Source: Bacteroides sp. OF04-15BH
Lineage (GTDB): Bacteria; Bacteroidota; Bacteroidia; Bacteroidales; Bacteroidaceae
Length of the DNA: 64,000 bases
NCBI RefSeq assembly: GCF_003477995.1
Contig: NZ_QUEM01000020.1
Coordinates: 1-64,000, forward strand
Direction of reading: 5' to 3'
Below are positions 1-64,000 of this stretch, in pieces. The number at the start of each line of letters is the position of its first letter. The stretch's first letter is position 1. Position numbers and translations under genes: made by a program. The notes under the pieces are model-generated. The model was not told the origin of the DNA. It made no database searches and saw only the letters and a program-made list of their open reading frames with translations.

Positions 1-84
1 ACTAATTTTCAGGCGGTTTTTTAATTCCGCCAACAGGTTCTCCTTTATGATTTTCCTGATGCAAAGAAAGCTATTTTTTTTCAT
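1..84 (-). CDS. Possible 5' end of a divergent gene, cut by the window edge
   Basis: Reading leftwards from an ATG at 84, 28 codons are open to the window edge, beginning MKKNSFLCIRKIIKENLLAE. The segment is Lys-rich and could be the start of a regulator divergent from the efflux operon, but it is too short to place in a family. The start is chosen only because it is the ATG next to the intergenic region. Confidence 0.3.
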   Translation of the reverse strand, partial: MKKNSFLCIRKIIKENLLAELKNRLKIS

Positions 85-105
85 TTGCCAGTGGTATGTT
101 TTTCT

Positions 106-120
106 ATAGAAATGTTCTAT
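106..120. promoter_or_regulatory. Inverted repeat, candidate operator upstream of the efflux operon
   Basis: ATAGAA-ATG-TTCTAT is a perfect 6-bp inverted repeat with a 3-bp spacer. It overlaps a 12-bp palindrome, TTTCTATAGAAA, at 101-112. It lies about 115 bp before the adaptor gene and just outside the possible divergent gene, a usual place for a local repressor to bind. Operator function is inferred from symmetry and position only. Confidence 0.35.
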
Positions 121-235
121 TTGTCCGAAAAAAGAAAAAAGGAACACTTCTGTGGAAGAATTCTTGTTCGCATTCATTGCCAAAGCCCTTTTCTTTGCAT
201 CGGTTTTTAACAAATATCCAAATAACGAGAATGAT

Positions 236-1258
236 ATGAAAAAAAAAGATTGTTTGACGATGCTGGTATTTGCACTGTGTCTGTGCAGTTGCAACAAGGC
301 TACTGAGGTGCCCCAAAAGGCGGAGCCGGTCAAGGTGAAGGTTTTGAAAGTGGGAGCAGCCTCTCAACAGGAAACATGGCGGTTTTCGGGAACCGTGACT
401 GAAGAAAACGGAGGAGCCCTGAGCTTTCCGTTTATGGCCCAGATAGAACAGATTTATGTGGGCATGGGCAGCAAGGTAAAAAAAGGACAGCTGATAGCCC
501 GGGCCAATTCCACGGCCATGAAAAGTGCTCATGAAGCGGCCGTGGCCTCACTCCGTCAGGCCGAGGATGCCTGGAAGCGTATGAAAGAACTTTATGATAA
601 AGGGAGTCTGGCAGAAATCAAGTGGGTGGAAATCCAAAGCAAGCTTGCACAGGCCAGAAGCATGGAAGCCATGGCCCGCAAGAATCTGAACGACTGCAAG
701 CTGTATGCTCCTTATTCGGGAGTGATAGCCGAAAAGGTGGCCGAGGTGGGGCAGAATGTGGCTCCGGGTGCTCCGGTGGTCCGTCTGGTTACCGGCAACA
801 GTCTGGCCATAAAGATTTCAGTGCCTGAGACGGATATTAGCAAGGTATATGAAGGGCAGACTGCCCAAATCATCATTCCGGCACTGGGGCAGGCCCGTCT
901 GACCGGTAACGTCTGTGAGAAAGGTATCCTGGCCAATCCGATGTCGCGCTCTTACGAAGTCAAGATAAAACTTTCGGGAGCGCAGGGCAATGTGCTTCCC
1001 GGCATGGTGGCCGAGGTTTATCTCCCGACAGAGGGAGCTGCACAAAACTATGTGATTCCGGCACGTGTCCTGCAGATTGATGAACAGAACCGCACCTTTG
1101 TATGGCTCAACCAGAAGGGCAAGGCCACAAAACGGGAGATCCGTTGCGGAGAATTCACGTCAAGCGGGGTGACCGTGCTGAGCGGACTGAAGGACGGTGA
1201 CGAAATTATCACCGAAGGGCAGCAGAAAGTCTGCGAGAATACTCCTTTGAGTTTTTAA
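236..1258 (+). CDS. RND efflux periplasmic adaptor lipoprotein (membrane fusion protein)
   Basis: This is the periplasmic adaptor (HlyD/AcrA family) that couples an inner-membrane RND pump to an outer-membrane TolC channel. The 340-residue protein starts at the ATG at 236; an upstream in-frame ATG at 152 would put a non-signal extension before the leader. The N-terminus is a lipoprotein signal with a lipobox-like LCSC near residue 18. The lipoyl-like half follows (GTVTEENGGALSFP, then YVGMGSKVKKGQLIA), then a coiled-coil hairpin at about 100-150 (AAVASLRQAEDAWKRM) and the second lipoyl half (LYAPYSGVIAEKVAEVGQNV). The C-terminal beta domain ends at DGDEIITEGQQ. The pump gene begins 19 bp downstream and a TolC gene follows, so it is the first gene of a tripartite efflux operon. 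The substrate cannot be told from sequence. Confidence 0.93.
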   Translation: MKKKDCLTMLVFALCLCSCNKATEVPQKAEPVKVKVLKVGAASQQETWRFSGTVTEENGGALSFPFMAQIEQIYVGMGSKVKKGQLIARANSTAMKSAHEAAVASLRQAEDAWKRMKELYDKGSLAEIKWVEIQSKLAQARSMEAMARKNLNDCKLYAPYSGVIAEKVAEVGQNVAPGAPVVRLVTGNSLAIKISVPETDISKVYEGQTAQIIIPALGQARLTGNVCEKGILANPMSRSYEVKIKLSGAQGNVLPGMVAEVYLPTEGAAQNYVIPARVLQIDEQNRTFVWLNQKGKATKREIRCGEFTSSGVTVLSGLKDGDEIITEGQQKVCENTPLSF

Positions 1259-1277
1259 TGTAAAAAGGATTTGGATT

Positions 1278-4200
1278 ATGAAAAAGAAACGGAATGTAGT
1301 GGAGTGGGCCATGCATTATCGCCAGATTATCATTCTGGTGACCTGCTGTCTCATTGCCTTTGGAATCTATAGTCTGCCGCAGATGCAGAAGAATGAATTT
1401 CCGAGCTTTACGATCCGTCAGGGTATGGTCATTGCCGTGGCACCCGGAAATACGGTGGAAGAGATGACCGAGCAGGTGACCAAGCCGTTGGAGGATTATA
1501 TCTTTTCGTATAAGGAAGTCAAGAAAGAGAAGACTTTTTCTACCACCCGCGACGGGATGGTCTTTATTCAGGTGGAGCTGAATGATGAGCTGAACGACAA
1601 GGATGCTTTCTGGAGCAAGTTCAAGCATGGCATTGCCGGTTTCAAGGCGCAGCTGCCTTCGAACGTGCTGGCAGTGCAGGTGATGGATGATTTTGGAGAC
1701 ACCTCGGCACTGCTCGTTACGATGGAGAGCCGCGACAAGACCTATCGGGAACTTTCCGACTATATGGACGACCTGCAGGAGCGTTTGCGTAAAATCAACA
1801 GTGTGGGCCGTATGACGGTCAGCGGCGAGCGCAACGAACAGATTTCCATTTATCTGGATCCGGCCCGTCTGGCGCAGTACGGACTGAATGAACAGACCAT
1901 AGGCGCTTCTCTCTTTGCCAAAGGATTTGTTACGACCGGTGGGCGCCTTCAGACACCGGAGTATATCTTGCCGGTGCATGTGGCCCGCACCTATAATACG
2001 ATTTACGACATCGAACAGCAGATTGTGTATGCTGATCCCACCGGACATACGGTGCGTCTGAAGGATGTGGCCCGTGTGGTCCGCGAGTATCCTCATGTCG
2101 ACAGTTATATTAAGAACAACGGTACCAAATGTATTCTGCTCAGCGTGGAAATGAAGCAGGGCAAGAATATTGTGCAGATGGGTGAGGAAGTGAATCGGGT
2201 GATTCAGGATTTCGAGAAGGAACTGCCGTCGGATGTCAAGATCAGCCGTATCACCGATCAGGCACAGGTGGTGGGCGACAGTGTGAACTCCTTCCTGCGT
2301 GAGCTGGTGATTGCCATTGTTGCCGTGGTGATTGTGGTCATGCTGCTCTTGCCGTTGCGGGTAGCTCTGGTGGCTGCATCCACTATTCCCATCACCATCT
2401 TTATCTCTTTGGGACTGTTTTATGCCCTGGGCATAGAACTGAATACGGTGACTCTGGCCGCTCTGATTGTGACTTTAGGTATGATTGTGGACAACTCCAT
2501 AGTCATCATTGACAGTTATCTGGAGCAGATCGGTGAGGGCGTGTCCCGATGGCATGCTTCTGTGGTCAGTGCCACACACTTCTTCCAGTCAATCCTTTCG
2601 GCTACGCTGGCCATCAGTATAACCTTCTTCCCCTTCCTGATGGTCATGAAGGGCATGTTCCATGATTTTCTGGTCAGTTTCCCGTGGGCCATCACGCTCA
2701 TTCTGACCGTTTCATTACTGGTGGCTACATTGCTTGTGCCTTTCATGCAATTCTGGTTCATCCGCAAGCCGGTGGCTCGTAAGGAAAAGGGCTTTTCCAT
2801 TATGGATTGGCTTCAGAAAGGATATAACAAGGTGCTGGATGGCTGTTTTGCCCATCCTTACGTGACTCTTTCCGTGGGTGTCCTTTCTGTTGTGGCCGGA
2901 GCTTTCCTGTTGGGCAAGGTGCCGCAGAAACTGATGCCGGCGGCAGACCGGAACCAGTTTGCCGTAGAGATTTATCTGCCGGTCGGTACGGCTGTGGAGC
3001 AGACACAGGCTGTGGCCGACAGCATGGAGCATATTCTGCGCCGTGATGAGCGCGTCATGTCAGTGACTTCGTTTATCGGTTGCTCATCGCCCCGTTTCCA
3101 TACCGCCTATGCCCCGCAGCTGGGCGGCACGAATTATGCCCAGCTGATTGTCAATACGGCCGGAAACCAGGAAACGGTTGCTTTGCTCGATCACTATGCC
3201 CCTCTGTATACAAATGCCTTCCCTGAGGCACGGGTACGTTTCAAGCAGATCAGTTTCAGCCAGTCGGTCTATCCGTTGGAGCTGCGCTTCAGCGGAAGCA
3301 ATCTGGATTCCTTGCGGTGGACGGCCGATCAGTGCCTTGCTCTTTTGCGCAGCATGCCCGAGGTACAGTTGGCACAAACCAATTTCAGTGAACCGCAGGC
3401 AACTGTTGGAGTGACCTTGAAAGAAGATGAGGCTTCGCGGATGGGCATCAATAATCTGATGCTGGAAACCACTCTTGCCATGCGCTATGGCGACGGAATG
3501 CCGGTGACTCAGGTCTGGGACGGCGACCGCAAGACGGCCGTGACGCTCAAAAGCGAGCATGCCGATAGCTGTACGGTGGCAGACCTGAATGACGAACTGA
3601 TTCCGGTCATCGGAGGTCCGGCCGTTCCTCTGCGCCAGATTGCCATCCTGACCCCCCAAATGCAGAACGGACAGATTGTGCGTCGTAACGGTGTTTATAC
3701 CATCACCGTGATGTCGGATGTGCAGCGCGGAGTTAATGTGGCCGAGTTCACCAAGAAGGTGATGAGTAAGGTCGATGAACTGCATTTGCCGCAGGGTGTG
3801 GAACTGAACTACGGCGGTGATCTGGAACAGGATCAGGAGAATATGCCGTTGATCATGTCGGCCCTGGCCATTGCTGCCTTTATGATCTTCTTTATTCTGT
3901 TAGCCCATTTCAAGAAGATCAGCATCGCGTTCCTGATCTTTTGCAGCATGGTGCTCTGTCTGTTTGGTACGGCAGCCGGTGTGCTGATTCAAGGTGTGGA
4001 ATTTGGTATGACCAGCACCTTGGGTATCATCAGTCTGATGGGTATCATTGTGCGTAACGGTATCATCATGATAGACTATGCCGAGGAGCTCCGTGCCACT
4101 GAAGGAATGCATGTACGTGATGCCATCTATCATTCGGCCCGTCGCCGTATGCGACCGATCTTCCTGACATCGGCTGCCGCCTCTATGGGTGTGATTCCGA

Positions 4201-4367
4201 TGATCTTGGGCAAGAGCGGTTTGTGGATGCCTATGGGCACGGTGATCTGTTACGGTACACTGATTACCATGCTTTTATTGCTTACCGTGCTCCCCGTCAG
4301 CTATATGCTGATGTTCCGCGGAAGTACGAAGAAACGCGCGCTGAACGAAGCGTTGGAAAAGATTTGA
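1278..4367 (+). CDS. RND-family efflux pump, inner-membrane permease
   Basis: This is a proton-driven resistance-nodulation-division pump of the AcrB/MexB superfamily. At 1029 residues it is full length. A first transmembrane helix follows the cytoplasmic start (YRQIIILVTCCLIAFGIYSL). Two large periplasmic loops are each followed by a helix bundle (about 335-480 and 850-1015). The helix-4 relay motif reads GMIVDNSIVIID, keeping the first Asp (D405) but with Asn at the second position, as in several non-AcrB RND branches. The second half carries the matching GIISLMGIIVRNGIIMIDYAEE. It lies between adaptor and TolC genes with gaps of 19 and 22 bp. Multidrug export is the likely role; metal or other export cannot be excluded. 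Confidence 0.94.
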   Translation: MKKKRNVVEWAMHYRQIIILVTCCLIAFGIYSLPQMQKNEFPSFTIRQGMVIAVAPGNTVEEMTEQVTKPLEDYIFSYKEVKKEKTFSTTRDGMVFIQVELNDELNDKDAFWSKFKHGIAGFKAQLPSNVLAVQVMDDFGDTSALLVTMESRDKTYRELSDYMDDLQERLRKINSVGRMTVSGERNEQISIYLDPARLAQYGLNEQTIGASLFAKGFVTTGGRLQTPEYILPVHVARTYNTIYDIEQQIVYADPTGHTVRLKDVARVVREYPHVDSYIKNNGTKCILLSVEMKQGKNIVQMGEEVNRVIQDFEKELPSDVKISRITDQAQVVGDSVNSFLRELVIAIVAVVIVVMLLLPLRVALVAASTIPITIFISLGLFYALGIELNTVTLAALIVTLGMIVDNSIVIIDSYLEQIGEGVSRWHASVVSATHFFQSILSATLAISITFFPFLMVMKGMFHDFLVSFPWAITLILTVSLLVATLLVPFMQFWFIRKPVARKEKGFSIMDWLQKGYNKVLDGCFAHPYVTLSVGVLSVVAGAFLLGKVPQKLMPAADRNQFAVEIYLPVGTAVEQTQAVADSMEHILRRDERVMSVTSFIGCSSPRFHTAYAPQLGGTNYAQLIVNTAGNQETVALLDHYAPLYTNAFPEARVRFKQISFSQSVYPLELRFSGSNLDSLRWTADQCLALLRSMPEVQLAQTNFSEPQATVGVTLKEDEASRMGINNLMLETTLAMRYGDGMPVTQVWDGDRKTAVTLKSEHADSCTVADLNDELIPVIGGPAVPLRQIAILTPQMQNGQIVRRNGVYTITVMSDVQRGVNVAEFTKKVMSKVDELHLPQGVELNYGGDLEQDQENMPLIMSALAIAAFMIFFILLAHFKKISIAFLIFCSMVLCLFGTAAGVLIQGVEFGMTSTLGIISLMGIIVRNGIIMIDYAEELRATEGMHVRDAIYHSARRRMRPIFLTSAAASMGVIPMILGKSGLWMPMGTVICYGTLITMLLLLTVLPVSYMLMFRGSTKKRALNEALEKI

Positions 4368-4389
4368 TGATGTAAAAACAAATGAATTT

Positions 4390-5673
4390 ATGAAACCGAA
4401 CTATAAATTGTTGCTGCTATCCGGAGTATTGTGTTGTGCGAATATCCGTATGGCTTCGGCACAAAAAGCCTATACTCTGGATGAATGCGTGCAAAAGGCA
4501 CTGACAAACAATGTGCGGGTCAAGAATGCGCAGAATGAACTTGCCATGGCGCAGGAAGACAGCAAGGAAGCCTTTACGAAATATTTTCCGAGTGTAAGTG
4601 CGGCGGCCGGAGGATTTATTTCCGATAAGGGACTGGCCAAGATGGAACTGGCTCCGGGCATGAGCATGACCATGCTCAAGAATGGAGTAACGGGCAGTGT
4701 CACAGCGGCCTTGCCTTTGTTTACCGGTGGCCAGATTGTAAATGGAAACAAGCTGGCTCATACCGGCGAAGAAGTGAAACGGTTGCAGATGAATCTTTCG
4801 GAAAAGGAAGTGGAGCTCACCGTGCAGCGCTACTTTTGGCAATGTGTGGTGCTGGAAGAGAAACTGAAAACCATATCCGAGGTGGAGCAACAGCTGGGAA
4901 GTATCCTGAAGGACGTGCAGGCATCGGTCGAAGCCGGCATGACCACACGCAATGATCTGCTTCAGGTGGAGTTGAAACAGAACGAAACCCTGAGCGGGAA
5001 ACTGCAAGTGCAGAATTCTCTGGCTCTGAGCAAGGATATGCTGGCGCAGTATATGGGATACGCGGACGACAGCATACGGATCGTTTCACCGGTATTGTAT
5101 ACTGCCTTGACGCCTCCCGACAGTCTGCGTTGTGACCATCAGGCCGCTTTGTTGCAGACCGATGAGTTCGCGCTTTTGCAGCAGAACATCAAAGCCAGCG
5201 AGCTGCAATATAAAATGACACTGGGCAAGAATATGCCTTCTGTGGCTATCGGGGGCGGATATGCGTACCATAATTTTCTGGAGAAGGATCATCCTTTTTG
5301 GGTGGGCTTTGCTACGGTAAATGTTCCGATTACCGGATGGTGGGGCGGATCGCACGCGCTGCGGAAGCAGAAGTTGCAGTTGGAAAATGCCCGTAACAAC
5401 CTGACCGACCAGAGTGAGATGCTGGTCATCCGTATGCAGCATGTGTGGAATGAACTGAATGATGCCTATCAGCAGACACAGATAGCCCGTCTGTCCATCG
5501 GAAAATCAGAAGAAAACCTGCGTATGAATCAGGATTTCTATGATGCCGGAACGTCAACGATGACGGATCTGCTTCAGGCGCAGACAATCTATCAGCAGAG
5601 CCGTGACCAGTATGTGGAGGCTTGTATGCAATATGAGTTGAAGAAGAGAGAGTATATTCAGATTACCCGCTGA
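4390..5673 (+). CDS. TolC-family outer-membrane efflux protein
   Basis: This is the outer-membrane channel of the efflux system. The 427-residue protein has a signal peptide (LLLLSGVLCCANIRMASAQ, cleaved about residue 25). Two TolC repeats follow: YTLDECVQKALTNNVRVKNA starts the first, and the second begins near residue 260 (LLQQNIKASELQYKMTLGKNMPSVAIGGGY). Long amphipathic helices fit the alpha-barrel, and the family's C-terminal pattern is present (YDAGTSTMTDLLQAQTIYQQ). It has no lipobox Cys at the leader end. It is the last gene of the operon and a strong terminator follows at 5678. Confidence 0.93.
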   Translation: MKPNYKLLLLSGVLCCANIRMASAQKAYTLDECVQKALTNNVRVKNAQNELAMAQEDSKEAFTKYFPSVSAAAGGFISDKGLAKMELAPGMSMTMLKNGVTGSVTAALPLFTGGQIVNGNKLAHTGEEVKRLQMNLSEKEVELTVQRYFWQCVVLEEKLKTISEVEQQLGSILKDVQASVEAGMTTRNDLLQVELKQNETLSGKLQVQNSLALSKDMLAQYMGYADDSIRIVSPVLYTALTPPDSLRCDHQAALLQTDEFALLQQNIKASELQYKMTLGKNMPSVAIGGGYAYHNFLEKDHPFWVGFATVNVPITGWWGGSHALRKQKLQLENARNNLTDQSEMLVIRMQHVWNELNDAYQQTQIARLSIGKSEENLRMNQDFYDAGTSTMTDLLQAQTIYQQSRDQYVEACMQYELKKREYIQITR

Positions 5674-5677
5674 TAGA

Positions 5678-5738
5678 AGTCGGAACCGTATGCCTGAAAC
5701 CGTGATGGAAAATAGGCATGCAGTTCCGACTGTTTTTT
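5678..5738 (+). terminator. Intrinsic terminator of the RND operon
   Basis: A long hairpin has arms AGTCGGAACCGTATGCCT and AGGCATGCAGTTCCGACT (one mismatch), followed by TGTTTTTTG. It begins 5 bp after the TolC stop. Confidence 0.85.
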
Positions 5739-5770
5739 GTTTTTACGATATCGGAATGCATATAAATGAT

Positions 5771-5778
5771 TAACTTTG
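5771..5778 (+). promoter_or_regulatory. Bacteroides-type -7 box upstream of the EFR1-like gene
   Basis: TAACTTTG matches TAnnTTTG. No TTTG sits at the expected -33 spacing. The implied leader is roughly 105 nt, and I see no known riboswitch in it. Confidence 0.5.
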
Positions 5779-5892
5779 CATGAAAAGAAAAACATGCCGG
5801 TATGAAAACAGGGAGGACAGCTTTGTAGTCCTTGATTGAAAGTATGTAAGAGTATTGCAGATTAATGAATAAATAGAAATAGGAGAAGGTTT

Positions 5893-6654
5893 ATGTTTTA
5901 TAATATTTGTTTCAGTCCTACGGGTGGTACTCAGAAGGTGGCCGACATTTTGGCCAATGAATGTGCCGGAGATAAGAAGGTGATCGATCTGACAGACAGA
6001 ACACGGAATTTTGGGGGAATCTCACTTTCCGGAGATGATGTGGCCCTGATTGCGGTACCCTCTTATAGCGGCCGTGTTCCCGCCATTGCCGTGAAGCGTA
6101 TTGCCGCCATTAACGGGAATGGAGCCAAAGCGGTTCTGGTTTGCGTTTATGGAAACCGGGCCTATGAAGATACGTTGACCGAGCTGCGCGATACGGCCAC
6201 CAAAGCCGGATTCCGCGTGATTGCCTCAGTGGCAGCAGTTGCCGAGCATTCCATCTTGCGGAATTTTGCGCAGGGCAGACCTGATGAGGCAGACCGGAAA
6301 CAACTGATTGAGTTTGCGGAACAGATTCGTGGCAAACTGCTTTCGGGAAATGCCACCGAGCCCAATATTCCCGGGAACCGTCCTTATCGTAAAATCAGCG
6401 CTACGGGAATGATACCGAAAGCTACCCGTGCCTGTACGAATTGTGGACTTTGCGCCAGAAAATGTCCGGTTGGTGCCATTGACGGGAATGATTTTCATCA
6501 TATCGACCGTGAGGCTTGTATTTCGTGCATGCGATGTGTTGCCATCTGTCCTCAGAAAGCACGCAAGGTAAGCCCGTTGATGTTGTTCCTGGGCAAAATG
6601 ATGTTGAATAAAGCCTGCTCCAAACGCAAGGAAAATGAGCTGTATCTTTATTAA
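5893..6654 (+). CDS. EFR1-type flavodoxin/ferredoxin fusion protein
   Basis: This cytoplasmic 253-residue electron-transfer protein combines an N-terminal flavodoxin-like FMN domain (FSPTGGTQKVADIL at 7-20, a phosphate-binding loop) with a C-terminal bacterial ferredoxin domain. Two 4Fe-4S motifs are visible: C181-x2-C-x2-C-x3-C (CTNCGLCARKCP) and C209-x2-C-x2-C-x3-C (CISCMRCVAICP). This is the EFR1 (4Fe-4S, flavodoxin-fold) architecture common in anaerobes. The redox partner is unknown. The gene is monocistronic, with its own -7 box and terminator. Confidence 0.9.
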   Translation: MFYNICFSPTGGTQKVADILANECAGDKKVIDLTDRTRNFGGISLSGDDVALIAVPSYSGRVPAIAVKRIAAINGNGAKAVLVCVYGNRAYEDTLTELRDTATKAGFRVIASVAAVAEHSILRNFAQGRPDEADRKQLIEFAEQIRGKLLSGNATEPNIPGNRPYRKISATGMIPKATRACTNCGLCARKCPVGAIDGNDFHHIDREACISCMRCVAICPQKARKVSPLMLFLGKMMLNKACSKRKENELYLY

Positions 6655-6682
6655 TGGGCAGACAGAATCGGGGATTTAAAAT

Positions 6683-6722
6683 AAGGAGAGGGAAGACAGC
6701 AATTGTTTTCCCTCTCCTTTTT
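6683..6722 (+). terminator. Intrinsic terminator after the EFR1-like gene
   Basis: The stem AAGGAGAGGGAA / TTCCCTCTCCTT runs into TTTTTG. It lies between two convergent genes. The U-run favours the plus strand. Confidence 0.75.
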
Positions 6723-6746
6723 GTCATAAAGAAATATCTTTATGGG

Positions 6747-7679
6747 TTATTTAATATAGGTATGGTAGTGCTGCAGAAAATTCCGGAATCTCTTGGAGTG
6801 TAAGAACATCTTTTCAAACAACAGGATACCCAGTAGGGCGCAGCCGATACCCAACAGGACATCAATGACATAATGATGACCGGAATAAATGGCTGTTCCC
6901 CAGATGCCAACCATGATCACGGCAAAGCAGCTGCACAGCCACACCGGGCAGTGTCCTTTAAGGGCATAGTATAAAGTAACGACCATATAGGCGGAATGCA
7001 ATGAGGGCAGAGCCGCAAAGACATTGGAGTTGCGCCCGTAAATGGATTCAAAAATGGGTAATCCGACCAGCTGATCGAACCGTCCCAGACCGCCCACATG
7101 CCCCGGAGTATTCATGATAGGCTCGAATCCATACTCCATGACATACCAGGGTGGGGCGGCCGGATGAATGTAATATCCGGCGAATCCCAGAAGATTGACC
7201 AACAGGAATACCAGGGAGAAATGAAGATAGAGCTTGCGGTGTTGCTTGAAATACAGTCCGATGCCGAAAGCGATAGGCACCGGTACCCAGCAAAGGTAGA
7301 AGAATCCGGCCAGCAGATCGGCTATGGCATGATGGTGTGTGGAGAAATATTCGCAAAGAGTGATGCGGGTACCTTCCGACCACACGCCGAAACATTCTTT
7401 CTCGGTTTCATAAAGACCGCGTATGTCTATGGGGTTGACTTCATAATTGGGGCAGATGCGCATCCAGTCGTATGAAATGGCAAAGACGATGAAGGGCAGC
7501 AAGGCAACAGCCAGTTTCCGGCTCTCTCTGCTCCAGAGGAACAGAGCCAGAAACATGGCGGTGATCAGAAAATGGTCTCCGCGCAGGCCGACAAACAGAC
7601 CGGTTGCGGTCAGATACAGAAGAATCAGGATACCGGCCCATATACATTCTGACTTGTTGGGGAGTTGAGGATATTTCAT
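6747..7679 (-). CDS. Aur1-like PAP2-family enzyme, probable inositol phosphorylceramide synthase
   Basis: This polytopic membrane enzyme is predicted to move phosphoinositol from phosphatidylinositol to ceramide. The start at 7679 is set by an ATGA overlap with the upstream stop, giving 310 residues. The motifs match yeast Aur1 rather than soluble PAP2 enzymes: PAAPPWY at 183-189, PSLHSAY with H228, and GHHYVID at 267-273 with the catalytic-type His and Asp. There are about six hydrophobic helices. It is the last gene of the inositol-lipid operon, the same place as the enzyme proposed for this step in Bacteroides thetaiotaomicron (gene order recalled, not checked). The function is inferred from motifs plus neighbours; a generic lipid phosphatase is the main alternative. 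Confidence 0.85.
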   Translation of the reverse strand: MKYPQLPNKSECIWAGILILLYLTATGLFVGLRGDHFLITAMFLALFLWSRESRKLAVALLPFIVFAISYDWMRICPNYEVNPIDIRGLYETEKECFGVWSEGTRITLCEYFSTHHHAIADLLAGFFYLCWVPVPIAFGIGLYFKQHRKLYLHFSLVFLLVNLLGFAGYYIHPAAPPWYVMEYGFEPIMNTPGHVGGLGRFDQLVGLPIFESIYGRNSNVFAALPSLHSAYMVVTLYYALKGHCPVWLCSCFAVIMVGIWGTAIYSGHHYVIDVLLGIGCALLGILLFEKMFLHSKRFRNFLQHYHTYIK

Positions 7680-8329
7680 TGTTTCTGGTTTAATTCGTGT
7701 TTGCAATGCTGGATGCGTACCATAGCCGTCCAGTTAGCCAGCACGGCAATGAGTCCCATGGGAATAATCAGCAGATAGATGGAAGGGAAGGAACAACCTT
7801 GGCAGATGCCGCACAGGATACAGCCCAAAGCGGTGAGGACTACCCGTTCGGGGCGTTGCATCAGACCGGTCTTACAGCTGATGCCTAAGCCTTCGGCACG
7901 TGCACGCACGTAGCTGACCATGATGGAGCCGACCAGAGCAAGCGCTGTAAGCACGGCACTCCAGAAATATTGATGCAAAAGCAAGAAAAACAAAATGCCA
8001 AAGAGAGTCACCAGCTCGCTGTAACGGTCCAGTACAGAGTCGTAAAGGGCACCGAAGGTGGAGCACATATTCCCTTGACGGGCCAGACGGCCGTCCATCA
8101 TGTCGAACAGACCGGCAAAAAGAAGGATGGCTCCTCCCCAGCCGACATACGTGAGTCCGCTGTCTGTCTCCTGAAAGCCGCCTGCAATAAACAGCACAGC
8201 CGCCAGGGTGTTAAACAGGAATCCCAGTGTGGTGACCGTATTGGGGGTGATTCCGATGCGGATCAGGGTCCGGATGAGCGGATTGGTGATTCTGTAAATC
8301 AGTTGTTGTAGATAATCTCTGTAGTTCAT
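7676..8329 (-). CDS. CDP-alcohol phosphatidyltransferase, probable phosphatidylinositol-phosphate synthase
   Basis: This is predicted to join CDP-diacylglycerol and inositol phosphate to make phosphatidylinositol phosphate. The full family signature is present: D76-x2-D79-G80-x2-A83-R84-x8-G93-x3-D97-x3-D101 (FDMMDGRLAR ... FGALYDSVLD), whose Asp residues bind the metal and CDP-lipid. There are five to six hydrophobic helices in 217 residues. The start at 8329 is fixed by an ATGA overlap with the GtrA stop; a longer reading to 8545 lies inside gtrA in another frame and is rejected. Four-base overlaps on both sides suggest translational coupling. The neighbouring inositol-phosphate synthase and PgpA-like phosphatase support an inositol-phosphate acceptor over glycerol phosphate or serine. 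Confidence 0.9.
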   Translation of the reverse strand: MNYRDYLQQLIYRITNPLIRTLIRIGITPNTVTTLGFLFNTLAAVLFIAGGFQETDSGLTYVGWGGAILLFAGLFDMMDGRLARQGNMCSTFGALYDSVLDRYSELVTLFGILFFLLLHQYFWSAVLTALALVGSIMVSYVRARAEGLGISCKTGLMQRPERVVLTALGCILCGICQGCSFPSIYLLIIPMGLIAVLANWTAMVRIQHCKHELNQKQ

Positions 8330-8808
8330 GAGTCTTGAATAGGTTTTGTTTGATGAATCTGATAGACAAAGAACTGCTGCATGGGATAGTTCCAGAAAAG
8401 CGCACAAACTACGGATACGGCGATTCTGGAAATCAGGAATATCTGTTCCGGACTGTTCGTGAGAAAAGTGCCGCCTCCGGCCTGGAGCCAGAAGTTGCCC
8501 AGCAGAGTGGTGCCGCCGGTGTTCCATAAAAGACTGACAATCCATACGAACAGATAACGCAATGCTATGTGCAGTTTATGCCCCTGACGAACCCGGAATA
8601 CCCATTTGTAATTGATGATGCAATTGCATATTCCGCCCGCAAGGCAACCTGTGCCGGTGGAATATACATAAGGCAATGAGGTGCCATGAAGCATCAGGGC
8701 GGTAACCAGATAGTCCGTGCCGGTGGCTATAAGTGCGGAACATTGCGCTCTGAAAAAACAGCAGATCCTGTTGTATATTTTCTTATTTAGAAACAAAAAG
8801 TGATCCAT
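8326..8808 (-). CDS. GtrA-family small membrane protein
   Basis: This 160-residue protein has four hydrophobic segments and a GtrA/DPMS-type start (IRCxxRAQxxALIATGTDYLVTAL-like, about 15-40). GtrA proteins are thought to help move polyprenyl-linked sugars or other lipid headgroups across the inner membrane. Position between the phosphatase and the phosphatidyltransferase suggests a lipid-flipping or scaffold role in inositol-lipid synthesis, which is inference. An ATG at 8826 is an alternative start; 8808 overlaps the upstream gene less. Confidence 0.8.
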   Translation of the reverse strand: MDHFLFLNKKIYNRICCFFRAQCSALIATGTDYLVTALMLHGTSLPYVYSTGTGCLAGGICNCIINYKWVFRVRQGHKLHIALRYLFVWIVSLLWNTGGTTLLGNFWLQAGGGTFLTNSPEQIFLISRIAVSVVCALFWNYPMQQFFVYQIHQTKPIQDS

Positions 8809-9284
8809 TGCAAAAGAAGCATACATAAAACTCCATATATTCCGGCCAGAATATCGTCGAGCATGACGCCCCAGCCTCCGGACACGTCCTCCAGAAGTCT
8901 GATACCTAACGGCTTGAAGATGTCAAACAGACGGAAAAACAGAATACCTGTGAGGCCCAGATACAGATTCCCGACAGGAACCACATAAAGGACAATCCAG
9001 GTGCCGACCATCTCGTCAATCACTACCCGTGAAGGGTCTTCGCCCCAAACAGACTGTAATTTGTTGGCTGCCCAGACTCCGGCCAGCGTGGACAGAATGA
9101 TCAGGCAGGGGAGCAGATCGTATAATCTGTTTTCCGGAAGCAGTCGGCATAACAGCAACCAGATGATTCCGGCAAGCAATGAGCCGGCTGTGCCCGGTGC
9201 AAACGGACAATATCCGGCTCCGGCTCCGGTGCCGATCAGTTTGGCACAGAACATGGAAAACTTTTCGGTTCGTTTAGAGGACAT
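8787..9284 (-). CDS. PgpA-like phosphatase, probable phosphatidylinositol-phosphate phosphatase
   Basis: This 165-residue membrane protein belongs to the phosphatidylglycerophosphatase A family. Signatures are GTGAGAGYCPFAPGTAGSL at about 18-36 and the acidic motif EDPSRVVIDEMVGTW at about 85-99. In E. coli the family dephosphorylates phosphatidylglycerol phosphate. Here, between an inositol-phosphate synthase and a CDP-alcohol phosphatidyltransferase, it more likely removes the phosphate from phosphatidylinositol phosphate, as proposed for the Bacteroides cluster. It overlaps the next gene by about 20 bp. Confidence 0.88.
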   Translation of the reverse strand: MSSKRTEKFSMFCAKLIGTGAGAGYCPFAPGTAGSLLAGIIWLLLCRLLPENRLYDLLPCLIILSTLAGVWAANKLQSVWGEDPSRVVIDEMVGTWIVLYVVPVGNLYLGLTGILFFRLFDIFKPLGIRLLEDVSGGWGVMLDDILAGIYGVLCMLLLQWITFCF

Positions 9285-9307
9285 AATCAGATAGGGTTGA
9301 TGATACG

Positions 9308-9340
9308 GCTACGAAGGGCAGCAGGTCTGCCCTTCGTAGC
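9308..9340 (-). other. Strong hairpin without a U-run inside the inositol-lipid operon
   Basis: GCTACGAAGGGCA and TGCCCTTCGTAGC form a perfect 13-bp stem with a 7-nt loop. It lies between the inositol-phosphate synthase stop and the PgpA-like start. No run of U follows on either strand, so it is more likely an mRNA stability or processing element than a terminator. Confidence 0.6.
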
Positions 9341-9358
9341 TGTTGTTAATATATGGGC

Positions 9359-10648
9359 TTAATCCAGATAACTCGGTTCTTTTTCTCCAACCATTTCGCG
9401 GATGGTTTGTTTCAGCATGCGCCACTGCTGGAACAAATCGTGTACGGGCTGGTGTTCATTATCGTGCATCGGGCTCTTGCAGAAGAAGGAGAGCCAGGTC
9501 TGAATACCTTTCATGCCGGCGCGGGCTGCCAGGTCGCTGAACAATACCAGGTCGAGGGCAATTGGAGCGGCCAGAATGGAATCACGGCAAAGGAAGTTGA
9601 CCTTGATCTCCATCGGATATCCCATCCAGCCGAAGATATCAATATTGTCCCAGGCTTCCTTGTTGTCGCGGCGTGGCGGATAATAGTTGATGCGAACCTT
9701 GTGATAGAGATTGCCATAGAGTTGCGGATACTTCTCCGGTTCGAAAATCTGCTCGATGACCGACAGTTTGCTGACTTCCTTGGTCTTGAAGTTTTCCGGC
9801 TGGTCCAGAACTTCTCCGTCGCGATTACCCAGAATATTGGTTGAGAACCATCCGGATACTCCCAGCATTCGGGTCTTGAACATAGGTGCCAGAACGGTTT
9901 TCATCAGTGTCTGTCCGCTCTTGAAGTCTTTTCCGGCAATCGGAACATTCATTTTCTCTGAGAACTCCCATATAGCCGGAATATCCACGCAAAGGTTCGG
10001 AGCACCCATAATGAACGGACAACCTTCGGCAATGGCGGCATAAGCATAGCACATGCTTGGCGGGATTACAGCTGTGTTGTTCTCCTTCATCGCCTTTTCC
10101 AAAGCCTGGAGTGACTGGTGTTCGGCAGATGGAGCGATGAATATTTCGGTGCTGGCAGCCCAGAGAACGACAATACGGTCACACTGGTTCTGCTCCTTGA
10201 AATTGCGGATGTCGGCGCGCAGCTGTTCCACCATATCCCAGCGGGTCTGGGTGTCTTTGATAAATGTTCCGTTGAGTCTTTTGGCGTAATTATGGTCAAA
10301 AGCTGCCTTCATCGGAGTGATGTTTTCCAACTCCGTGCGGATAGATTCAAGATCTTTGGCTTTCAGCACCTCGGCATATACGGCTGCCTGATAAGCGTTT
10401 TCCGGGAAGATGTCCCAGCCCCCGAACACAATATCCTTCAAGTCTGCAATCGGAACAATATCCTTTATCGGCATTTCTTTTCCGTTTTACATCTTGATTG
10501 TTGCCATCTGGGTGATTGATCCTACCGGTTGTGAAAGTCCTTTGCGGACAGACAATACACCTGAAATCAATGTTGTGGAAACGGCTCCACCAACTCCAAC
10601 GATTAAAATACCAAGCTTTCCTTGTGCTGGTTCAATGTTCTTTTTCAT
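9359..10648 (-). pseudogene. myo-Inositol-phosphate synthase, interrupted by an in-frame TAA at codon 54
   Basis: The family enzyme converts glucose 6-phosphate to inositol 3-phosphate with NAD. Reading from ATG 10648, the frame gives MKKNIEPAQGKLGILIVGVG then GAVSTT, the Rossmann GxGGxxxTT loop. It continues to ITQMATIKM, then meets TAA at 10489-10487. The same frame carries on as NGKEMPIKDIVPIADLKDIV through 371 more codons to the stop at 9359. Without the TAA the protein would be 429 residues, the usual length for Bacteroides homologues. No frameshift is present. The longest intact part starts at ATG 10474 (codon 59) and lacks the NAD-binding loop. The rest looks conserved, so the lesion is recent, polymorphic or a base-call error. 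Real readthrough is less likely because TAA is a normal stop here. Confidence 0.85.
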
Positions 10649-10676
10649 TTTTCTACTTTTTATAAAGTTCTAGAGT

Positions 10677-13211
10677 TTAAAATGTCATGTGTAAACTGAT
10701 TCTCACTCCGTGTTTGCTGATGTGTGGCAGATTCCTGTAGGTCAGCCGGTGAACATAGTCTATTCGGAGTATCTTGAAAATGTTTTCTATACCGGCATTG
10801 ATCTCCACATAAGGGAGGTTGCTCTGCATCAGCGTGCTGCCGTATGGCAGGGCAAACAGGTCGTCATTACCTTTGGGTCTGTTCTTTTCGCTCAGATAGC
10901 CGAACATTCCTTTACAGCCGATGACTTCGCGCCATTTGAGATGCTTGAGCAACGGAATCCGGTTGAAGAGGAAACCGTTCAGATAGTAAGTGACATCCCA
11001 CGAGGCATACTGGTCGTTGATGAATTCCATGGCGTTCATCAGGCTGTATGACTCCGGCTGTATGGTATACGACAGGTTGGCGTTGGGAATGATCAGAAGC
11101 GGGAACGGCACCTTATTCCATACTTTTCCGGCCTTGAGAATCACATCCGTATAACCGAAGGCCGAGAACCAGAAACGTTTCTGGAATCCGAATTCGGTAT
11201 GGTGATACCGATAGTCTCCGCCCAATATATCCTTTGCAGCCAAAGTATGGGAGAGGGTGAAGACCGGAGCATCCAGAGAAACCGGATAACGGTTCCATTG
11301 GGTCTGAAAGAATTTCTCGTTCGGAGCATAACGGAGCTTGAGTTCCAGTTCTGTATTCTGAATGCTTTCAACAAGACTTCCGTCACTCTGTTTCACAAAC
11401 GGTACCAGAGATGAGGCTTCGTCACGACGCAGTCGTGTAGCTATCTGAAAGGAGAATCCGGAATGAAACTCATTCGTGTAGGTCAGTTCACCTTTCTGCA
11501 AATAACCGATCCGGTCGTCTCTCTTTCGTTTCAGGGCCAGAAAGACATTGTCCTGGCTGGTATACAGATAATGCTGTCCATACTGGTCAATATCCGATTT
11601 GTAGGACAGGCGCAGCGAATGGATCGGGAATTCATTGGCATATTCCTTTTTCTTGTTGAAAGAGTATTCCAGTTCGCCAAGTCCTTTCACGCGGTGGTCC
11701 TTGAATCCGTATGCTACATATCCGCGTGCAAACAGATGCGGGTTGACACGGGCTGTTGTCATACCGCCGGCTCTGAGTCGTACTCCTTCAAGAGCATTGC
11801 CGCTGATGGTGGTGTTCATGATTCCGTAGTAGAACACCGGTTTCTCTTCCGGAATAGGGATATAACCGGTAAAGAGTACTTTCAGTACCTTTTCGGTCCA
11901 ATAAAAGGCCGGCACGCTTCGGAGCTGCTGCATCATCTTGTCTACGGAAGTTGCCTTGCGGGTAGAGTCTTTGGGAGTCATTTCCGCCCAGTATTCCTGA
12001 GTATGTGTCTCAGAATGATCTTCCTCAATGACTTTCTGCGGATGCTTGAATACGGTCAGATCATCAGGCGTCGGCTGGTAAGTGTAGTTGCTGTATTGAA
12101 CACTGCGGCAGGCGTACATGCCGTCGTCTTTTCCGGTGAGCTTGAAGTTTGTCATGATCTTCTCGTCCGTCATTTCCCGGATATTGCCCTGGGTACGTCG
12201 GAAGTTCTGCTCCAGAGACATGTGATCCACAAAATTCAGATTAATCTTTTTCGGAAAATTCATTTTTACCTGGTGCACAAAATACTCTCCGTTCAGAGAG
12301 ACGAACAGATGACCGGTAAATCCGAAGGATTCTGAATTGAAGGGAACGAAGGTAAGATCAACACAAGGCTCGTTGTTGATGACCAGTGTGTCCATCAGAT
12401 AATATTTGTAGAAGGACGGTCCCATTTTGGAAAGAGGACTGACAAACTTGTTGGTAAACAAGGTGATGTTATTCTGAAAGATGTCAACGTCTGTCATGGT
12501 GACACTGATAACCTGCTCCATACCTTGCTGGGAGAACATTTCGTCGATACCGGCCTGTCGGCGTGCCTGAACGACCTGTTTCTGCTCCTTTGATTCGCGA
12601 CGGAAATAATCCTGAGCCAGCAGTTCCCGATCGGATACAGCCAGTACCGGTTTTCCGTCGGATTCCAATGTGTCTACATAATTATTCAGGAACGTGAATT
12701 TACGGTAGAGCCACTTTTTCTGTTTGGCACTGTCAAATTCGTTGATATAGAATGTTGTCTTCTCATATCGGTTGCGTTTCCAGAATTCCAGTTGGTCGGG
12801 ATCGTTGTCGTCTCTGTGACGGATCATTTCTCGTACGAAACGAACGGCGGGATTGTCTCTCTTGTATTTTTCTTTTCCCGAATGAACGACAACTTCATTC
12901 AGAGAGAAAACAGTGGGTTGCAGGAGTATTTGTATATCCGCAGTGTCCTTGGAAGTCAATAGGCATACAAAATCTTTATATCCCATTGCTGAGATCCGGA
13001 GCGTGAGTTTTTCTACGGGGCTGGTAAACGAGAATCGTCCCTGCAGGTTACTGATACAACCGTCTTTTAGTTCTTCAAAGTATAATGAGATGTAAGGCAG
13101 AGTTTCTTTTGTGAGTGAGTCTTGTACTGTTCCTTTAAAGGTATATTGCGCAAAGCTTGACAGGGAACAGCAGAACATTCCGATAATCAGTAAAAGTTTA
13201 ATAGACCTCAT
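10677..13211 (-). CDS. DUF5686 outer-membrane protein with carboxypeptidase-like regulatory domain
   Basis: The 844-residue protein has a signal peptide (LLLIIGMFCCSLSSFAQ), then a carboxypeptidase-regulatory-like beta domain at about 22-110 (FKGTVQDSLTKETLPYISLYF). The DUF5686 region fills the rest. Its C-terminal half has alternating aromatic strands and ends in Phe (ISLHMTF), as expected of an outer-membrane beta-barrel. The family resembles TonB-dependent receptor N-termini but has no plug domain here. Its function is unknown. It lies 28 bp upstream of the inositol-phosphate synthase on the same strand, so it may be the first gene of that operon. Confidence 0.85.
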   Translation of the reverse strand: MRSIKLLLIIGMFCCSLSSFAQYTFKGTVQDSLTKETLPYISLYFEELKDGCISNLQGRFSFTSPVEKLTLRISAMGYKDFVCLLTSKDTADIQILLQPTVFSLNEVVVHSGKEKYKRDNPAVRFVREMIRHRDDNDPDQLEFWKRNRYEKTTFYINEFDSAKQKKWLYRKFTFLNNYVDTLESDGKPVLAVSDRELLAQDYFRRESKEQKQVVQARRQAGIDEMFSQQGMEQVISVTMTDVDIFQNNITLFTNKFVSPLSKMGPSFYKYYLMDTLVINNEPCVDLTFVPFNSESFGFTGHLFVSLNGEYFVHQVKMNFPKKINLNFVDHMSLEQNFRRTQGNIREMTDEKIMTNFKLTGKDDGMYACRSVQYSNYTYQPTPDDLTVFKHPQKVIEEDHSETHTQEYWAEMTPKDSTRKATSVDKMMQQLRSVPAFYWTEKVLKVLFTGYIPIPEEKPVFYYGIMNTTISGNALEGVRLRAGGMTTARVNPHLFARGYVAYGFKDHRVKGLGELEYSFNKKKEYANEFPIHSLRLSYKSDIDQYGQHYLYTSQDNVFLALKRKRDDRIGYLQKGELTYTNEFHSGFSFQIATRLRRDEASSLVPFVKQSDGSLVESIQNTELELKLRYAPNEKFFQTQWNRYPVSLDAPVFTLSHTLAAKDILGGDYRYHHTEFGFQKRFWFSAFGYTDVILKAGKVWNKVPFPLLIIPNANLSYTIQPESYSLMNAMEFINDQYASWDVTYYLNGFLFNRIPLLKHLKWREVIGCKGMFGYLSEKNRPKGNDDLFALPYGSTLMQSNLPYVEINAGIENIFKILRIDYVHRLTYRNLPHISKHGVRISLHMTF

Positions 13212-13240
13212 ATTTTATTGCTACATTTCATTTTGAGACG

Positions 13241-13248
13241 CAAAGGTA
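13241..13248 (-). promoter_or_regulatory. -7 box upstream of the DUF5686/inositol-lipid operon
   Basis: TACCTTTG on the minus strand, 30 bp before the ATG, matches TAnnTTTG exactly. The -33 region is A/T-rich without a clear TTTG. Confidence 0.6.
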
Positions 13249-13400
13249 TAGCAGAAGTGAAAAAGGAAAAAGGTCTATTTTTCTTCGAAAATATTCAATA
13301 ATCCTGTTGCTTATATAAGATTTTATAACGAATGATAATTATCAATGTAAAGAAGCCAGGAATAGCTTCGGAGACTGGTTGCGGAAGTGTGAAAAAGAAA

Positions 13401-13454
13401 AACAGACCGCATTTCTGAAAAGTCTTCACGCAAGATTCAGAAATGCGGTCTGTT
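13401..13454. terminator. Hairpin terminator between AspT-like and DUF5686 genes
   Basis: AACAGACCGCATTTCTGA and TCAGAAATGCGGTCTGTT form an 18-bp perfect stem with an 18-nt loop. On the minus strand it follows the transporter gene, with T-rich sequence after it. Confidence 0.75.
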
Positions 13455-13499
13455 TGGTTATCTTTCTAAAAAATAATGATTTGTTCTTTTCCGGAATAT

Positions 13500-15164
13500 C
13501 TAGATGAATATCATCAGAATAATCTGTGCCAGAATAACGCGGATAAACATGGCCAACGGGTAGACGGTGGCATAGCTTACCGAAGCCTGGTTGCTTCCCT
13601 GATAGGTATCGTTCACATAGCTCAGTGCCATCGGGTTGGCCATACTGCCGCAGAGCATACCGCAAGTGGTACGGAAATCCATTTTGCTGAAGCGCAAGGC
13701 AATCCAGCCCACCAGAATTACCGGTATGAGAGTAATGGCAAAGCCGATACCGATCCATGCCGCTCCTTCGGGGCGCATGACGGTTTCAAAGAAATGGGCT
13801 CCGGCATCAATACCCAGACAGGCCAGATAGAGCGATAGACCGATGGCGCGCAGCATCAGGTTGGCACTGCGGGTGGTGTAGATGCGCATGTGCAGACGCG
13901 GTCCGAAACAACCTACGAGAATACCTACTACAATAGGACCACCGGCCAGTCCCAGTTTTACCGGAGTGTCAATGCCCGGGATACTAATCGGTATGGCACC
14001 CAGAATCAGTCCCATCACAATGCCGATGAAAATTGCTGCCAGATTAGGCTCTTTCAGAGAAGTGACGGTATTTCCCAGAATCTTTTCCACTTGCTTGATG
14101 GCTGCCGCATCGCCCACTACGGTGAGTCGGTCGCCCAACTGAAGCACCAGATCGGGAGTAGCCAACAACTTCACACCGCTACGCAGCACGCGGCTCACAT
14201 TGATGTCGTAGGCATTGCGCAGACGGAGAGAACCCAGACGGCGACCGTTGATTTCCGGACGGGTCACCACAATGTAGCTGGATACCAGTTCACGGTCGAT
14301 GCTGTTCCAGTCGATATCCTCTTTATTCCAATCGCGGTTTTCCTGCTCTCCGAAGAGCATGGTCAGAATAGGCATGTCCTTCTCGATGGTGACTACCAGA
14401 ATGCGGTCGTTTTCCATCAGAATGGTTTCGCGCGACGGAATGCTTACTTTTCCGTTGCGCCACAGGCGTGAAATCACAAATTTGGTATGACTGTCGTTGG
14501 CCAGTGTCTCAATTTTTTTACCGTAGATGCCTGGGTTGTGTACCTGAAAGGCGGCAATGTAAGTGTGGTTTGGATCATCTTCCTGCTTGATATCCATGTC
14601 CTGCGGGCGCGCTATCAGTTTCTTGATGACAATGATAGCCAGAATGACACCCACAACACCGAGCGGATAAGTCACCGCACAGCTCAGCGCGGCACTGCTG
14701 GCTTCCTGTCCCAACTGTTTTAAGGTCTGTTGGGCGGCACCCAGTGCCGGCGTGTTGGTGGTGGCACCGCAAAGCACACCGATCATGTCCTTGAGCGGAA
14801 TCTGTGATGCATAGCTGATGATGATGGCCATAGCTGTGCCTAACAGGATGACTATCAGGCCCAGCAGGTTCAGCTGAATACCTTCCTTTCGGAAAGCGCT
14901 GAAGAATCCCGGACCCACCTGAAGGCCCAGTGAGTAGACAAAGAGCACCAGACCGAAACTCTCGGCGTAGTTCAACATGTCCGGATTGAGGGAGATGCCC
15001 AGATGTCCGGCTACGATACCCATAAAAAAGACAAAGGTAACTCCCAATGAGATACCTCCTATGCGGATCTTGCCCAGCGAAATGCCGATGGCGGTGGTCA
15101 GCGATAAAATGATGATGGCCTGAAGGGCCGAATGTTCAAAGAATATACTGTTTATCCATTCCAT
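13500..15164 (-). CDS. AspT/YidE-type putative transporter with two RCK_C domains
   Basis: The 554-residue inner-membrane protein has the aspartate:alanine exchanger family layout. An N-terminal set of about five helices (15-180) is followed by two cytosolic TrkA-C/RCK_C domains (about 205-370; for example RLGSLRLRNAYDINVSRVLR). A second helix set (375-554) contains the repeated family motif (GLAGGPIVVGILVGCFG). Family members include the Tetragenococcus aspartate-alanine antiporter and E. coli YidE/YbjL of unknown substrate, so the substrate is not assigned. It is monocistronic, with a -7 box almost touching the start codon. Confidence 0.88.
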   Translation of the reverse strand: MEWINSIFFEHSALQAIIILSLTTAIGISLGKIRIGGISLGVTFVFFMGIVAGHLGISLNPDMLNYAESFGLVLFVYSLGLQVGPGFFSAFRKEGIQLNLLGLIVILLGTAMAIIISYASQIPLKDMIGVLCGATTNTPALGAAQQTLKQLGQEASSAALSCAVTYPLGVVGVILAIIVIKKLIARPQDMDIKQEDDPNHTYIAAFQVHNPGIYGKKIETLANDSHTKFVISRLWRNGKVSIPSRETILMENDRILVVTIEKDMPILTMLFGEQENRDWNKEDIDWNSIDRELVSSYIVVTRPEINGRRLGSLRLRNAYDINVSRVLRSGVKLLATPDLVLQLGDRLTVVGDAAAIKQVEKILGNTVTSLKEPNLAAIFIGIVMGLILGAIPISIPGIDTPVKLGLAGGPIVVGILVGCFGPRLHMRIYTTRSANLMLRAIGLSLYLACLGIDAGAHFFETVMRPEGAAWIGIGFAITLIPVILVGWIALRFSKMDFRTTCGMLCGSMANPMALSYVNDTYQGSNQASVSYATVYPLAMFIRVILAQIILMIFI

Positions 15165-15168
15165 GCTG

Positions 15169-15176
15169 CAAAGTTA
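15169..15176 (-). promoter_or_regulatory. -7 box 4 nt from the transporter start
   Basis: TAACTTTG ends 4 nt before the ATG at 15164. With usual Bacteroides spacing, transcription would begin at or next to the start codon. Confidence 0.5.
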
Positions 15177-15280
15177 TATCTTTTCTTTGTCAGCAGAAAT
15201 TCGGAATGCACTTTTTTTATATTTATTCAAAAAAATGCATATTCTCCTTGTGCGTGTCTTTCTTTTTCCTTCCCGGAGGA

Positions 15281-15341
15281 CAAAAATAGAGCGGAGTCCG
15301 ATACTGATTTTGTGGACCTTCAGTCGGTGCTCCGCTCTTTC
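15281..15341 (-). terminator. Terminator of the trp operon
   Basis: The hairpin has arms AGAGCGGAG / CTCCGCTCT, extended inward by CCGA-CTGA / TCAGTCGG pairing. On the minus strand it is followed by ATTTTTG. It starts about 30 bp after the trpA stop. Confidence 0.8.
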
Positions 15342-15372
15342 AGAAAGTATCTGTTCTTTGATGATGGTTCGT

Positions 15373-16146
15373 TTATTGCTGCAAGTCTTTCATTAGTCGG
15401 TCCAAGGCGTCCCCTGCGTTTCCGGATTCTTCCAACAGACTGATGAATTTACTGCCGATGATGGTTCCGGCGGCATTGGCGCGTGCCGTTTCCAGTGTCT
15501 GGCGGTTGCTGATGCCGAATCCGATGAGGCGCGGATTCTTCAGATTCATGTGATTCACCCGATTGAAGTATTCCTGCAAAGGGTCTCCAAAAGATTTCTG
15601 TGCGCCGGTAATGGCTGCAGAGGATACCATATAGATAAAGCCGTCTGTATGCTGGTCTATGAGTCGGATGCGTTCTTCTTCCGTGGCGGGAGTGATGAGC
15701 ATGATCATTTTCAGGTCATAGCGGTCGGCTACTGGCTTGTATTCTTCTAGATAATTACGGAAAGGCAGGTCGGGGATAATCATGCCGTCAATGCCGCATT
15801 CCGAGCATGCCTGACAGAAAGCCTCGAAGCCAAAACGCATGATGGGGTTCAGATATCCCATGATGACCAGAGGAATCTGTACGGACTGACGGATATTACG
15901 CAGCTGCTCAAAGAGCAGACGCAGCGACATGCCGTTGTTTAATGCCTGACGGGTGGCTTTTTGGATAACAGGCCCGTCGGCCAGCGGATCACTGAACGGG
16001 ATGCCGATCTCTATCAGATCCACTCCTTTGTTTTCTAATGTACGGATGATTTCTGCGGTACTGTCCAATTGAGGATGTCCGGCACAGAAGTAAAGAGAAA
16101 AGATATTCTGTTTTTTCTCTTGGAATAATTTGTTGATGCGGTTCAT
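15373..16146 (-). CDS. trpA: Tryptophan synthase alpha subunit
   Basis: It cleaves indole-3-glycerol phosphate to indole and glyceraldehyde 3-phosphate, passing indole to TrpB. The 257-residue TIM barrel has the catalytic signature DLIEIGIPFSDPLADGPVIQ (Glu and Asp as acid/base pair) at about 44-63, and the phosphate-binding GFGISNRQT region near the C-terminus. It is the last gene of the trp operon, 16 bp after trpF. trpB is the first gene, so the two subunit genes sit at opposite ends. Confidence 0.96.
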   Translation of the reverse strand: MNRINKLFQEKKQNIFSLYFCAGHPQLDSTAEIIRTLENKGVDLIEIGIPFSDPLADGPVIQKATRQALNNGMSLRLLFEQLRNIRQSVQIPLVIMGYLNPIMRFGFEAFCQACSECGIDGMIIPDLPFRNYLEEYKPVADRYDLKMIMLITPATEEERIRLIDQHTDGFIYMVSSAAITGAQKSFGDPLQEYFNRVNHMNLKNPRLIGFGISNRQTLETARANAAGTIIGSKFISLLEESGNAGDALDRLMKDLQQ

Positions 16147-16162
16147 TTTGTGTCTGATGTAT

Positions 16163-16804
16163 TTATGAGTTCAATTGTGTCAGAAAATTTTTCAGTAGGG
16201 TAGCGTCTTTCAGTCCCGGGGATATTTCAAAGCGTGAATTCAGATCAATACCGACGCAGAGCGGGTGGTGGAATTCTTGTAGGCGATGAGTATCATTTGG
16301 ACCGATGCCGCCACTCAGTAAGAAGGGAAGCGTACCGGAATAGTGTTGCAGGATTTGCCACTCGAACTGTTTGCCGCTGCCTCCGGGAAGAGGGGTTTTC
16401 GTATCGAAGAGCAGAAAGTGGCACAGATTTTCGTATTTCTGGACTGGTGCCAGATCTTCGGGCGTTGAAATGCTGAATGCCTTGATGAGCTGCACGGACG
16501 CGAGTCCGCTTTGATTCAGATTCTGGCGCAGATGGTGACAAAATTCCGGGGATTCCTGTCCGTGGAGCTGCACATAAGAAAGACCATAGGTGCGTACCGT
16601 GGACAGGATATATTCTGGGCTTGCGTTGACAAACACGCCGGTGCGGGCACAGGCCGGCAGATAGTCCGGCTTTTGGGATACGTAACGAGCGGACGGCTCC
16701 CAAAAGATAAATCCCATCATGTCAATGCCCAATGCTTCTACTTGCCGGATATTGTCACTTTGGCGCATGCCACATACTTTAATACAGGAGAATGGCTTTT
16801 TCAT
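16163..16804 (-). CDS. trpF: Phosphoribosylanthranilate isomerase
   Basis: It isomerises N-(5-phosphoribosyl)anthranilate to CdRP, the third step of tryptophan synthesis. The 213-residue TIM barrel begins IKVCGMRQSDN, with the catalytic Cys, and continues to MGFIFWEPSARYV. The catalytic Asp is in LLFDTKTPLPGGSGKQFEW and the phosphate site in LLSGGIGPND. The start overlaps the trpC stop by 4 nt (ATGA), which suggests coupled translation. trpF is separate from trpC, unlike the E. coli fusion. Confidence 0.95.
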   Translation of the reverse strand: MKKPFSCIKVCGMRQSDNIRQVEALGIDMMGFIFWEPSARYVSQKPDYLPACARTGVFVNASPEYILSTVRTYGLSYVQLHGQESPEFCHHLRQNLNQSGLASVQLIKAFSISTPEDLAPVQKYENLCHFLLFDTKTPLPGGSGKQFEWQILQHYSGTLPFLLSGGIGPNDTHRLQEFHHPLCVGIDLNSRFEISPGLKDATLLKNFLTQLNS

Positions 16805-17604
16805 ACGTGCATCTGTTCAAGAAAATGTTTCAGGCTGTCGCCCGGATTTTCGGTGCGCATGAACAGTTCTCCGATCAAGAATCCCTGAAAACCCTTTTGG
16901 CGCAGTTCGCGTGCGGTGGCCGCATCCGCAATACCGCTCTCCGAGATGCGGACGGTTTCGCAGGGCAGTTGTTCTGCCAAGAGAAACGAATGTTCGGTAT
17001 CGGTGTGGAAGGTACCCAGATTGCGGTTGTTGATACCCACCACATCCACGGCATCGTTCAGATATTCCAGTTCCCGTTCGTGGTGAAGCTCGAGCAATAC
17101 CTCCAGTTGCAGTTCCTTTGCCTTGCGGGCCAGAGCGATACAAGTGTTACGTTCCAGTGCAGAAGCGATGAGCAGGATGGCATCTGCTCCCCAAAGACGG
17201 GCTTCATAGAGTTGGTATTCGTCGCAGATAAAGTCCTTCCGCAAGATGGGGAGGCTTACTTTGGAGCGTGCCGTGAGCAGGTCCTCGCTGCTGCCGCCAA
17301 AATATTTTGTGTCAGTCAATACGGATAAGGCGGTGGCTCCCCCTTGTTCGTATGCCGGAGCGATGATTGCCGGGTCTGCATTGGGGGAGATCCATCCTTT
17401 TGAGGGAGATTTTCGCTTGAATTCGCTGATAATGCCACTGTTGGAGCTGCGTAAAGCCTGACTTAGAGAATGAGTAGGGCGGAGCTGGCGTTGGCAATAG
17501 CACTCCTTTAACAGATTTGCCAGTACCGACAACGGTACTTCCCGTTTGCTAGCTTCTACTTCATGGCGTTTGTGAGCCATGATTTCTTCCAATATATCTT
17601 TCAT
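16801..17604 (-). CDS. trpC: Indole-3-glycerol phosphate synthase
   Basis: It closes the indole ring from CdRP. The 267-residue protein has the family start (ILEEIMAHKRHEVEASK), the substrate/catalytic segment ISEFKRKSPSKGWI at about 55-68, and LRKDFICDEYQLYEARLWGADAIL with catalytic Lys. VVGINNRNLGTFHTD and SESGI also match. It is 41 bp after trpD and overlaps trpF. Confidence 0.96.
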   Translation of the reverse strand: MKDILEEIMAHKRHEVEASKREVPLSVLANLLKECYCQRQLRPTHSLSQALRSSNSGIISEFKRKSPSKGWISPNADPAIIAPAYEQGGATALSVLTDTKYFGGSSEDLLTARSKVSLPILRKDFICDEYQLYEARLWGADAILLIASALERNTCIALARKAKELQLEVLLELHHERELEYLNDAVDVVGINNRNLGTFHTDTEHSFLLAEQLPCETVRISESGIADAATARELRQKGFQGFLIGELFMRTENPGDSLKHFLEQMHV

Positions 17605-17645
17605 CGTGTTTGTGGTGTTTGTTTGAGAATCGTTTCCTGTTGTCT

Positions 17646-18641
17646 TCAGCTGTTCTGTTCGATGTAGCGTAGCAGAGTCTGATAAGCTTTCCCGCTCTCC
17701 AGAGCTTCGCGTGCCCGAGCCAGGCAGTCGCCCATCTCCAGATCCGGTTCCATAACCTTGATGGCAAAGGCGGCGTTTACCAGAACAACAGTTTTACGGC
17801 TTTCATTGCTTTCGTTTTTGAGGATGCTCACGAAAATGTCGCGTGCCTCTTCCACCGACTCGCCGCCGTATATTTCTTCCGGGCGGATGACGGGCAATCC
17901 TAAATCCTTTGGCGTAAATATCTGTTCCATGCCCGGAGTTTTGATCTTGAAGGTGCCTGTGAGTGAGATTTCATCGTAACCGTCCATACTGTTTACGATA
18001 CCGTAATTGATGTCCAATTGTTGGTTTACGGTGCTGTACAGGCGCATCTGATTCAGGGTGGCCACGCCGAGCAGTTGGTTCTTGGGATTGGACGGGTTGA
18101 CCAGCGGTCCCAGCAGATTGAAACAAGTGGGGATTTGCATCGCCTTTCTTACCGGAGCCACAAACTTCATTCCTTGGGCAAAGAGCGGCGCATGCAGGTA
18201 GGTAAATCCGCAGGTGGCCAGATTGCGGCGCAGCTGATTTTCGTTGTCGGTGAACCGTACACCCAATGCCTCGAGCACATTGCTGGCTCCGGATGTGGAG
18301 GTAGAAGCGTAATTGCCGTGTTTGGCAACCGGATATCCGGCAGCAGCCACTACAAATCCCGAACAGGTGGAAATGTTGAAGGTATTCTTGTTATCGCCAC
18401 CGGTACCGACGATGTCTATGGTGTTGAAGTCCGAGAAATCAAGTGTTTTGCCGCTTTCTTTCAGTCCGTCGCGCAGTCCCAGCAGTTCGTTTACCTGAAT
18501 GCCTCGCATCAGGAGTGAAGTCAGAAAGGCAGTGATCTGTACGTCGGTATATTTTTCTTGGGTGATGTCGAGCATGATTTGCCGGGTTTCTTCCCGACTT
18601 AGAGTTTCATTCTCGACCAGTCGTGTCAGAATCTGTTTCAT
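17646..18641 (-). CDS. trpD: Anthranilate phosphoribosyltransferase
   Basis: It transfers phosphoribose from PRPP to anthranilate. The 331-residue protein has the N-terminal helical domain and the PRPP loop GTGGDNKNTFNIST at about 80-93, then KHGNYASTSTSGASN, LLGPLVNPSNPK and the metal-binding DGYDE. It is not fused to trpG. The start lies 35 bp inside the trpG 3' end, in another frame. Confidence 0.96.
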   Translation of the reverse strand: MKQILTRLVENETLSREETRQIMLDITQEKYTDVQITAFLTSLLMRGIQVNELLGLRDGLKESGKTLDFSDFNTIDIVGTGGDNKNTFNISTCSGFVVAAAGYPVAKHGNYASTSTSGASNVLEALGVRFTDNENQLRRNLATCGFTYLHAPLFAQGMKFVAPVRKAMQIPTCFNLLGPLVNPSNPKNQLLGVATLNQMRLYSTVNQQLDINYGIVNSMDGYDEISLTGTFKIKTPGMEQIFTPKDLGLPVIRPEEIYGGESVEEARDIFVSILKNESNESRKTVVLVNAAFAIKVMEPDLEMGDCLARAREALESGKAYQTLLRYIEQNS

Positions 18642-19212
18642 TTGTGTCGTGATGTGTTAGCCAGTTTTTAATGATGTCTTTACCTTGTGGGGTCAGTACC
18701 GATTCCGGATGGAACTGTATGCCGTGGACATCGTATTGTTTGTGTTTCAGTGCCATGATCTGTCCTTCATCGCTCCAGGCGGTTACTTCCAGTTCTTCGG
18801 GGAAATCTTCGCGCGACACTACCCAGGAATGGTAACGTCCGATAGGGAAGGTTTCCGGAAGACCTTGGAACAGATAGTCGTTGTGCTTTTGGTGGCACGG
18901 ACTCTGTATGCCGTGGAACACCTGGCTCAGATTGGTGAGCCGGGCACCGAACACCTCGCCGATGGCCTGATGCCCCAGACAGACACCGAGGATAGGTTTC
19001 TTTCCGGCATAAGTGCGGATGGTGTCGAGCAGCAGGCCTGCCTCTTCGGGAATGCCCGGTCCGGGACTGAGAATAATCTTGTCGAAGGCCTGCAAATCCT
19101 CCATGCGGAACTGATCATTGCGCCATACGGTTACTTCCGCTCCCAGCTCCTTGACCATGTGACTCAGGTTGAAGGTAAACGAGTCGTAATTGTCGATGAT
19201 AACTACTTTCAT
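18607..19212 (-). CDS. trpG: Anthranilate synthase, glutamine amidotransferase component II
   Basis: It supplies ammonia from glutamine to TrpE. This class I amidotransferase has 201 residues. The oxyanion strand is LSPGPGIPEEAG, the nucleophile is C78 in GVCLGHQAIG, and the His-Glu pair is in IQFHPESVLT. The same family includes PabA, but the place directly after trpE and before trpD points to tryptophan synthesis. It lies 25 bp after trpE. Confidence 0.95.
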   Translation of the reverse strand: MKVVIIDNYDSFTFNLSHMVKELGAEVTVWRNDQFRMEDLQAFDKIILSPGPGIPEEAGLLLDTIRTYAGKKPILGVCLGHQAIGEVFGARLTNLSQVFHGIQSPCHQKHNDYLFQGLPETFPIGRYHSWVVSREDFPEELEVTAWSDEGQIMALKHKQYDVHGIQFHPESVLTPQGKDIIKNWLTHHDTNETDSDTTGRE

Positions 19213-19237
19213 ATCCGGTTCTTTTATGGAATCTTAA

Positions 19238-20641
19238 TTAGGAAATCTTTCCGGCCTGTTCGATGGCCTTGCGCAGCGCACCGAGCTTGTTGTTGATTTC
19301 CTGGAGTTCATATTCTTCATTGCTTTGGGCCACGATGCCTCCACCGGCCTGGAACCATAACTCCTGGTTGCGGCTGACAAACGTACGGATGGTAATGGCC
19401 TGGTTCAGGTCGCCGTTCAGTCCGATAAATCCGATGCAGCCGCCATAGGCGCCCCGGTTGTGCGGTTCGTATTGCGAGATCAGTTCCATAGCCTTTACTT
19501 TCGGTGCTCCCGACAGCGTGCCTGCCGGAAATGTGTCGATGAAGGTCTTGATGGCATTGCTCTGCGGCAACAGCTGTCCGCTGACGCGGCTCACCAGATG
19601 AATGACGTGGCTGTAATACTGCATGTCTTTGTAGAATTCCACCTGCACATGGTCGCAGTTACGGCTCAGATCATTGCGCGCCAAATCTACCAGCATGACA
19701 TGCTCTGCATTCTCTTTCGGATCGTGGCGCAGATATTCGGCATTCTTCTGATCCGTTTCCTTGTTGCCGGTGCGTTTGGTGGTGCCGGCAATAGGGTCAA
19801 TATAGGCCTTTCCGTTTTCAATCTTGCAGTGCGTTTCCGGTGATGAACCGAAAATGCGGAATCCTCCGAAGTCAAAATAAAACAGATAAGGGCTGGGATT
19901 GATGTGGCGCAGGGCGCGGTACAGGTTGAAGTCATCTCCTTCAAACCGTTGGATGAAGCGCCGGCTCAATACAATCTGAAACACATCGCCGCGCATGCAG
20001 TGGGCAATACCCTTGCGGATGTTGCTCTTGTGCTCCTCATCCGTCAGGGTGCTGGTGATGTCGCCAACGGGACGGAAGGAGTAGGCGGTGAATTTCCGGT
20101 TCAGAATCATTTTCTCCAGTTCTTCAAGACCATCCTCTTCACCTTCAGAAACAAGTTCCAGTAAGGTCAGAGAGTTGTTGAAGTGATCGAACACGATGAC
20201 CTGCTTGTAGAGTATATAGATCAGGTCCGGCGCGTCGTTCTTTTCGGAAACACTGTCTTTGATGGGGATATGTTCGAAATAACGTATGGCGTTGAAAGAG
20301 GTGAAGCCATAGAGTCCGCAATATTGGCTGTATTCGCCTTCTACGGCAAACCGGTTCAGAAAACCGTTGAGCACATCTTCGGTTCTGCAAGTGTCGTCAA
20401 TGTTTTGTTCTGTGTTTGTGCCGTCGGGAAATGAAGCCTTTGCCCGCCCATGGCCAATCTCGATGCTGGCCATGGGGTTCAAGGCGATAAATGAACGGCT
20501 GTTGTCGTTGCCGTGATAATCAGAACTTTCCATCAGGGCGCTTTGAGGATATAAGTCGCGCACCTTGAGGTAAGTGCTTACGGGCGTCAGCAGGTCGCCC
20601 AGAATTTGTCGTGATTTTACGTGATATTTGTGTGGTTGCAT
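19238..20641 (-). CDS. trpE: Anthranilate synthase component I
   Basis: It makes anthranilate from chorismate. At 467 residues it is slightly shorter than E. coli TrpE. The N-terminal domain keeps the tryptophan-binding motif (SALMESSDYHG, the LLESS element), so feedback inhibition is likely. The C-terminal chorismate-binding domain shows IDPIAGTTKRTGN, HVMLVDLARNDLSRN and FPAGTLSGAPKVKAMELI. It follows trpB by 12 bp. Confidence 0.96.
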   Translation of the reverse strand: MQPHKYHVKSRQILGDLLTPVSTYLKVRDLYPQSALMESSDYHGNDNSRSFIALNPMASIEIGHGRAKASFPDGTNTEQNIDDTCRTEDVLNGFLNRFAVEGEYSQYCGLYGFTSFNAIRYFEHIPIKDSVSEKNDAPDLIYILYKQVIVFDHFNNSLTLLELVSEGEEDGLEELEKMILNRKFTAYSFRPVGDITSTLTDEEHKSNIRKGIAHCMRGDVFQIVLSRRFIQRFEGDDFNLYRALRHINPSPYLFYFDFGGFRIFGSSPETHCKIENGKAYIDPIAGTTKRTGNKETDQKNAEYLRHDPKENAEHVMLVDLARNDLSRNCDHVQVEFYKDMQYYSHVIHLVSRVSGQLLPQSNAIKTFIDTFPAGTLSGAPKVKAMELISQYEPHNRGAYGGCIGFIGLNGDLNQAITIRTFVSRNQELWFQAGGGIVAQSNEEYELQEINNKLGALRKAIEQAGKIS

Positions 20642-20653
20642 GTGTCGTGTGTC

Positions 20654-21853
20654 TTAGTCGTTCGGACAGAATTCGTCTTTGTGTGCCAGATAAGTTTCCA
20701 AATCCTTGTCACCGCGTCCGCTTACGGTGAGCACCACAACATCGTCTTTCTTGAAGTTCATTTTCGGAAGCATGGCTAGCGCGTGAGAAGACTCCAGAGC
20801 CGGGATGATACCTTCCAGGCGGGTCAGTTCAAAAGCGGCACGCAGCGCCTCGTCGTCGTTGATCGCCATTACCTGTGCTCTTCTTTCTTTTGCCAGATGA
20901 GCGTGCAGAGGGCCGATTCCCGGATAGTCCAGACCGGCAGAGATGGAATAAGGTTCCTTGATCTGTCCGTTCTCGTCCTGAAGAACCAGAGTGCGGAAAC
21001 CGTGAATGATACCTTCTGTTCCGGCAGTGATAGAAGCGGCAGTCTTTCCGGTGGCAATACCATATCCACCGGCCTCGCCCAATACCAGTTTTACGCGTTC
21101 GTCATCGATATAGTGATATACGGTTCCTGCGGCATTTGAGCCTCCACCGATGCAGGCCATCAGATAGTCCGGATAGTCGCGTCCTTCTTTCTCCATGAGC
21201 TGTTCCTTGATTTCCTTGCTGATGACGCTTTGCAGGCGGGCTACCAAATCCGGGTAAGGATGAGGTCCTACGGCAGAACCCAACAGATAGAAGGTGTCCT
21301 CCGGATTGGTACACCAGTCGCGCAGCGCCTCGTTTACGGCATCTGTCAGTGTCTGGCTTCCTGAAGTTACGGAGAATACTTCGGCTCCCAGCATACGCAT
21401 TTTCTCTACATTGACATGCTGGCGTTCAATGTCGATGGCACCCATATACACGCGGCAAGGCATGTTCATCAGGGCGCAGGCAGTAGCGGTTGCCACACCA
21501 TGCTGTCCGGCACCGGTTTCAGCGATGATTCTCTTCTTGCCCATCTTGCGGGCCAACAGAATCTGGCCGATGGCATTGTTGATTTTATGTGCTCCAGTGT
21601 GGTTCAGGTCCTCACGCTTCAGATAGATCTTGCAGCCGTATTTCTCGCTCAGGCGCTTGGCCAGATACAAAGGAGAAGGGCGGCCTACATAGTCGCGCAG
21701 CAGTTCGTGGAATTCTTTCTGGAACTCTTCGCTTTCCAGGATGGTCAGATACTGCTCTCTCAGCGATTCAATTGCCTTGTGAAGGATTTCGGGAATAAAA
21801 CTTCCGCCGAATTCACCATAATAACCGTTTTGATCAATGTTGTAAGATTTCAT
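20654..21853 (-). CDS. trpB: Tryptophan synthase beta subunit
   Basis: This PLP enzyme joins indole and serine to give tryptophan. The 399-residue protein is of the standard TrpB1 type, with the PLP lysine K90 in [13 protein letters not shown] and the phosphate loop GGGSNAAGT. The C-terminal serine site includes VSGRGDKD. It is the first structural gene of the operon, directly after the attenuator-like leader, so termination there would affect all seven genes. Confidence 0.97.
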
Positions 21854-21888
21854 ATTTATATTGTTTTTGGTTGTTGTTTACGGGTATG

Positions 21889-21921
21889 AAAAAAAGGCTT
21901 GTCGCAAGTACGACAAGCCTT
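21889..21921 (-). terminator. Intrinsic terminator in the trp leader (attenuator)
   Basis: AAGGCTTGTCG-TACTTG-CGACAAGCCTT forms an 11-bp perfect stem with a 6-nt loop, followed by seven U on the minus strand. It lies between the leader peptide stop and trpB (about 36 bp before the ATG). A terminator upstream of the first gene of its own operon is the mark of attenuation. Confidence 0.9.
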
Positions 21922-21969
21922 TTCAGTATCTTTTTATTTCAAGTATGAACACCAAGATATACAAGACTA

Positions 21970-22000
21970 GCTCCTCACGACCTTTTGAGTTCTGAGTAGC
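21970..22000 (-). promoter_or_regulatory. Leader hairpin 1:2 downstream of the Trp codons
   Basis: GCTACTCA (22000-21993, codons 12-14 of the leader peptide) can pair with TGAGGAGC (21977-21970, overlapping the peptide stop), with one mismatch. A ribosome stalled on the Trp codons would cover the first arm. I did not find a convincing antiterminator by eye. Confidence 0.5.
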
Positions 22001-22034
22001 GCCACCACCAATATGTATTCTTGTTCATGTTCAT
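21975..22034 (-). CDS. trpL: trp operon leader peptide with three consecutive Trp codons
   Basis: This 20-codon frame reads MNMNKNTYWWWRYSELKRS and stops with TGA. Three TGG codons in a row occupy 22010-22002. It begins about 36 nt after a consensus promoter. The stop overlaps a hairpin arm, and 53 nt after the stop comes a terminator stem ahead of trpB. Tryptophan is rare in proteins, so WWW in a tiny ORF at the head of trpBEGDCFA is strong evidence for ribosome-mediated attenuation: low charged tRNA-Trp stalls the ribosome and lets transcription continue. An ATG at 22028 in the same frame is an alternative start. Confidence 0.9.
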   Translation of the reverse strand: MNMNKNTYWWWRYSELKRS

Positions 22035-22070
22035 GATTTCTCTTTTTGCTTTTTTGTTTTTGTTACGTTG

Positions 22071-22102
22071 CAAATGTATGTTTTTTATTTGATACATCCA
22101 AA
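22071..22102 (-). promoter_or_regulatory. Promoter of the trp operon
   Basis: On the minus strand TTTG (22102-22099) is followed after 20 nt by TACATTTG (22078-22071), a full match to the Bacteroides TTTG-N19-21-TAnnTTTG pattern. The leader peptide ATG is about 36 nt downstream. Confidence 0.8.
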
Positions 22103-22130
22103 AGAAAACGGATTTTTTTCTTTCCGTTTT
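22101..22130 (-). terminator. Probable terminator of the nuclease/B3-4/secreted-protein operon
   Basis: AAAACGGA and TCCGTTTT pair across an A-rich loop, with CTTTT after them on the minus strand. It touches the -33 box of the trp promoter. Confidence 0.5.
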
Positions 22131-22161
22131 TCATTTTTTTGCTGATCAGGTTTTGTTGCCC

Positions 22162-22719
22162 TTATTTGCCCTGAACGGAGAAGTCATAGGCTACAATATC
22201 TCCCGATTCGTTGCACGGTGTCTGTTTCAGGTTCACCAGAATATATTCGCCGGGGAAGAGTTCCTCTTTTGGGGTCACGAAGAATCCCATTTCCGGCAGG
22301 TTCTCGATCACGAAGGAGTCGATGTTGATACGGATGGAGCCGCACTCGTTCAGGTCTGCGTATGGCAGACGACGGTGGTCACGACGTTTGTTCAGGCGGA
22401 TCAGCGCATAGTCGTTCAGTGTGGCGTCCTTGGGATAGATGACGAAACAAGGCTTTCTTTCTGTCAGCTGTTTGGACTGTTTGCCCCAAAAGTATCGGAT
22501 CAGCTTTTTCCCCACATTGATGCCCTGAATGTCCCAACCTTTCTTTTCTTCTGTCTGGCTGGTTACGGAGCGCATCGGGGCTTTTTGGTCGTTGACGATA
22601 ATGAATACGGTTGGGTCTGGAGTAGGCATCTGTGCATGGAGCGCACCGGAAATTCCGAACAGGAGTGCCACCAGGAAAAAGCGCCATGAAGCGTTTCTAA
22701 GCATAAAAATTGATTTCAT
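22162..22719 (-). CDS. Secreted protein of unknown function
   Basis: I do not recognise a family. The 185-residue protein starts with a basic stretch and a hydrophobic signal peptide ending ISGALHAQ (about residue 30), so it is exported. The mature part is basic and mixed alpha/beta by eye, with no obvious catalytic motif, repeats or lipobox. The start overlaps the end of the B3/B4 gene by 23 bp; an ATG at 22704 would reduce this to 8 bp. It appears to be the last gene of a three-gene unit. Confidence 0.7.
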   Translation of the reverse strand: MKSIFMLRNASWRFFLVALLFGISGALHAQMPTPDPTVFIIVNDQKAPMRSVTSQTEEKKGWDIQGINVGKKLIRYFWGKQSKQLTERKPCFVIYPKDATLNDYALIRLNKRRDHRRLPYADLNECGSIRINIDSFVIENLPEMGFFVTPKEELFPGEYILVNLKQTPCNESGDIVAYDFSVQGK

Positions 22720-23362
22720 AGTCTGTTGTTTTGGTATATTTTATAAATAAGTTGGCTATCATTTCGGCACATGCCTGTACTCCGGAGCGGTTTCCGTCAT
22801 ATCCGTTGATGAGCACGGTGGTATGCCGTGTGTCCAGACTCAGCTTGGTGCGTTCGTGGTCACTGGTCGGAGTGCCGAATCCTCCGATCTGATCCCGATA
22901 AACCGGCAGTCCTTCAATATTGAGGATGCCGCGTCCGATACCTTCATACGGCTCGTCGGCGTGTCCCACTCCCAGAGCGATGTCACCGATAATCTTATCG
23001 GAATCGAATCCACCGATGGAATATCCCGTAGCCATGGATGCTAAGTTGATCAAATCCACAGCGGTATTGATCTGATACAGATCCTGATTCTTCAGGACTC
23101 TCCGGATGAGGGATTCGGCTGCCGGACGGTAGCGGCTGGGGTCTTTGCCCAGAGCCTTATAGGCAGCCCGGGTGCTCTGAATGGATTCCATTCCCCGGAT
23201 ATAGTCCAGATTGTGTGTGCGGATGCGTTCTTCTTCGCTTCGGATTTCTTCCCAGAGTTCCGCATCATATTCTGTGTTTGTGATGGTGGCTGTAAGTGCA
23301 GCACCGATAAAATCCGGGCAGATGTTCCGGATTTCGTCTGTAATTTCTATTTTCATAACCAT
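22697..23362 (-). CDS. Free-standing B3/B4 tRNA-binding-domain protein
   Basis: This 221-residue protein consists of the B3/B4 domain found inside the beta chain of phenylalanyl-tRNA synthetase, where it hosts editing of mischarged tRNA. Characteristic segments are GKDPSRYRPAAESLIRRVLK (about 95-114), NTAVDLINLASMATGYSIGGFD and ILINGYDGN-like VLINGYDG near the end. There is no signal peptide, so it is cytosolic. Stand-alone versions are widespread but of unclear role; trans-editing is plausible. It starts 18 bp after the nuclease gene. An ATG at 23356 is also possible. Confidence 0.85.
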   Translation of the reverse strand: MVMKIEITDEIRNICPDFIGAALTATITNTEYDAELWEEIRSEEERIRTHNLDYIRGMESIQSTRAAYKALGKDPSRYRPAAESLIRRVLKNQDLYQINTAVDLINLASMATGYSIGGFDSDKIIGDIALGVGHADEPYEGIGRGILNIEGLPVYRDQIGGFGTPTSDHERTKLSLDTRHTTVLINGYDGNRSGVQACAEMIANLFIKYTKTTDYEINFYA

Positions 23363-23380
23363 TATATATATAATAGGTGT

Positions 23381-24256
23381 TTATTGCCAGTCGTTGACGT
23401 TATAGCTGGCCTCCATTTTATCTTCTACCTCATCCGGCAGTTTGCTGAAGAAGTCAATGCCGGTAAGTTCTTCCACCTCATCTACGCTTACGGCATAGTC
23501 TTTCAGCGGTTTGTTCTGCTTTTTGTGTTTGAACACATATCCGATGGCTTTGGCATCTCCATCCTTTTCCTGCCGCATGACGACTTTATAGAACGCGTCG
23601 GGCACGGTGATCTTGTTCTGTCCGATGGTTTTGGGATAAGAGCTATAAATAATAGGGCCGCAGACAATATAGATGCTTTGATACTTGCGCGCCCATTTGC
23701 GGCATTTCTCTTCCAGTTCCTTCCAGTCGCCGCCGTTCAGGCTGTGCAGCTGCGGACACATATTGCTGAAATAGAAACATTCGGTCATGGCCTGCTCGCT
23801 GTATTTGTTGTCGGCAGCCGGGCACATGTGTCCGCGGTCATATCCCGAGCCGCGATAATCACTGTCTTCAGCTGTGCTTCCTTTCTTGACATCCGGGTCC
23901 GGCTGGAAATCATCACTGCGGCTTACGGTTCCTTCCGTTCTGGCTTTGGTCAGTTCCCAGGCCACCCAATTCGGTATTTTGGTGCGCCGGTTGAAGGAAA
24001 CGGTGTACCCGTCGTGCCAGATCACCTCTTCGGGACGGTCGGTCAGGAAGGCCGGAATCTCCAGGCGCATCTTTTTGTTGGTGGATGCCTTCTGTTTCTG
24101 CGATTTGCTTTCTGTCTGATGAGAAGCAGACGGAATCCGTGTTGTCAATTCGGCAGACTGCAGTCCCGATTGCTGTAAGAATGTTTGTATCCGGTCAAGG
24201 TTCACTCCGCCGATTACAGCGATTCCGGCCAGTAAACCTAAAATTTTCTTGGTCAT
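23381..24256 (-). CDS. DNA/RNA non-specific endonuclease, membrane-anchored or secreted
   Basis: This is a metal-dependent nuclease of the NUC1/Serratia type. The start at 24256 gives 291 residues with an N-terminal hydrophobic segment (KKILGLLAGIAVIGGV). The active site is D140-R-G-H143 in GYDRGHMCPAADN, followed by the metal Asn region FYFSNMCPQLHSLNGGDWKELE. A polar linker rich in Ser, Lys and Gln (about 40-65) separates the anchor from the domain. It probably degrades extracellular or periplasmic nucleic acid. It is the first of three same-strand genes. Confidence 0.92.
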   Translation of the reverse strand: MTKKILGLLAGIAVIGGVNLDRIQTFLQQSGLQSAELTTRIPSASHQTESKSQKQKASTNKKMRLEIPAFLTDRPEEVIWHDGYTVSFNRRTKIPNWVAWELTKARTEGTVSRSDDFQPDPDVKKGSTAEDSDYRGSGYDRGHMCPAADNKYSEQAMTECFYFSNMCPQLHSLNGGDWKELEEKCRKWARKYQSIYIVCGPIIYSSYPKTIGQNKITVPDAFYKVVMRQEKDGDAKAIGYVFKHKKQNKPLKDYAVSVDEVEELTGIDFFSKLPDEVEDKMEASYNVNDWQ

Positions 24257-24286
24257 AATATGAAGCGTATGTGAAAAATAACGCTG

Positions 24287-24294
24287 CAAAGATA
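24287..24294 (-). promoter_or_regulatory. -7 box upstream of the nuclease gene
   Basis: TATCTTTG on the minus strand, 31 nt before the ATG, fits TAnnTTTG. No clear -33 box. Confidence 0.5.
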
Positions 24295-24451
24295 CAAATT
24301 TAAACCGAATGAGCGTTCACGGATTTCCTTTAGAGATTCTTTTGTGCGCAAGTTTCTGTGGCGGACAGAGGATTCAGTCGGATTGTTTCACAATCGGGTT
24401 GCTCCCGCAAGATTTCTAATTTGATGTATCGCAGAATCAGCTTTATTTTTG

Positions 24452-24459
24452 TATATTTG
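24452..24459 (+). promoter_or_regulatory. -7 box upstream of the M6 protease pair
   Basis: TATATTTG lies 22 bp before the first protease ATG and matches TAnnTTTG. Confidence 0.5.
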
Positions 24460-24481
24460 CTCAGAATTAATCACTTAGAAC

Positions 24482-26440
24482 ATGAAGAAACTGTTTTCTA
24501 CTTTATTGTTATCGGCTTTGGCATGGCAGTTGCAGGCTGCTCCGGCCGAAAAATGTAAAAAGATTGTTACTTTACTTAATGGCGAGACTGTTGAAGTTTC
24601 TTTCTGGGGCGACGAATATGGATGCTTTTATATGGATCAGGACGGACGTATGCTGGAACCGGTAGGCTCCGGTGAGCGCTTCCGTTATGCTTCGTATGAC
24701 CTGAATGCGGCTGTGCAGCGGGTGAGCCGTCTTCGGAGTGCGGCAGCTCCGCGTATCGGAGCCAATCTGAATCCGAAGGGAACCTATAAGGTACCGGTCG
24801 TTCTGGTTCAGTTTAAGGATAAGGCCTTCAGTGTGGCCGAAGGCGGAGAAGCAGTAAATACTTTCTACGACAAATACTGTAACGGAACAAAAGACGGAAA
24901 CTATTATACCGGAGCCGGCAGTTTTGGAGCCGTGCGCGATTATTTTGCAGCGCAGAGTGACAGTACTCTGTTCTGGGATTTCGACATCATCGGTCCGGTA
25001 ACCTTGGATAAGGAAGCCGCTTATTATGGTCAGGATCAGGACGGTAAGATTGATGTGAATATCGGCGATTTTTATACCGAGGCACTGACTAAGGCACTGA
25101 GCCTTCGCAGTGACTGGTCGGTGTATGACAGCAATGCCGACGGAATGGTTGATATGGTCTTTTTCCTTTATGCCGGTCTGGGACAGGCAAACGGAGGCAG
25201 TGCCTCTACCATCTGGCCTAAGGAAACCAATGGCGGAATGACGGTGGGCGACCTGTCTTTTGCGGTGTCGGCCTGCTGCAATGAGTTGCGCCCGATTAAG
25301 GATAATGGAGTCATTGTCGGAGGAAAGGCCGACGGTATCGGTATTATGTGCCACGAAATGTCGCATGTGCTGGGACTGCCTGATTTTTACAATGCGGAGC
25401 ACAACTCCTTCGGTATGGACTACTGGTCGGTGATGGACTACGGTTACTTTACCAACAATGGCTATAATCCCGGCAGTTACAACGGTTATGAGCGCGACTT
25501 TATGGGATGGCGCAGTCTGGTGGAATTGAAAGAACCGCAGACGGTGCGCATGAAATCTCTGGAAGAAGGAGGCGTTGCCTATAAGATTGTCAATGACCAA
25601 AATCCGGATGAATATTACGTGCTGCACAATATGCAACCCAAAGGTTGGGATGTCAAGCTTTCCACTTTGGGACATGGTATGCTCGTGACGCATGTAGACT
25701 ACGATACAGAAGTGTGGAACATGAACCTGGTCAATGAAGACATGTATCATCAGCGAATGACCATTGTTCCGGCCAACAATAAGCTGATCGGAAACTTTAA
25801 TGCGGGCTCGGCTGCTGAGTTGCTGGATGCTTTGGCTGGCCATCCTTATCCGGGAAAGACCGGCAATACGGAACTGACGGATGCCAGTGTGCCGGCTGCA
25901 GAGGTGTATCGCGGAGAGTTCATGGGTAAGCCGATCAAGCAGGTGGAGGAACACGACGGGGTGGTAACCTTTAAGTTTATGCCGCTCGGAGTGCTGGCCA
26001 CTCCCGTGCTGGATGAGGCTGTAGAGAAGAACATCCCTTACGGTTTGCAAATCAGCTGGCCTGCTGTGGAGCATGCCGAGGCTTATCGGATAGAATACAA
26101 GCGGGTGGATGATCTGAATGATGAAAATATCCAGTGCGTGGACTCTGTGAAAAGCAATTCGGTAGCCTTGTCCGGACTGTCCGATGGCGTGGACTATTGC
26201 TATCGGGTGATGGCTTTGGCCGACAAATATGAGAATTCTGCCTTTGCAGCGTGGAAGACTGCCGGCGTAACCGTGAATTCCATTAACGACATACCGGCTG
26301 ACGACACTGTGGTAGAGGTTTATAACTTGCAGGGCATCAGATTACTGGAATCATCTTTGGCCGAGGCACGGAAAAACCTGAGAGAGGGATTGTATGTGGT
26401 GAAGTCGAAGAACTTTAACGGAAAACTATATCTGAAATAA
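24482..26440 (+). CDS. M6-family secreted metalloprotease with C-terminal sorting-like domain
   Basis: The 652-residue protein has a signal peptide (LLSALAWQLQAAPA). A zinc site of immune-inhibitor-A type follows: H291-E-x2-H295 in MCHEMSHVLGLPDFYN, with FGMDYWSVMDYG downstream. A fibronectin-III-like segment is likely at about 505-595. The C-terminus (VEVYNLQGIRLLESSL ... GLYVVKSKNFNGKLYLK) looks like a type IX secretion type A sorting domain, which suggests export to the cell surface. A paralogue starts 15 bp downstream. Confidence 0.9.
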   Translation: MKKLFSTLLLSALAWQLQAAPAEKCKKIVTLLNGETVEVSFWGDEYGCFYMDQDGRMLEPVGSGERFRYASYDLNAAVQRVSRLRSAAAPRIGANLNPKGTYKVPVVLVQFKDKAFSVAEGGEAVNTFYDKYCNGTKDGNYYTGAGSFGAVRDYFAAQSDSTLFWDFDIIGPVTLDKEAAYYGQDQDGKIDVNIGDFYTEALTKALSLRSDWSVYDSNADGMVDMVFFLYAGLGQANGGSASTIWPKETNGGMTVGDLSFAVSACCNELRPIKDNGVIVGGKADGIGIMCHEMSHVLGLPDFYNAEHNSFGMDYWSVMDYGYFTNNGYNPGSYNGYERDFMGWRSLVELKEPQTVRMKSLEEGGVAYKIVNDQNPDEYYVLHNMQPKGWDVKLSTLGHGMLVTHVDYDTEVWNMNLVNEDMYHQRMTIVPANNKLIGNFNAGSAAELLDALAGHPYPGKTGNTELTDASVPAAEVYRGEFMGKPIKQVEEHDGVVTFKFMPLGVLATPVLDEAVEKNIPYGLQISWPAVEHAEAYRIEYKRVDDLNDENIQCVDSVKSNSVALSGLSDGVDYCYRVMALADKYENSAFAAWKTAGVTVNSINDIPADDTVVEVYNLQGIRLLESSLAEARKNLREGLYVVKSKNFNGKLYLK

Positions 26441-26455
26441 TAAAACACAACGAAC

Positions 26456-28237
26456 ATGAACAAAAAATTAAGGGGTTTTACCTGTCTTTGTGCAGTTCTG
26501 GCCGCTCCTTTCCTGTATGCTGTTCCGGCACGTAAGGTCGTGAAGAGCGTTACACAGCCGGATGGCTCGGAACTGCAAATACGACTTTGCGGTGATGAAT
26601 ATCTGAGATACTACGAAACGCTGGATGGCGTTCCGGTAAAAGAGTCCGGCAATGGCTTTTATTATGCCACTCTGTCGTCCGACACGCTGGCGGTATATGC
26701 CGACATGCTGGCTCATGATGCCGGAATGCGTACTCCCGAAGAGTCTCAAAAGGCCGACAGCCTGAAGCAAATATTCGAAGGGCTGGTCACTGAAATCCGT
26801 GAACAGCGCAAGTCCAGTCAGATCATCCGCAGGGCACCCACTCGGGTCACTTCCCGCGTTTTTGGAGGGCAGGAGCTGGGAGCGCCGATGGAAGGCAAGA
26901 AGAAAGGTCTGGTCATTCTGGTGAATTTCAAGGATGTGAAGATGCAGATCGAGAATCCGCATGAGACTTTCTATCGCTATATGAACGAGGAAGGATATCG
27001 CGAGAACGGGCAGTATGGCAGTGTGCGCGACTATTTCCTGAGCCAGTCCTATGGCAAGTTTGACTTCTCTTTCGATGTGGTTGGTCCGGTAACGCTTCCG
27101 AATTCGATGAGTTATTACGGGGAGAATCGGAACGGCTACGACCTGCGTGCCGGCGAAATGGCGCTTGATGCCTGCAAACTGGCCAAGGACAGCGTGAATT
27201 TCAGCGATTATGACTGGGACGGTGATGGCGAAGCCGAGCAGATTTTTGTAGTTTATGCCGGATATGCCGAGAGTAACGGTGCTCCGGCCAATACCGTCTG
27301 GCCGCATCAGTCTTATGTGCAGGAGCGCGACGGTTCCAATCTGGTCATTGATGGTACGGTAGTCGGTAAGTATGCTTGCAGCAGCGAGCTGACCGGAACG
27401 CGGGGAACCGTTCTTTCCGGTATCGGTACGATGTGCCATGAGTTTTCTCACTGCTTCGGACTCCCGGATTTCTACGATACCTATGGTACCAACTTCGGTA
27501 TGGATGTCTGGAGCCTGATGGACTACGGATGTTATAATAATAACGGAAATACTCCGATTGGCTATACGGCCTACGAACGTATGGTGTGCGGATGGCTCGA
27601 CCCCGTGGTGCTGACCGAGGCAACTGCCGTCAGACAGATGCCGATCTTGTCCGACGAGCCGGTGGCTTATGCTCTGATGAACGATGCCAACGAAAGTGAG
27701 TACTATCTTCTGGAAAACCGTCAGCAGAAAGGATGGGATACCTATATGCCCGGACACGGTATGATGGTGGTTCACGTGGATTACGATGCGCGCGTATGGG
27801 GCATGAATACCGTTAATACCAGAGCCAGCCGGCAGCGCATGAGCCTTATTCCGGCTGACAACAGTTTGAAGACCGGAAACTCCAGTTATGCCGGTGACCT
27901 GTTCCCCGGTACGTCGCAGGTAACGGAACTTACTGACACGAGTGTTCCCTGTGCTTTGCTGCATACTCCGAACAAGAGCGGATTGGGACTGATGTCAAAA
28001 CCGATCTATAATATAAAGGAAGAAAACGGACTGATCAGTTTTGATTTCCTGGAGAAGAACTCTACCTCCGTGCGTACGGCACTTCAGGAAGGAGCCGTGA
28101 AAGGACCGTGGACCGTTTACCGGACAGATGGTACCAAGGTGGGCGTGGTTACGACCCGAGAAGAAGCCGATCAGCTTCCGTCAGGTGTTTATCTGCTTCG
28201 TAGCGGAAAGGAAGTCCGCAAGGTGCTGATTCATTAA
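26456..28237 (+). CDS. Second M6-family secreted metalloprotease
   Basis: This 593-residue paralogue of the upstream protease has a signal peptide (LCAVLAAPFLYAVPA) and a propeptide to about 150. The zinc site is H328-E-x2-H332 in MCHEFSHCFGLPDFYDTYG, with MDVWSLMDYG after it. It lacks the fibronectin-like segment of its neighbour and ends WTVYRTDGTKVGVV ... GVYLLRSGKEVRKVLIH, again resembling a T9SS sorting domain. It is probably co-transcribed with the first copy, and a terminator follows at 28291. Confidence 0.9.
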   Translation: MNKKLRGFTCLCAVLAAPFLYAVPARKVVKSVTQPDGSELQIRLCGDEYLRYYETLDGVPVKESGNGFYYATLSSDTLAVYADMLAHDAGMRTPEESQKADSLKQIFEGLVTEIREQRKSSQIIRRAPTRVTSRVFGGQELGAPMEGKKKGLVILVNFKDVKMQIENPHETFYRYMNEEGYRENGQYGSVRDYFLSQSYGKFDFSFDVVGPVTLPNSMSYYGENRNGYDLRAGEMALDACKLAKDSVNFSDYDWDGDGEAEQIFVVYAGYAESNGAPANTVWPHQSYVQERDGSNLVIDGTVVGKYACSSELTGTRGTVLSGIGTMCHEFSHCFGLPDFYDTYGTNFGMDVWSLMDYGCYNNNGNTPIGYTAYERMVCGWLDPVVLTEATAVRQMPILSDEPVAYALMNDANESEYYLLENRQQKGWDTYMPGHGMMVVHVDYDARVWGMNTVNTRASRQRMSLIPADNSLKTGNSSYAGDLFPGTSQVTELTDTSVPCALLHTPNKSGLGLMSKPIYNIKEENGLISFDFLEKNSTSVRTALQEGAVKGPWTVYRTDGTKVGVVTTREEADQLPSGVYLLRSGKEVRKVLIH

Positions 28238-28290
28238 AGGAATTTAAATCAGGCTGTTTCCGTATGATTCGGAACAGCTGAATAAAAATC

Positions 28291-28348
28291 AACTCTGGGC
28301 ATTCTGCTCTTTGCCGACGGTGCAAAGACAGAATGCCCAGAGTTTTAT
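28291..28348 (+). terminator. Terminator after the M6 pair
   Basis: AACTCTGGGCATTCTG and CAGAATGCCCAGAGTT form a perfect 16-bp stem followed by TTAT. It may work in both directions. Confidence 0.75.
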
Positions 28349-28366
28349 ATACATAGGTAGAAAATA

Positions 28367-28400
28367 AAAAAACAGTGCGAAGCGAATCGCACTGTTTTTT
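28367..28400 (-). terminator. Terminator of gdhA
   Basis: AAAAAACAGTGCGA-AGCGAA-TCGCACTGTTTTTT is a perfect stem. The minus-strand copy runs into U's 20 bp after the gdhA stop. Confidence 0.8.
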
Positions 28401-28419
28401 ATATATGAATGGAATGTGT

Positions 28420-29754
28420 TTAGAGAACACCCTGAGCCATCATAGCCTTGGCAACCTTCATGAAACCTGCCACGTTGGCACCCTTCACGTAGTTTACATA
28501 TCCGTCTGGCTGAGTTCCGTACTTCACGCAAGCCTCGTGGATGCTCTTCATGATGCCGTGCAGACGAGCGTCTACCTCTTCGCGAGTCCAGCTCAACTTC
28601 AGAGAGTTCTGAGACATCTCCAGACCAGATACAGATACACCACCTGCATTTGAAGCCTTACCCGGAGCGTACAGCAACTTAGCTTCCTGGAATACGTGGA
28701 TAGCTTCTGGAGTAGAAGGCATGTTGGCACCCTCAGATACAGCGATACAGCCGTTGGCAACCAACTTCTTGGCATCCTCGCCGTTGATTTCGTTCTGAGT
28801 TGCGCTAGGCAATGCGATATCGCACTTCACGCCCCAAGGACGCTCGCCCTCAACATACTGGCAACCGAACTTCTCGGCATATTCCTTGATACGTCCGTGA
28901 CGTACGTTCTTCAATTCGAAGATGAACTGCAACTTCTCGGTAGTGATACCGTCCGGATCGTAGATGTAACCGTTGCTGTCTGAGCAGGTAACCACCTTGG
29001 CACCCAGTTCGATAGCCTTCTCGATAGTGTACTGAGCTACGTTTCCTGAACCTGAAACGGCACAAACCTTGCCCTTCATGTCCAAGCCTTTGGTAGCCAG
29101 CATTTCCTGCAGGAAGTAGATGTTACCGTAACCGGTAGCCTCAGGACGGATCAGAGAACCGCCGAACTCCATAGCCTTACCGGTCAGAGTTCCGGTGAAT
29201 TCCTTAGCCAGCTTCTTGTACATACCGAACAGGTAACCAACCTCACGGCCACCCACACCGATATCACCGGCAGGAACGTCTGTATCCGGACCGATATGAC
29301 GCCACAATTCAGTCATAAATGCCTGGCAGAATCTCATGATTTCGTTGTCAGATTTGCCAGCAGGGTTGAAGTCTGAACCACCTTTACCACCACCCATAGG
29401 AAGAGTTGTCAATGAGTTCTTGAAAGTCTGCTCGAAGGCCAGGAACTTCAAGATAGAAAGATTAACTGACGGGTGGAAGCGCAAACCGCCTTTGTAAGGG
29501 CCGATGGCGTTGTTGTGCTGTACACGGTATCCCATGTTTGTCTGCACATTGCCGTTGTCATCCATCCAGGTTACACGGAAGCAATAGATTCTGTCTGGAA
29601 TACACAGGCGCTCGATCAAATTGTATTTCTCGAATTCCGGGTGCTTGTTGTATTCTTCTTCAATAGTACCCAAAACTTCTTCTACTGCCTGATGATACTC
29701 TGTTTCTCCAGGGAATCTTTTCTTCAGATCCTCTAACACTTTGCTTGCATTCAT
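28420..29754 (-). CDS. gdhA: Glutamate dehydrogenase
   Basis: It interconverts 2-oxoglutarate plus ammonia and glutamate. The 444-residue enzyme is the hexameric bacterial type, likely NADP-dependent. Key segments are GGLRFHPSVN, the catalytic lysine in LPMGGGKGGSDFNP at about 126-139, DVPAGDIGVGGREVGYLFG, and the nucleotide fold VCAVSGSGNVAQYT. The start at 29754 (MNASKVLEDL) matches the usual N-terminus; an upstream ATG at 29817 would include promoter sequence. Codon use is strongly biased, which fits high expression of this main ammonia-assimilating enzyme. Confidence 0.96.
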   Translation of the reverse strand: MNASKVLEDLKKRFPGETEYHQAVEEVLGTIEEEYNKHPEFEKYNLIERLCIPDRIYCFRVTWMDDNGNVQTNMGYRVQHNNAIGPYKGGLRFHPSVNLSILKFLAFEQTFKNSLTTLPMGGGKGGSDFNPAGKSDNEIMRFCQAFMTELWRHIGPDTDVPAGDIGVGGREVGYLFGMYKKLAKEFTGTLTGKAMEFGGSLIRPEATGYGNIYFLQEMLATKGLDMKGKVCAVSGSGNVAQYTIEKAIELGAKVVTCSDSNGYIYDPDGITTEKLQFIFELKNVRHGRIKEYAEKFGCQYVEGERPWGVKCDIALPSATQNEINGEDAKKLVANGCIAVSEGANMPSTPEAIHVFQEAKLLYAPGKASNAGGVSVSGLEMSQNSLKLSWTREEVDARLHGIMKSIHEACVKYGTQPDGYVNYVKGANVAGFMKVAKAMMAQGVL

Positions 29755-29789
29755 TTGACTTAAATTTTTGATGATTAATTTTTCGAGTT

Positions 29790-29820
29790 CAAAAGTACGA
29801 AAAAGGGAGTAAAACACAAA
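29790..29820 (-). promoter_or_regulatory. Consensus promoter of gdhA
   Basis: On the minus strand TTTG (29820-29817), 19 nt, TACTTTTG (29797-29790): both Bacteroides boxes with ideal spacing, 36 nt from the start codon. Confidence 0.8.
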
Positions 29821-30260
29821 AAAAAGTAGCTAAAAGTTTTTAGATATTCGGCTTTAATGTGTTTTTAATACTAAAATGCCCTTCTGGCTTTATAATTGTT
29901 TTGTAAAAAGGGTGTGTTTTGCGTCTGATTGTAAGTTTGTCATTTTATTCTTTTTTTTTAGCCTTTTCTCTATCTTTGAATAAATAAAGCCGTAATCTCT
30001 TACTTTTTTACGGAAATGTGTGATTTTTTGTGTCTGAAAAGATGTGTTTTGCCGATGAGGCTTTCGTCAGGGCCTTTCGCAGGAATGCATGGGTATGGAA
30101 AATTTCAGCTTTTGAGATTTCCGGAGCTTACATTTTGTCACGATGGCTTGTTTTTATGATCGGGTCGATAATCGATTATCGTCAGGATGTTAATGGACTG
30201 TCATCGGGATGATTCTGGAAAAAGGGGCTGGGGGAGCGGGAACCCTGTTGCGGGCAGGAG
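29821..30260. other. A/T-rich intergenic region with no supported gene
   Basis: About 440 bp between the gdhA promoter and the terminator of the next minus-strand gene. A 60-codon frame at 30030-30212 has no homology I recognise and no start signal. I see no RNA motif or repeat. Confidence 0.5.
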
Positions 30261-30299
30261 AAAAAAATAAGGAGGAAACTTAATGGCTTCCTCCTTATT
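30261..30299 (-). terminator. Terminator of the TPR-protein gene
   Basis: AATAAGGAGGAA and TTCCTCCTTATT form a 12-bp stem, with a U-run (TTTTTTCTCC) on the minus strand. Confidence 0.8.
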
Positions 30300-30324
30300 A
30301 TATAGAATGTGGAAAATCTTGCGA

Positions 30325-31713
30325 TTACTGTCCGGCTTTCCAGAAGTCTTCCTCTTTCTGGCGTTTTGCCTTCTCTGCCTGATAAGCGGCATTTGCTTTC
30401 TCGTACTCGGCGTTCTTGCGCTGTACGTCGATGATGCTTGCTTTCAGACGGTTTGCAGTACCGGAGATACTGATGTCGGCTTCAGCAGCCTTGGTGCAGT
30501 AGTTGGCAGCCTCGGTGAACTTCTTCTGCTTGGCCAGAATCTGAGCGCGCAGCAGATAAGTCTTTCCGGTAACAGCGCTGTTATAGCTGACAGCCTTGTC
30601 CAGATAGCTGAATGCGCCGTTTACGTCATTAGCTTTTGAGAGAGCGCTGGCAATCTTCAAGGCGATGTTTGCCTTGGTGGTTTCTGTCTGGCACAACTCC
30701 AGAGCCTTGTCGTAGTACTGTACAGACTCGGCGCTCTTGCCAGCCTTGTTCAGCTTCTGAGCCATACCGATGGCAGACTCGTAACTTGGCTCGATGTTGT
30801 AGGCATACTCGGCAGCCTTGTAGTAAACGTCGGTATCATCACAGTCGTTAGAAGCCAACAGAACCAGTGCTGATTTCAGATAAGCCAGATTGCTCTTGTT
30901 CTCTTCAACCTTAGGAGTGAAGATGGCGATAATCTGATCTCTGTCGGCAGCCTTTGACTGGGCAAAGATGGTTTCAATACGGTTCAGTGTCGGGTCGTAC
31001 TGAGCTACGATCTTCTGTGCGGCCTGCTGGTCCTGAGCCTGGTTGGCCAGTTCGAGCATCTTCTCGCAAACTTCTTTTGACTCCAGGTAGTCCTGCAGGA
31101 ACTGTGCGCGGAAGCCCTGATTGTCGGCAACATATTTCTGATAAGAAATGTCGAAGAACTTATCCAATACGAAGCCCGGAATTTCCTTGGCACCCTCAGC
31201 CTTGATCATGTCGATTCCTTCACGGAACATGCTGTATGCCTTGTCAACGCTGAAATCGTCAGCCACACCCTGTCCGTAGTAAGCATAGTCGAAAGCCTTG
31301 CGGGCTACTACATCACCCTTGGTGGCCTGAGCGTTTTCACTGGTGAATGAGTTCAGACCGTCGAGGTTCTTCAAACGGGTGTCGTACAAATCCATCAGTT
31401 CATTGAAATAGACCTTCTTCTGGGCTACGTCTGTTGTGTTGATGATCAGATTTCCCAAGATGGCAGCACCGTAGGCATAGACACCTACCTGAGCAAATGG
31501 GGCTTTGGTTAAAACTTGTTTCCAAGGTTCGTACGCCGATGCCCAGTCCTTGGCTTTGTAGTAGTCGCGGTATAAAACGAGGTTGTTCAATACTTCAATG
31601 CTGTCCTCTCCGTGTCCGATACGATCATACACTGAAGTACCTTCGTATTGGGCTAAAGCCGGTGTTGCAGCAGCTGCCAAGGCAAACGTGATGGCAAATT
31701 TCTGTAATCTCAT
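30325..31713 (-). CDS. Secreted tetratricopeptide-repeat protein
   Basis: The 462-residue protein has a signal peptide (FAITFALAAAATPALAQ). Helical repeats cover most of the rest. TPR-type units are clear from about 290 onwards: PSYESAIGMAQKLNKAGKSA, then ESVQYYDKALELCQ, then NGAFSYLDKAVSYN. It ends in a charged helix (NAEYEKANAAYQAEKAKRQK). TPR proteins of this kind are common periplasmic or outer-membrane scaffolds in Bacteroidetes; no specific role can be given. Codon use suggests high expression. It is monocistronic. Confidence 0.85.
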   Translation of the reverse strand: MRLQKFAITFALAAAATPALAQYEGTSVYDRIGHGEDSIEVLNNLVLYRDYYKAKDWASAYEPWKQVLTKAPFAQVGVYAYGAAILGNLIINTTDVAQKKVYFNELMDLYDTRLKNLDGLNSFTSENAQATKGDVVARKAFDYAYYGQGVADDFSVDKAYSMFREGIDMIKAEGAKEIPGFVLDKFFDISYQKYVADNQGFRAQFLQDYLESKEVCEKMLELANQAQDQQAAQKIVAQYDPTLNRIETIFAQSKAADRDQIIAIFTPKVEENKSNLAYLKSALVLLASNDCDDTDVYYKAAEYAYNIEPSYESAIGMAQKLNKAGKSAESVQYYDKALELCQTETTKANIALKIASALSKANDVNGAFSYLDKAVSYNSAVTGKTYLLRAQILAKQKKFTEAANYCTKAAEADISISGTANRLKASIIDVQRKNAEYEKANAAYQAEKAKRQKEEDFWKAGQ

Positions 31714-31786
31714 GCTGATTATATTTTAAATGATAATTCTAAACTACTATTTTTGCTTTTAAATATACAAGCTCTGAAAACACGGA

Positions 31787-31794
31787 CAAAGATA
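31787..31794 (-). promoter_or_regulatory. -7 box upstream of the TPR gene
   Basis: TATCTTTG on the minus strand, about 74 nt before the start codon, matches TAnnTTTG. Confidence 0.5.
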
Positions 31795-31964
31795 CAAAAA
31801 AACTGACTTCGTTATATCATAATAAGAAAGAAAAATAGAAAATTATGATATTTGTAATGGTTTTGTTATTTGTCATGGAACTTTGCCGCCAGAATATTTT
31901 TTTGTTAATTCTTGGCGGACTTCTGTTTTTTTTGCAATTTTGTACGACATTAATATTAATCAAT

Positions 31965-33158
31965 ATGTTGAATCTTGATAATTTTTACAAAGCAAGATAC
32001 GTGCTGAGTCATATCATCCGACGCACGGACCTGATTCACGCTCCAAACATTAACGTGGAGAGTGACATTTATCTGAAACCGGAAAATCTTCAGACCACCG
32101 GTTCTTTCAAATTGAGAGGAGCATGTTATAAAATCTCGCAGTTGAGTGATGAAGAGAAAATGCGGGGTGTCATTGCCTGTTCGGCAGGAAATCATGCCCA
32201 GGGCGTGGCTTTGGGTGCTTCGGCTCATGGCATCAAGTCTCTGATCTGTCTGCCCGAGGGTGCTCCGATGAGTAAGGTTGAGGCAACCCGCCATTATGGA
32301 GCGGAGATCCGTCTGGTGCCCGGTGTTTATGATGATGCTTTTCAGGAGGCAATCCGATTACGCGACGAGCATGGCTATACATTCATCCATCCGTTCGACG
32401 ATGAGCATGTCATTGCCGGTCAGGGTACCATCGGTCTGGAACTGCTGGACCAGCTGCCCGATCTGGATGCGGTGATTGTACCGATTGGCGGTGGCGGACT
32501 GATCAGTGGAATTGCCTTTGCCATCAAGTCGTTGAACCCGAGAATCAAGGTATATGGTGTTCAGGCTCAGGGTGCTCCGAGCATGCTGCACAGTCTGGAA
32601 CAGCAGTGCCGCACGACACTGAGTGCCGTGTCGACGATTGCCGACGGTATTGCCGTGAAAGAACCCGGACACATTACCTACGATACCTGCTGCAAGTATG
32701 TGGATGAAATCGTTACGGTGACCGAAGATGAAATCTGTGCTGCTATTTTGGCACTGCTGGAACAGCAGAAACTGATTGCCGAGGGAGCCGGTGCCGTGAG
32801 TGTGGCTGCTGCCATGTTCAATAAGGTACCGATCAAGGGCAAGAAGACGGTGTGCATCGTCAGCGGAGGAAATATTGATGTCACCATTCTGAGTCGTGTG
32901 ATCAGCCGCGGTATGGCCAAGAGCGGCCGCGTGTTCACTTTCAGCGTGGAGCTGGAGGACAAGCCCGGACAGATGGTGGAGGTCAGCAAGGTGGTGGCCC
33001 AGCTCGGTGGCAATGTGATTCGCGTGCAGCATGAGCGTAATGATGACAGTCAGCAGGTGAACTCCTGTGAATTGCGCATGACCGTGGAGACACGTAATGA
33101 AGAGCATATTGAGAGCATTCGTCAGGCATTATTGAAGGAAGGTTTTAATTTAGTATAA
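31965..33158 (+). CDS. ilvA: Threonine ammonia-lyase (threonine dehydratase)
   Basis: This PLP enzyme turns threonine into 2-oxobutanoate and ammonia, feeding isoleucine synthesis or threonine breakdown. The start at 31965 (MLNLDNFYKARYVLSHIIRR) gives 397 residues; an in-frame extension to 31845 encodes a hydrophobic stretch not found in the family. The PLP lysine is K49 in TTGSFKLRGA, with the phosphate loop GGGGLISG and the SAGNHAQG motif. One C-terminal ACT-like domain (FSVELEDKPGQMVEVSKVVAQLGGNV) marks the short, single-ACT type. ridA starts 9 bp downstream, as expected for the reactive enamine product. Confidence 0.93.
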   Translation: MLNLDNFYKARYVLSHIIRRTDLIHAPNINVESDIYLKPENLQTTGSFKLRGACYKISQLSDEEKMRGVIACSAGNHAQGVALGASAHGIKSLICLPEGAPMSKVEATRHYGAEIRLVPGVYDDAFQEAIRLRDEHGYTFIHPFDDEHVIAGQGTIGLELLDQLPDLDAVIVPIGGGGLISGIAFAIKSLNPRIKVYGVQAQGAPSMLHSLEQQCRTTLSAVSTIADGIAVKEPGHITYDTCCKYVDEIVTVTEDEICAAILALLEQQKLIAEGAGAVSVAAAMFNKVPIKGKKTVCIVSGGNIDVTILSRVISRGMAKSGRVFTFSVELEDKPGQMVEVSKVVAQLGGNVIRVQHERNDDSQQVNSCELRMTVETRNEEHIESIRQALLKEGFNLV

Positions 33159-33167
33159 CAAATCATT

Positions 33168-33548
33168 ATGGAAAAGAAAGTATTACACACAGACAAGGCA
33201 CCGGCTGCTATCGGTCCATACAGCCAGGCTATTGAGGTTAACGGTTTTGTTTTTGCATCTGGTCAGATTCCTATCAATCCGGCAACCGGAGAGGTTGTTG
33301 AAGGCGGCATCCAGGAGCAGACCCGTCAGGCGCTGACAAACGCTTCAGAAGTGATGAAGGCTGCCGGACTGGATTTGAGCCACGTAGTGAAGACTACCGT
33401 ATTCATGGCCGATATGAACGACTTTGCAGCGATGAACGAGGTATATGCCACTTTCTTCAGCGCACCGTTCCCGGCTCGTTCGGCTGTGGCTGTCAAGACT
33501 TTGCCAAAGGGTGTACTGGTAGAGGTTGAGTGCATTGCCGTGAAGTAA
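33168..33548 (+). CDS. ridA: RidA family enamine/imine deaminase
   Basis: The family hydrolyses 2-aminoacrylate and 2-aminocrotonate, the reactive products of PLP dehydratases. The 126-residue protein is full length, with IGPYSQAIEVNGFVFASGQIP near the N-terminus and the conserved PARSAVAVKTLPKGVLVEVE at about 103-122, including the substrate-binding Arg. Its place directly after ilvA links it to clearing the enamine made by that enzyme. Confidence 0.95.
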   Translation: MEKKVLHTDKAPAAIGPYSQAIEVNGFVFASGQIPINPATGEVVEGGIQEQTRQALTNASEVMKAAGLDLSHVVKTTVFMADMNDFAAMNEVYATFFSAPFPARSAVAVKTLPKGVLVEVECIAVK

Positions 33549-33579
33549 GCCTTGTCCCTTGTGGGATAAAAAAGAAAAG

Positions 33580-33623
33580 AAATCGGGAGAACAACCACGA
33601 ACGGTGTTCTCCCGATTTCTTTT
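33580..33623. terminator. Terminator between ridA and the convergent small gene
   Basis: AAATCGGGAGAACA and TGTTCTCCCGATTT form a 14-bp perfect stem, with T's after it on the plus strand and A's before it, so it may serve both genes. Confidence 0.8.
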
Positions 33624-33825
33624 ATATCTCATCATTATAGTTCTTGTAGTGCGTGATTTGCGGTTCGGCCATCGTGCGTTCATAGGTGGAACACAGTCTT
33701 TTGGCCTCTGCGACAAAGCGCTCGTTTGTCAAGGAACACTGGCAGATGATGGGATTTTTCATCCATTGCATGAACTTGCCGTGTTTGCAGTGAATGCATT
33801 GTACCATTGTAGGATTAGCTGCCAT
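33622..33825 (-). CDS. Small Cys-containing protein of unknown function
   Basis: This 67-residue protein begins MAANPTMVQCIHCKHGKFMQ. CxxC is followed about 16 residues later by CQC, a pattern that could bind zinc but is not a recognised finger. There is no signal peptide. It starts 7 bp after the lipoprotein gene on the same strand, so it is probably co-transcribed, and it ends at a terminator. Such small proteins are easily missed; the coding call rests on operon position and composition. Confidence 0.6.
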   Translation of the reverse strand: MAANPTMVQCIHCKHGKFMQWMKNPIICQCSLTNERFVAEAKRLCSTYERTMAEPQITHYKNYNDEI

Positions 33826-33832
33826 ATTGCTT

Positions 33833-34429
33833 TTACTTTTTATAAAATTTCAGAATGTCGGTGTGCGAAGCCAGAATCAGAGAGTCGCGGCTCAGTTCGC
33901 GGATTTCGAAGGTGTCGCATGCCGTAATCCCATTTTCTTTGTTCTTGTTGCCTAAGAGCAGATGGGCATTGCACATGCTCCAGTAGTTATAGGTCTTGCC
34001 TTCCCAACGGGCAGAGACTTTGCCGTCGCGGTTCAGTTTCAGGCTGATGCTGTCGGGGCTGGTCTGCCAGGATTGGGTCAGTGTCTTCAGGTTGACCAGT
34101 GTGCGGATACTTTCGCGGTTGGCGTCGGTCGTGATGGTCAGCGGATCGCCATAACGCTCCGTGCTTCCCAGCAGAACGCCGGCTTCTCCGGTGTTCTCAT
34201 TGATTTTGTTCAGGGTCAGTGTGTCTCCGTTGTTGGTGATGATTTCCACGCAACTCATGCCGGTACCTTCGCCCAGACTGCCATACAAGGCCGTATCAGG
34301 CACCACGATTCCTTTTTGAAGGGTGGAGTCCTGTGTTTCTGTGGCTCTTTCTGTTTTCTTGTCGCAAGAGCCGAAACCGATTCCGGCTGCAAGTAAAAGA
34401 GAGGAAATAAAAATATATTTCGTTTTCAT
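33833..34429 (-). CDS. Lipoprotein of unknown function
   Basis: The 198-residue protein has a lipoprotein signal ending GIGFGSC (acylated Cys about residue 22), then a polar linker. The body is rich in beta strands (GDTLTLNKINENTG, SISLKLNRDGKVSARWEGKTYNY). The strand pattern and the GKVSARWEG segment recall lipocalin-like or META-type stress lipoproteins, but I cannot assign a family. It probably lies in the periplasm or outer membrane. It is first in a two-gene unit with the small Cys-containing protein. Confidence 0.75.
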   Translation of the reverse strand: MKTKYIFISSLLLAAGIGFGSCDKKTERATETQDSTLQKGIVVPDTALYGSLGEGTGMSCVEIITNNGDTLTLNKINENTGEAGVLLGSTERYGDPLTITTDANRESIRTLVNLKTLTQSWQTSPDSISLKLNRDGKVSARWEGKTYNYWSMCNAHLLLGNKNKENGITACDTFEIRELSRDSLILASHTDILKFYKK

Positions 34430-34464
34430 TATCTAATGGTATATATAATAGGATATAGAATATG

Positions 34465-34472
34465 CAAATATA
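34465..34472 (-). promoter_or_regulatory. -7 box upstream of the lipoprotein gene
   Basis: TATATTTG on the minus strand, 35 nt before the ATG, matches TAnnTTTG. Confidence 0.5.
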
Positions 34473-34600
34473 CGGATTTTCTAAAAAGAAAGTGTTGAAA
34501 GCATTTTTTTTTGTCTGATTGCGAAAAAAAAACGCCAGAAATAGGTTGTGGCATGAATTTTGATGCGATATTTACAGAAACATTTTAATTTGATTTTTAT

Positions 34601-35275
34601 ATGGGATGGATTATTTTTATTGGTTTTGCGATAATTAGTTATCTGATTCAGGCAAACCTAAAGAGTAAGTTTGAACGTTATTCGGAAATTCCGGTCGACG
34701 GAGGACTGACAGGTCGTGATGTGGCTGTCAAGATGTTGCGCGACAACGGTATCTATGATGTGCAGGTGACCTGTACTCCGGGATTCCTGACCGACCATTA
34801 CGATCCGACAAAGAAAACCGTAAACCTGAGCGAGGATGTTTATCACTCCTGCAGTGTGGCTGCGGCTGCCGTAGCCGCCCATGAGTGCGGACACGCCGTG
34901 CAGCATGCCCATGCGTATGCTCCTCTGCGCATGCGTAGCGGTCTGGTTCCGATTGTATCCTTTGCTTCTTCCTGGATGCAGTGGGTGCTGCTTATCGGTA
35001 TGTTCACGCTGAATGTATTTCCGGGTATCATGCTTTTCGGTATTGCCCTGTTTGCCATGACCACTTTGTTCAGCTTTGTCACCTTGCCGGTTGAGATTGA
35101 TGCCAGCCGTCGTGCCGTAAACTGGTTGAGCCGTGCCGGAGTGACGAACAGAAGCAATCACGGAGCCGCTGTGTCTGCCCTTCGTTCGGCAGCATACACT
35201 TATGTCGTAGCCGCTTTGGGCTCCTTGGCTTCTCTGGTCTATTATATTATGATCTATATGGGTCGCAGAGAGTAA
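34601..35275 (+). CDS. Membrane zinc metallopeptidase, YugP-like (Zn_peptidase_2)
   Basis: The 224-residue membrane protein starts with a transmembrane helix (GWIIFIGFAIISYLIQANL). The zinc site is H94-E-x2-H98 in AAHECGHAVQHAHAYAPLRMR, typical of this family. Three more hydrophobic segments follow at about 120-165 and 200-220. LPVEIDASRRAVNWL, with the third-ligand Glu region, is conserved. Substrates of the family are unknown. The antiporter gene starts 25 bp downstream. Confidence 0.9.
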   Translation: MGWIIFIGFAIISYLIQANLKSKFERYSEIPVDGGLTGRDVAVKMLRDNGIYDVQVTCTPGFLTDHYDPTKKTVNLSEDVYHSCSVAAAAVAAHECGHAVQHAHAYAPLRMRSGLVPIVSFASSWMQWVLLIGMFTLNVFPGIMLFGIALFAMTTLFSFVTLPVEIDASRRAVNWLSRAGVTNRSNHGAAVSALRSAAYTYVVAALGSLASLVYYIMIYMGRRE

Positions 35276-35300
35276 TTACGGAAACGAAACAGATATAGTT

Positions 35301-36257
35301 ATGAGTTATTTGCTACTGATTGTGGGCATCGTGCTGGTGTTGTGGGGTGCTGACAAATTGACAGACGGAGCTACAGCGCTGGCTCGCCGTTTTCAGGTGT
35401 CCGATCTGGTTATCGGACTTACCGTAGTGGCTTTCGGAACCTCGCTGCCGGAGTTTGTAACCAGCTTTACGGCAGTGTTGCATCATTACGAGGCCATTTC
35501 CATGGGTAATATTGTGGGAAGCAATATTTTCAATACCCTGCTTATCGTGGGTGCGTCGGCACTTACTTACCCGATATGGGTGAGCCGCAGTTCGCTTTCC
35601 AAGGATATTCCCTTTGCCCTGCTGGCTTCCATGGCACTGCTGGTTCTGTGCCAGGATACGGTCTTTGCCGGTGCGGAGAAACAGGTGATTACCATGGGCG
35701 ACGGCTTGATTCTGCTGCTGTTCTTTGCTATCTTCATGTATTATACGTTTTCCATAGCCCGTTCTACAGACACAAACTCCGAGAGCGAAACGGCTTCGGC
35801 TCCAGCCTATGGCATGTGGCGCATTGCAGCCTATATCGTATTGGGATTGGCCGGTCTGATTTTCGGCGGAAACTTCTTTGTGGAGGCTGCGTCCGATCTG
35901 GCCCGCTCCTGGGGTGTCAGCGAACATATTATCGGTTTGACCATTGTGGCCGGCGGAACATCTCTTCCGGAGTTGGCCACCTCTATTGTGGCTGCCCGTA
36001 AGGGAAATTCGGCGATTGCCATCGGAAATGTAATCGGCAGCAATATCTTCAACATCTTCTTTGTGGTGGGTGTCTGTGCTCTGGTTTCTCCGATTTCGGC
36101 TGCCAGCATCACTCCGGTGGATTTGCTGCTGCTTGTCGGAAGCATTCTGCTGCTGTGGGGATTTGCCTTTACCAACCGGAAGATTTCACGTTGGGAAGGT
36201 TTCTCACTGATTCTGGTTTATCTGCTCTATCTGGCAAACAGCATCTTTGCCTTTTAA
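35301..36257 (+). CDS. Calcium/sodium antiporter, CaCA family
   Basis: The 318-residue inner-membrane protein has ten predicted helices in two inverted halves. Each carries the ion-binding alpha repeats: GTSLPEFVTS with GNIVGSNIFNT in the first, GGTSLPELATS with GNVIGSNIFNI in the second. The paired Glu residues in these motifs bind Na and Ca. It resembles E. coli YrbG. It probably forms an operon with the upstream peptidase. Confidence 0.94.
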   Translation: MSYLLLIVGIVLVLWGADKLTDGATALARRFQVSDLVIGLTVVAFGTSLPEFVTSFTAVLHHYEAISMGNIVGSNIFNTLLIVGASALTYPIWVSRSSLSKDIPFALLASMALLVLCQDTVFAGAEKQVITMGDGLILLLFFAIFMYYTFSIARSTDTNSESETASAPAYGMWRIAAYIVLGLAGLIFGGNFFVEAASDLARSWGVSEHIIGLTIVAGGTSLPELATSIVAARKGNSAIAIGNVIGSNIFNIFFVVGVCALVSPISAASITPVDLLLLVGSILLLWGFAFTNRKISRWEGFSLILVYLLYLANSIFAF

Positions 36258-36260
36258 ATA

Positions 36261-36321
36261 AAAAAAGAGACGGAATCTCTGTCCAGATAAAATCTGTGAA
36301 GAGGTTCCGTCTCTTTTTTTT
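36261..36321. terminator. Bidirectional terminator
   Basis: AAAAAAGAGACGGAA and TTCCGTCTCTTTTTT pair, with T's on the plus strand and A's at the 5' side, between convergent genes. Confidence 0.8.
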
Positions 36322-36327
36322 AGGAAA

Positions 36328-36738
36328 CTATTCGGTAAGTTTGAAAATAAGTTTCTTGGGAATCTTGACCAGTTTCTTGCCAACTACCTTTTTAATACTG
36401 ACGCCGTCCACCTGCTCGAAGATGTATTGGTCGTCGGTCTTGGTCAGCTTGACTTCCTGGGTTTCCGATCCCTGATCATTTGAAAGTCGGATCAGGGCAT
36501 TGTTCTCGTTGATGACTTTTGCTGAAGTGATACTCCAGATGCCATACACGTTACCGTTGAGATAACCGTGCATCGGGCCGAACATCTCCATGCCGGGCAC
36601 ATTGATGCTTTCTGCATAAAGGTCGATGACCAGATGCAGGTTTTCTTCCTTGCACGACAGGTCGGCCTTGAAGGTTTGCTGTCCGAATACAAGGAGACTG
36701 CAAACGCACAGAACCAAAAACATTAAATTCCTTTTCAT
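36328..36738 (-). CDS. Small secreted protein of unknown function
   Basis: The 136-residue protein has a signal peptide (MFLVLCVCSLLVFGQQ). The beta-rich body includes LHLVIDLYAESINVPGMEMF, then GYLNGNVYGIWSITSAKVI, and a basic end. I do not recognise a family; the layout resembles other small Bacteroidales periplasmic proteins. It is alone, between a terminator and a -7 box. Confidence 0.75.
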   Translation of the reverse strand: MKRNLMFLVLCVCSLLVFGQQTFKADLSCKEENLHLVIDLYAESINVPGMEMFGPMHGYLNGNVYGIWSITSAKVINENNALIRLSNDQGSETQEVKLTKTDDQYIFEQVDGVSIKKVVGKKLVKIPKKLIFKLTE

Positions 36739-36769
36739 AATACCGCAATGATAATTTAGTTTACAGTTG

Positions 36770-36777
36770 CAAAGATA
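36770..36777 (-). promoter_or_regulatory. -7 box of the small secreted protein gene
   Basis: TATCTTTG on the minus strand, 31 nt before the ATG, matches TAnnTTTG. Confidence 0.5.
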
Positions 36778-36917
36778 ATATATTAATTAGAAATCTGTTC
36801 CAATTTCTTGTCATATTCTTGAAATTTCGAAATCTGTAGCATCTTTGCAAATGAATTGTTTTTTTGATTTTTAAAGGAAACTATAAGGGATTTTAGAAAA
36901 AAAATGAGTAAAAGAAT

Positions 36918-36946
36918 TTTGTTTTCATGCTTTTTATGTATATTTG
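36918..36946 (+). promoter_or_regulatory. Promoter of the glycogen synthase/phosphorylase pair
   Basis: TTTG (36918-36921), 17 nt, TATATTTG (36939-36946). The -7 box is exact and the spacing slightly short. The ATG is 23 nt downstream. Confidence 0.6.
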
Positions 36947-36969
36947 CACCGAATTCTAATTGTTAATTA

Positions 36970-38619
36970 ATGAGTAAAGACACACTGTTTATTTTCGAAT
37001 CGAGTTGGGAAGTGTGCAATAAAGTAGGTGGAATCTACACCGTTCTTTCCACTCGTGCCAAGACCTTACAAGACAATAAGAAGGATCAGCTTGTGTTTAT
37101 CGGCCCGGATGTTTGGAAGGCTACAAAGAATCCTCTGTTCCGCGAAGACAAGAAATTGTTGTCGGGGTGGAAGAGTGAGGCCGAAAAACAAGGCTTGTCT
37201 GTTCGTGTAGGAAGATGGAATATCCCCGGAAAACCTATTGCCGTGTTGGTTGATTTCTCTCCGTATTATGAAATAAAGAATGAAATCTACGCACGTATGT
37301 GGGAGGACTATCAGGTGGATTCCCTTCATGCCTACGGAGATTATGATGAGGCTTCCATGTTTTCTTATGCTGCCGGTCTGGTTGTAGAAAGCATTTATAA
37401 CTACATGCTGCGTGATAAATATGACGTGATTTATCAGGCTCACGAATGGATGACCGGATTAGGTGCTTTGTATATTCGTAAGCATGTGCCCCAGATTGCC
37501 ACAATCTTTACTACTCATGCTACAAGTATCGGCCGTTCGATTGCCGGAAACAACAAGCCGCTTTATGATTATCTCACAGCCTATAATGGAAACCAGATGG
37601 CTGCCGAACTGAATATGCAGTCCAAGCATTCCATTGAGCGCCAGACGGCTCATTTCGTAGACTGCTTCACCACGGTGAGTCAGGTTACGGCCCGTGAGTG
37701 CGAGGTGCTGTTGGAGCGTCCGGCGGATGTCATTCTGATGAACGGCTTCGAAAGCGATTTTGTTCCGAAGGGAGCGCAGTTTACTGCTGCACGCCGCAAG
37801 GCCCGTGCCAAGATCTTCCAGGTTGCCGAGCAGCTTACCGGAAACAAATTCTCAGAGGACACTCTGATTGTAACCACCAGTGGCCGTTATGAGTTCAAGA
37901 ACAAGGGTATTGATGTATTCCTCAGCACACTGAAGCTGCTGAACGAACGGGAAGATCTGTCTCGTCCGATTCTGGCGCTTGTGGAGGTACCTGCATGGTG
38001 TGCCGGTCCGCGTGAGGACCTGTCTGCCCGTTTGCAGGGAGAAGCTGCTGAAGGTGCTCTGGCAAATCCGGTCATTACCCACCATCTGCACAACGAGCCC
38101 GATGATGCGGTGCTGAACACATTGCGATACTATCAGTTGACAAACCGTCCCGACAGTCGGGTGCAGGTCGTTTTCGTTCCTTGCTATCTGGATGGAGCCG
38201 ACGGCATTTTCAACATGAGCTATTACGATCTGCTCATTGGTAACGATCTTTGTGTTTATCCTTCTTACTATGAGCCTTGGGGCTATACTCCGCTGGAAAG
38301 TGTCGCTTTCCATATCCCTTGTGTGACCACCAATCTTTCCGGTTTCGGAATGTGGGTGAACGAGGTGCTGGGCCATGAAGGCTCTCTGGAGGATGGAGTG
38401 GCAGTCATCAAGCGTACGGACTATAATTTCCAGGAAGTGGCCGAAAGCATCTGCCAGCAGATTGTGACCTTTGCCACCTTGCCTGATGCAGAAGTCCGCA
38501 AGATCAGAAAGAAGGCCGAGCGCATTGCATCCAAGGCATTGTGGAAGAATTTCATCGAATATTATTATCAGGCATACGACTTTGCGCTTGCGCATGCTGC
38601 AATGAGAAATAAAAAATAA
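36970..38619 (+). CDS. Glycogen synthase, GT3 family
   Basis: It extends alpha-1,4-glucan from a nucleotide sugar. The 549-residue cytosolic protein resembles eukaryotic GYS-type GT3 synthases rather than bacterial GlgA. The start FIFESSWEVCNKVGGIYTVL holds the donor-binding KVGG loop. The acceptor domain has QAHEWMTGLGALYIRK and FTTHATSIGR. The C-terminal retaining-enzyme motif is YPSYYEPWGYTPLES (E-x7-E). In Bacteroidetes this gene sits beside a glucan phosphorylase, as here (33 bp apart). Confidence 0.9.
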   Translation: MSKDTLFIFESSWEVCNKVGGIYTVLSTRAKTLQDNKKDQLVFIGPDVWKATKNPLFREDKKLLSGWKSEAEKQGLSVRVGRWNIPGKPIAVLVDFSPYYEIKNEIYARMWEDYQVDSLHAYGDYDEASMFSYAAGLVVESIYNYMLRDKYDVIYQAHEWMTGLGALYIRKHVPQIATIFTTHATSIGRSIAGNNKPLYDYLTAYNGNQMAAELNMQSKHSIERQTAHFVDCFTTVSQVTARECEVLLERPADVILMNGFESDFVPKGAQFTAARRKARAKIFQVAEQLTGNKFSEDTLIVTTSGRYEFKNKGIDVFLSTLKLLNEREDLSRPILALVEVPAWCAGPREDLSARLQGEAAEGALANPVITHHLHNEPDDAVLNTLRYYQLTNRPDSRVQVVFVPCYLDGADGIFNMSYYDLLIGNDLCVYPSYYEPWGYTPLESVAFHIPCVTTNLSGFGMWVNEVLGHEGSLEDGVAVIKRTDYNFQEVAESICQQIVTFATLPDAEVRKIRKKAERIASKALWKNFIEYYYQAYDFALAHAAMRNKK

Positions 38620-38652
38620 AAATATTTTAAACTGAATCTAATTTTAGCAATT

Positions 38653-41217
38653 ATGAAAATTAAAGCAAGTAATTCAAATGGAATCAGCTGGAAAGAAGTG
38701 AACGTGAAATCACGTATTCCTAATGAATTGAGCAAATTGGCTGAATTGTCCCGCAACATCTGGTGGGCATGGAACCATGAGGCACGTGAACTTTTCCGTT
38801 CTCTCGACGAAGATTTGTTTGAAGAAGTAGGACAGAACCCGGTATTGCTTCTGGAGCGTCTCAGCTACGAGCGTCTGGAAGAACTGGCTCAGGACGAAAT
38901 GATTCTGGCCCGTATGGATGCCGTGTACAAGATGTTCCGCGCATATATGGATGTAGAACCGAACCATAAGAGAGCTTCTGTAGCTTATTTCTGTATGGAG
39001 TATGGTTTGAATCACGTTTTGAAGATTTATTCCGGTGGTCTGGGAGTATTGGCCGGTGACTATCTGAAAGAGGCTTCAGACAGCAATGTTGACATGTGTG
39101 CCGTAGGTTTCCTGTATCGTTACGGTTACTTCACTCAGACTCTGTCTATGGACGGACAGCAGATTGCCAACTATGAGGCTCAGAACTTCGGAAGCCTTCC
39201 TATCGAGCGTCAGCTGGATGCCGACGGCAATCCGATGGTCGTTGACGTACCTTATTTGAATTACTTTGTACATGCATACGTTTGGCGTGTCAATGTAGGT
39301 CGTATCAAATTGTACCTGCTCGACACCGACAACGAAATGAACTCAGAGTTCGACCGTAGCATCACGCACGCCCTGTATGGTGGCGACTGGGAGAACCGCT
39401 TGAAGCAGGAAATCCTGTTGGGTATCGGTGGTGTGCTCACTCTGAAGAAACTGGGTATCAAGAAGGATATCTATCACTGCAACGAAGGACACGCTGCTCT
39501 GTGCAACGTTCAGCGTCTGTTGGACTACGTTCAGTCTGGTCTTACCTTCAATCAGGCTCTGGAGCTGGTTCGTGCTTCTTCTCTGTATACCGTACACACT
39601 CCGGTTCCTGCCGGTCACGACTATTTCGACGAAGGTCTGTTCGGAAAATATATGGGTGGTTATCCGGCAATGCTGGGTATCACTTGGGATGAGTTCATCG
39701 GCATGGGCCGTCAGAATCCGGAAGATCATTCTGAGCGCTTCTGTATGTCAACCTTCGCTTGTAACACCTGTCAGGAGGTTAACGGTGTGAGCTGGTTGCA
39801 CGGAAAGGTATCTCGCGAGATGTTCTCTAACATCTGGAAGGGTTACTTCCCGGAAGAGAGCCATGTGGGTTATGTAACCAACGGTGTGCACTTCCCGACT
39901 TGGGCTGCTACTGAGTGGAAAGAATTCTACATCAAGCACTTTGACAAGAGCTTCATGAGCGACCAGAGCAATCAGAGCATCTGGGAAGCTATCTATAATG
40001 TACCTGATGAGTTGGTATGGAACACTCGTCTGAAATTGAAGAACAAGCTGATCGATTACATCCGTGAGCAGTTCCGTGGCAGCTGGTTGAAAAACCAGGG
40101 TGATCCTTCACGTGTGGTTTCTCTGATGGACAAGATCAACCCGAACGCTCTGTTGATCGGTTTCGGTCGTCGTTTCGCTACTTACAAGCGTGCTCACCTG
40201 TTGTTCACCGACCTGGATCGTTTGTCTAAGATCGTAAACAACCCGAACTATCCGGTACAGTTCCTTTACACCGGTAAGGCACATCCTGCTGACGGTGCCG
40301 GCCAGGGCCTGATCAAGAAGATTTATGAGATTTCTCAGCGTCCTGAGTTCTTGGGTAAGATCATCTTCCTGGAGAACTACGACATGCAGCTGGCTCGTCG
40401 TCTGGTGAGCGGTGTAGATATCTGGATGAACACTCCGACCCGTCCGTTGGAAGCATCTGGTACATCTGGTGAGAAGGCTTTGATGAACGGTGTGCTCAAC
40501 CTGTCAGTACTTGACGGATGGTGGCTGGAAGGCTATCGCGAAGGCGCCGGATGGGCTTTGACCGAGAAGCGTACTTACGAGAACCAGGCTCATCAGGATC
40601 AGCTCGACGCTGCTACCATCTACAGCTTGCTGGAGAACGAAATCCTGCCGTTGTACTATGCACGCAACAAGAAGGGCTATTCAGAGGGTTGGGTAAGAAC
40701 CATCAAGAACTCTATCGCTCAGATTGCTCCTCACTATACTATGAAGCGTCAGTTGGATGATTACTATACCAAGTTCTACGATCCACAGGCTGCCCGCTTC
40801 AAGGCTCTGGCTGCCAACGACAATGCCAAGGCTAAGGAAATCGCTGCCTGGAAAGAGCAGGTTGCTGCTTGCTGGGACAACATCAATGTAGTTTCTTTCG
40901 AGAAGAGCGAGCAGTTGAGCTCAGGTGCTCTTGAAACCGGTAAGGACTATGAGGTGAAGATCACGATCGACGAGCAGGGACTGGACGATGCTATCGGTAT
41001 CGAAATTGTGACCCTGATGACCGACAAGGATTGCAAGGATCACATCTATTCAGTAACTCCACTCGAAGTAGTGAAGAAGGAAGGCAACCTGTATACTTTC
41101 GCCGGAACTTATACTTTGAACAATTCCGGAAGCTTCAAGGCTGCTTGCCGTATGTATCCTAAGAACGAGGCTCTGCCACACAGAGAAGACTTCTGCTATG
41201 TGAAATGGTTCGCTTAA
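38653..41217 (+). CDS. glgP: Alpha-glucan (glycogen/maltodextrin) phosphorylase, GT35
   Basis: It releases glucose 1-phosphate from alpha-1,4-glucans. The 854-residue protein has an N-terminal DUF3417 segment ([19 protein letters not shown], about 33-52). Phosphorylase core motifs include [26 protein letters not shown] and HCNEGHAAL. The PLP lysine is K608 in [17 protein letters not shown]. It is the shorter archaeal-like type. A C-terminal beta extension of about 100 residues follows a charged helix. It pairs with the upstream GT3 synthase for glycogen turnover. Codon choice suggests high expression. Confidence 0.93.
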
Positions 41218-41235
41218 TCTACAATTCACGATATG

Positions 41236-41268
41236 AAAAAAACCGGTCCGTAAGGATCGGTTTTTTTT
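41236..41268 (+). terminator. Terminator after glgP
   Basis: AACCGGTCC-GTAA-GGATCGGTT (one G-U pair) is followed by TTTTTTG, 19 bp after the stop. Confidence 0.85.
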
Positions 41269-41269
41269 G

Positions 41270-41720
41270 TATGGACAATTTGACACTTTGCTTTTTGATA
41301 TTCCCCAGATTCCTGTTTTTGCGGGTATATGCATCGGCTGACCGGATTTCAGGATTCTGAGGGGCTTGAAACGCCCTTATCCTGCTGATTGTGTGTCGTT
41401 TGTTTAAGATTCAGCGGTTTTGTTTTCGGACTTTTCTGTGCGTTTCCGGAAGAGAAATACCAGTTTTTGAGGCCTCTTGGAACGATGATGCGCACGATTT
41501 TCGGAAAGCATCCTGATGAAAATCCGGTTTCATGACGATGAAAAATATTTTTTCTGAAGTTCTGCTTCTCTGTTCGAAGCCCTGAAAACGGTAAAAGCGA
41601 CAAAATGATGCTGCATCGTTTTCCAGATTTAGGCGTGCTGGCATTCAGGATATGCTCCAGAAATCTTTATTCAGAAAAACAGACGGTTTGCGAAACAGTG
41701 ATTTCGGGAATCATCTGAAA
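41270..41720. other. Intergenic region of about 450 bp with no supported gene
   Basis: Overlapping minus-strand frames (41349-41603, 41411-41644) are low-complexity and match nothing I recognise. No tRNA, riboswitch, RNase P or tmRNA signature was seen. Confidence 0.5.
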
Positions 41721-41721
41721 G

Positions 41722-41763
41722 CAAAAACTCCCGGAACCCAACATTTTGAGTTCCGGGAGTTTT
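41722..41763. terminator. Terminator upstream of the convergent DMT gene end
   Basis: AAAACTCCCGGAAC and GTTCCGGGAGTTTT form a 14-bp perfect stem. It probably terminates the minus-strand transporter transcript. Confidence 0.75.
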
Positions 41764-41818
41764 GGATATTTCAGTCCTGCAAGCAGTAGTATCCGTGTTT
41801 GCAGGGCGCACTGTTGTT

Positions 41819-42736
41819 TCACGAATGGCGCGGACGGATCAACTTCACGACAGACGACAGCGTGTTCTGTATCGGTTTGCCGAGGATGATCAGTGTCACG
41901 GCTACCAGAATCATGGCAATGCCCAGTCCCTGCTGCCAGGTGAAGGCCTCGCCGAAGACAAAGGCACCGATACATACGGCCGTAACCGGTTCCAGAGCTC
42001 CCAATACCGAAGTCATGGTGCCACCGATATGATGCACGGCCAGCAGCAGGGTGATGTTTGATATCACGGTAGGCAGCACGGCCAGCAATACCAGATTCAC
42101 ACCGGACATGACGTCGGGAATAGGCTGCAGCGTTTGCGTTACAGACACCTTTCCGGCAAAAAGCAGGGTGGTGAAGACAAACACATAGAAAGCCAGCTTG
42201 CGGTTGGGCATGGTGCGCAGGTGCGACTTGTTCACCGTTGTGATATAGGCGGCATAGCCCAATGCGGACAATAACACGATGCCGACACCGAAGAAACTGA
42301 ACTTATGGTCTTCGCCGCCGATGGACAGGCGTGCCACTCCGTAAACCGCCAAGATGATGGCCAGCCAGGTGACCCAGGAAGCCTTTTCGCGGAACAGAAT
42401 GAGCATCAGCAGGGTGACAAACACCGGATAGGTGAAATGCAGTGTTGTGGCCACTCCGGCACCCATATAGTCGTATCCCCAGAAAAGGAACTGTGCAGAG
42501 ACCATGTAGTAGGTCGAAAGCAGCACCAATAGCGGCAGGTCGTTCATCTTGATGGCAAACGGTTCCTTGTGTACCTTCATCATGATGCCCAGGGCAATGG
42601 TGGCAAAGAGAAACCGGTAGAACAGAATCGAGTCGAGCGACATGCCTTCCTTCATCAGGGGCAGGGTAAAGAGAGGAATCAGACCGAAGGTCACCGAAGT
42701 CACAATTCCATAAATCAAACCTTTTATACTGTTCAT
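41819..42736 (-). CDS. DMT/EamA-family transporter
   Basis: The 305-residue inner-membrane protein has ten hydrophobic helices in two EamA repeats. The first contains GIVTSVTFGLIPLFTLPLMK and the second ends in the typical GALEPVTAVCIGAFVFGEAF at about 240-259. Family members export metabolites or amino acids; the substrate is unknown. It lies 52 bp after a thioredoxin-like lipoprotein gene. Confidence 0.9.
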   Translation of the reverse strand: MNSIKGLIYGIVTSVTFGLIPLFTLPLMKEGMSLDSILFYRFLFATIALGIMMKVHKEPFAIKMNDLPLLVLLSTYYMVSAQFLFWGYDYMGAGVATTLHFTYPVFVTLLMLILFREKASWVTWLAIILAVYGVARLSIGGEDHKFSFFGVGIVLLSALGYAAYITTVNKSHLRTMPNRKLAFYVFVFTTLLFAGKVSVTQTLQPIPDVMSGVNLVLLAVLPTVISNITLLLAVHHIGGTMTSVLGALEPVTAVCIGAFVFGEAFTWQQGLGIAMILVAVTLIILGKPIQNTLSSVVKLIRPRHS

Positions 42737-42788
42737 GACAAAATGCTGTTTTTATGAATTAGTGATACAAAGGGGGAGTGTCTGGCGA

Positions 42789-43886
42789 TTACTGAGCCTT
42801 TTCCTTGGACAGGGTAGCACCGATGAACTCCTCCAGCTGGGCTGCACGAAGTCCCTTGGCCAGAATGGTACCTTCTTGTGACAGGACAACGGTGTAAGGG
42901 ATTCCCTCTACATTATACAGGCGCGCTCCGTTGTTCTGCTGCCACTCTTTCAGTTCCGAACCCTGTGGCCAGCTCAGCCCCTTGTCGGCAATGGCTTTCT
43001 TCCAGGCTTTCTCGTCGGTGTCGAGCGATACGCCGACAAACTCCACTCCCTGAGTGTGGAATTTCTCATAGATACGCACCATTTCCGGTGCTTCGGCCAT
43101 ACAGGGACCGCACCAGCTGGCCCAGAAGTCGAGCACGGTGATTTTGTTCTTGCTCACGAAATCACTGATCTTGATGGCTTTTCCCTCGGGAGTATTCATT
43201 TCGAAGTCCGTGTACGGTTGGCCTACGGCATTCTTTTTCAGCTGTTCAATGGCAGCAGATATGTTTTTTACGGCAGCGTTGTTGCGGGTCTTTTCCGGCA
43301 GTGAGGCAATCAGCTGCTCCATCTCTTCGGGAGAGAAAACAGTGGCATTGGTAATGGTCAGGAACAGACCCACCGGATTGTCGGCATTCTCGGTGATCTG
43401 TGTCTTGAGATAGTTTCTGATTTCCTGGTTCAGCGCTTCGCCTTTCTGTGCGGTTGCCGCAGAAGACGGGTCGCCTGTTTCATAAAGTGCGGCAATGCGG
43501 TCGCTGAATCCGTACAGCGAGTCGCTGATCTGCTGATAGAGGTCGTTCAGTGGAGTTCCGCCCACCACGCTTTTTTCCGGACCAGCGTTCAGGGTGATTT
43601 TTCCCGGTTCGCTAAAGAAGAAACCCTGATAAGAGCCGTTTTCGTTGTCAATCCAGTAGTTGAGAATTTCGCAGGAGTCAGCCTTTCCGGTCAGGGTAAA
43701 GGTTCCGTTGTTGACCACGAGCGTGTCGCGCATTTCCCATTGTGCATTGTTAAGACGGGCCACGAACACCGTGTCGCCGTCCTGAATGCCTTCTGCTTTT
43801 CCGGTAAAGGTAAACTCATTGTTCTGGCACGAGCATACTGGAATCAGCAAGGATGCCAGCAGGCCTTTTAAAATTGATTTAGTCAT
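42789..43886 (-). CDS. Thioredoxin-like (TlpA) lipoprotein with DUF4369 domain
   Basis: The 365-residue exported protein has a lipoprotein signal (SLLIPVCSCQ; acyl Cys 18 or 20). A DUF4369 beta domain covers about 25-125. A helical middle follows, then a C-terminal TlpA thioredoxin fold with active site W258-C-G-P-C262 (LDFWASWCGPCMAEAPE) and a cis-Pro in GIPYTVVL. It likely acts as a periplasmic thiol-disulfide oxidoreductase. It follows prs across a terminator, so it probably has its own promoter. Confidence 0.9.
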   Translation of the reverse strand: MTKSILKGLLASLLIPVCSCQNNEFTFTGKAEGIQDGDTVFVARLNNAQWEMRDTLVVNNGTFTLTGKADSCEILNYWIDNENGSYQGFFFSEPGKITLNAGPEKSVVGGTPLNDLYQQISDSLYGFSDRIAALYETGDPSSAATAQKGEALNQEIRNYLKTQITENADNPVGLFLTITNATVFSPEEMEQLIASLPEKTRNNAAVKNISAAIEQLKKNAVGQPYTDFEMNTPEGKAIKISDFVSKNKITVLDFWASWCGPCMAEAPEMVRIYEKFHTQGVEFVGVSLDTDEKAWKKAIADKGLSWPQGSELKEWQQNNGARLYNVEGIPYTVVLSQEGTILAKGLRAAQLEEFIGATLSKEKAQ

Positions 43887-43902
43887 AATTGGTAATGAAA
43901 TT

Positions 43903-43941
43903 AAAAAAACTGCCTCTAAGATAAATCCTAAAAGCAGTTTT
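43903..43941 (-). terminator. Terminator of prs
   Basis: On the minus strand AAAACTGCTTTTAGGA-TTTA-TCTTAGAGGCAGTTTTTTT forms a long stem with several G-U pairs and a U-run. Confidence 0.7.
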
Positions 43942-43965
43942 CGGTTTGTTTGTAATTAATGTCTA

Positions 43966-44904
43966 TTACACTAAGTATTGTGAACTGATAGACTCATTGG
44001 TTTCTACGCGACGGATGGTTTCCGCAATCAGGTCAGCAATAGACAGCTGCTTTACCTTGTCGCAACGCTTTGAGTAAGGAATACTGTCTGTGAATACCAT
44101 CTCGATCAGAGAGCTGTCCTGAACACGCTCTGAAGCAGGTCCTGACATCACACCGTGAGAAGCGATAGCTCTTACTGACTTGGCTCCGTTTTCCTTCATC
44201 AGGTCGGCAGCCTTGGTGATTGTACCGGCTGTATCTACCATGTCGTCAACGAGGATAACGTTGGCATCCTTTACATTACCGATAATCTGCATGCTGGCAA
44301 CTACGTTTGCCTTTTCGCGCTTCTTGTCACACAGAACCATCGGGCAGTTCAGGTATTTGGCATAAGTGCTGGCGCGCTTAGAACCACCAACGTCCGGAGT
44401 GGCGATAACCAGATTCTCCAGGTTCAGTGACTGAATGTAAGGCAACATCACGCTTGAAGCATAAAGGTGGTCAACCGGAACATTGAAGAATCCCTGCTCC
44501 TGATCGGCATGCAGGTCCATAGTAATCAAGCGGTCGATACCGGCTACACTCAACATGTCAGCTACCAGCTTGGCTGCGATGGAAACACGTGGCTTGTCCT
44601 TGCGGTCCTGACGGGCCCAGCCGAAGTAAGGGATAACGGCAATGATGCTTTTGGCAGACGCACGCTTGGCAGCGTCGATCATCAGCAACAACTCCATCAG
44701 GTTATCTGAGTTCGGGAAGGTTGACTGGATCAGGAATACATCGCGTCCGCGGATAGATTCCTCATAAGAAACGGCAAATTCACCGTCAGCAAAGTGAGTA
44801 ATTTGCAGTTTACCCAGTTCACAGCCCAAACTTGCACAGATTTTCTCAGCCAAATATTTTGAATTGGTTCCTGAGAATACTTTAAATGGTCTTTTCTCGC
44901 TCAT
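43966..44904 (-). CDS. prs: Ribose-phosphate pyrophosphokinase (PRPP synthetase)
   Basis: It makes PRPP from ribose 5-phosphate and ATP for nucleotide, His and Trp synthesis. The 312-residue enzyme has the class I motifs FSGTNSKYLAEKI, the flexible ATP region YFGWARQDRKDKPR, the metal site TMDLHADQEQGFFNVPVDHL and the PRPP loop VILVDDMVDTAGTITKA at about 217-233. Full length, with no oddities. Confidence 0.97.
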   Translation of the reverse strand: MSEKRPFKVFSGTNSKYLAEKICASLGCELGKLQITHFADGEFAVSYEESIRGRDVFLIQSTFPNSDNLMELLLMIDAAKRASAKSIIAVIPYFGWARQDRKDKPRVSIAAKLVADMLSVAGIDRLITMDLHADQEQGFFNVPVDHLYASSVMLPYIQSLNLENLVIATPDVGGSKRASTYAKYLNCPMVLCDKKREKANVVASMQIIGNVKDANVILVDDMVDTAGTITKAADLMKENGAKSVRAIASHGVMSGPASERVQDSSLIEMVFTDSIPYSKRCDKVKQLSIADLIAETIRRVETNESISSQYLV

Positions 44905-44943
44905 CGTTTTAAAAAATATTTGTGGGTTACAATATTCGTTTTT

Positions 44944-45552
44944 TCAGCCTACGGCCTTTCTCAGCATCTTGAAGTGGTCCAGCAGGCTTTTGAAATCTTT
45001 GTTCGAATGAATGTCGAACCGGTTCCACAGATCGCCTTTGATAACCACGCCGCCGAAGCCGCAGTCCTTGATTATCGGTATGTTTTGCAGCGAAACGCCC
45101 CCGAGCGCCATCACGCGGTGGTCGATCACTCCGGATTTATGGGCGGATTCCAACAGGGTGCGGTCAAAAGCAGACGGATATCCGGACTTGGAAATGCTGT
45201 CGAAAATAGGGCTCAGGAATACATAGTCGAACTTTTTCTTTTCGGCAGTCACCTCTTCCAGACTGTGGAGCGATTTGCTTACATGCCCCTTATAGCCTGC
45301 GGGAGGTTCCGGATTGCGGCTGTTCAGATGGATCCCCATCAGGTTGAATTCCTTCTTCAGATAAAAATGATCATGAACGACGATTTGCTTGTGATATTCG
45401 TCGGGCAACAGTGTCAAAAGTCTTTCCGAATAGACCGGATCGGAGCCCGGCTTTCTCAAATGAAGAACATCCAGACCCTCCTCAAAAAGCAGACTGATGA
45501 TCTGGTCTTCTTCAACAAAGAACTCCTCGTTGGTCAATAAAATCAATTTCAT
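44944..45552 (-). CDS. ThiE/TenI-like protein, probably not a true thiamine phosphate synthase
   Basis: The 202-residue TIM-barrel protein is of the thiamine-phosphate-synthase/TenI superfamily (HLRKPGS, then GIHLNSRNPEPPA, then YVFLSPIFDSISKSGYPS and VMALGGVSLQNI). The pyrophosphate/Mg motif of true ThiE (HLG.KD then GGTANTIED, both intact in the gene at 59481) is replaced by HLNSRN and SKSLHSLEE. It is far from the thi operon and has a different upstream region. It may be a TenI-like enzyme or have a new role. prs starts 39 bp downstream. Confidence 0.75.
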   Translation of the reverse strand: MKLILLTNEEFFVEEDQIISLLFEEGLDVLHLRKPGSDPVYSERLLTLLPDEYHKQIVVHDHFYLKKEFNLMGIHLNSRNPEPPAGYKGHVSKSLHSLEEVTAEKKKFDYVFLSPIFDSISKSGYPSAFDRTLLESAHKSGVIDHRVMALGGVSLQNIPIIKDCGFGGVVIKGDLWNRFDIHSNKDFKSLLDHFKMLRKAVG

Positions 45553-45578
45553 AAGAACTTTAACACTTATTTTTGTTG

Positions 45579-45586
45579 CAAAGGTA
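45579..45586 (-). promoter_or_regulatory. -7 box upstream of the ThiE/TenI-like gene
   Basis: TACCTTTG on the minus strand, 27 nt before the ATG. Confidence 0.5.
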
Positions 45587-45670
45587 AGAAAAAACTATTA
45601 GCCCGCATAGTGTTTCAATTATTTTTCGTTTTATTTTTCAATGCGGTGGCGTTCTTAGGATAATAATGGT

Positions 45671-45678
45671 TAACTTTG
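45671..45678 (+). promoter_or_regulatory. -7 box upstream of the tricorn-like protease
   Basis: TAACTTTG, 38 nt before the ATG; no clear -33 box. Confidence 0.5.
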
Positions 45679-45716
45679 TCCTTTATTAATTATGGTTTAA
45701 CTCATCATTTTGCTTT

Positions 45717-48700
45717 ATGAATAAGAAGATGTTGTTCGGTTTGGCCCTGGCCTGCCAGACCAACTTGTGGGCTGCCGGCGAGCAGCCCGGATGGCTTCGC
45801 TGGTGTTCCATTTCACCGGATGGAAAGCAGATTGCCTTTACTTATTGCGGAGACATCTACACGGTGCCGGCTGCGGGCGGTGAAGCACGCCAGCTCACAG
45901 CCAATACGGCTTATGATTACGCTCCGGTGTGGAGCCCCGACAGCAAGCACATTGCTTTTGCCAGTGCGCGCGAGGGTAGTATGGATGTGTATGTGTCTTC
46001 GCTCGAAGGGGGAGCGCCGAAGCGCATCACCACAAATTCGGGAAATGAAATCCCGGTGGCTTTTCTGGATAATGAGCAGGTGCTCTTCTCGGCCTGGGGC
46101 ATGCCTTCGGTAGACAATACGCAATATCCGAGCGGTATCTACACACATATCTATAAGGTAAGTGTGCAGGGCGGCCGTCCGCAGCTTTACTCCGAATGGA
46201 CCATGCGTAATCCCAACGTAGGCCGTCAGGGTGTGCTTTTTGAGGATGTCAAGGGCTATGAGGACTATTGGCGCAAGCACCAGACTTCGAGCATCGCCAG
46301 CGACGTGTGGCTCTATGACGGAAAGAACTATCGCCAGCTTACCAGCTTCAAGGGCGAGAACCGGAATCCGCTCTGGGCGGCCGACGGCAGCCAGTTCTAT
46401 TATCTGAGCGAGGAGGGCGGCTCTTTCAACATTTTCAAGAAAGGTCTTTCCGTGCAGGACAATCCGGTGCAGCTCACACACTATAAGGACTGTCCGGTGC
46501 GTTTCCTGTCGGCTTCGGACAACGATTTGTTGTGCTATAGTTACGATGGCGAAATCTACACCTTGCAGCCGGGCGGAGAACCGAAGAAGGTGACGGTGCG
46601 CATCACGCGCGACGACATGCAGCGCGATGTGATCCGCCAGTTGCGTTCATCCGGAGCCAGTGAGATTTCCGTATCGCCAAAAGGCAATGAGATCGCTTTT
46701 GTGATGAGTGGCGATGTGTATGTCACTTCAATTGACTATAAGACTACCAAGCAGATTACCGATACGCCACAGAAGGAACGCACCGTGGACTTCGCGCCCG
46801 ACGGTCGTTCGTTGGTGTACGCTTCCGAGCGCAACGGTCTGTGGCAGGTGTTCCAGGCCAGTCTGGTCAAGAAGGATGAGAAGAACTTTACTTATGCCAC
46901 CGAGATCAAGGAAGAACAACTTACTGACGGCAAATACACAGCCTTCCAGCCGGTGTATAATCCGAAGGGAGGCGAGGTGGCTTTCCTGAAGAACCGCACC
47001 GAAATCTGTGTGCTCGATGTGAAGTCGCGCAAGGTGCGCACGGTGATGGACGGCAAATATCAGTATTCTTATACCGACGGTGATCAGGACTTTACCTGGA
47101 GCCCGGACGGCAAATGGCTGCTCACGGAGTATATCGGTGTGGGTGGCTGGAACAATAAGGACATCGCGCTTGTCAGAGCCGACGGTAGCGGGGTGATCCA
47201 CAATCTGACAAACAGCGGTTACAGCGAGGGTAGTCCGAAGTGGGTGCTCGACGGTAAGGCCATGATTTTCCAGAGCGACCGTTCGGGTTATCGCAGCCAC
47301 GGTTCCTGGGGCTCACAGCGTGACGAATACATTATGTTCTTCGATGCGGATGCTTACGACCGCTTTATGATGAACAAGGAGGAACTGGCACTTCTGGCCG
47401 AGCGTGAGAAGGAAGAGAAAGAGGCCGAGGAGAAGAAGGTCAAGGAAATGTCCGACAAGGAGCGCAAGAAATACGAGGCCAACAAGGAAAAGGAGAAGAA
47501 CAAGGATCTGGTCTTCGACCTGGAACATCTGGAGGAACGCACGCTGCGCCTCACTCCTTATTCTACCAATCTGGGCGATGCCGTGCTGAGCAAGGACGGA
47601 AGCAAACTGTATTATGTGGCTCCATACGAGGGCGGTGCCGGACTTTGGGTGCAGCACATCAAGGAGTATCGCAATGAATTGAAAATGCGCGGCATGGATT
47701 GGGCCAATCTGGATGCCGATCCGGAAGTGAAAAATGCCTATATGGCCAGCGGAGGCATGATCAAGAAACTGGATATCGAAAACGGACGCATCAGTAATGT
47801 GCCGTTTGAGGCTTTCTATACTTCGCGTCCGGACGAGGAGCGTGCTTACCAGTTTGAGCACATCTGGAAACAGACCAAAGACAAACTCTACGATCCGAAC
47901 ATGAACGGTGCTGACTGGGATGCCATCTATAAGACGTATTCCAAGTATCTGCCTTACATCAACAACAACTATGACTTTGCCGAAATGGCGAGCGAGATGT
48001 TGGGCGAACTGAACGTGTCGCACACAGGATGCCGTTTCGGTGGTTACGGCGGCGCGTTGCCTACAGCCTCATTGGGTGTGTTCTATGATGAGACTTATCA
48101 GGGCGACGGACTGAAGGTGAAGGAAGTGCTCGAGGGCAGTCCGGTTGAACTGGCTGCTCATCCGATCAAGGCCGGTGCCGTGATTCTGGCTATTGACGGA
48201 GTGAAAATCAAGGCTGGAATGGATTATTATCCGTTGCTCGAAGGCAAGGTGGGCCGTTACACACGCCTCACGGTAAAAGACGGCGGTAAAGAATTCCATG
48301 TGACAGTGAAGCCGATCTCTTCCGGTCGTGAAAGCGATTTGCTGTATGACCGCTGGGTAAAACGCAATCAGCGCATGGTAGCGCAGTTGTCCGACAACCG
48401 TGTGGCTTACGTGCACATCAAGGAGATGAACGCAGCTTGTTTCCAGAAACTTTATAAGGAGTTGATGAGCGACGAGAACCGTAACAAGGATGCCGTGGTG
48501 GTAGACACCCGTCATAACGGAGGTGGCTGGCTGCACGACGATATCTGTATCCTGCTGAGTGGTAAGCGCACGCTGCAGTACAAACCGCGCGGTCAGTTCA
48601 TCGGTAACGACCCGTTCGACCGTTGGTTCAAGCCTTCGTGCATGCTCGTTTGTGAGGACAACTATTCCAATGCTCACGGAACTCCTTGGTATTATAAGGA

Positions 48701-48959
48701 GCAGGGTATCGGTAAACTGGTTGGTGCTCCGGTGCCCGGAACCATGACAGCCGTATGGTGGGAGTATCTCGACGGCGGACTGGTGTTCGGTATTCCTCAG
48801 GTTACTGCCGTGGATATGCGTGGCGGTGTTCTGGAGAACCAGCAGCTTGATCCCGACATCGAGGTGTATAACAAACCTGAAGATGTGCTTGCCGGCAAGG
48901 ATGCTCAGCTGGAAGCCGCCGTTCAGGAAATGCTGAAGGAAATCAAGCAGAACAAGTAA
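45717..48959 (+). CDS. Tricorn-like S41 serine protease
   Basis: The 1080-residue protein has a signal peptide (MLFGLALACQTNLWAAG). A beta-propeller region follows at about 25-530, with WD/PD40-type repeats (WSPDSKHIAFASAREG, FAPDGRSLVYASERNG, WSPDGKWLLTEY). Next is a highly charged Lys/Glu coil (about 558-605), then the S41 part. It includes a PDZ-like segment (LEGSPVELAAHPIKAGAVIL), the tricorn His H769 in LNVSHTGCRFGG, the RHNGGGW glycine loop and the nucleophile S984 in NYSNAHGTP. Likely a periplasmic peptidase that degrades peptides to short products. It is monocistronic with its own terminator. Confidence 0.92.
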   Translation: MNKKMLFGLALACQTNLWAAGEQPGWLRWCSISPDGKQIAFTYCGDIYTVPAAGGEARQLTANTAYDYAPVWSPDSKHIAFASAREGSMDVYVSSLEGGAPKRITTNSGNEIPVAFLDNEQVLFSAWGMPSVDNTQYPSGIYTHIYKVSVQGGRPQLYSEWTMRNPNVGRQGVLFEDVKGYEDYWRKHQTSSIASDVWLYDGKNYRQLTSFKGENRNPLWAADGSQFYYLSEEGGSFNIFKKGLSVQDNPVQLTHYKDCPVRFLSASDNDLLCYSYDGEIYTLQPGGEPKKVTVRITRDDMQRDVIRQLRSSGASEISVSPKGNEIAFVMSGDVYVTSIDYKTTKQITDTPQKERTVDFAPDGRSLVYASERNGLWQVFQASLVKKDEKNFTYATEIKEEQLTDGKYTAFQPVYNPKGGEVAFLKNRTEICVLDVKSRKVRTVMDGKYQYSYTDGDQDFTWSPDGKWLLTEYIGVGGWNNKDIALVRADGSGVIHNLTNSGYSEGSPKWVLDGKAMIFQSDRSGYRSHGSWGSQRDEYIMFFDADAYDRFMMNKEELALLAEREKEEKEAEEKKVKEMSDKERKKYEANKEKEKNKDLVFDLEHLEERTLRLTPYSTNLGDAVLSKDGSKLYYVAPYEGGAGLWVQHIKEYRNELKMRGMDWANLDADPEVKNAYMASGGMIKKLDIENGRISNVPFEAFYTSRPDEERAYQFEHIWKQTKDKLYDPNMNGADWDAIYKTYSKYLPYINNNYDFAEMASEMLGELNVSHTGCRFGGYGGALPTASLGVFYDETYQGDGLKVKEVLEGSPVELAAHPIKAGAVILAIDGVKIKAGMDYYPLLEGKVGRYTRLTVKDGGKEFHVTVKPISSGRESDLLYDRWVKRNQRMVAQLSDNRVAYVHIKEMNAACFQKLYKELMSDENRNKDAVVVDTRHNGGGWLHDDICILLSGKRTLQYKPRGQFIGNDPFDRWFKPSCMLVCEDNYSNAHGTPWYYKEQGIGKLVGAPVPGTMTAVWWEYLDGGLVFGIPQVTAVDMRGGVLENQQLDPDIEVYNKPEDVLAGKDAQLEAAVQEMLKEIKQNK

Positions 48960-49063
48960 TCCGAATCGCGAAGCATGATGCATTCTGATTATTGGTGAAC
49001 TTCAAAACGGGGAAGGTTCTGATAAGGACTTCTTCGGAAAATACAAAATACATGTTTTGAGAT

Positions 49064-49114
49064 AAAAGAGTTATGCCTTTCTTTCGTAAGAAAAGAGGGA
49101 TAACTCTTTTTTTA
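49064..49114 (+). terminator. Terminator after the tricorn-like protease
   Basis: AAAGAGTTAT and ATAACTCTTT arms, extended by TTTCTT/AAGAAA pairing, are followed by TTTTTTT. Confidence 0.8.
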
Positions 49115-49222
49115 TATATTCCATGATGCCTTGTGTCTTTTTTTACATTTTTGTGGTCTTCGTATTTTAAATACTGTGTAAAAAAGTCTACAAAATTAAT
49201 TTATTCCTCTTGGATTAAAACA

Positions 49223-49230
49223 TATATTTG
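49223..49230 (+). promoter_or_regulatory. -7 box upstream of fasciclin cassette 1
   Basis: TATATTTG, 28 nt before the first ATG of the cassette, matches TAnnTTTG. The -33 region has no exact TTTG. Confidence 0.5.
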
Positions 49231-49258
49231 TAATTGTTCTTTATTTAAATCTATAGAC

Positions 49259-49729
49259 ATGAAAAAAATATTATTGAGTATTGTAGCATGTTTGGTCTTT
49301 CCAAATATCTACGCAGATGATCTTACTGCATTTCTGAAAATGCGCGACGGATCGTCTTTGCAAATGCAGCTGGAGGCTTCTTCCGAGGTAAAGTTGCAGA
49401 AGAATCTATTGAAGGTATATAATCATTGGTTACAAAAAACAGAGTTTATTTTCTTGATAGATGATGTTGCTTCCCTGTCTTTTAGCCAGCCGTCTACGGA
49501 TATCAAGAATGTTTCTTCAGAGACTCTTTGTTATCGTATGGACAATGGAATCTTGTATATCAGTGGAGTAACGGGGAATGCGCCTGTTCAGGTATATGAT
49601 GCTTCCGGTGTACTTCTAAAGGATGTTGCTGTTCGGGGTTCCTCATGTAGCATATCGTTGATGGATTTCTCTCAAGGATTGTTATTAGTAAAAGTAAATA
49701 ATCAAACCATTAAAATTCTGAAGAGATGA
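49259..49729 (+). CDS. Cassette 1 protein A: small secreted protein with sorting-domain-like C-terminus
   Basis: The 156-residue protein has a signal peptide (ILLSIVACLVFPNIYA). A beta-rich domain follows (DDLTAFLKMRDGSSLQMQLE ... DDVASLSF), the kind of segment that often precedes functional domains in Bacteroidales surface proteins. The C-terminus (VQVYDASGVLLKDV ... GLLLVKVNNQTIKILKR) closely resembles a T9SS type A sorting domain. No catalytic domain lies between the two. The start at 49259 is chosen because the signal peptide begins there; an in-frame ATG at 49133 falls in promoter sequence. It overlaps protein B by 4 nt (ATGA). A diverged copy is at 53369. Confidence 0.8.
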   Translation: MKKILLSIVACLVFPNIYADDLTAFLKMRDGSSLQMQLEASSEVKLQKNLLKVYNHWLQKTEFIFLIDDVASLSFSQPSTDIKNVSSETLCYRMDNGILYISGVTGNAPVQVYDASGVLLKDVAVRGSSCSISLMDFSQGLLLVKVNNQTIKILKR

Positions 49730-51156
49730 AAAAGATTTTACCGATTATATTGATGGCGTCCAGCATCGGCGCGTGGGCTCAGACACCGATTCAGGTACAG
49801 ACCAAGACCAAAATGTATGATTTGTCGGATGCTTATAGCATTACATTTGAGAACGGAGGACAGACTCAAGTTATCAAGACAAAAAGTCAGGGAGAAATTC
49901 GTGTACCTTTGGCCGATTTGAAACAAATTTATTTTAATGACACCTTGGTCACTCTGACAGATCAGATTAAGAATCTGGAGGGATGCGAGATCATGAAAAC
50001 CATTTTGTTTGAGGAAAACTCTGTCCTGGCTCCATACATGTTTGCTCCCTATCTTAATGCTTCTAATATTACACGTGTTTTCATTCCTACAGACAAAGCC
50101 TTTGAGGCTATTCCAGTCGTGAATCCAAAGACTCCGAACCTGCCTTGCGTTTTGTCCGTAACTTTGGATAAGGCTGCTTCTTTTCCTTTTCGTGCTCAAC
50201 TGAAAAGATATGATCCAGAAACGGGTGAGGTCGGTGGATTTTTAGGAATAACCCCTTCCTCTGCAGAGTTGGGAGCCTTTTTAAAACGTTTGGTTATGAA
50301 TCAGTTTGCTTTCGGAAATAGAAAGGAACTGAAAACCGTGACTGGTTCAATGATTGAAGAATCGGAAGAAGGTTACAAGGGAACCTATGAATTGGAAGCT
50401 ACAAGAAAAGGAAATAAATATCAGACTAATGTCAATGCGGTGCAAGTCTTGAATGGTTCCGACAATAGAAAATGTATCATTACAGATGCTGTGTTGAGTG
50501 AAACGTTGTGCAGCACGCATGAGGCATTACAGGAACTTTCTCCAAAGTTTTTGCAGTTGCTGGAGGATATTCCTTTGGATTTGATGGATCAATTAGGATT
50601 TTTTGATCCTGATTATGAATATTGGGAGAGAACACCGTATTTTTCTTTTTTCGAGACTTTGAGTTCCGGAAAGAAGAAGTTCCGTTGGAATTCTACGGCT
50701 GTAAACTATACCATATTTGCTCCTACGGATGAGGCTTTGGAGGCAGCTTTCCGTAGTGGTATCTTGCTTTCCTGGGATGAGATCAGGGCGATGGCGGATA
50801 ATCTGATAGATTCTGCCGATTGGGAGATAAAGGGTAAGTATGAAGTGCTCGAAAAGGTTACGGAACTGTTTTTCTTTATCAATCAGCACATCTTGTTTGG
50901 AAATGTAATGACAGATATTCCAGAAAATACAGAATCCAAAATCACAACTTGTCTGTTGACTGGTAATCATACTTCTCAGACAGTTTCTGTTCGGAGAGAT
51001 AAAGGAAATGTCTTTTCGGTATCTACTGCAAAGACCATCCCGAGTTCAATTCGATATGTAAAAGAGGTCGGAGAATCTAATTATCAGCTTTTCTTTTCAG
51101 ACCAGATGCAATCTGGAGTGGTTATGCAGATAGACAAAGCAATAACAAACGAATAA
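49726..51156 (+). CDS. Cassette 1 protein B: two-domain fasciclin-like (FAS1) secreted protein
   Basis: The 476-residue protein has a signal peptide (ILMASSIGAWAQ), then a beta segment resembling part of protein A (LSDAYSITFENGG ... VPLADLKQIYF). Two FAS1-like domains follow: the first at about 85-255 with RVFIPTDKAFEAIP, the second at about 260-470 with YTIFAPTDEALEAA at 327-340. FAS1 domains mediate adhesion and protein binding at cell surfaces. There is no lipobox, transmembrane helix or sorting domain, so anchoring is unexplained. The start overlaps the gene for A, which suggests coupled translation. The second copy is at 53836. Confidence 0.82.
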   Translation: MKKILPIILMASSIGAWAQTPIQVQTKTKMYDLSDAYSITFENGGQTQVIKTKSQGEIRVPLADLKQIYFNDTLVTLTDQIKNLEGCEIMKTILFEENSVLAPYMFAPYLNASNITRVFIPTDKAFEAIPVVNPKTPNLPCVLSVTLDKAASFPFRAQLKRYDPETGEVGGFLGITPSSAELGAFLKRLVMNQFAFGNRKELKTVTGSMIEESEEGYKGTYELEATRKGNKYQTNVNAVQVLNGSDNRKCIITDAVLSETLCSTHEALQELSPKFLQLLEDIPLDLMDQLGFFDPDYEYWERTPYFSFFETLSSGKKKFRWNSTAVNYTIFAPTDEALEAAFRSGILLSWDEIRAMADNLIDSADWEIKGKYEVLEKVTELFFFINQHILFGNVMTDIPENTESKITTCLLTGNHTSQTVSVRRDKGNVFSVSTAKTIPSSIRYVKEVGESNYQLFFSDQMQSGVVMQIDKAITNE

Positions 51157-51167
51157 ATAAGACGATT

Positions 51168-52676
51168 ATGAATAACATCTATAAAAAAATGGGACTTACC
51201 CTAGTTTGCCTGGCTTGTGGCTTTTCATTAATGGCACAGGAAACTAGTGATGTATCTAAAGATGATGCACTTTTATTACCCGCAGCTCTGGAACAGCAGG
51301 CCGATTTTAAGGTCTTTACAAAACTGTTGAAGGAAACACAATGGGATCAGGTTTTAATGGCAGCAGAGGATGAAGATTTTGTTATGGAATATAATCCACC
51401 TCAGAATCCTACAATGGGTCCCAGTGTAACTCCAGAGTCCCGTCCTTATGCCTTTACTGTTTTTGCAGAACATGATAGTGTTTTTGCTTCAAGAGGTATT
51501 AAGGATGCTGCTACGTTGACGGCTTATTTGCAGGAGCATTATGCAGATAATTCTGTTTTTGAAGGTATGCTGTATAATGATCAGTACACGGATGCGCGTC
51601 ATGTAGTAAACCGTTTTGTTGCTTATCATCTTTTGCCGCAGATTTTAAGACCGGAGCAATTGGTGATTCATTATAATGAGTATGATTTTGATCTTGACGC
51701 CTTTCTGGAAACGGGTATAGCTCATCCTACAATTCCCGTATATGAATATTATACTACGATGGGAGAAGATCGTCGTTTGCTGAAGCTTTATGAAAGTACT
51801 TCTTCTGGCGGTGTTCGCTTGAACCGTATTGTAGAACATAACCCACAAACCTTTATGGAGCAAGAAGTAAAGATTGAGGGCATTCTTGTTTCAGGAGAGC
51901 ATATGCAAAAGGCATCAAACGGAAACATTTATTTCCTGAATAAAATGTTGGTTTATGATGATGATTTTGCATTGAATGGACTTGCAAAAGAAAGACTGCG
52001 TTTTGATTTTACTGCATTGACTCCCGAATTGATGAATCTGGGCTATCGTCGTCTGATGAATAATTCATTCCGGACTCTTTATTTGCCAGTGGACTATATG
52101 GATAATATTAAAGTACTATCCGGAAAACTGTTTTATAATCCAGGATTTAGAGGTGGTTGGAGTGATTATCAAGGAGATGAGTTGAGTCTTCATGCCCAGA
52201 AAGATGGAAGCGATGTACTAATAAAACTTCCACCAGTTTCTGCCGATGGCATGTATCAGGTTCGTATGGGATTTTTTAGTAACCCTTTACGTGGTATTGT
52301 GCAGTATTATTTTGGTACAGAGGATAATATCGCGGCTATAGGTATCCCTATTGATGAACGGGTGGATTTTAATACGGGTTATATTCCCTTTGGTTGGAGT
52401 GATTCTTTTGTTGACTCTGATTTGATTCTTTATCAGGCAAATCTTATGAAGGCTCCTAATGGAATCCAGAATTTTATGGGGGGAGGGGAATCTCTGCGTG
52501 ATTCAAAAACTTCTATCCGGCGTATTATTGGAGTATTTGATATGCGAGTTGGTGAGACATATTATCTTCGAATAAAGACATCTTCTGGTATGAATAGTGA
52601 GGTCTTATTGGATTATCTGGAATTGGTTCCTTCTACGGTATATGATAATCCAGAGGTTTCTGAAGATATTTGGTAA
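51168..52676 (+). CDS. Cassette 1 protein C: fasciclin/DUF5108-like secreted protein
   Basis: The 502-residue protein has a signal peptide (LTLVCLACGFSLMAQ). The N-terminal half is FAS1-like (KVFTKLLKETQWDQVL at about 45-60, AFTVFAEHDSVFASRGIKDA at about 90-110, VVNRFVAYHLLPQ, ASNGNIYFLNKML). The C-terminal domain (about 290-502) is beta-rich and ends LDYLELVPSTVYDNPEVSEDIW, a layout seen in fasciclin proteins annotated DUF5108. Those are often encoded near SusC/SusD pairs, but none is present here. Function is probably surface binding or adhesion. It starts 11 bp after B. Confidence 0.8.
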   Translation: MNNIYKKMGLTLVCLACGFSLMAQETSDVSKDDALLLPAALEQQADFKVFTKLLKETQWDQVLMAAEDEDFVMEYNPPQNPTMGPSVTPESRPYAFTVFAEHDSVFASRGIKDAATLTAYLQEHYADNSVFEGMLYNDQYTDARHVVNRFVAYHLLPQILRPEQLVIHYNEYDFDLDAFLETGIAHPTIPVYEYYTTMGEDRRLLKLYESTSSGGVRLNRIVEHNPQTFMEQEVKIEGILVSGEHMQKASNGNIYFLNKMLVYDDDFALNGLAKERLRFDFTALTPELMNLGYRRLMNNSFRTLYLPVDYMDNIKVLSGKLFYNPGFRGGWSDYQGDELSLHAQKDGSDVLIKLPPVSADGMYQVRMGFFSNPLRGIVQYYFGTEDNIAAIGIPIDERVDFNTGYIPFGWSDSFVDSDLILYQANLMKAPNGIQNFMGGGESLRDSKTSIRRIIGVFDMRVGETYYLRIKTSSGMNSEVLLDYLELVPSTVYDNPEVSEDIW

Positions 52677-52758
52677 TTCTGCAATAAGATTCTTAATAGC
52701 CTAGATGTATGGATTCTGAAGTTCTAAATAAATACATCTGGCGATGATTCTGCATCAA

Positions 52759-52801
52759 CAAAGGCCATACAATGATTTCTTTTAATCGGGTGTGGCCTTT
52801 G
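52759..52801 (+). terminator. Terminator-like hairpin after cassette 1
   Basis: CAAAGGCCATAC and GTGTGGCCTTTG pair over 12 positions (one G-U). The U-run is weak (TTGTTG). Confidence 0.55.
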
Positions 52802-53305
52802 TTGCACAAGTTCTATTAAAAATTCCATTTAAAGATCTTATAAAGTTTTTGAGGTTGCGGTAATGATGAAGCATATAATGAGCGAGATGGTTATTCAATG
52901 AAATATTGATTTGTTTTTTTAATATTCCTGTGATCAAAAGAACATGTTAAATTCATGCTTTATTTTTGCTGTATTTGTATATGTTTTTCCTATGTGCTAG
53001 AATGTTTCTTATTTTAAGTATGATAATTTTGAAGCGCTATTTTGCATGTTTGACTATGAGTGTCATAATTACATATACTGGGAGAGAAATTGTTTGAATT
53101 TATTTAATGTTGTTTTAAAAGTTATATTAACTGTTTTAAGACCTGATAGTAGATTTTTCTTTTGATTATCCGTCGAATACGAAATATAATTTGTTTCTTA
53201 TAGATTTTGTTTTTAGTAAACTCATAGTTTTCTGTTTATTTTTATTTATGATACATTCTTCTACATGCAAAATCTTGTATGTCTCCTGATTTTCTACACT
53301 TGTTT
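52802..53305. other. Very A/T-rich spacer between the two fasciclin cassettes
   Basis: About 500 bp with no plausible gene in any frame. It contains many T-runs, no repeat of the cassette ends that I can see, and no transposase remnant. Confidence 0.5.
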
Positions 53306-53336
53306 TTTGTTTTCGTTTTTATTTTTTTTAGGTTTG
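53306..53336 (+). promoter_or_regulatory. Consensus promoter of fasciclin cassette 2
   Basis: TTTG (53306-53309), 19 nt, TAGGTTTG (53329-53336): both boxes with ideal spacing, 32 nt before the ATG. Cassette 2 can therefore be transcribed on its own. Confidence 0.75.
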
Positions 53337-53368
53337 CATTTGAATAATTGTCTTAATTTTTAACCACA

Positions 53369-53839
53369 ATGAGAAATATAATATTTTGTATAATGGTTTT
53401 GCTTGCTAGTGCAAGCATCCATGCTGATGATCTTACAGCAAATTTGAAGATGCGAGATGGTACGGTTCGTCAATTTATTATGAACTCATCTTCCGAAATT
53501 GAATTGCAAAAATCATTGTTAAAGGTACATGCTCCAGTGAACCCAGAATATGATGTTCTGTTCCTTTTGGAGGATGTTTCCACATTGACCTTTGATTCTT
53601 CTGTGACTGGAATCCAGAATCTTTCTGAGGCTGTTTTAAGTTATCGCTTGGATGGTGATATGCTGACCATAAGCGGTATTACAGACTGCCCCTTTGTGAA
53701 AGTTTACGATCTTTCTGGTGTCCTTTTAAGTTCAGTACGTGTACACGAAGGTTCTTGTATATTGTCTCTGGCTAGCCTTCCTAAGGGTATGCTTTTAATT
53801 AAAGTAAATAGTCAAACCATTAAAATCTTGAAACGATGA
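53369..53839 (+). CDS. Cassette 2 protein A: small secreted protein with sorting-domain-like C-terminus
   Basis: This is a paralogue of the protein at 49259, also 156 residues and alike at roughly half the positions by eye. It has a signal peptide (MVLLASASIHA). DDLTANLKMRDG and the C-terminal FVKVYDLSGVLLSSV ... GMLLIKVNSQTIKILKR are the best conserved parts, and the middle has diverged. The last nine residues (SQTIKILKR against NQTIKILKR) are nearly identical in the two copies, so the C-terminus seems to matter. It overlaps B2 by 4 nt, as in cassette 1. Confidence 0.8.
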   Translation: MRNIIFCIMVLLASASIHADDLTANLKMRDGTVRQFIMNSSSEIELQKSLLKVHAPVNPEYDVLFLLEDVSTLTFDSSVTGIQNLSEAVLSYRLDGDMLTISGITDCPFVKVYDLSGVLLSSVRVHEGSCILSLASLPKGMLLIKVNSQTIKILKR

Positions 53840-55257
53840 AATATATTTTACTTTTCATATCAATGGCGTTTGCTCTAAATGTATGGAGCCAAACTCCGAT
53901 TCAGGTGCAGACACAAACGAAAGAGTATAATTTATCGGATGCATATCGGATTACTTTTGAGGATGATGGATGCACACAGGTGGTTCACACTCGGTCTCAG
54001 GGGGAGATTCGGATTCCTATGGCTGATTTAAAGCAGATTCATTTCAATGATACTGCAATTAGTCTGGCAAATCAGATCATGGCTCTGGAGAATTGTGAAA
54101 TCATGAAAACTATTTTGTTTGATGATATCCCTGGTTTGCCTTCTGAGTTTTTTTGGAGATATCTTAATAGCCCAAATGTAAAGCTGGTGCTTATTCCAAA
54201 TGATGATGCATTTTTGAATATTCCTACAGCTCGTTTGCCTTTGACGTTAGCATCATATGATTTACTTTCTGTATCCTTGGATAAGAATAGTAATTTTCCA
54301 TTGCAGATGAAAAGATACGTGTTTGATCCGAGAACAGGAGAAAAAGGACGAGAAATGATTGGTTCCAGACCTAGTCAAACAGAGATTGCTGGAATTTTGC
54401 AAAGATTGATTGTCAATCAGTTCCTTGTCGGTTCGGATAGTCCGGCTTATACAGTGGCTGGTTCTTTTGTCAATATGGAAAATGACATTTATGAAGGGAC
54501 TTATCGGAAGTGGGCTTTACAGAATGGTTGGGCGAATCTCCCCAAGATTAATGTAATTCAGCAATTTGAAGGATCAGACGGTAAAGTATGCAAGGTTACC
54601 GATGCCTTTGTCTGTGAAACTTGTTTGACGACTTATGATGCCCTAAAAGAAATCGCTCCTGAGTTTTTAAAATTGATGGAAGTACCAACCCAGTTCTTAT
54701 TAGACTGTGGTTACATGGATGCAGCACATGTTGCCGATGTTACTTTCTTTAAAGATATGGAGCAATGGAATAAGTTCTGCTGGACAAGTTCCTGTGTCAG
54801 TTACACGATATTTGCTCCTACGGATGAGGCTATAGAGACCGCTATTAATAATAAGGAGGTTTTTACTTGGGATATGATTAAAGAGTACAAAAATTCTCTC
54901 CAAGGAAATGAAAATGCAGATGCGTTGTTGCGTGAGAAGATTTCTAAGACTCTTGCTTTTGTTAAAAGGCATATATGTTTTGGAAATGTATTGGTAGATA
55001 TTCCTAAAGGAAATACGATGAGAGTTATGTCCTGCAATATACTGTCAACAGGAGTTGCCCAGCAAGTTTCCATTACACGAGATGCTTCCTCTGATGGTTT
55101 TGCTGTTTCTAATGCGAAATCTGTACCTAATTCTATCCGTTGTGTGCGCGAACCGTGGAAGAAGAATACAAGTTATTTTAGAAATCCGTTCATAACTTTG
55201 GATATGGGGACAGGAGTTGTGATGCAAATTAATGAAGCAATTGCAAACGAATATTAA
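53836..55257 (+). CDS. Cassette 2 protein B: two-domain fasciclin-like secreted protein
   Basis: This 473-residue paralogue of the protein at 49726 has the same layout: signal peptide (MAFALNVWSQ), TPIQVQTQTKEYNLSDAYRI, the VADLKQIxF-type strand MADLKQIHFND, then two FAS1-like domains (VLIPNDDAFLNIP and YTIFAPTDEAIETA). The first 100 residues are far better conserved between copies than the first FAS1 domain. That suggests a shared N-terminal partner or export need and different ligands for the FAS1 parts. Confidence 0.82.
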   Translation: MKYILLFISMAFALNVWSQTPIQVQTQTKEYNLSDAYRITFEDDGCTQVVHTRSQGEIRIPMADLKQIHFNDTAISLANQIMALENCEIMKTILFDDIPGLPSEFFWRYLNSPNVKLVLIPNDDAFLNIPTARLPLTLASYDLLSVSLDKNSNFPLQMKRYVFDPRTGEKGREMIGSRPSQTEIAGILQRLIVNQFLVGSDSPAYTVAGSFVNMENDIYEGTYRKWALQNGWANLPKINVIQQFEGSDGKVCKVTDAFVCETCLTTYDALKEIAPEFLKLMEVPTQFLLDCGYMDAAHVADVTFFKDMEQWNKFCWTSSCVSYTIFAPTDEAIETAINNKEVFTWDMIKEYKNSLQGNENADALLREKISKTLAFVKRHICFGNVLVDIPKGNTMRVMSCNILSTGVAQQVSITRDASSDGFAVSNAKSVPNSIRCVREPWKKNTSYFRNPFITLDMGTGVVMQINEAIANEY

Positions 55258-55259
55258 AG

Positions 55260-56786
55260 ATGATAGTTATGAAGAATTTAAATATAAAAATAGGATGCCT
55301 GTTTCTGTTCCTAATCATAGGATTCCCTTGTCAGGGACAGGAAGAAAATAAATTTCCTCAGGGAAAAGACCTGTTATTGCCTGAGTTGATGGAACAAAAA
55401 TCAGAACTGACAGTTTTTACGAAATTACTGCAAGAAACAGGTTGGGACAAAGCTTTGATGCAAAGTAAAGACGAACATTATAAACCAATTCAGACACCAC
55501 CCTCAACCTCTCCTTTAGGGAGCAGTGAACTGAGTTTTATTCCACAGGAAAGACCGTTTGCTTTTACTGTATTTGCGGAGAGTGATCCTGTATTTTCTTC
55601 TTTGGGAATCTCAGATGCTGCAACGCTGACGGCCTATTTACAAGACCATTTAGCTGATAATATGACATATTCTAATTTGTTGTATGATGATCAATACACT
55701 AATGAGAATCATGTCGCCAATAGATTTGTTTCTTATCATTTGTTGCCACAAAAGTTAGGTCCAAACCAGCTGGTATATCACTATAATGAGTTGAATTTTG
55801 ATTTACAAGATTACATTAAAACAGGAATTGCCAAACCTACTGTTCCAGTATATGATTATTATGCAACAATGGGTACTCCTCAACGATTGCTTAAGATTTA
55901 TGAAAGCAAGGAGTCTGAGGGCGTACGTATAAATCGTTTTGTGTCTTTTGATCAACAGGAATATCAGGAAAAAGAGGTGATTTCGGAAGGATTATCCCTG
56001 TCTCAGGAACGCATGTATGCAGCGTCAAATGGTAATGTATATCTTTTGGATGATCTGCTTTTGTATGATGATCAAACGGTTTATAAGGGTTTTGCTCAAG
56101 AGAGAGTACGAGTTGATATTGCTTCTATCTCTCCGGAATTGATGAATCTTGGCTATCGTCGACTTTTGAGTACATCTCCTGCTCGAGCCTTTTATTTAGA
56201 ACCTAATTATCAAGACAAGATAAAGGTTTTTGCGGGTGATTTGTATTATTTGCCGGGATATAACAGTGGTTGGTCTGATTATCAGGGAGATGAGTTACTG
56301 TTGGTTTCAACGAATGGTGCTTTGGATATTTTGATAGAACTACCTCCAGTTAGCCTTGATGGTATTTATCAATTGCGGTTAGGACTTTCTGGAAATCCGT
56401 CTCGTTCAATCGTTCAGTATTATTGGGGGGATGAGGATATCATGCAGCCTGTTGGTTTGCCTATCGATGAGCGTACTTCTTATAATGAAGGATATGAGGC
56501 GTATGGACGGAATGATTCTTCTTTTGTGGATTTGGATCTTATTTTATCACAAGGAGGACACATGAGAGTACCTAATGTTTTTAAAAGTGCTTTTACGTCC
56601 AATATTAGAGATTACTCTCCATTAGGTCGTCGCATTGTGGGCAGTTTTGATATGAAAGCTGATAAAAAGTATTATTTCAGAATAAAGTCTGTTGGAACTT
56701 CCAATGGTCAGCTTTTCCTGGATTATCTGGAGCTGGTTCCTGCAACAGTATTTCAGAATCCTGAAAAAGCGGAGGACATTTGGTGA
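55260..56786 (+). CDS. Cassette 2 protein C: fasciclin/DUF5108-like secreted protein
   Basis: This 508-residue paralogue of the protein at 51168 has a signal peptide (GCLFLFLIIGFPCQGQ). The FAS1-like half includes TVFTKLLQETGWDKAL, FAFTVFAESDPVFSSLGISD and VANRFVSYHLLPQ. The C-terminal beta domain has GWSDYQGDELLLVST and ends LDYLELVPATVFQNPEKAEDIW. An ATG at 55269 is an alternative start that fits the signal peptide equally well. The stop is exactly 4,110 bp from the stop of its paralogue, the same offset as for A. A terminator follows. Confidence 0.8.
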   Translation: MIVMKNLNIKIGCLFLFLIIGFPCQGQEENKFPQGKDLLLPELMEQKSELTVFTKLLQETGWDKALMQSKDEHYKPIQTPPSTSPLGSSELSFIPQERPFAFTVFAESDPVFSSLGISDAATLTAYLQDHLADNMTYSNLLYDDQYTNENHVANRFVSYHLLPQKLGPNQLVYHYNELNFDLQDYIKTGIAKPTVPVYDYYATMGTPQRLLKIYESKESEGVRINRFVSFDQQEYQEKEVISEGLSLSQERMYAASNGNVYLLDDLLLYDDQTVYKGFAQERVRVDIASISPELMNLGYRRLLSTSPARAFYLEPNYQDKIKVFAGDLYYLPGYNSGWSDYQGDELLLVSTNGALDILIELPPVSLDGIYQLRLGLSGNPSRSIVQYYWGDEDIMQPVGLPIDERTSYNEGYEAYGRNDSSFVDLDLILSQGGHMRVPNVFKSAFTSNIRDYSPLGRRIVGSFDMKADKKYYFRIKSVGTSNGQLFLDYLELVPATVFQNPEKAEDIW

Positions 56787-56830
56787 TTCCTTCTTGATTT
56801 AAGCTGAAAGAATATAGGTCAGAATATGAT

Positions 56831-56875
56831 AAAAGCCTCATGAGCATAGTTTTATGTTCTCATGAGGCTTTTGTT
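56831..56875. terminator. Terminator between cassette 2 and the thi operon
   Basis: AAAAGCCTCATGAG and CTCATGAGGCTTTT form a 14-bp perfect stem, with T's on the plus strand and A's upstream. It may serve both converging transcripts. Confidence 0.85.
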
Positions 56876-56889
56876 TGCTTATCGGTGAT

Positions 56890-57663
56890 TTATTTCTTCA
56901 GCTTTTCGATAATCATTTCGGCCACCTTCTTACCGCTCATCAGCATACCGCCGAAGATTGGTCCCATACGTGGAGTCCCGGAAACGGCTGAGGCTGCCAT
57001 ACCGCAGACATACAGTCCCGGGTAGATTTCTTTGGTGCCCTTCACCACTTCGTCCTCACCGGCAACAACGTCCAGTGAGCGCTCACCGATTACACCACCG
57101 GTTTCGGTGTTCAGCTTGATGCCGTTCTTGCGGGCCACGGTGCAGCACATTTCGCTGTCGTGTCCGGTACCGTCGATTACGCATTTTGCCAGAATGTTCA
57201 GCGGGTCAACGTGCAGACCTTCGCGCAAAACCGGAGTCCAGTTTACAACCACACCGCTCACCACATCATTCTTGAAGATGACATCTTCTACCGAGTAGCA
57301 GTTGAAGATGGTGGCTCCAGCGTGTACGGCCTTGTAGAGCAGGGCGGCAGTACTCTCAACAGAGTCCATCACATACAGACCGTCCTCAAACGGAGCGTAG
57401 TTGATGTCAAAGTCGCGCACGATATCCATGGCTTCTTCCTGCACCACAATCTGGTTGAACATCATGGCACCGCCCCACATACCTCCACCCGGAGACAGCT
57501 TGCGGTCAAACTGAGCCACCTTCAAACCGGCCTTGGCCAAGTAGTAAGCGGCTACGATGCCTGAAGGGCCGCCACCCACGATGGCTACGTCCAGATTCAG
57601 ATTCTTCTGCATTTTCTCAAAGTAGGTGCTGATAATGCCCTGTGATACTTTCGTTTCGATCAT
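56890..57663 (-). CDS. thi4: Thi4-type thiazole synthase, sulfide-dependent form
   Basis: It makes the ADP-thiazole precursor of thiamine from NAD, glycine and a sulfur source. The 257-residue protein has the dinucleotide fold VAIVGGGPSGIVAAYYLAKAG (at 27-47), PGGGMWGGAMMFN, and RMGPIFGGMLMSG near the end. Yeast Thi4 uses a Cys as a one-time sulfur donor in CCMDPN; here the aligned segment is LHVDPLN with H151, as in archaeal enzymes that use free sulfide catalytically. It is last in the riboswitch-controlled operon, 24 bp after thiC, and takes the place of the usual thiSGHF set. Confidence 0.9.
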   Translation of the reverse strand: MIETKVSQGIISTYFEKMQKNLNLDVAIVGGGPSGIVAAYYLAKAGLKVAQFDRKLSPGGGMWGGAMMFNQIVVQEEAMDIVRDFDINYAPFEDGLYVMDSVESTAALLYKAVHAGATIFNCYSVEDVIFKNDVVSGVVVNWTPVLREGLHVDPLNILAKCVIDGTGHDSEMCCTVARKNGIKLNTETGGVIGERSLDVVAGEDEVVKGTKEIYPGLYVCGMAASAVSGTPRMGPIFGGMLMSGKKVAEMIIEKLKK

Positions 57664-57687
57664 TTTGCTTTTATTTTTAGTTGGTTA

Positions 57688-60095
<2,408 letters not shown>

Positions 60096-60242
60096 AACTA
60101 TATGTTTACGGGTTATACAATTCGTACCGACGAATTCATGTCAAGGGGAGCGCGCCATGCCGATGTCCGGACAGAATGAATCTGCACCTCCGGAGCCCGA
60201 AAAACCATGCCGATAAAGAAAAGGATTGGTTTGTCAAAAAAC

Positions 60243-60317
60243 AATTCCTACGTCGGTATAATCCGCTTCAGGTTCATAGGGTATAATCTCAGCCCGCCAA
60301 GCAAACGGGCACCCCTT
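60243..60317 (-). ncRNA. TPP (thiamine pyrophosphate) riboswitch, THI element
   Basis: On the minus strand the consensus blocks come in order: GGGGTGCCC, GGGCTGAGATTATACCC, TGAACCTGAAGCGGAT, TATACCGACGTAGGAA. These are the pyrimidine- and pyrophosphate-sensing arms of the THI box. It lies about 150 nt upstream of thiE. The following leader has several GC-rich hairpins that could sequester the thiE start, but I cannot see a clear U-tailed terminator. Confidence 0.95.
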
Positions 60318-60334
60318 TGTTTCTTCGTCAGCCA

Positions 60335-60364
60335 CAAAGTTAGGAAAAAAAAGTGAGAAACAAA
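60335..60364 (-). promoter_or_regulatory. Promoter of the thi operon
   Basis: On the minus strand TTTG (60364-60361), 18 nt, TAACTTTG (60342-60335), just upstream of the riboswitch. The -33 box lies within the terminator of the upstream gene. Confidence 0.7.
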
Positions 60365-60391
60365 GAAAATCTGTTCTTTTCTTTGTTTCTC
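60355..60391 (-). terminator. Terminator of the DUF4251 lipoprotein gene
   Basis: GAGAAACAAAGAAAA and TTTTCTTTGTTTCTC form a 15-bp perfect stem, followed on the minus strand by ACTTTTTTTT. Confidence 0.85.
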
Positions 60392-60405
60392 ACCCGCGGA
60401 GGAGA

Positions 60406-60906
60406 TTACTCCTCCAATTCGCCGTGATAGGAGATGGACTGCCGGCGCATGGCCTGCACTCTGATGTCGGACAATCCATTGTTCCACAACGTAACATAAT
60501 AGGTATAAGTATCTCCGTTGTTGCGTGCGTCGAAGGAAATCACGGTTTTCTCTTTCCGTTCGGGAGTGATTTTCAGATTCATGACCGGTCCTTCGAACAC
60601 CAGCCCCTTGTCGTTGGGCATCTGGGGAGTATAGGCTTCGCCAAAGTAAGGCAGATCCGAGAACACGGAATCATTGCGCAACTCCAGAGAGTAATAAGTG
60701 GTGAGCGAACGGGCGCGGCGGTTTTGCGGATACATCTGTGTGACGTGGACCTTGAAGGCTTTTTCCTGCAAAGCCTTTTTGACGATTTGCGCCGTGTCGC
60801 CGTTTCCGGTCATGTTTTGTCCTGTTGTGCTGCGTGCGCATCCCGGAATTATGGTCAGTGTGCATCCGCCGAGCAGGGTCAGGATGCAAAGGTTTTTCAG
60901 TTTCAT
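60406..60906 (-). CDS. DUF4251-type lipoprotein
   Basis: The 166-residue protein starts at 60906, where a lipoprotein signal begins (MKLKNLCILTLLGGCTLTII, lipobox IPGC). An upstream in-frame ATG at 60999 lies outside the signal. The mature part matches the DUF4251 pattern of small Bacteroidetes proteins: KVHVTQMYPQNRRARSLTTY, YFSDLPYFGEAY-like LPYFGEAYTPQMPNDKGLVF and the C-terminal YYVTLWNNGLSDIRVQAMRR. Function unknown. Probably an outer-membrane or periplasmic lipoprotein, transcribed alone. Confidence 0.82.
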   Translation of the reverse strand: MKLKNLCILTLLGGCTLTIIPGCARSTTGQNMTGNGDTAQIVKKALQEKAFKVHVTQMYPQNRRARSLTTYYSLELRNDSVFSDLPYFGEAYTPQMPNDKGLVFEGPVMNLKITPERKEKTVISFDARNNGDTYTYYVTLWNNGLSDIRVQAMRRQSISYHGELEE

Positions 60907-61128
60907 AGTGGTTTGTTTTTCTTTGATTTTGGTTTGTTTTGCGGTAAATATACGGATAAAAAGATAAAAACCACCGTTTTGATAGGAAGAATAAACCAAA
61001 AATAAAGAATATTAAGCGCAGGTCATGTTTCCTTACAAAAATGAAACAACCGCAGCAAAATGCGGTTACCGTTTTTCGGTGGCCGTTTTCTCTGGAAACC
61101 GGAAAACGGGTGAGGGGATAAAAAGGGG

Positions 61129-61158
61129 AAAGGCCTTACCCGAGGGTAAGACCTTTCT
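61129..61158 (-). terminator. Terminator of rpsP
   Basis: AAAGGTCTTACCC-TC-GGGTAAGGCCTTT (one mismatch) on the minus strand, followed by CCCCTTTTT. Confidence 0.65.
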
Positions 61159-61197
61159 AAAATGTTTGTTTGAAAGAAGCGAAAGAAATTAAAATGT

Positions 61198-61734
61198 TTA
61201 TGCTTCAGCAGGAGTTTCAGTTTCTTCTGCAGTAGCCTCGGCAGCAGCCTCTGTCTCAGCCTGAGCAGCAGCGGCAGCAGCTTTCTTTTCAGCTACTTTC
61301 TTAGCGATCTCTTCATTAATTTTCTTCTCAGCGTCCAGACGAGCAGCAGCAGCAGCCTTAGCGTCAGCAGCCTTCTTTGCTTCGAAAGCCTCGATACCCT
61401 TCTGCTTGTCGCTCTTCCAAGCCTCGAATTTAGCCTGAGCGGTAGCCTCATCAAAAGCACCCTTCTTTACACCACCACGCAGGTGTTTCATCAAGTACAC
61501 ACCTTCGTTAGAAAGAATGTTGCGAACAGTATCAGTTGGCTGTGCGCCAGCTTCTACCCAATAAAGAGCGCGATCGAATTTCAAATCTACAGTGGCCGGA
61601 TTGGTATTCGGGTTGTAAGTACCAATTTTCTCTGTAAACTTACCATCACGTGGTGCTCTTACGTCAGCGATAACGATGCTATAGAATGCATAGCTCTTAC
61701 GTCCTCTACGCTGTAATCTGATTTTAGTTGCCAT
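61198..61734 (-). CDS. rpsP: 30S ribosomal protein S16 with long C-terminal tail
   Basis: This is a small-subunit ribosomal protein. The first 80 residues are the S16 fold ([46 protein letters not shown]). The family is usually 80-95 residues. Here a tail of about 90 residues follows, very rich in Ala, Glu and Lys ([20 protein letters not shown]), as is common in Bacteroidetes. The tail is likely helical at first and acidic and disordered at the end. The role of the tail is unknown. Confidence 0.95.
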
Positions 61735-61791
61735 AAATAATTTTTAATTGTTTATAGGTTTGAAATATGCCATTAACTCGTAATAGCGGCG

Positions 61792-61799
61792 CAAAGTTA
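61792..61799 (-). promoter_or_regulatory. -7 box upstream of rpsP
   Basis: TAACTTTG on the minus strand, 57 nt before the ATG. The rest of the 360-bp gap to the next gene shows nothing else on this strand. Confidence 0.55.
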
Positions 61800-62056
61800 T
61801 AACAAAACTTTGATTTGCCCAAGGTTTGAAGCCTGTTTTTTTTAAATGTAGATTTTTTAACGGTATTTTTCCTTTGTGAGAGCCTTTTTGCGTCCTTTCC
61901 GCCTGTCTGCATGGGATTTGGCGATACGGCTTTCCGGCCGCCTCATACTGTTTCTGAATTCTCTAAAAGATCTCTTTCCATGTTAATTTCTTGTTTCGTT
62001 TAAAACTTGTTTTGATAAAAAAAGTTATATATTATATTTTGGAATTCGTTTTTTAT

Positions 62057-62064
62057 TATATTTG
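62057..62064 (+). promoter_or_regulatory. -7 box upstream of the transglutaminase/LRR gene
   Basis: TATATTTG, 29 nt before the ATG. A TTTG lies 15 nt upstream, shorter than the usual spacing. Confidence 0.45.
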
Positions 62065-62093
62065 GCAATATTGTTTTAAACTTTTGAATTATT

Positions 62094-63332
62094 ATGATGA
62101 GAAAATTACCTATTTTTTGTGCTCTTTTGTGTGCGGGCGTTTTCGTTTCTTGCAGCACAGAGATGGATGACTTGCAGCTGTCTGCTCCTACAGAAAAGGT
62201 AGAAAGCGGAAATTCTGATGCCGGTCAGTTCTTTCCGGTAGAGGACGGTGCAGTGGCTCTTGAAGGTACCTATCACGAAAAAGCCATGAAACTTCTTAAA
62301 GCCGGCAATCCGGAGCAGGGGCTTTCTTTGTACGATACGCAGATCACCACAGAGCAGTATCAGGAAATCAAGGATTATGTGGATAAGATTGTGGCTGGAA
62401 TGACATCTCAGAAAGCCATTCACGACTGTCTTTTGACTTGGGTGTTTAACAGCATTGAGTATACGGAGTCGGACAACGATCCTTATCCCGTATTCAAGAA
62501 CCGAAAAGGAATCTGTCAGGGTAAGGCCAATCTGCTCAAAGTGATGCTTCTTTCCCAGAATATTCCAGCTGTCAGTGCCAACGGATTTACCTGGGGACAG
62601 GGACATGCGTGGCTGTATGTTTGTCTTGATGGAAAATGGTATTTGAGTGATCCGACCAACAATTTCATGCTCGATGCGGATGATGCGAATGCCTGCAAGG
62701 ACTTTAATCCGTATTTCCTGGAGTGGACCGTTTTTGAGGATGACAAGTCTCTCGTGGAGTATAGTGGCGGTGAATTGACTCTGGTAAAAATCAAGTCCGG
62801 CGACACGAAGTATACAGTTCCTTACAGCGCCAAGGGTTTTATACTGACGGCTTTCAATCCTGAGTCTGCGTTTCCGGAAGAGATTAAGGAAGTGTATATC
62901 GGAAAGAACATTGCATCCATTGGCTATCAGGGAGTGATTGGTCTGAAAGTGCACGGCAAATCGGTAGAGCAGGTGCATGTGGATCCGGCCAATCCCTATC
63001 TGGAGGAATATGAGGATGTGATTTATCTGAGAGAAGGCGACACCACCACTCCTTATTTCATTCCTAATATGCTCAAACGAATTGTGCTTAAGCCTAATAA
63101 GGTTTATGGCAAGGAAGTCGTTTCGGGACATGACTATGTGGAAGAGATTGTATTCCCCGAAGGTGTAGAGGTTATTTCCGATTATGCTGTTGAGAGCTGC
63201 CCAAGGCTGAAACGGATTTATATTCCTGAAAACGTTGTTCTTGGAAAACGTGCCTTCTACAATGTGCCTCAGGATTGTGAAGTGATCCGCGAGAAGACCG
63301 AAACCGGTATTCCGACTATTACCGTTGATTAA
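62094..63332 (+). CDS. Transglutaminase-like lipoprotein with BspA-type LRR tail
   Basis: The 412-residue protein has a lipoprotein signal (LLCAGVFVSCS, acyl Cys 20). A transglutaminase-like papain-fold domain covers about 85-200, with Cys141 (GICQGKANLLK), His171 (GQGHAWLYV) and Asp186 (SDPTN) as the triad. After a linker, about 240-405 shows short BspA/LRR_5-like strands (EVYIGKNIASIGYQGVIGL, RIVLKPNK, EIVFPEGVEVISDYAVESC, RIYIPENVVLGKRAFYNVP). It is probably a surface-exposed or periplasmic protease or cross-linker with a binding tail. ATG 62097 is an alternative start. Confidence 0.85.
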   Translation: MMRKLPIFCALLCAGVFVSCSTEMDDLQLSAPTEKVESGNSDAGQFFPVEDGAVALEGTYHEKAMKLLKAGNPEQGLSLYDTQITTEQYQEIKDYVDKIVAGMTSQKAIHDCLLTWVFNSIEYTESDNDPYPVFKNRKGICQGKANLLKVMLLSQNIPAVSANGFTWGQGHAWLYVCLDGKWYLSDPTNNFMLDADDANACKDFNPYFLEWTVFEDDKSLVEYSGGELTLVKIKSGDTKYTVPYSAKGFILTAFNPESAFPEEIKEVYIGKNIASIGYQGVIGLKVHGKSVEQVHVDPANPYLEEYEDVIYLREGDTTTPYFIPNMLKRIVLKPNKVYGKEVVSGHDYVEEIVFPEGVEVISDYAVESCPRLKRIYIPENVVLGKRAFYNVPQDCEVIREKTETGIPTITVD

Positions 63333-63378
63333 ATCCGGGAACAGTTTTCCGTTTGCGGAAAGGTTCTTTTGAAATAAG

Positions 63379-63434
63379 AAAGCCCTTCCGGCAATTCCAT
63401 TCACTCGGGATGGAGCGCGCCGGAAGGGCTTTTT
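63379..63434. terminator. Terminator between convergent genes
   Basis: AAAGCCCTTCCGGC and GCCGGAAGGGCTTT pair, with T's following on the plus strand and A's upstream. Confidence 0.8.
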
Positions 63435-63469
63435 GTATGGTCATTTCCCGCAAGGGGAGGGGTGTATGT

Positions 63470-64000
63470 TTATTTCTTCACCATCAGACAGCTCTTGATG
63501 ATGTAGTAGATGAGCACCACATAAACCACGAGCGACAGCACTTCGCTCCACGGATTGGCCCACCAGTCGCCAAACTCGAAGGAGATGCCGCCGAATTTCA
63601 TGGCTGCGCTCACCACACCCATCAGCGCACCGCCGGCAATGAATCCCGAAGCGATCAGGGTGCCGCGTTCGTTGCGCAGTTCATTCAGGGCTGTGTCCTT
63701 GCTGCGGCTGTTTACGTACCAGTTGATGATACCGCCCACCAGCAACGGCAAGTTCAGTTCCAGCGGGATGAACATACCCAAGGCGAATGCCAGTGCCGAT
63801 ACGTTGCACAGCGTGAGCACGATGGCGATTACGGCACCGATGCCATAGAGCAACCAAGGCGCTCCGGCACCGCTCATCAGCGGTTCGATCACAGCCGCCA
63901 TGGCGTTGGCTTGCGGGGCAGCCAGCTGTCCGCTGGTGAATCCGTATGTCTTGTTCAGAATCATGATGACAGCGGCTACGGTAGCGGCGGATACCAGGGT
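63470..64000 (-). CDS. OPT-family transporter, C-terminal part (gene runs off the window)
   Basis: The frame is open from the window edge (TLVSAATVAAVIMILNKTYG) to the stop at 63470. The 176 visible residues hold four or five hydrophobic helices and the segments SGQLAAPQANAMAAVIEPLM, ALAFALGMFIPLELNLPLLVG and ERGTLIASGFIAGGALMGVV. These match the C-terminal end of oligopeptide transporter (OPT) family proteins. It is truncated only by the window, with no sign of decay. The substrate is likely peptides or metal chelates, not resolvable here. Confidence 0.85.
   Translation of the reverse strand, partial: TLVSAATVAAVIMILNKTYGFTSGQLAAPQANAMAAVIEPLMSGAGAPWLLYGIGAVIAIVLTLCNVSALAFALGMFIPLELNLPLLVGGIINWYVNSRSKDTALNELRNERGTLIASGFIAGGALMGVVSAAMKFGGISFEFGDWWANPWSEVLSLVVYVVLIYYIIKSCLMVKK

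What the first reader, a model, noticed from the sequence alone, without database searches (positions are those of the whole stretch)
49259..56786. Tandem duplication of a three-gene secreted fasciclin cassette
Genes A (156 aa), B (473-476 aa) and C (502-508 aa) occur twice in the same order. A and B overlap by 4 nt in both, and the total length is identical (3,418 bp), with both A starts and C stops offset by exactly 4,110 bp. All six products have signal peptides. B and C carry FAS1-like domains, A a sorting-like C-terminus. Such FAS1/DUF5108 proteins usually accompany SusC/SusD, but none is here. The conserved order suggests a surface complex or adhesin whose parts must be made together. 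Two diverged copies could give variant binding specificities. This is the best candidate for an undescribed system in the window.
Basis: partly seen in the sequence, partly recalled or inferred. Interest (0 to 1): 0.75.

Follow-up and report, generated by a model that had tools for sequence, protein, structure and literature searches.

The report
Twin fasciclin surface-protein gene cassettes
A bacterium related to gut Paraprevotella carries two old, strongly diverged copies of a three-gene set that probably builds a binding complex on its surface, without the nutrient transporter that related proteins usually accompany.

Summary
In detail: two A-B-C gene sets lie head to tail at 49259-56786 and A overlaps B by 4 nt in both. 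The copies are only 45-53% identical in protein, so the duplication is old; trees give three paralogous types. Six flanking proteins are 95-100% identical to those of two Paraprevotella relatives (one is 82%), but the cassette proteins only 36-66%: a fixed site with variable content.

B (FAS1 domains) and C (FAS1 plus a jelly roll) are homologues of two lipoproteins of a common SusCD/FAS1 locus (order exact in 36 of 42). SusCD-linked forms have a lipobox (120 of 123); SusCD-free forms do not. SusCD-free operons often carry a protein with a T9SS-like end (12 of 15 rows against 3 of 42), though a T9SS profile supports only the A-type ones. Each of 8 A genes overlaps its neighbour by 4 nt.

Best reading: a SusCD-independent, T9SS-linked surface binding complex. 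Homology and anatomy are shown; export route, complex and ligand are inferred.

The parts
49259..49729 (+). A1, 156 aa: signal peptide (by eye), small N-terminal domain, T9SS type-A-like C-terminal domain
   Evidence: TIGR04183 21.7 bits (cut-off 23), residues 98-155
49726..51156 (+). B1, 476 aa (type I): small N-terminal beta domain, one clear FAS1 domain (about 259-476) and probably another before it
   Evidence: Pfam FAS1 20.2 bits, below cut-off 22
51168..52676 (+). C1, 502 aa (type I): FAS1 domain (34-269) plus jelly roll (273-495)
53369..53839 (+). A2, 156 aa, as A1
   Evidence: TIGR04183 18.4 bits
53836..55257 (+). B2, 473 aa (type II)
55260..56786 (+). C2, 508 aa (type II)
49726..49729 (+). 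4-nt A1/B1 overlap, likely translational coupling
   Evidence: the same overlap with the next gene in 8 of 8 distinct A genes seen
53836..53839 (+). 4-nt A2/B2 overlap
49223..49230 (+). TATATTTG, match to the Bacteroidales -7 promoter motif (motif recalled), 28 nt before the A1 start codon
   Evidence: consensus match only
53329..53336 (+). TAGGTTTG, same motif, 32 nt before the A2 start codon: possible own promoter of copy 2
   Evidence: consensus match only
56831..56872 (.). inverted repeat (14-nt arms) between C2 and the convergent gene at 56890, likely bidirectional terminator

Best explanation
Two paralogous copies of a SusCD-independent surface-binding cassette. A is a small T9SS cargo: exported through Sec, recognised by its C-terminal domain, carried through the T9SS translocon and anchored at the surface. 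B and C share ancestry with the FAS1 lipoproteins that flank SusCD pairs, but have no lipid anchor; they are held at the surface by A or by contact with each other. Together they present FAS1 domains and a CBM-like jelly roll that bind a glycan or glycoprotein. The two copies, and the different types in sister species, give different binding specificities. Shown: gene structure, homology, predicted folds, absence of a lipobox, the 4-nt overlap, the T9SS translocon gene in relatives, divergence at a fixed site. Inferred: export of A by T9SS, surface location, the A-B-C complex, ligand, specificity change.
Confidence: 0.45

Rival explanations
1. B and C are periplasmic or freely secreted proteins; A alone is T9SS cargo and is only co-transcribed with them.
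For: B and C have neither lipobox nor CTD. T9SS cargo normally carries its own C-terminal signal (PMC9251779 and PMC11205867, passages).
Against: A overlaps the next FAS1 gene by 4 nt in 8 of 8 cases. SusCD-linked homologues are lipoproteins of a locus type whose products sit in the outer membrane (established knowledge). FAS1 and CBM-like folds suit surface binding.
Confidence: 0.28
2. The cassette binds a host or diet protein rather than a glycan, in the manner of the T9SS-dependent trypsin-recruiting proteins 00502/00509 of P. clara.
For: FAS1 domains bind proteins as well as carbohydrates (PMC6032426, abstract and passages). T9SS surface proteins of the same genus recruit trypsin (PMC9477747).
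Against: C's second domain resembles carbohydrate-binding modules, though not exclusively. No sequence link to 00502/00509 was tested.
Confidence: 0.2
3. The cassettes are decaying leftovers of a SusCD/FAS1 locus that lost its transporter.
For: B and C are shorter than gene1 and gene4; L001 holds a 202-aa C remnant beside an intact cassette.
Against: All six genes are intact and keep 45-53% protein identity while third codon positions agree at only 41-44%. Relatives of all three types are found. Complete seven-gene loci exist on other contigs of the same assemblies (L004 with L001, L008 with L002).
Confidence: 0.07

Closest known systems
FAS1 lipoproteins of the seven-gene locus gene1-SusC-SusD-gene4-gene5-SusC-SusD of Prevotellaceae/Bacteroidaceae (defined here)
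   Same: B is homologous to gene1 and C to gene4, including a shared C-terminal tail of the form YLELxP...ED.W
   Different: No SusC/SusD, no lipobox, shorter proteins (B 473-476 instead of about 990 aa, C 502-508 instead of about 710 aa), and an added small CTD-like protein A
T9SS type A cargo proteins (TIGR04183)
   Same: A's last ~60 residues match positions 11-71 of the 72-position model
   Different: A is very small, the window copies score below the cut-off, and B and C have no CTD
Trypsin-recruiting T9SS surface proteins 00502/00509 of Paraprevotella clara (PMC9477747, passages)
   Same: Same genus group; T9SS-linked surface function (proposed here for A)
   Different: 00502 is described as Omp28-related with Ig-like domains and its own CTD; relation to A, B or C was not tested
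Tandem FAS1 proteins (TGFBIp, periostin)
   Different: Low identity (11-21% in the FAS1 rows listed); other accessory domains; a shared fold shows no function

Membership tests
FAS1 (PF02469) | Pfam profile match above the gathering score | tested here: not met
   B1 20.2, B2 17.3 against 22; C1 and C2 no match
FAS1 (PF02469) | FAS1 fold | tested here: met
SusCD-linked FAS1 locus | SusC and SusD genes in the operon | tested here: not met
   no SusC/SusD homologue among window ORFs of 80 aa or more at E 1e-5
SusCD-linked FAS1 locus | FAS1 proteins are lipoproteins | tested here: not met
   no N-terminal lipobox in B1, B2, C1, C2 by pattern
SusCD-linked FAS1 locus | homology to gene1 and gene4 | tested here: met
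T9SS type A cargo (protein A) | C-terminal sorting domain TIGR04183 above cut-off 23 | tested here: inconclusive
   window A1 21.7, A2 18.4; relatives L018 28.1, L056 23.0, L002 20.9, L122 19.6, L001 14.6
T9SS type A cargo (protein A) | T9SS machinery in the host | tested here: inconclusive
   SprA/Sov in 10 of 11 genomes, incl. G001 and G002; the window's own genome is not held
T9SS type A cargo (protein A) | loss of secretion in a T9SS mutant | not testable with these tools
   needs mutants
CBM-like module (C-terminal half of C) | jelly-roll fold like CBM4/6/29/35 | tested here: inconclusive
CBM-like module (C-terminal half of C) | carbohydrate binding and conserved binding residues | not tested
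   no binding-site comparison made

The most novel reading that the evidence does not exclude
FAS1/CBM-like surface proteins of Bacteroidales have changed their anchor, perhaps repeatedly: in SusCD loci they are lipoproteins; in SusCD-free cassettes they lost the lipid and are exported and held by a tiny, translationally coupled T9SS adaptor (A) that carries CTD-less partners through the T9SS. The Paraprevotella cassette is a species-variable form, with several diverged types exchanged at one chromosomal site.
Probability: 0.18. Interest if true: 0.78.

Novelty: new variant of a known kind. Interest (0 to 1): 0.5.

Why it matters
It names a testable group of bacterial surface systems: FAS1/CBM-like proteins uncoupled from SusCD transport and apparently tied to T9SS. 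If A carries B and C, T9SS would be shown to export partners that lack their own signal. Strong divergence at a fixed site between close relatives suggests selection for different ligands. Searches for fasciclin with Bacteroides, SusD, polysaccharide utilization, Prevotella and type IX secretion listed five papers in all, seen as listings only, none about such a cassette; the library is open-access PMC without preprints.

Tried and rejected
Recent tandem duplication: rejected, because third codon positions are only 41-44% identical and the copies fall in separate supported clades.

The N-terminal domains of A and B looked alike by eye; profile comparison gave probability 0.7%, so no homology is claimed.

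Identity with the P. clara gene cluster 03048-03053 deleted in PMC9477747: the main text does not describe those genes in the passages found, and only 2 of 18 genomes of the genus have a full-length B (genomes unnamed, so I cannot say which is P. clara). Unsupported.

One origin of all SusCD-free cassettes: on the C tree 4 changes are needed when protein-only rows are left uncounted; one clade is weakly rejected, p-AU 0.027. Groups i+iii p 0.054 and ii+iii p 0.255; the i+ii test did not finish. The groups were named after seeing the tree, so repeated origin is possible, not shown. That tree held 21 of the 45 SusCD-linked C rows, 8 solo rows, 14 of 15 distinct cassette C rows (L033, broken into two ORFs, left out) and 6 database proteins. 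The trees held 36 B rows (32 of 34 hits) and 53 C rows (33 of the 120 listed hits, plus window and loci).

Lipobox: my first pattern was too strict for these bacteria (e.g. 18 of 37 gene1) and was replaced. Rows cut at the locus start or of 300 aa or less were dropped. The three SusCD-linked exceptions (L038 B, L039 C, L073 C) seem to have starts called too far upstream. In the cassette set the called starts of the gene5-like protein of L056 and the B of L014 are doubtful, and the L033 C row is a fragment.

No plasmid match to C; no significant PDB sequence match for B or C. Promoter and terminator scans found no more than shuffles. Structures of A and of any complex were not predicted (both jobs went to B and C).

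Full report
WHAT IS THERE. Two A-B-C gene sets lie on the + strand at 49259-56786, between a gene for a 1,080-aa protein (45717-48959, S41/tricorn-like) and a convergent gene at 56890-57663 (thiazole-synthase-like; names of flanking genes are recalled, not searched). The finding's coordinates are right. Identity between copies: A 49%, B 45%, C 53%; third codon positions 41-44%. The identical length is coincidental, since B, the B-C gap and C all differ. The cassettes are the GC-poorest part of the window in 2-kb steps (genes 37-40% GC, GC3 30-40%, against 53% and 66% in the gene upstream). SusCD loci of Paraprevotella are also GC-poor (L003, L004), so this is no proof of recent transfer.

WHERE RELATIVES ARE. 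C has 595 relatives at E 1e-3 among 7,995 scored, B 34 of 7,996, A 3 of 79, one of them the window's own A2. Long C relatives (about 700 aa) carry an extra N-terminal FAS1 domain. Of 478 genome contigs relatives of C the best 80 were fetched. By gene content these 80 are 42 with SusC/SusD, 10 SusCD-free with both B- and C-type genes, and 28 with C-type genes only. One search examined 88 loci: these 80, the window, and seven stretches taken from genomes (L144-L150), giving 42 SusCD, 15 cassette and 31 solo rows.

THE SUSCD LOCUS. In the 42 SusC-bearing loci the order is gene1-SusC-SusD-gene4-gene5-SusC-SusD exactly in 36; 3 have gene4 twice, 1 a split SusC, and 2 are cut short. Among the downstream same-strand neighbours printed, no recurrent carbohydrate-active gene was recognised by eye (no family search was made on them). 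B is the counterpart of gene1 and C of gene4.

THE SUSCD-FREE FORMS. A-B-C: window twice, L001, L002, L018, L056, L144. L146 is A-C-gene5-like-B. L009, L012, L033, L047 and L056 begin with a gene related to the L056 Lcl_C/Fib_succ_major protein, then gene5-like, (A in L056) B, C (domains searched on L056 only; gene map). L011, L014 and L145 have B, C and a further downstream protein; those of L011 and L014 partly resemble leucine-rich adhesin HupY, far below its cut-off. All eight distinct A genes overlap the next gene by 4 nt.

THE ANCHOR. Lipobox by pattern: 36/37 gene1, 43/45 gene4 and 41/41 gene5 proteins of SusCD loci; cassette B 0/16 and gene5-like 0/7; of cassette C 5/16 were flagged, all at a Cys well past the signal peptide. 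L047 and L147 are one locus, so there are 15 distinct B and C. CTD-like ends by pattern occur in 12 of 15 cassette rows (11 of 14 distinct loci), 3 of 42 SusCD loci, 8 of 31 solo loci and 51 of 889 proteins overall. The three cassette misses are L001 (A present but outside the pattern), L012 (the contig ends inside the next gene) and L033 (such a gene lies further downstream). The pattern was written after seeing examples. By profile, only A-type proteins are supported: six distinct loci (window, L001, L002, L018, L056, L144), two at or above the cut-off; the downstream proteins of L009, L011, L014 and L047 had no TIGR04183 match.

DISTRIBUTION. In 18 genomes of the Paraprevotella group, 13 have a B-profile match but only 2 (G001, G002) over the full profile. 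In 399 genomes of the family, 66 have a B-profile match at 1e-6, and only G001 and G002 over the full profile (at most 4 candidates scored per genome); G255 has a more distant 519-aa B. C-profile matches occur in 266 of 399 genomes; among the listed rows, uncut forms under 600 aa occur in G001, G002, G004, G005, G008 and G320, and two more short ones (G297, G327) appear split or cut by a contig end (at most 3 candidates per genome, list truncated).

HISTORY. Trees split the Paraprevotella cassettes into type I (window copy 1), type II (window copy 2, L002) and type III (L001); support is 100/98 (B) and 100/100 (C) for type I, 93/90 and 98/97 for type II, 100/100 for type III. L001 also has a 202-aa type I C remnant directly after the S41-type gene, so it has probably lost a type I cassette. 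At the same chromosomal site, six flanking proteins of the window and L001/L002 are 95-100% identical (one 82%), but A is 42-60%, B 36-52% and C 49-66% identical. Even type II against type II (copy 2 and L002) is only 52-66%. The site is fixed; its content diverges quickly or is replaced. On the wider C tree cassettes fall in four places (4 changes, protein-only rows uncounted); a single clade is weakly rejected (p-AU 0.027), with pairs at 0.054 and 0.255.

MECHANISM. T9SS moves folded proteins with a C-terminal domain through SprA, and type A cargo is thought to be attached to surface polysaccharide (PMC9251779, PMC11205867: passages). T9SS-dependent surface proteins of P. clara are reported to recruit trypsin (PMC9477747: abstract and passages). 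SprA/Sov is present in 10 of 11 genomes searched; G005 is the exception. The simplest reading is that A replaces the lost lipid anchor: it reaches the surface by T9SS and holds B and C there. Whether B and C cross the outer membrane with A or otherwise is unknown. FAS1 domains bind proteins and carbohydrates (PMC6032426: abstract and passages); the jelly roll of C mildly favours a glycan. Confidence is about 0.85 for homology and domain anatomy and 0.45 for the T9SS-tied surface complex.

NOVELTY. Searches for fasciclin with Bacteroides, SusD, polysaccharide utilization, Prevotella or type IX secretion listed 2, 2, 0, 1 and 0 papers, seen as listings only, none on such a cassette (one search was swamped by 'susceptible'). 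I file it as a new variant of the FAS1 surface proteins found in SusCD loci.

Noticed in passing
L003, L004, L006-L008 and others (36 of 42 SusC-bearing loci): A highly conserved seven-gene locus FAS1-SusC-SusD-FAS1-FAS1-SusC-SusD whose printed neighbours suggest no substrate.
   Followed up: partly
L020, L025, L036, L042, L050, L062 and others (28 of the 80 loci): C-type proteins of about 700 aa standing without SusC/SusD or B in the fetched stretch; 28 of 31 solo C genes counted have a lipobox.
   Followed up: no
L001 7326-7934: 202-aa C-terminal remnant of a type I C gene directly after the S41-type gene, pointing to cassette loss.
   Followed up: yes
L144 5728-8919 (-): C-type protein of 1,063 aa, with an additional weaker gene5 match, in an A-B-C set.
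   Followed up: partly
L056 1997-4537; related first gene in L009, L012, L033, L047: A protein with Lcl_C and Fib_succ_major domains (searched in L056) heads the SusCD-free operon in this group.
   Followed up: no
L011 7498-9690, L014 11564-13900, L145 7496-9547: Proteins with a CTD-like end downstream of B-C; those of L011 and L014 partly resemble leucine-rich adhesin HupY.
   Followed up: no
L033 9747-11299: The C-type gene is broken into two ORFs in this contig.
   Followed up: no
window 60228-60326 (-) and 21912-22057 (-): TPP riboswitch and Bacteroidetes tryptophan leader RNA.
   Followed up: no
window, whole: TANNTTTG occurs 56 times against 37 expected (0 of 100 shuffles as high), consistent with Bacteroidales promoters.
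   Followed up: no
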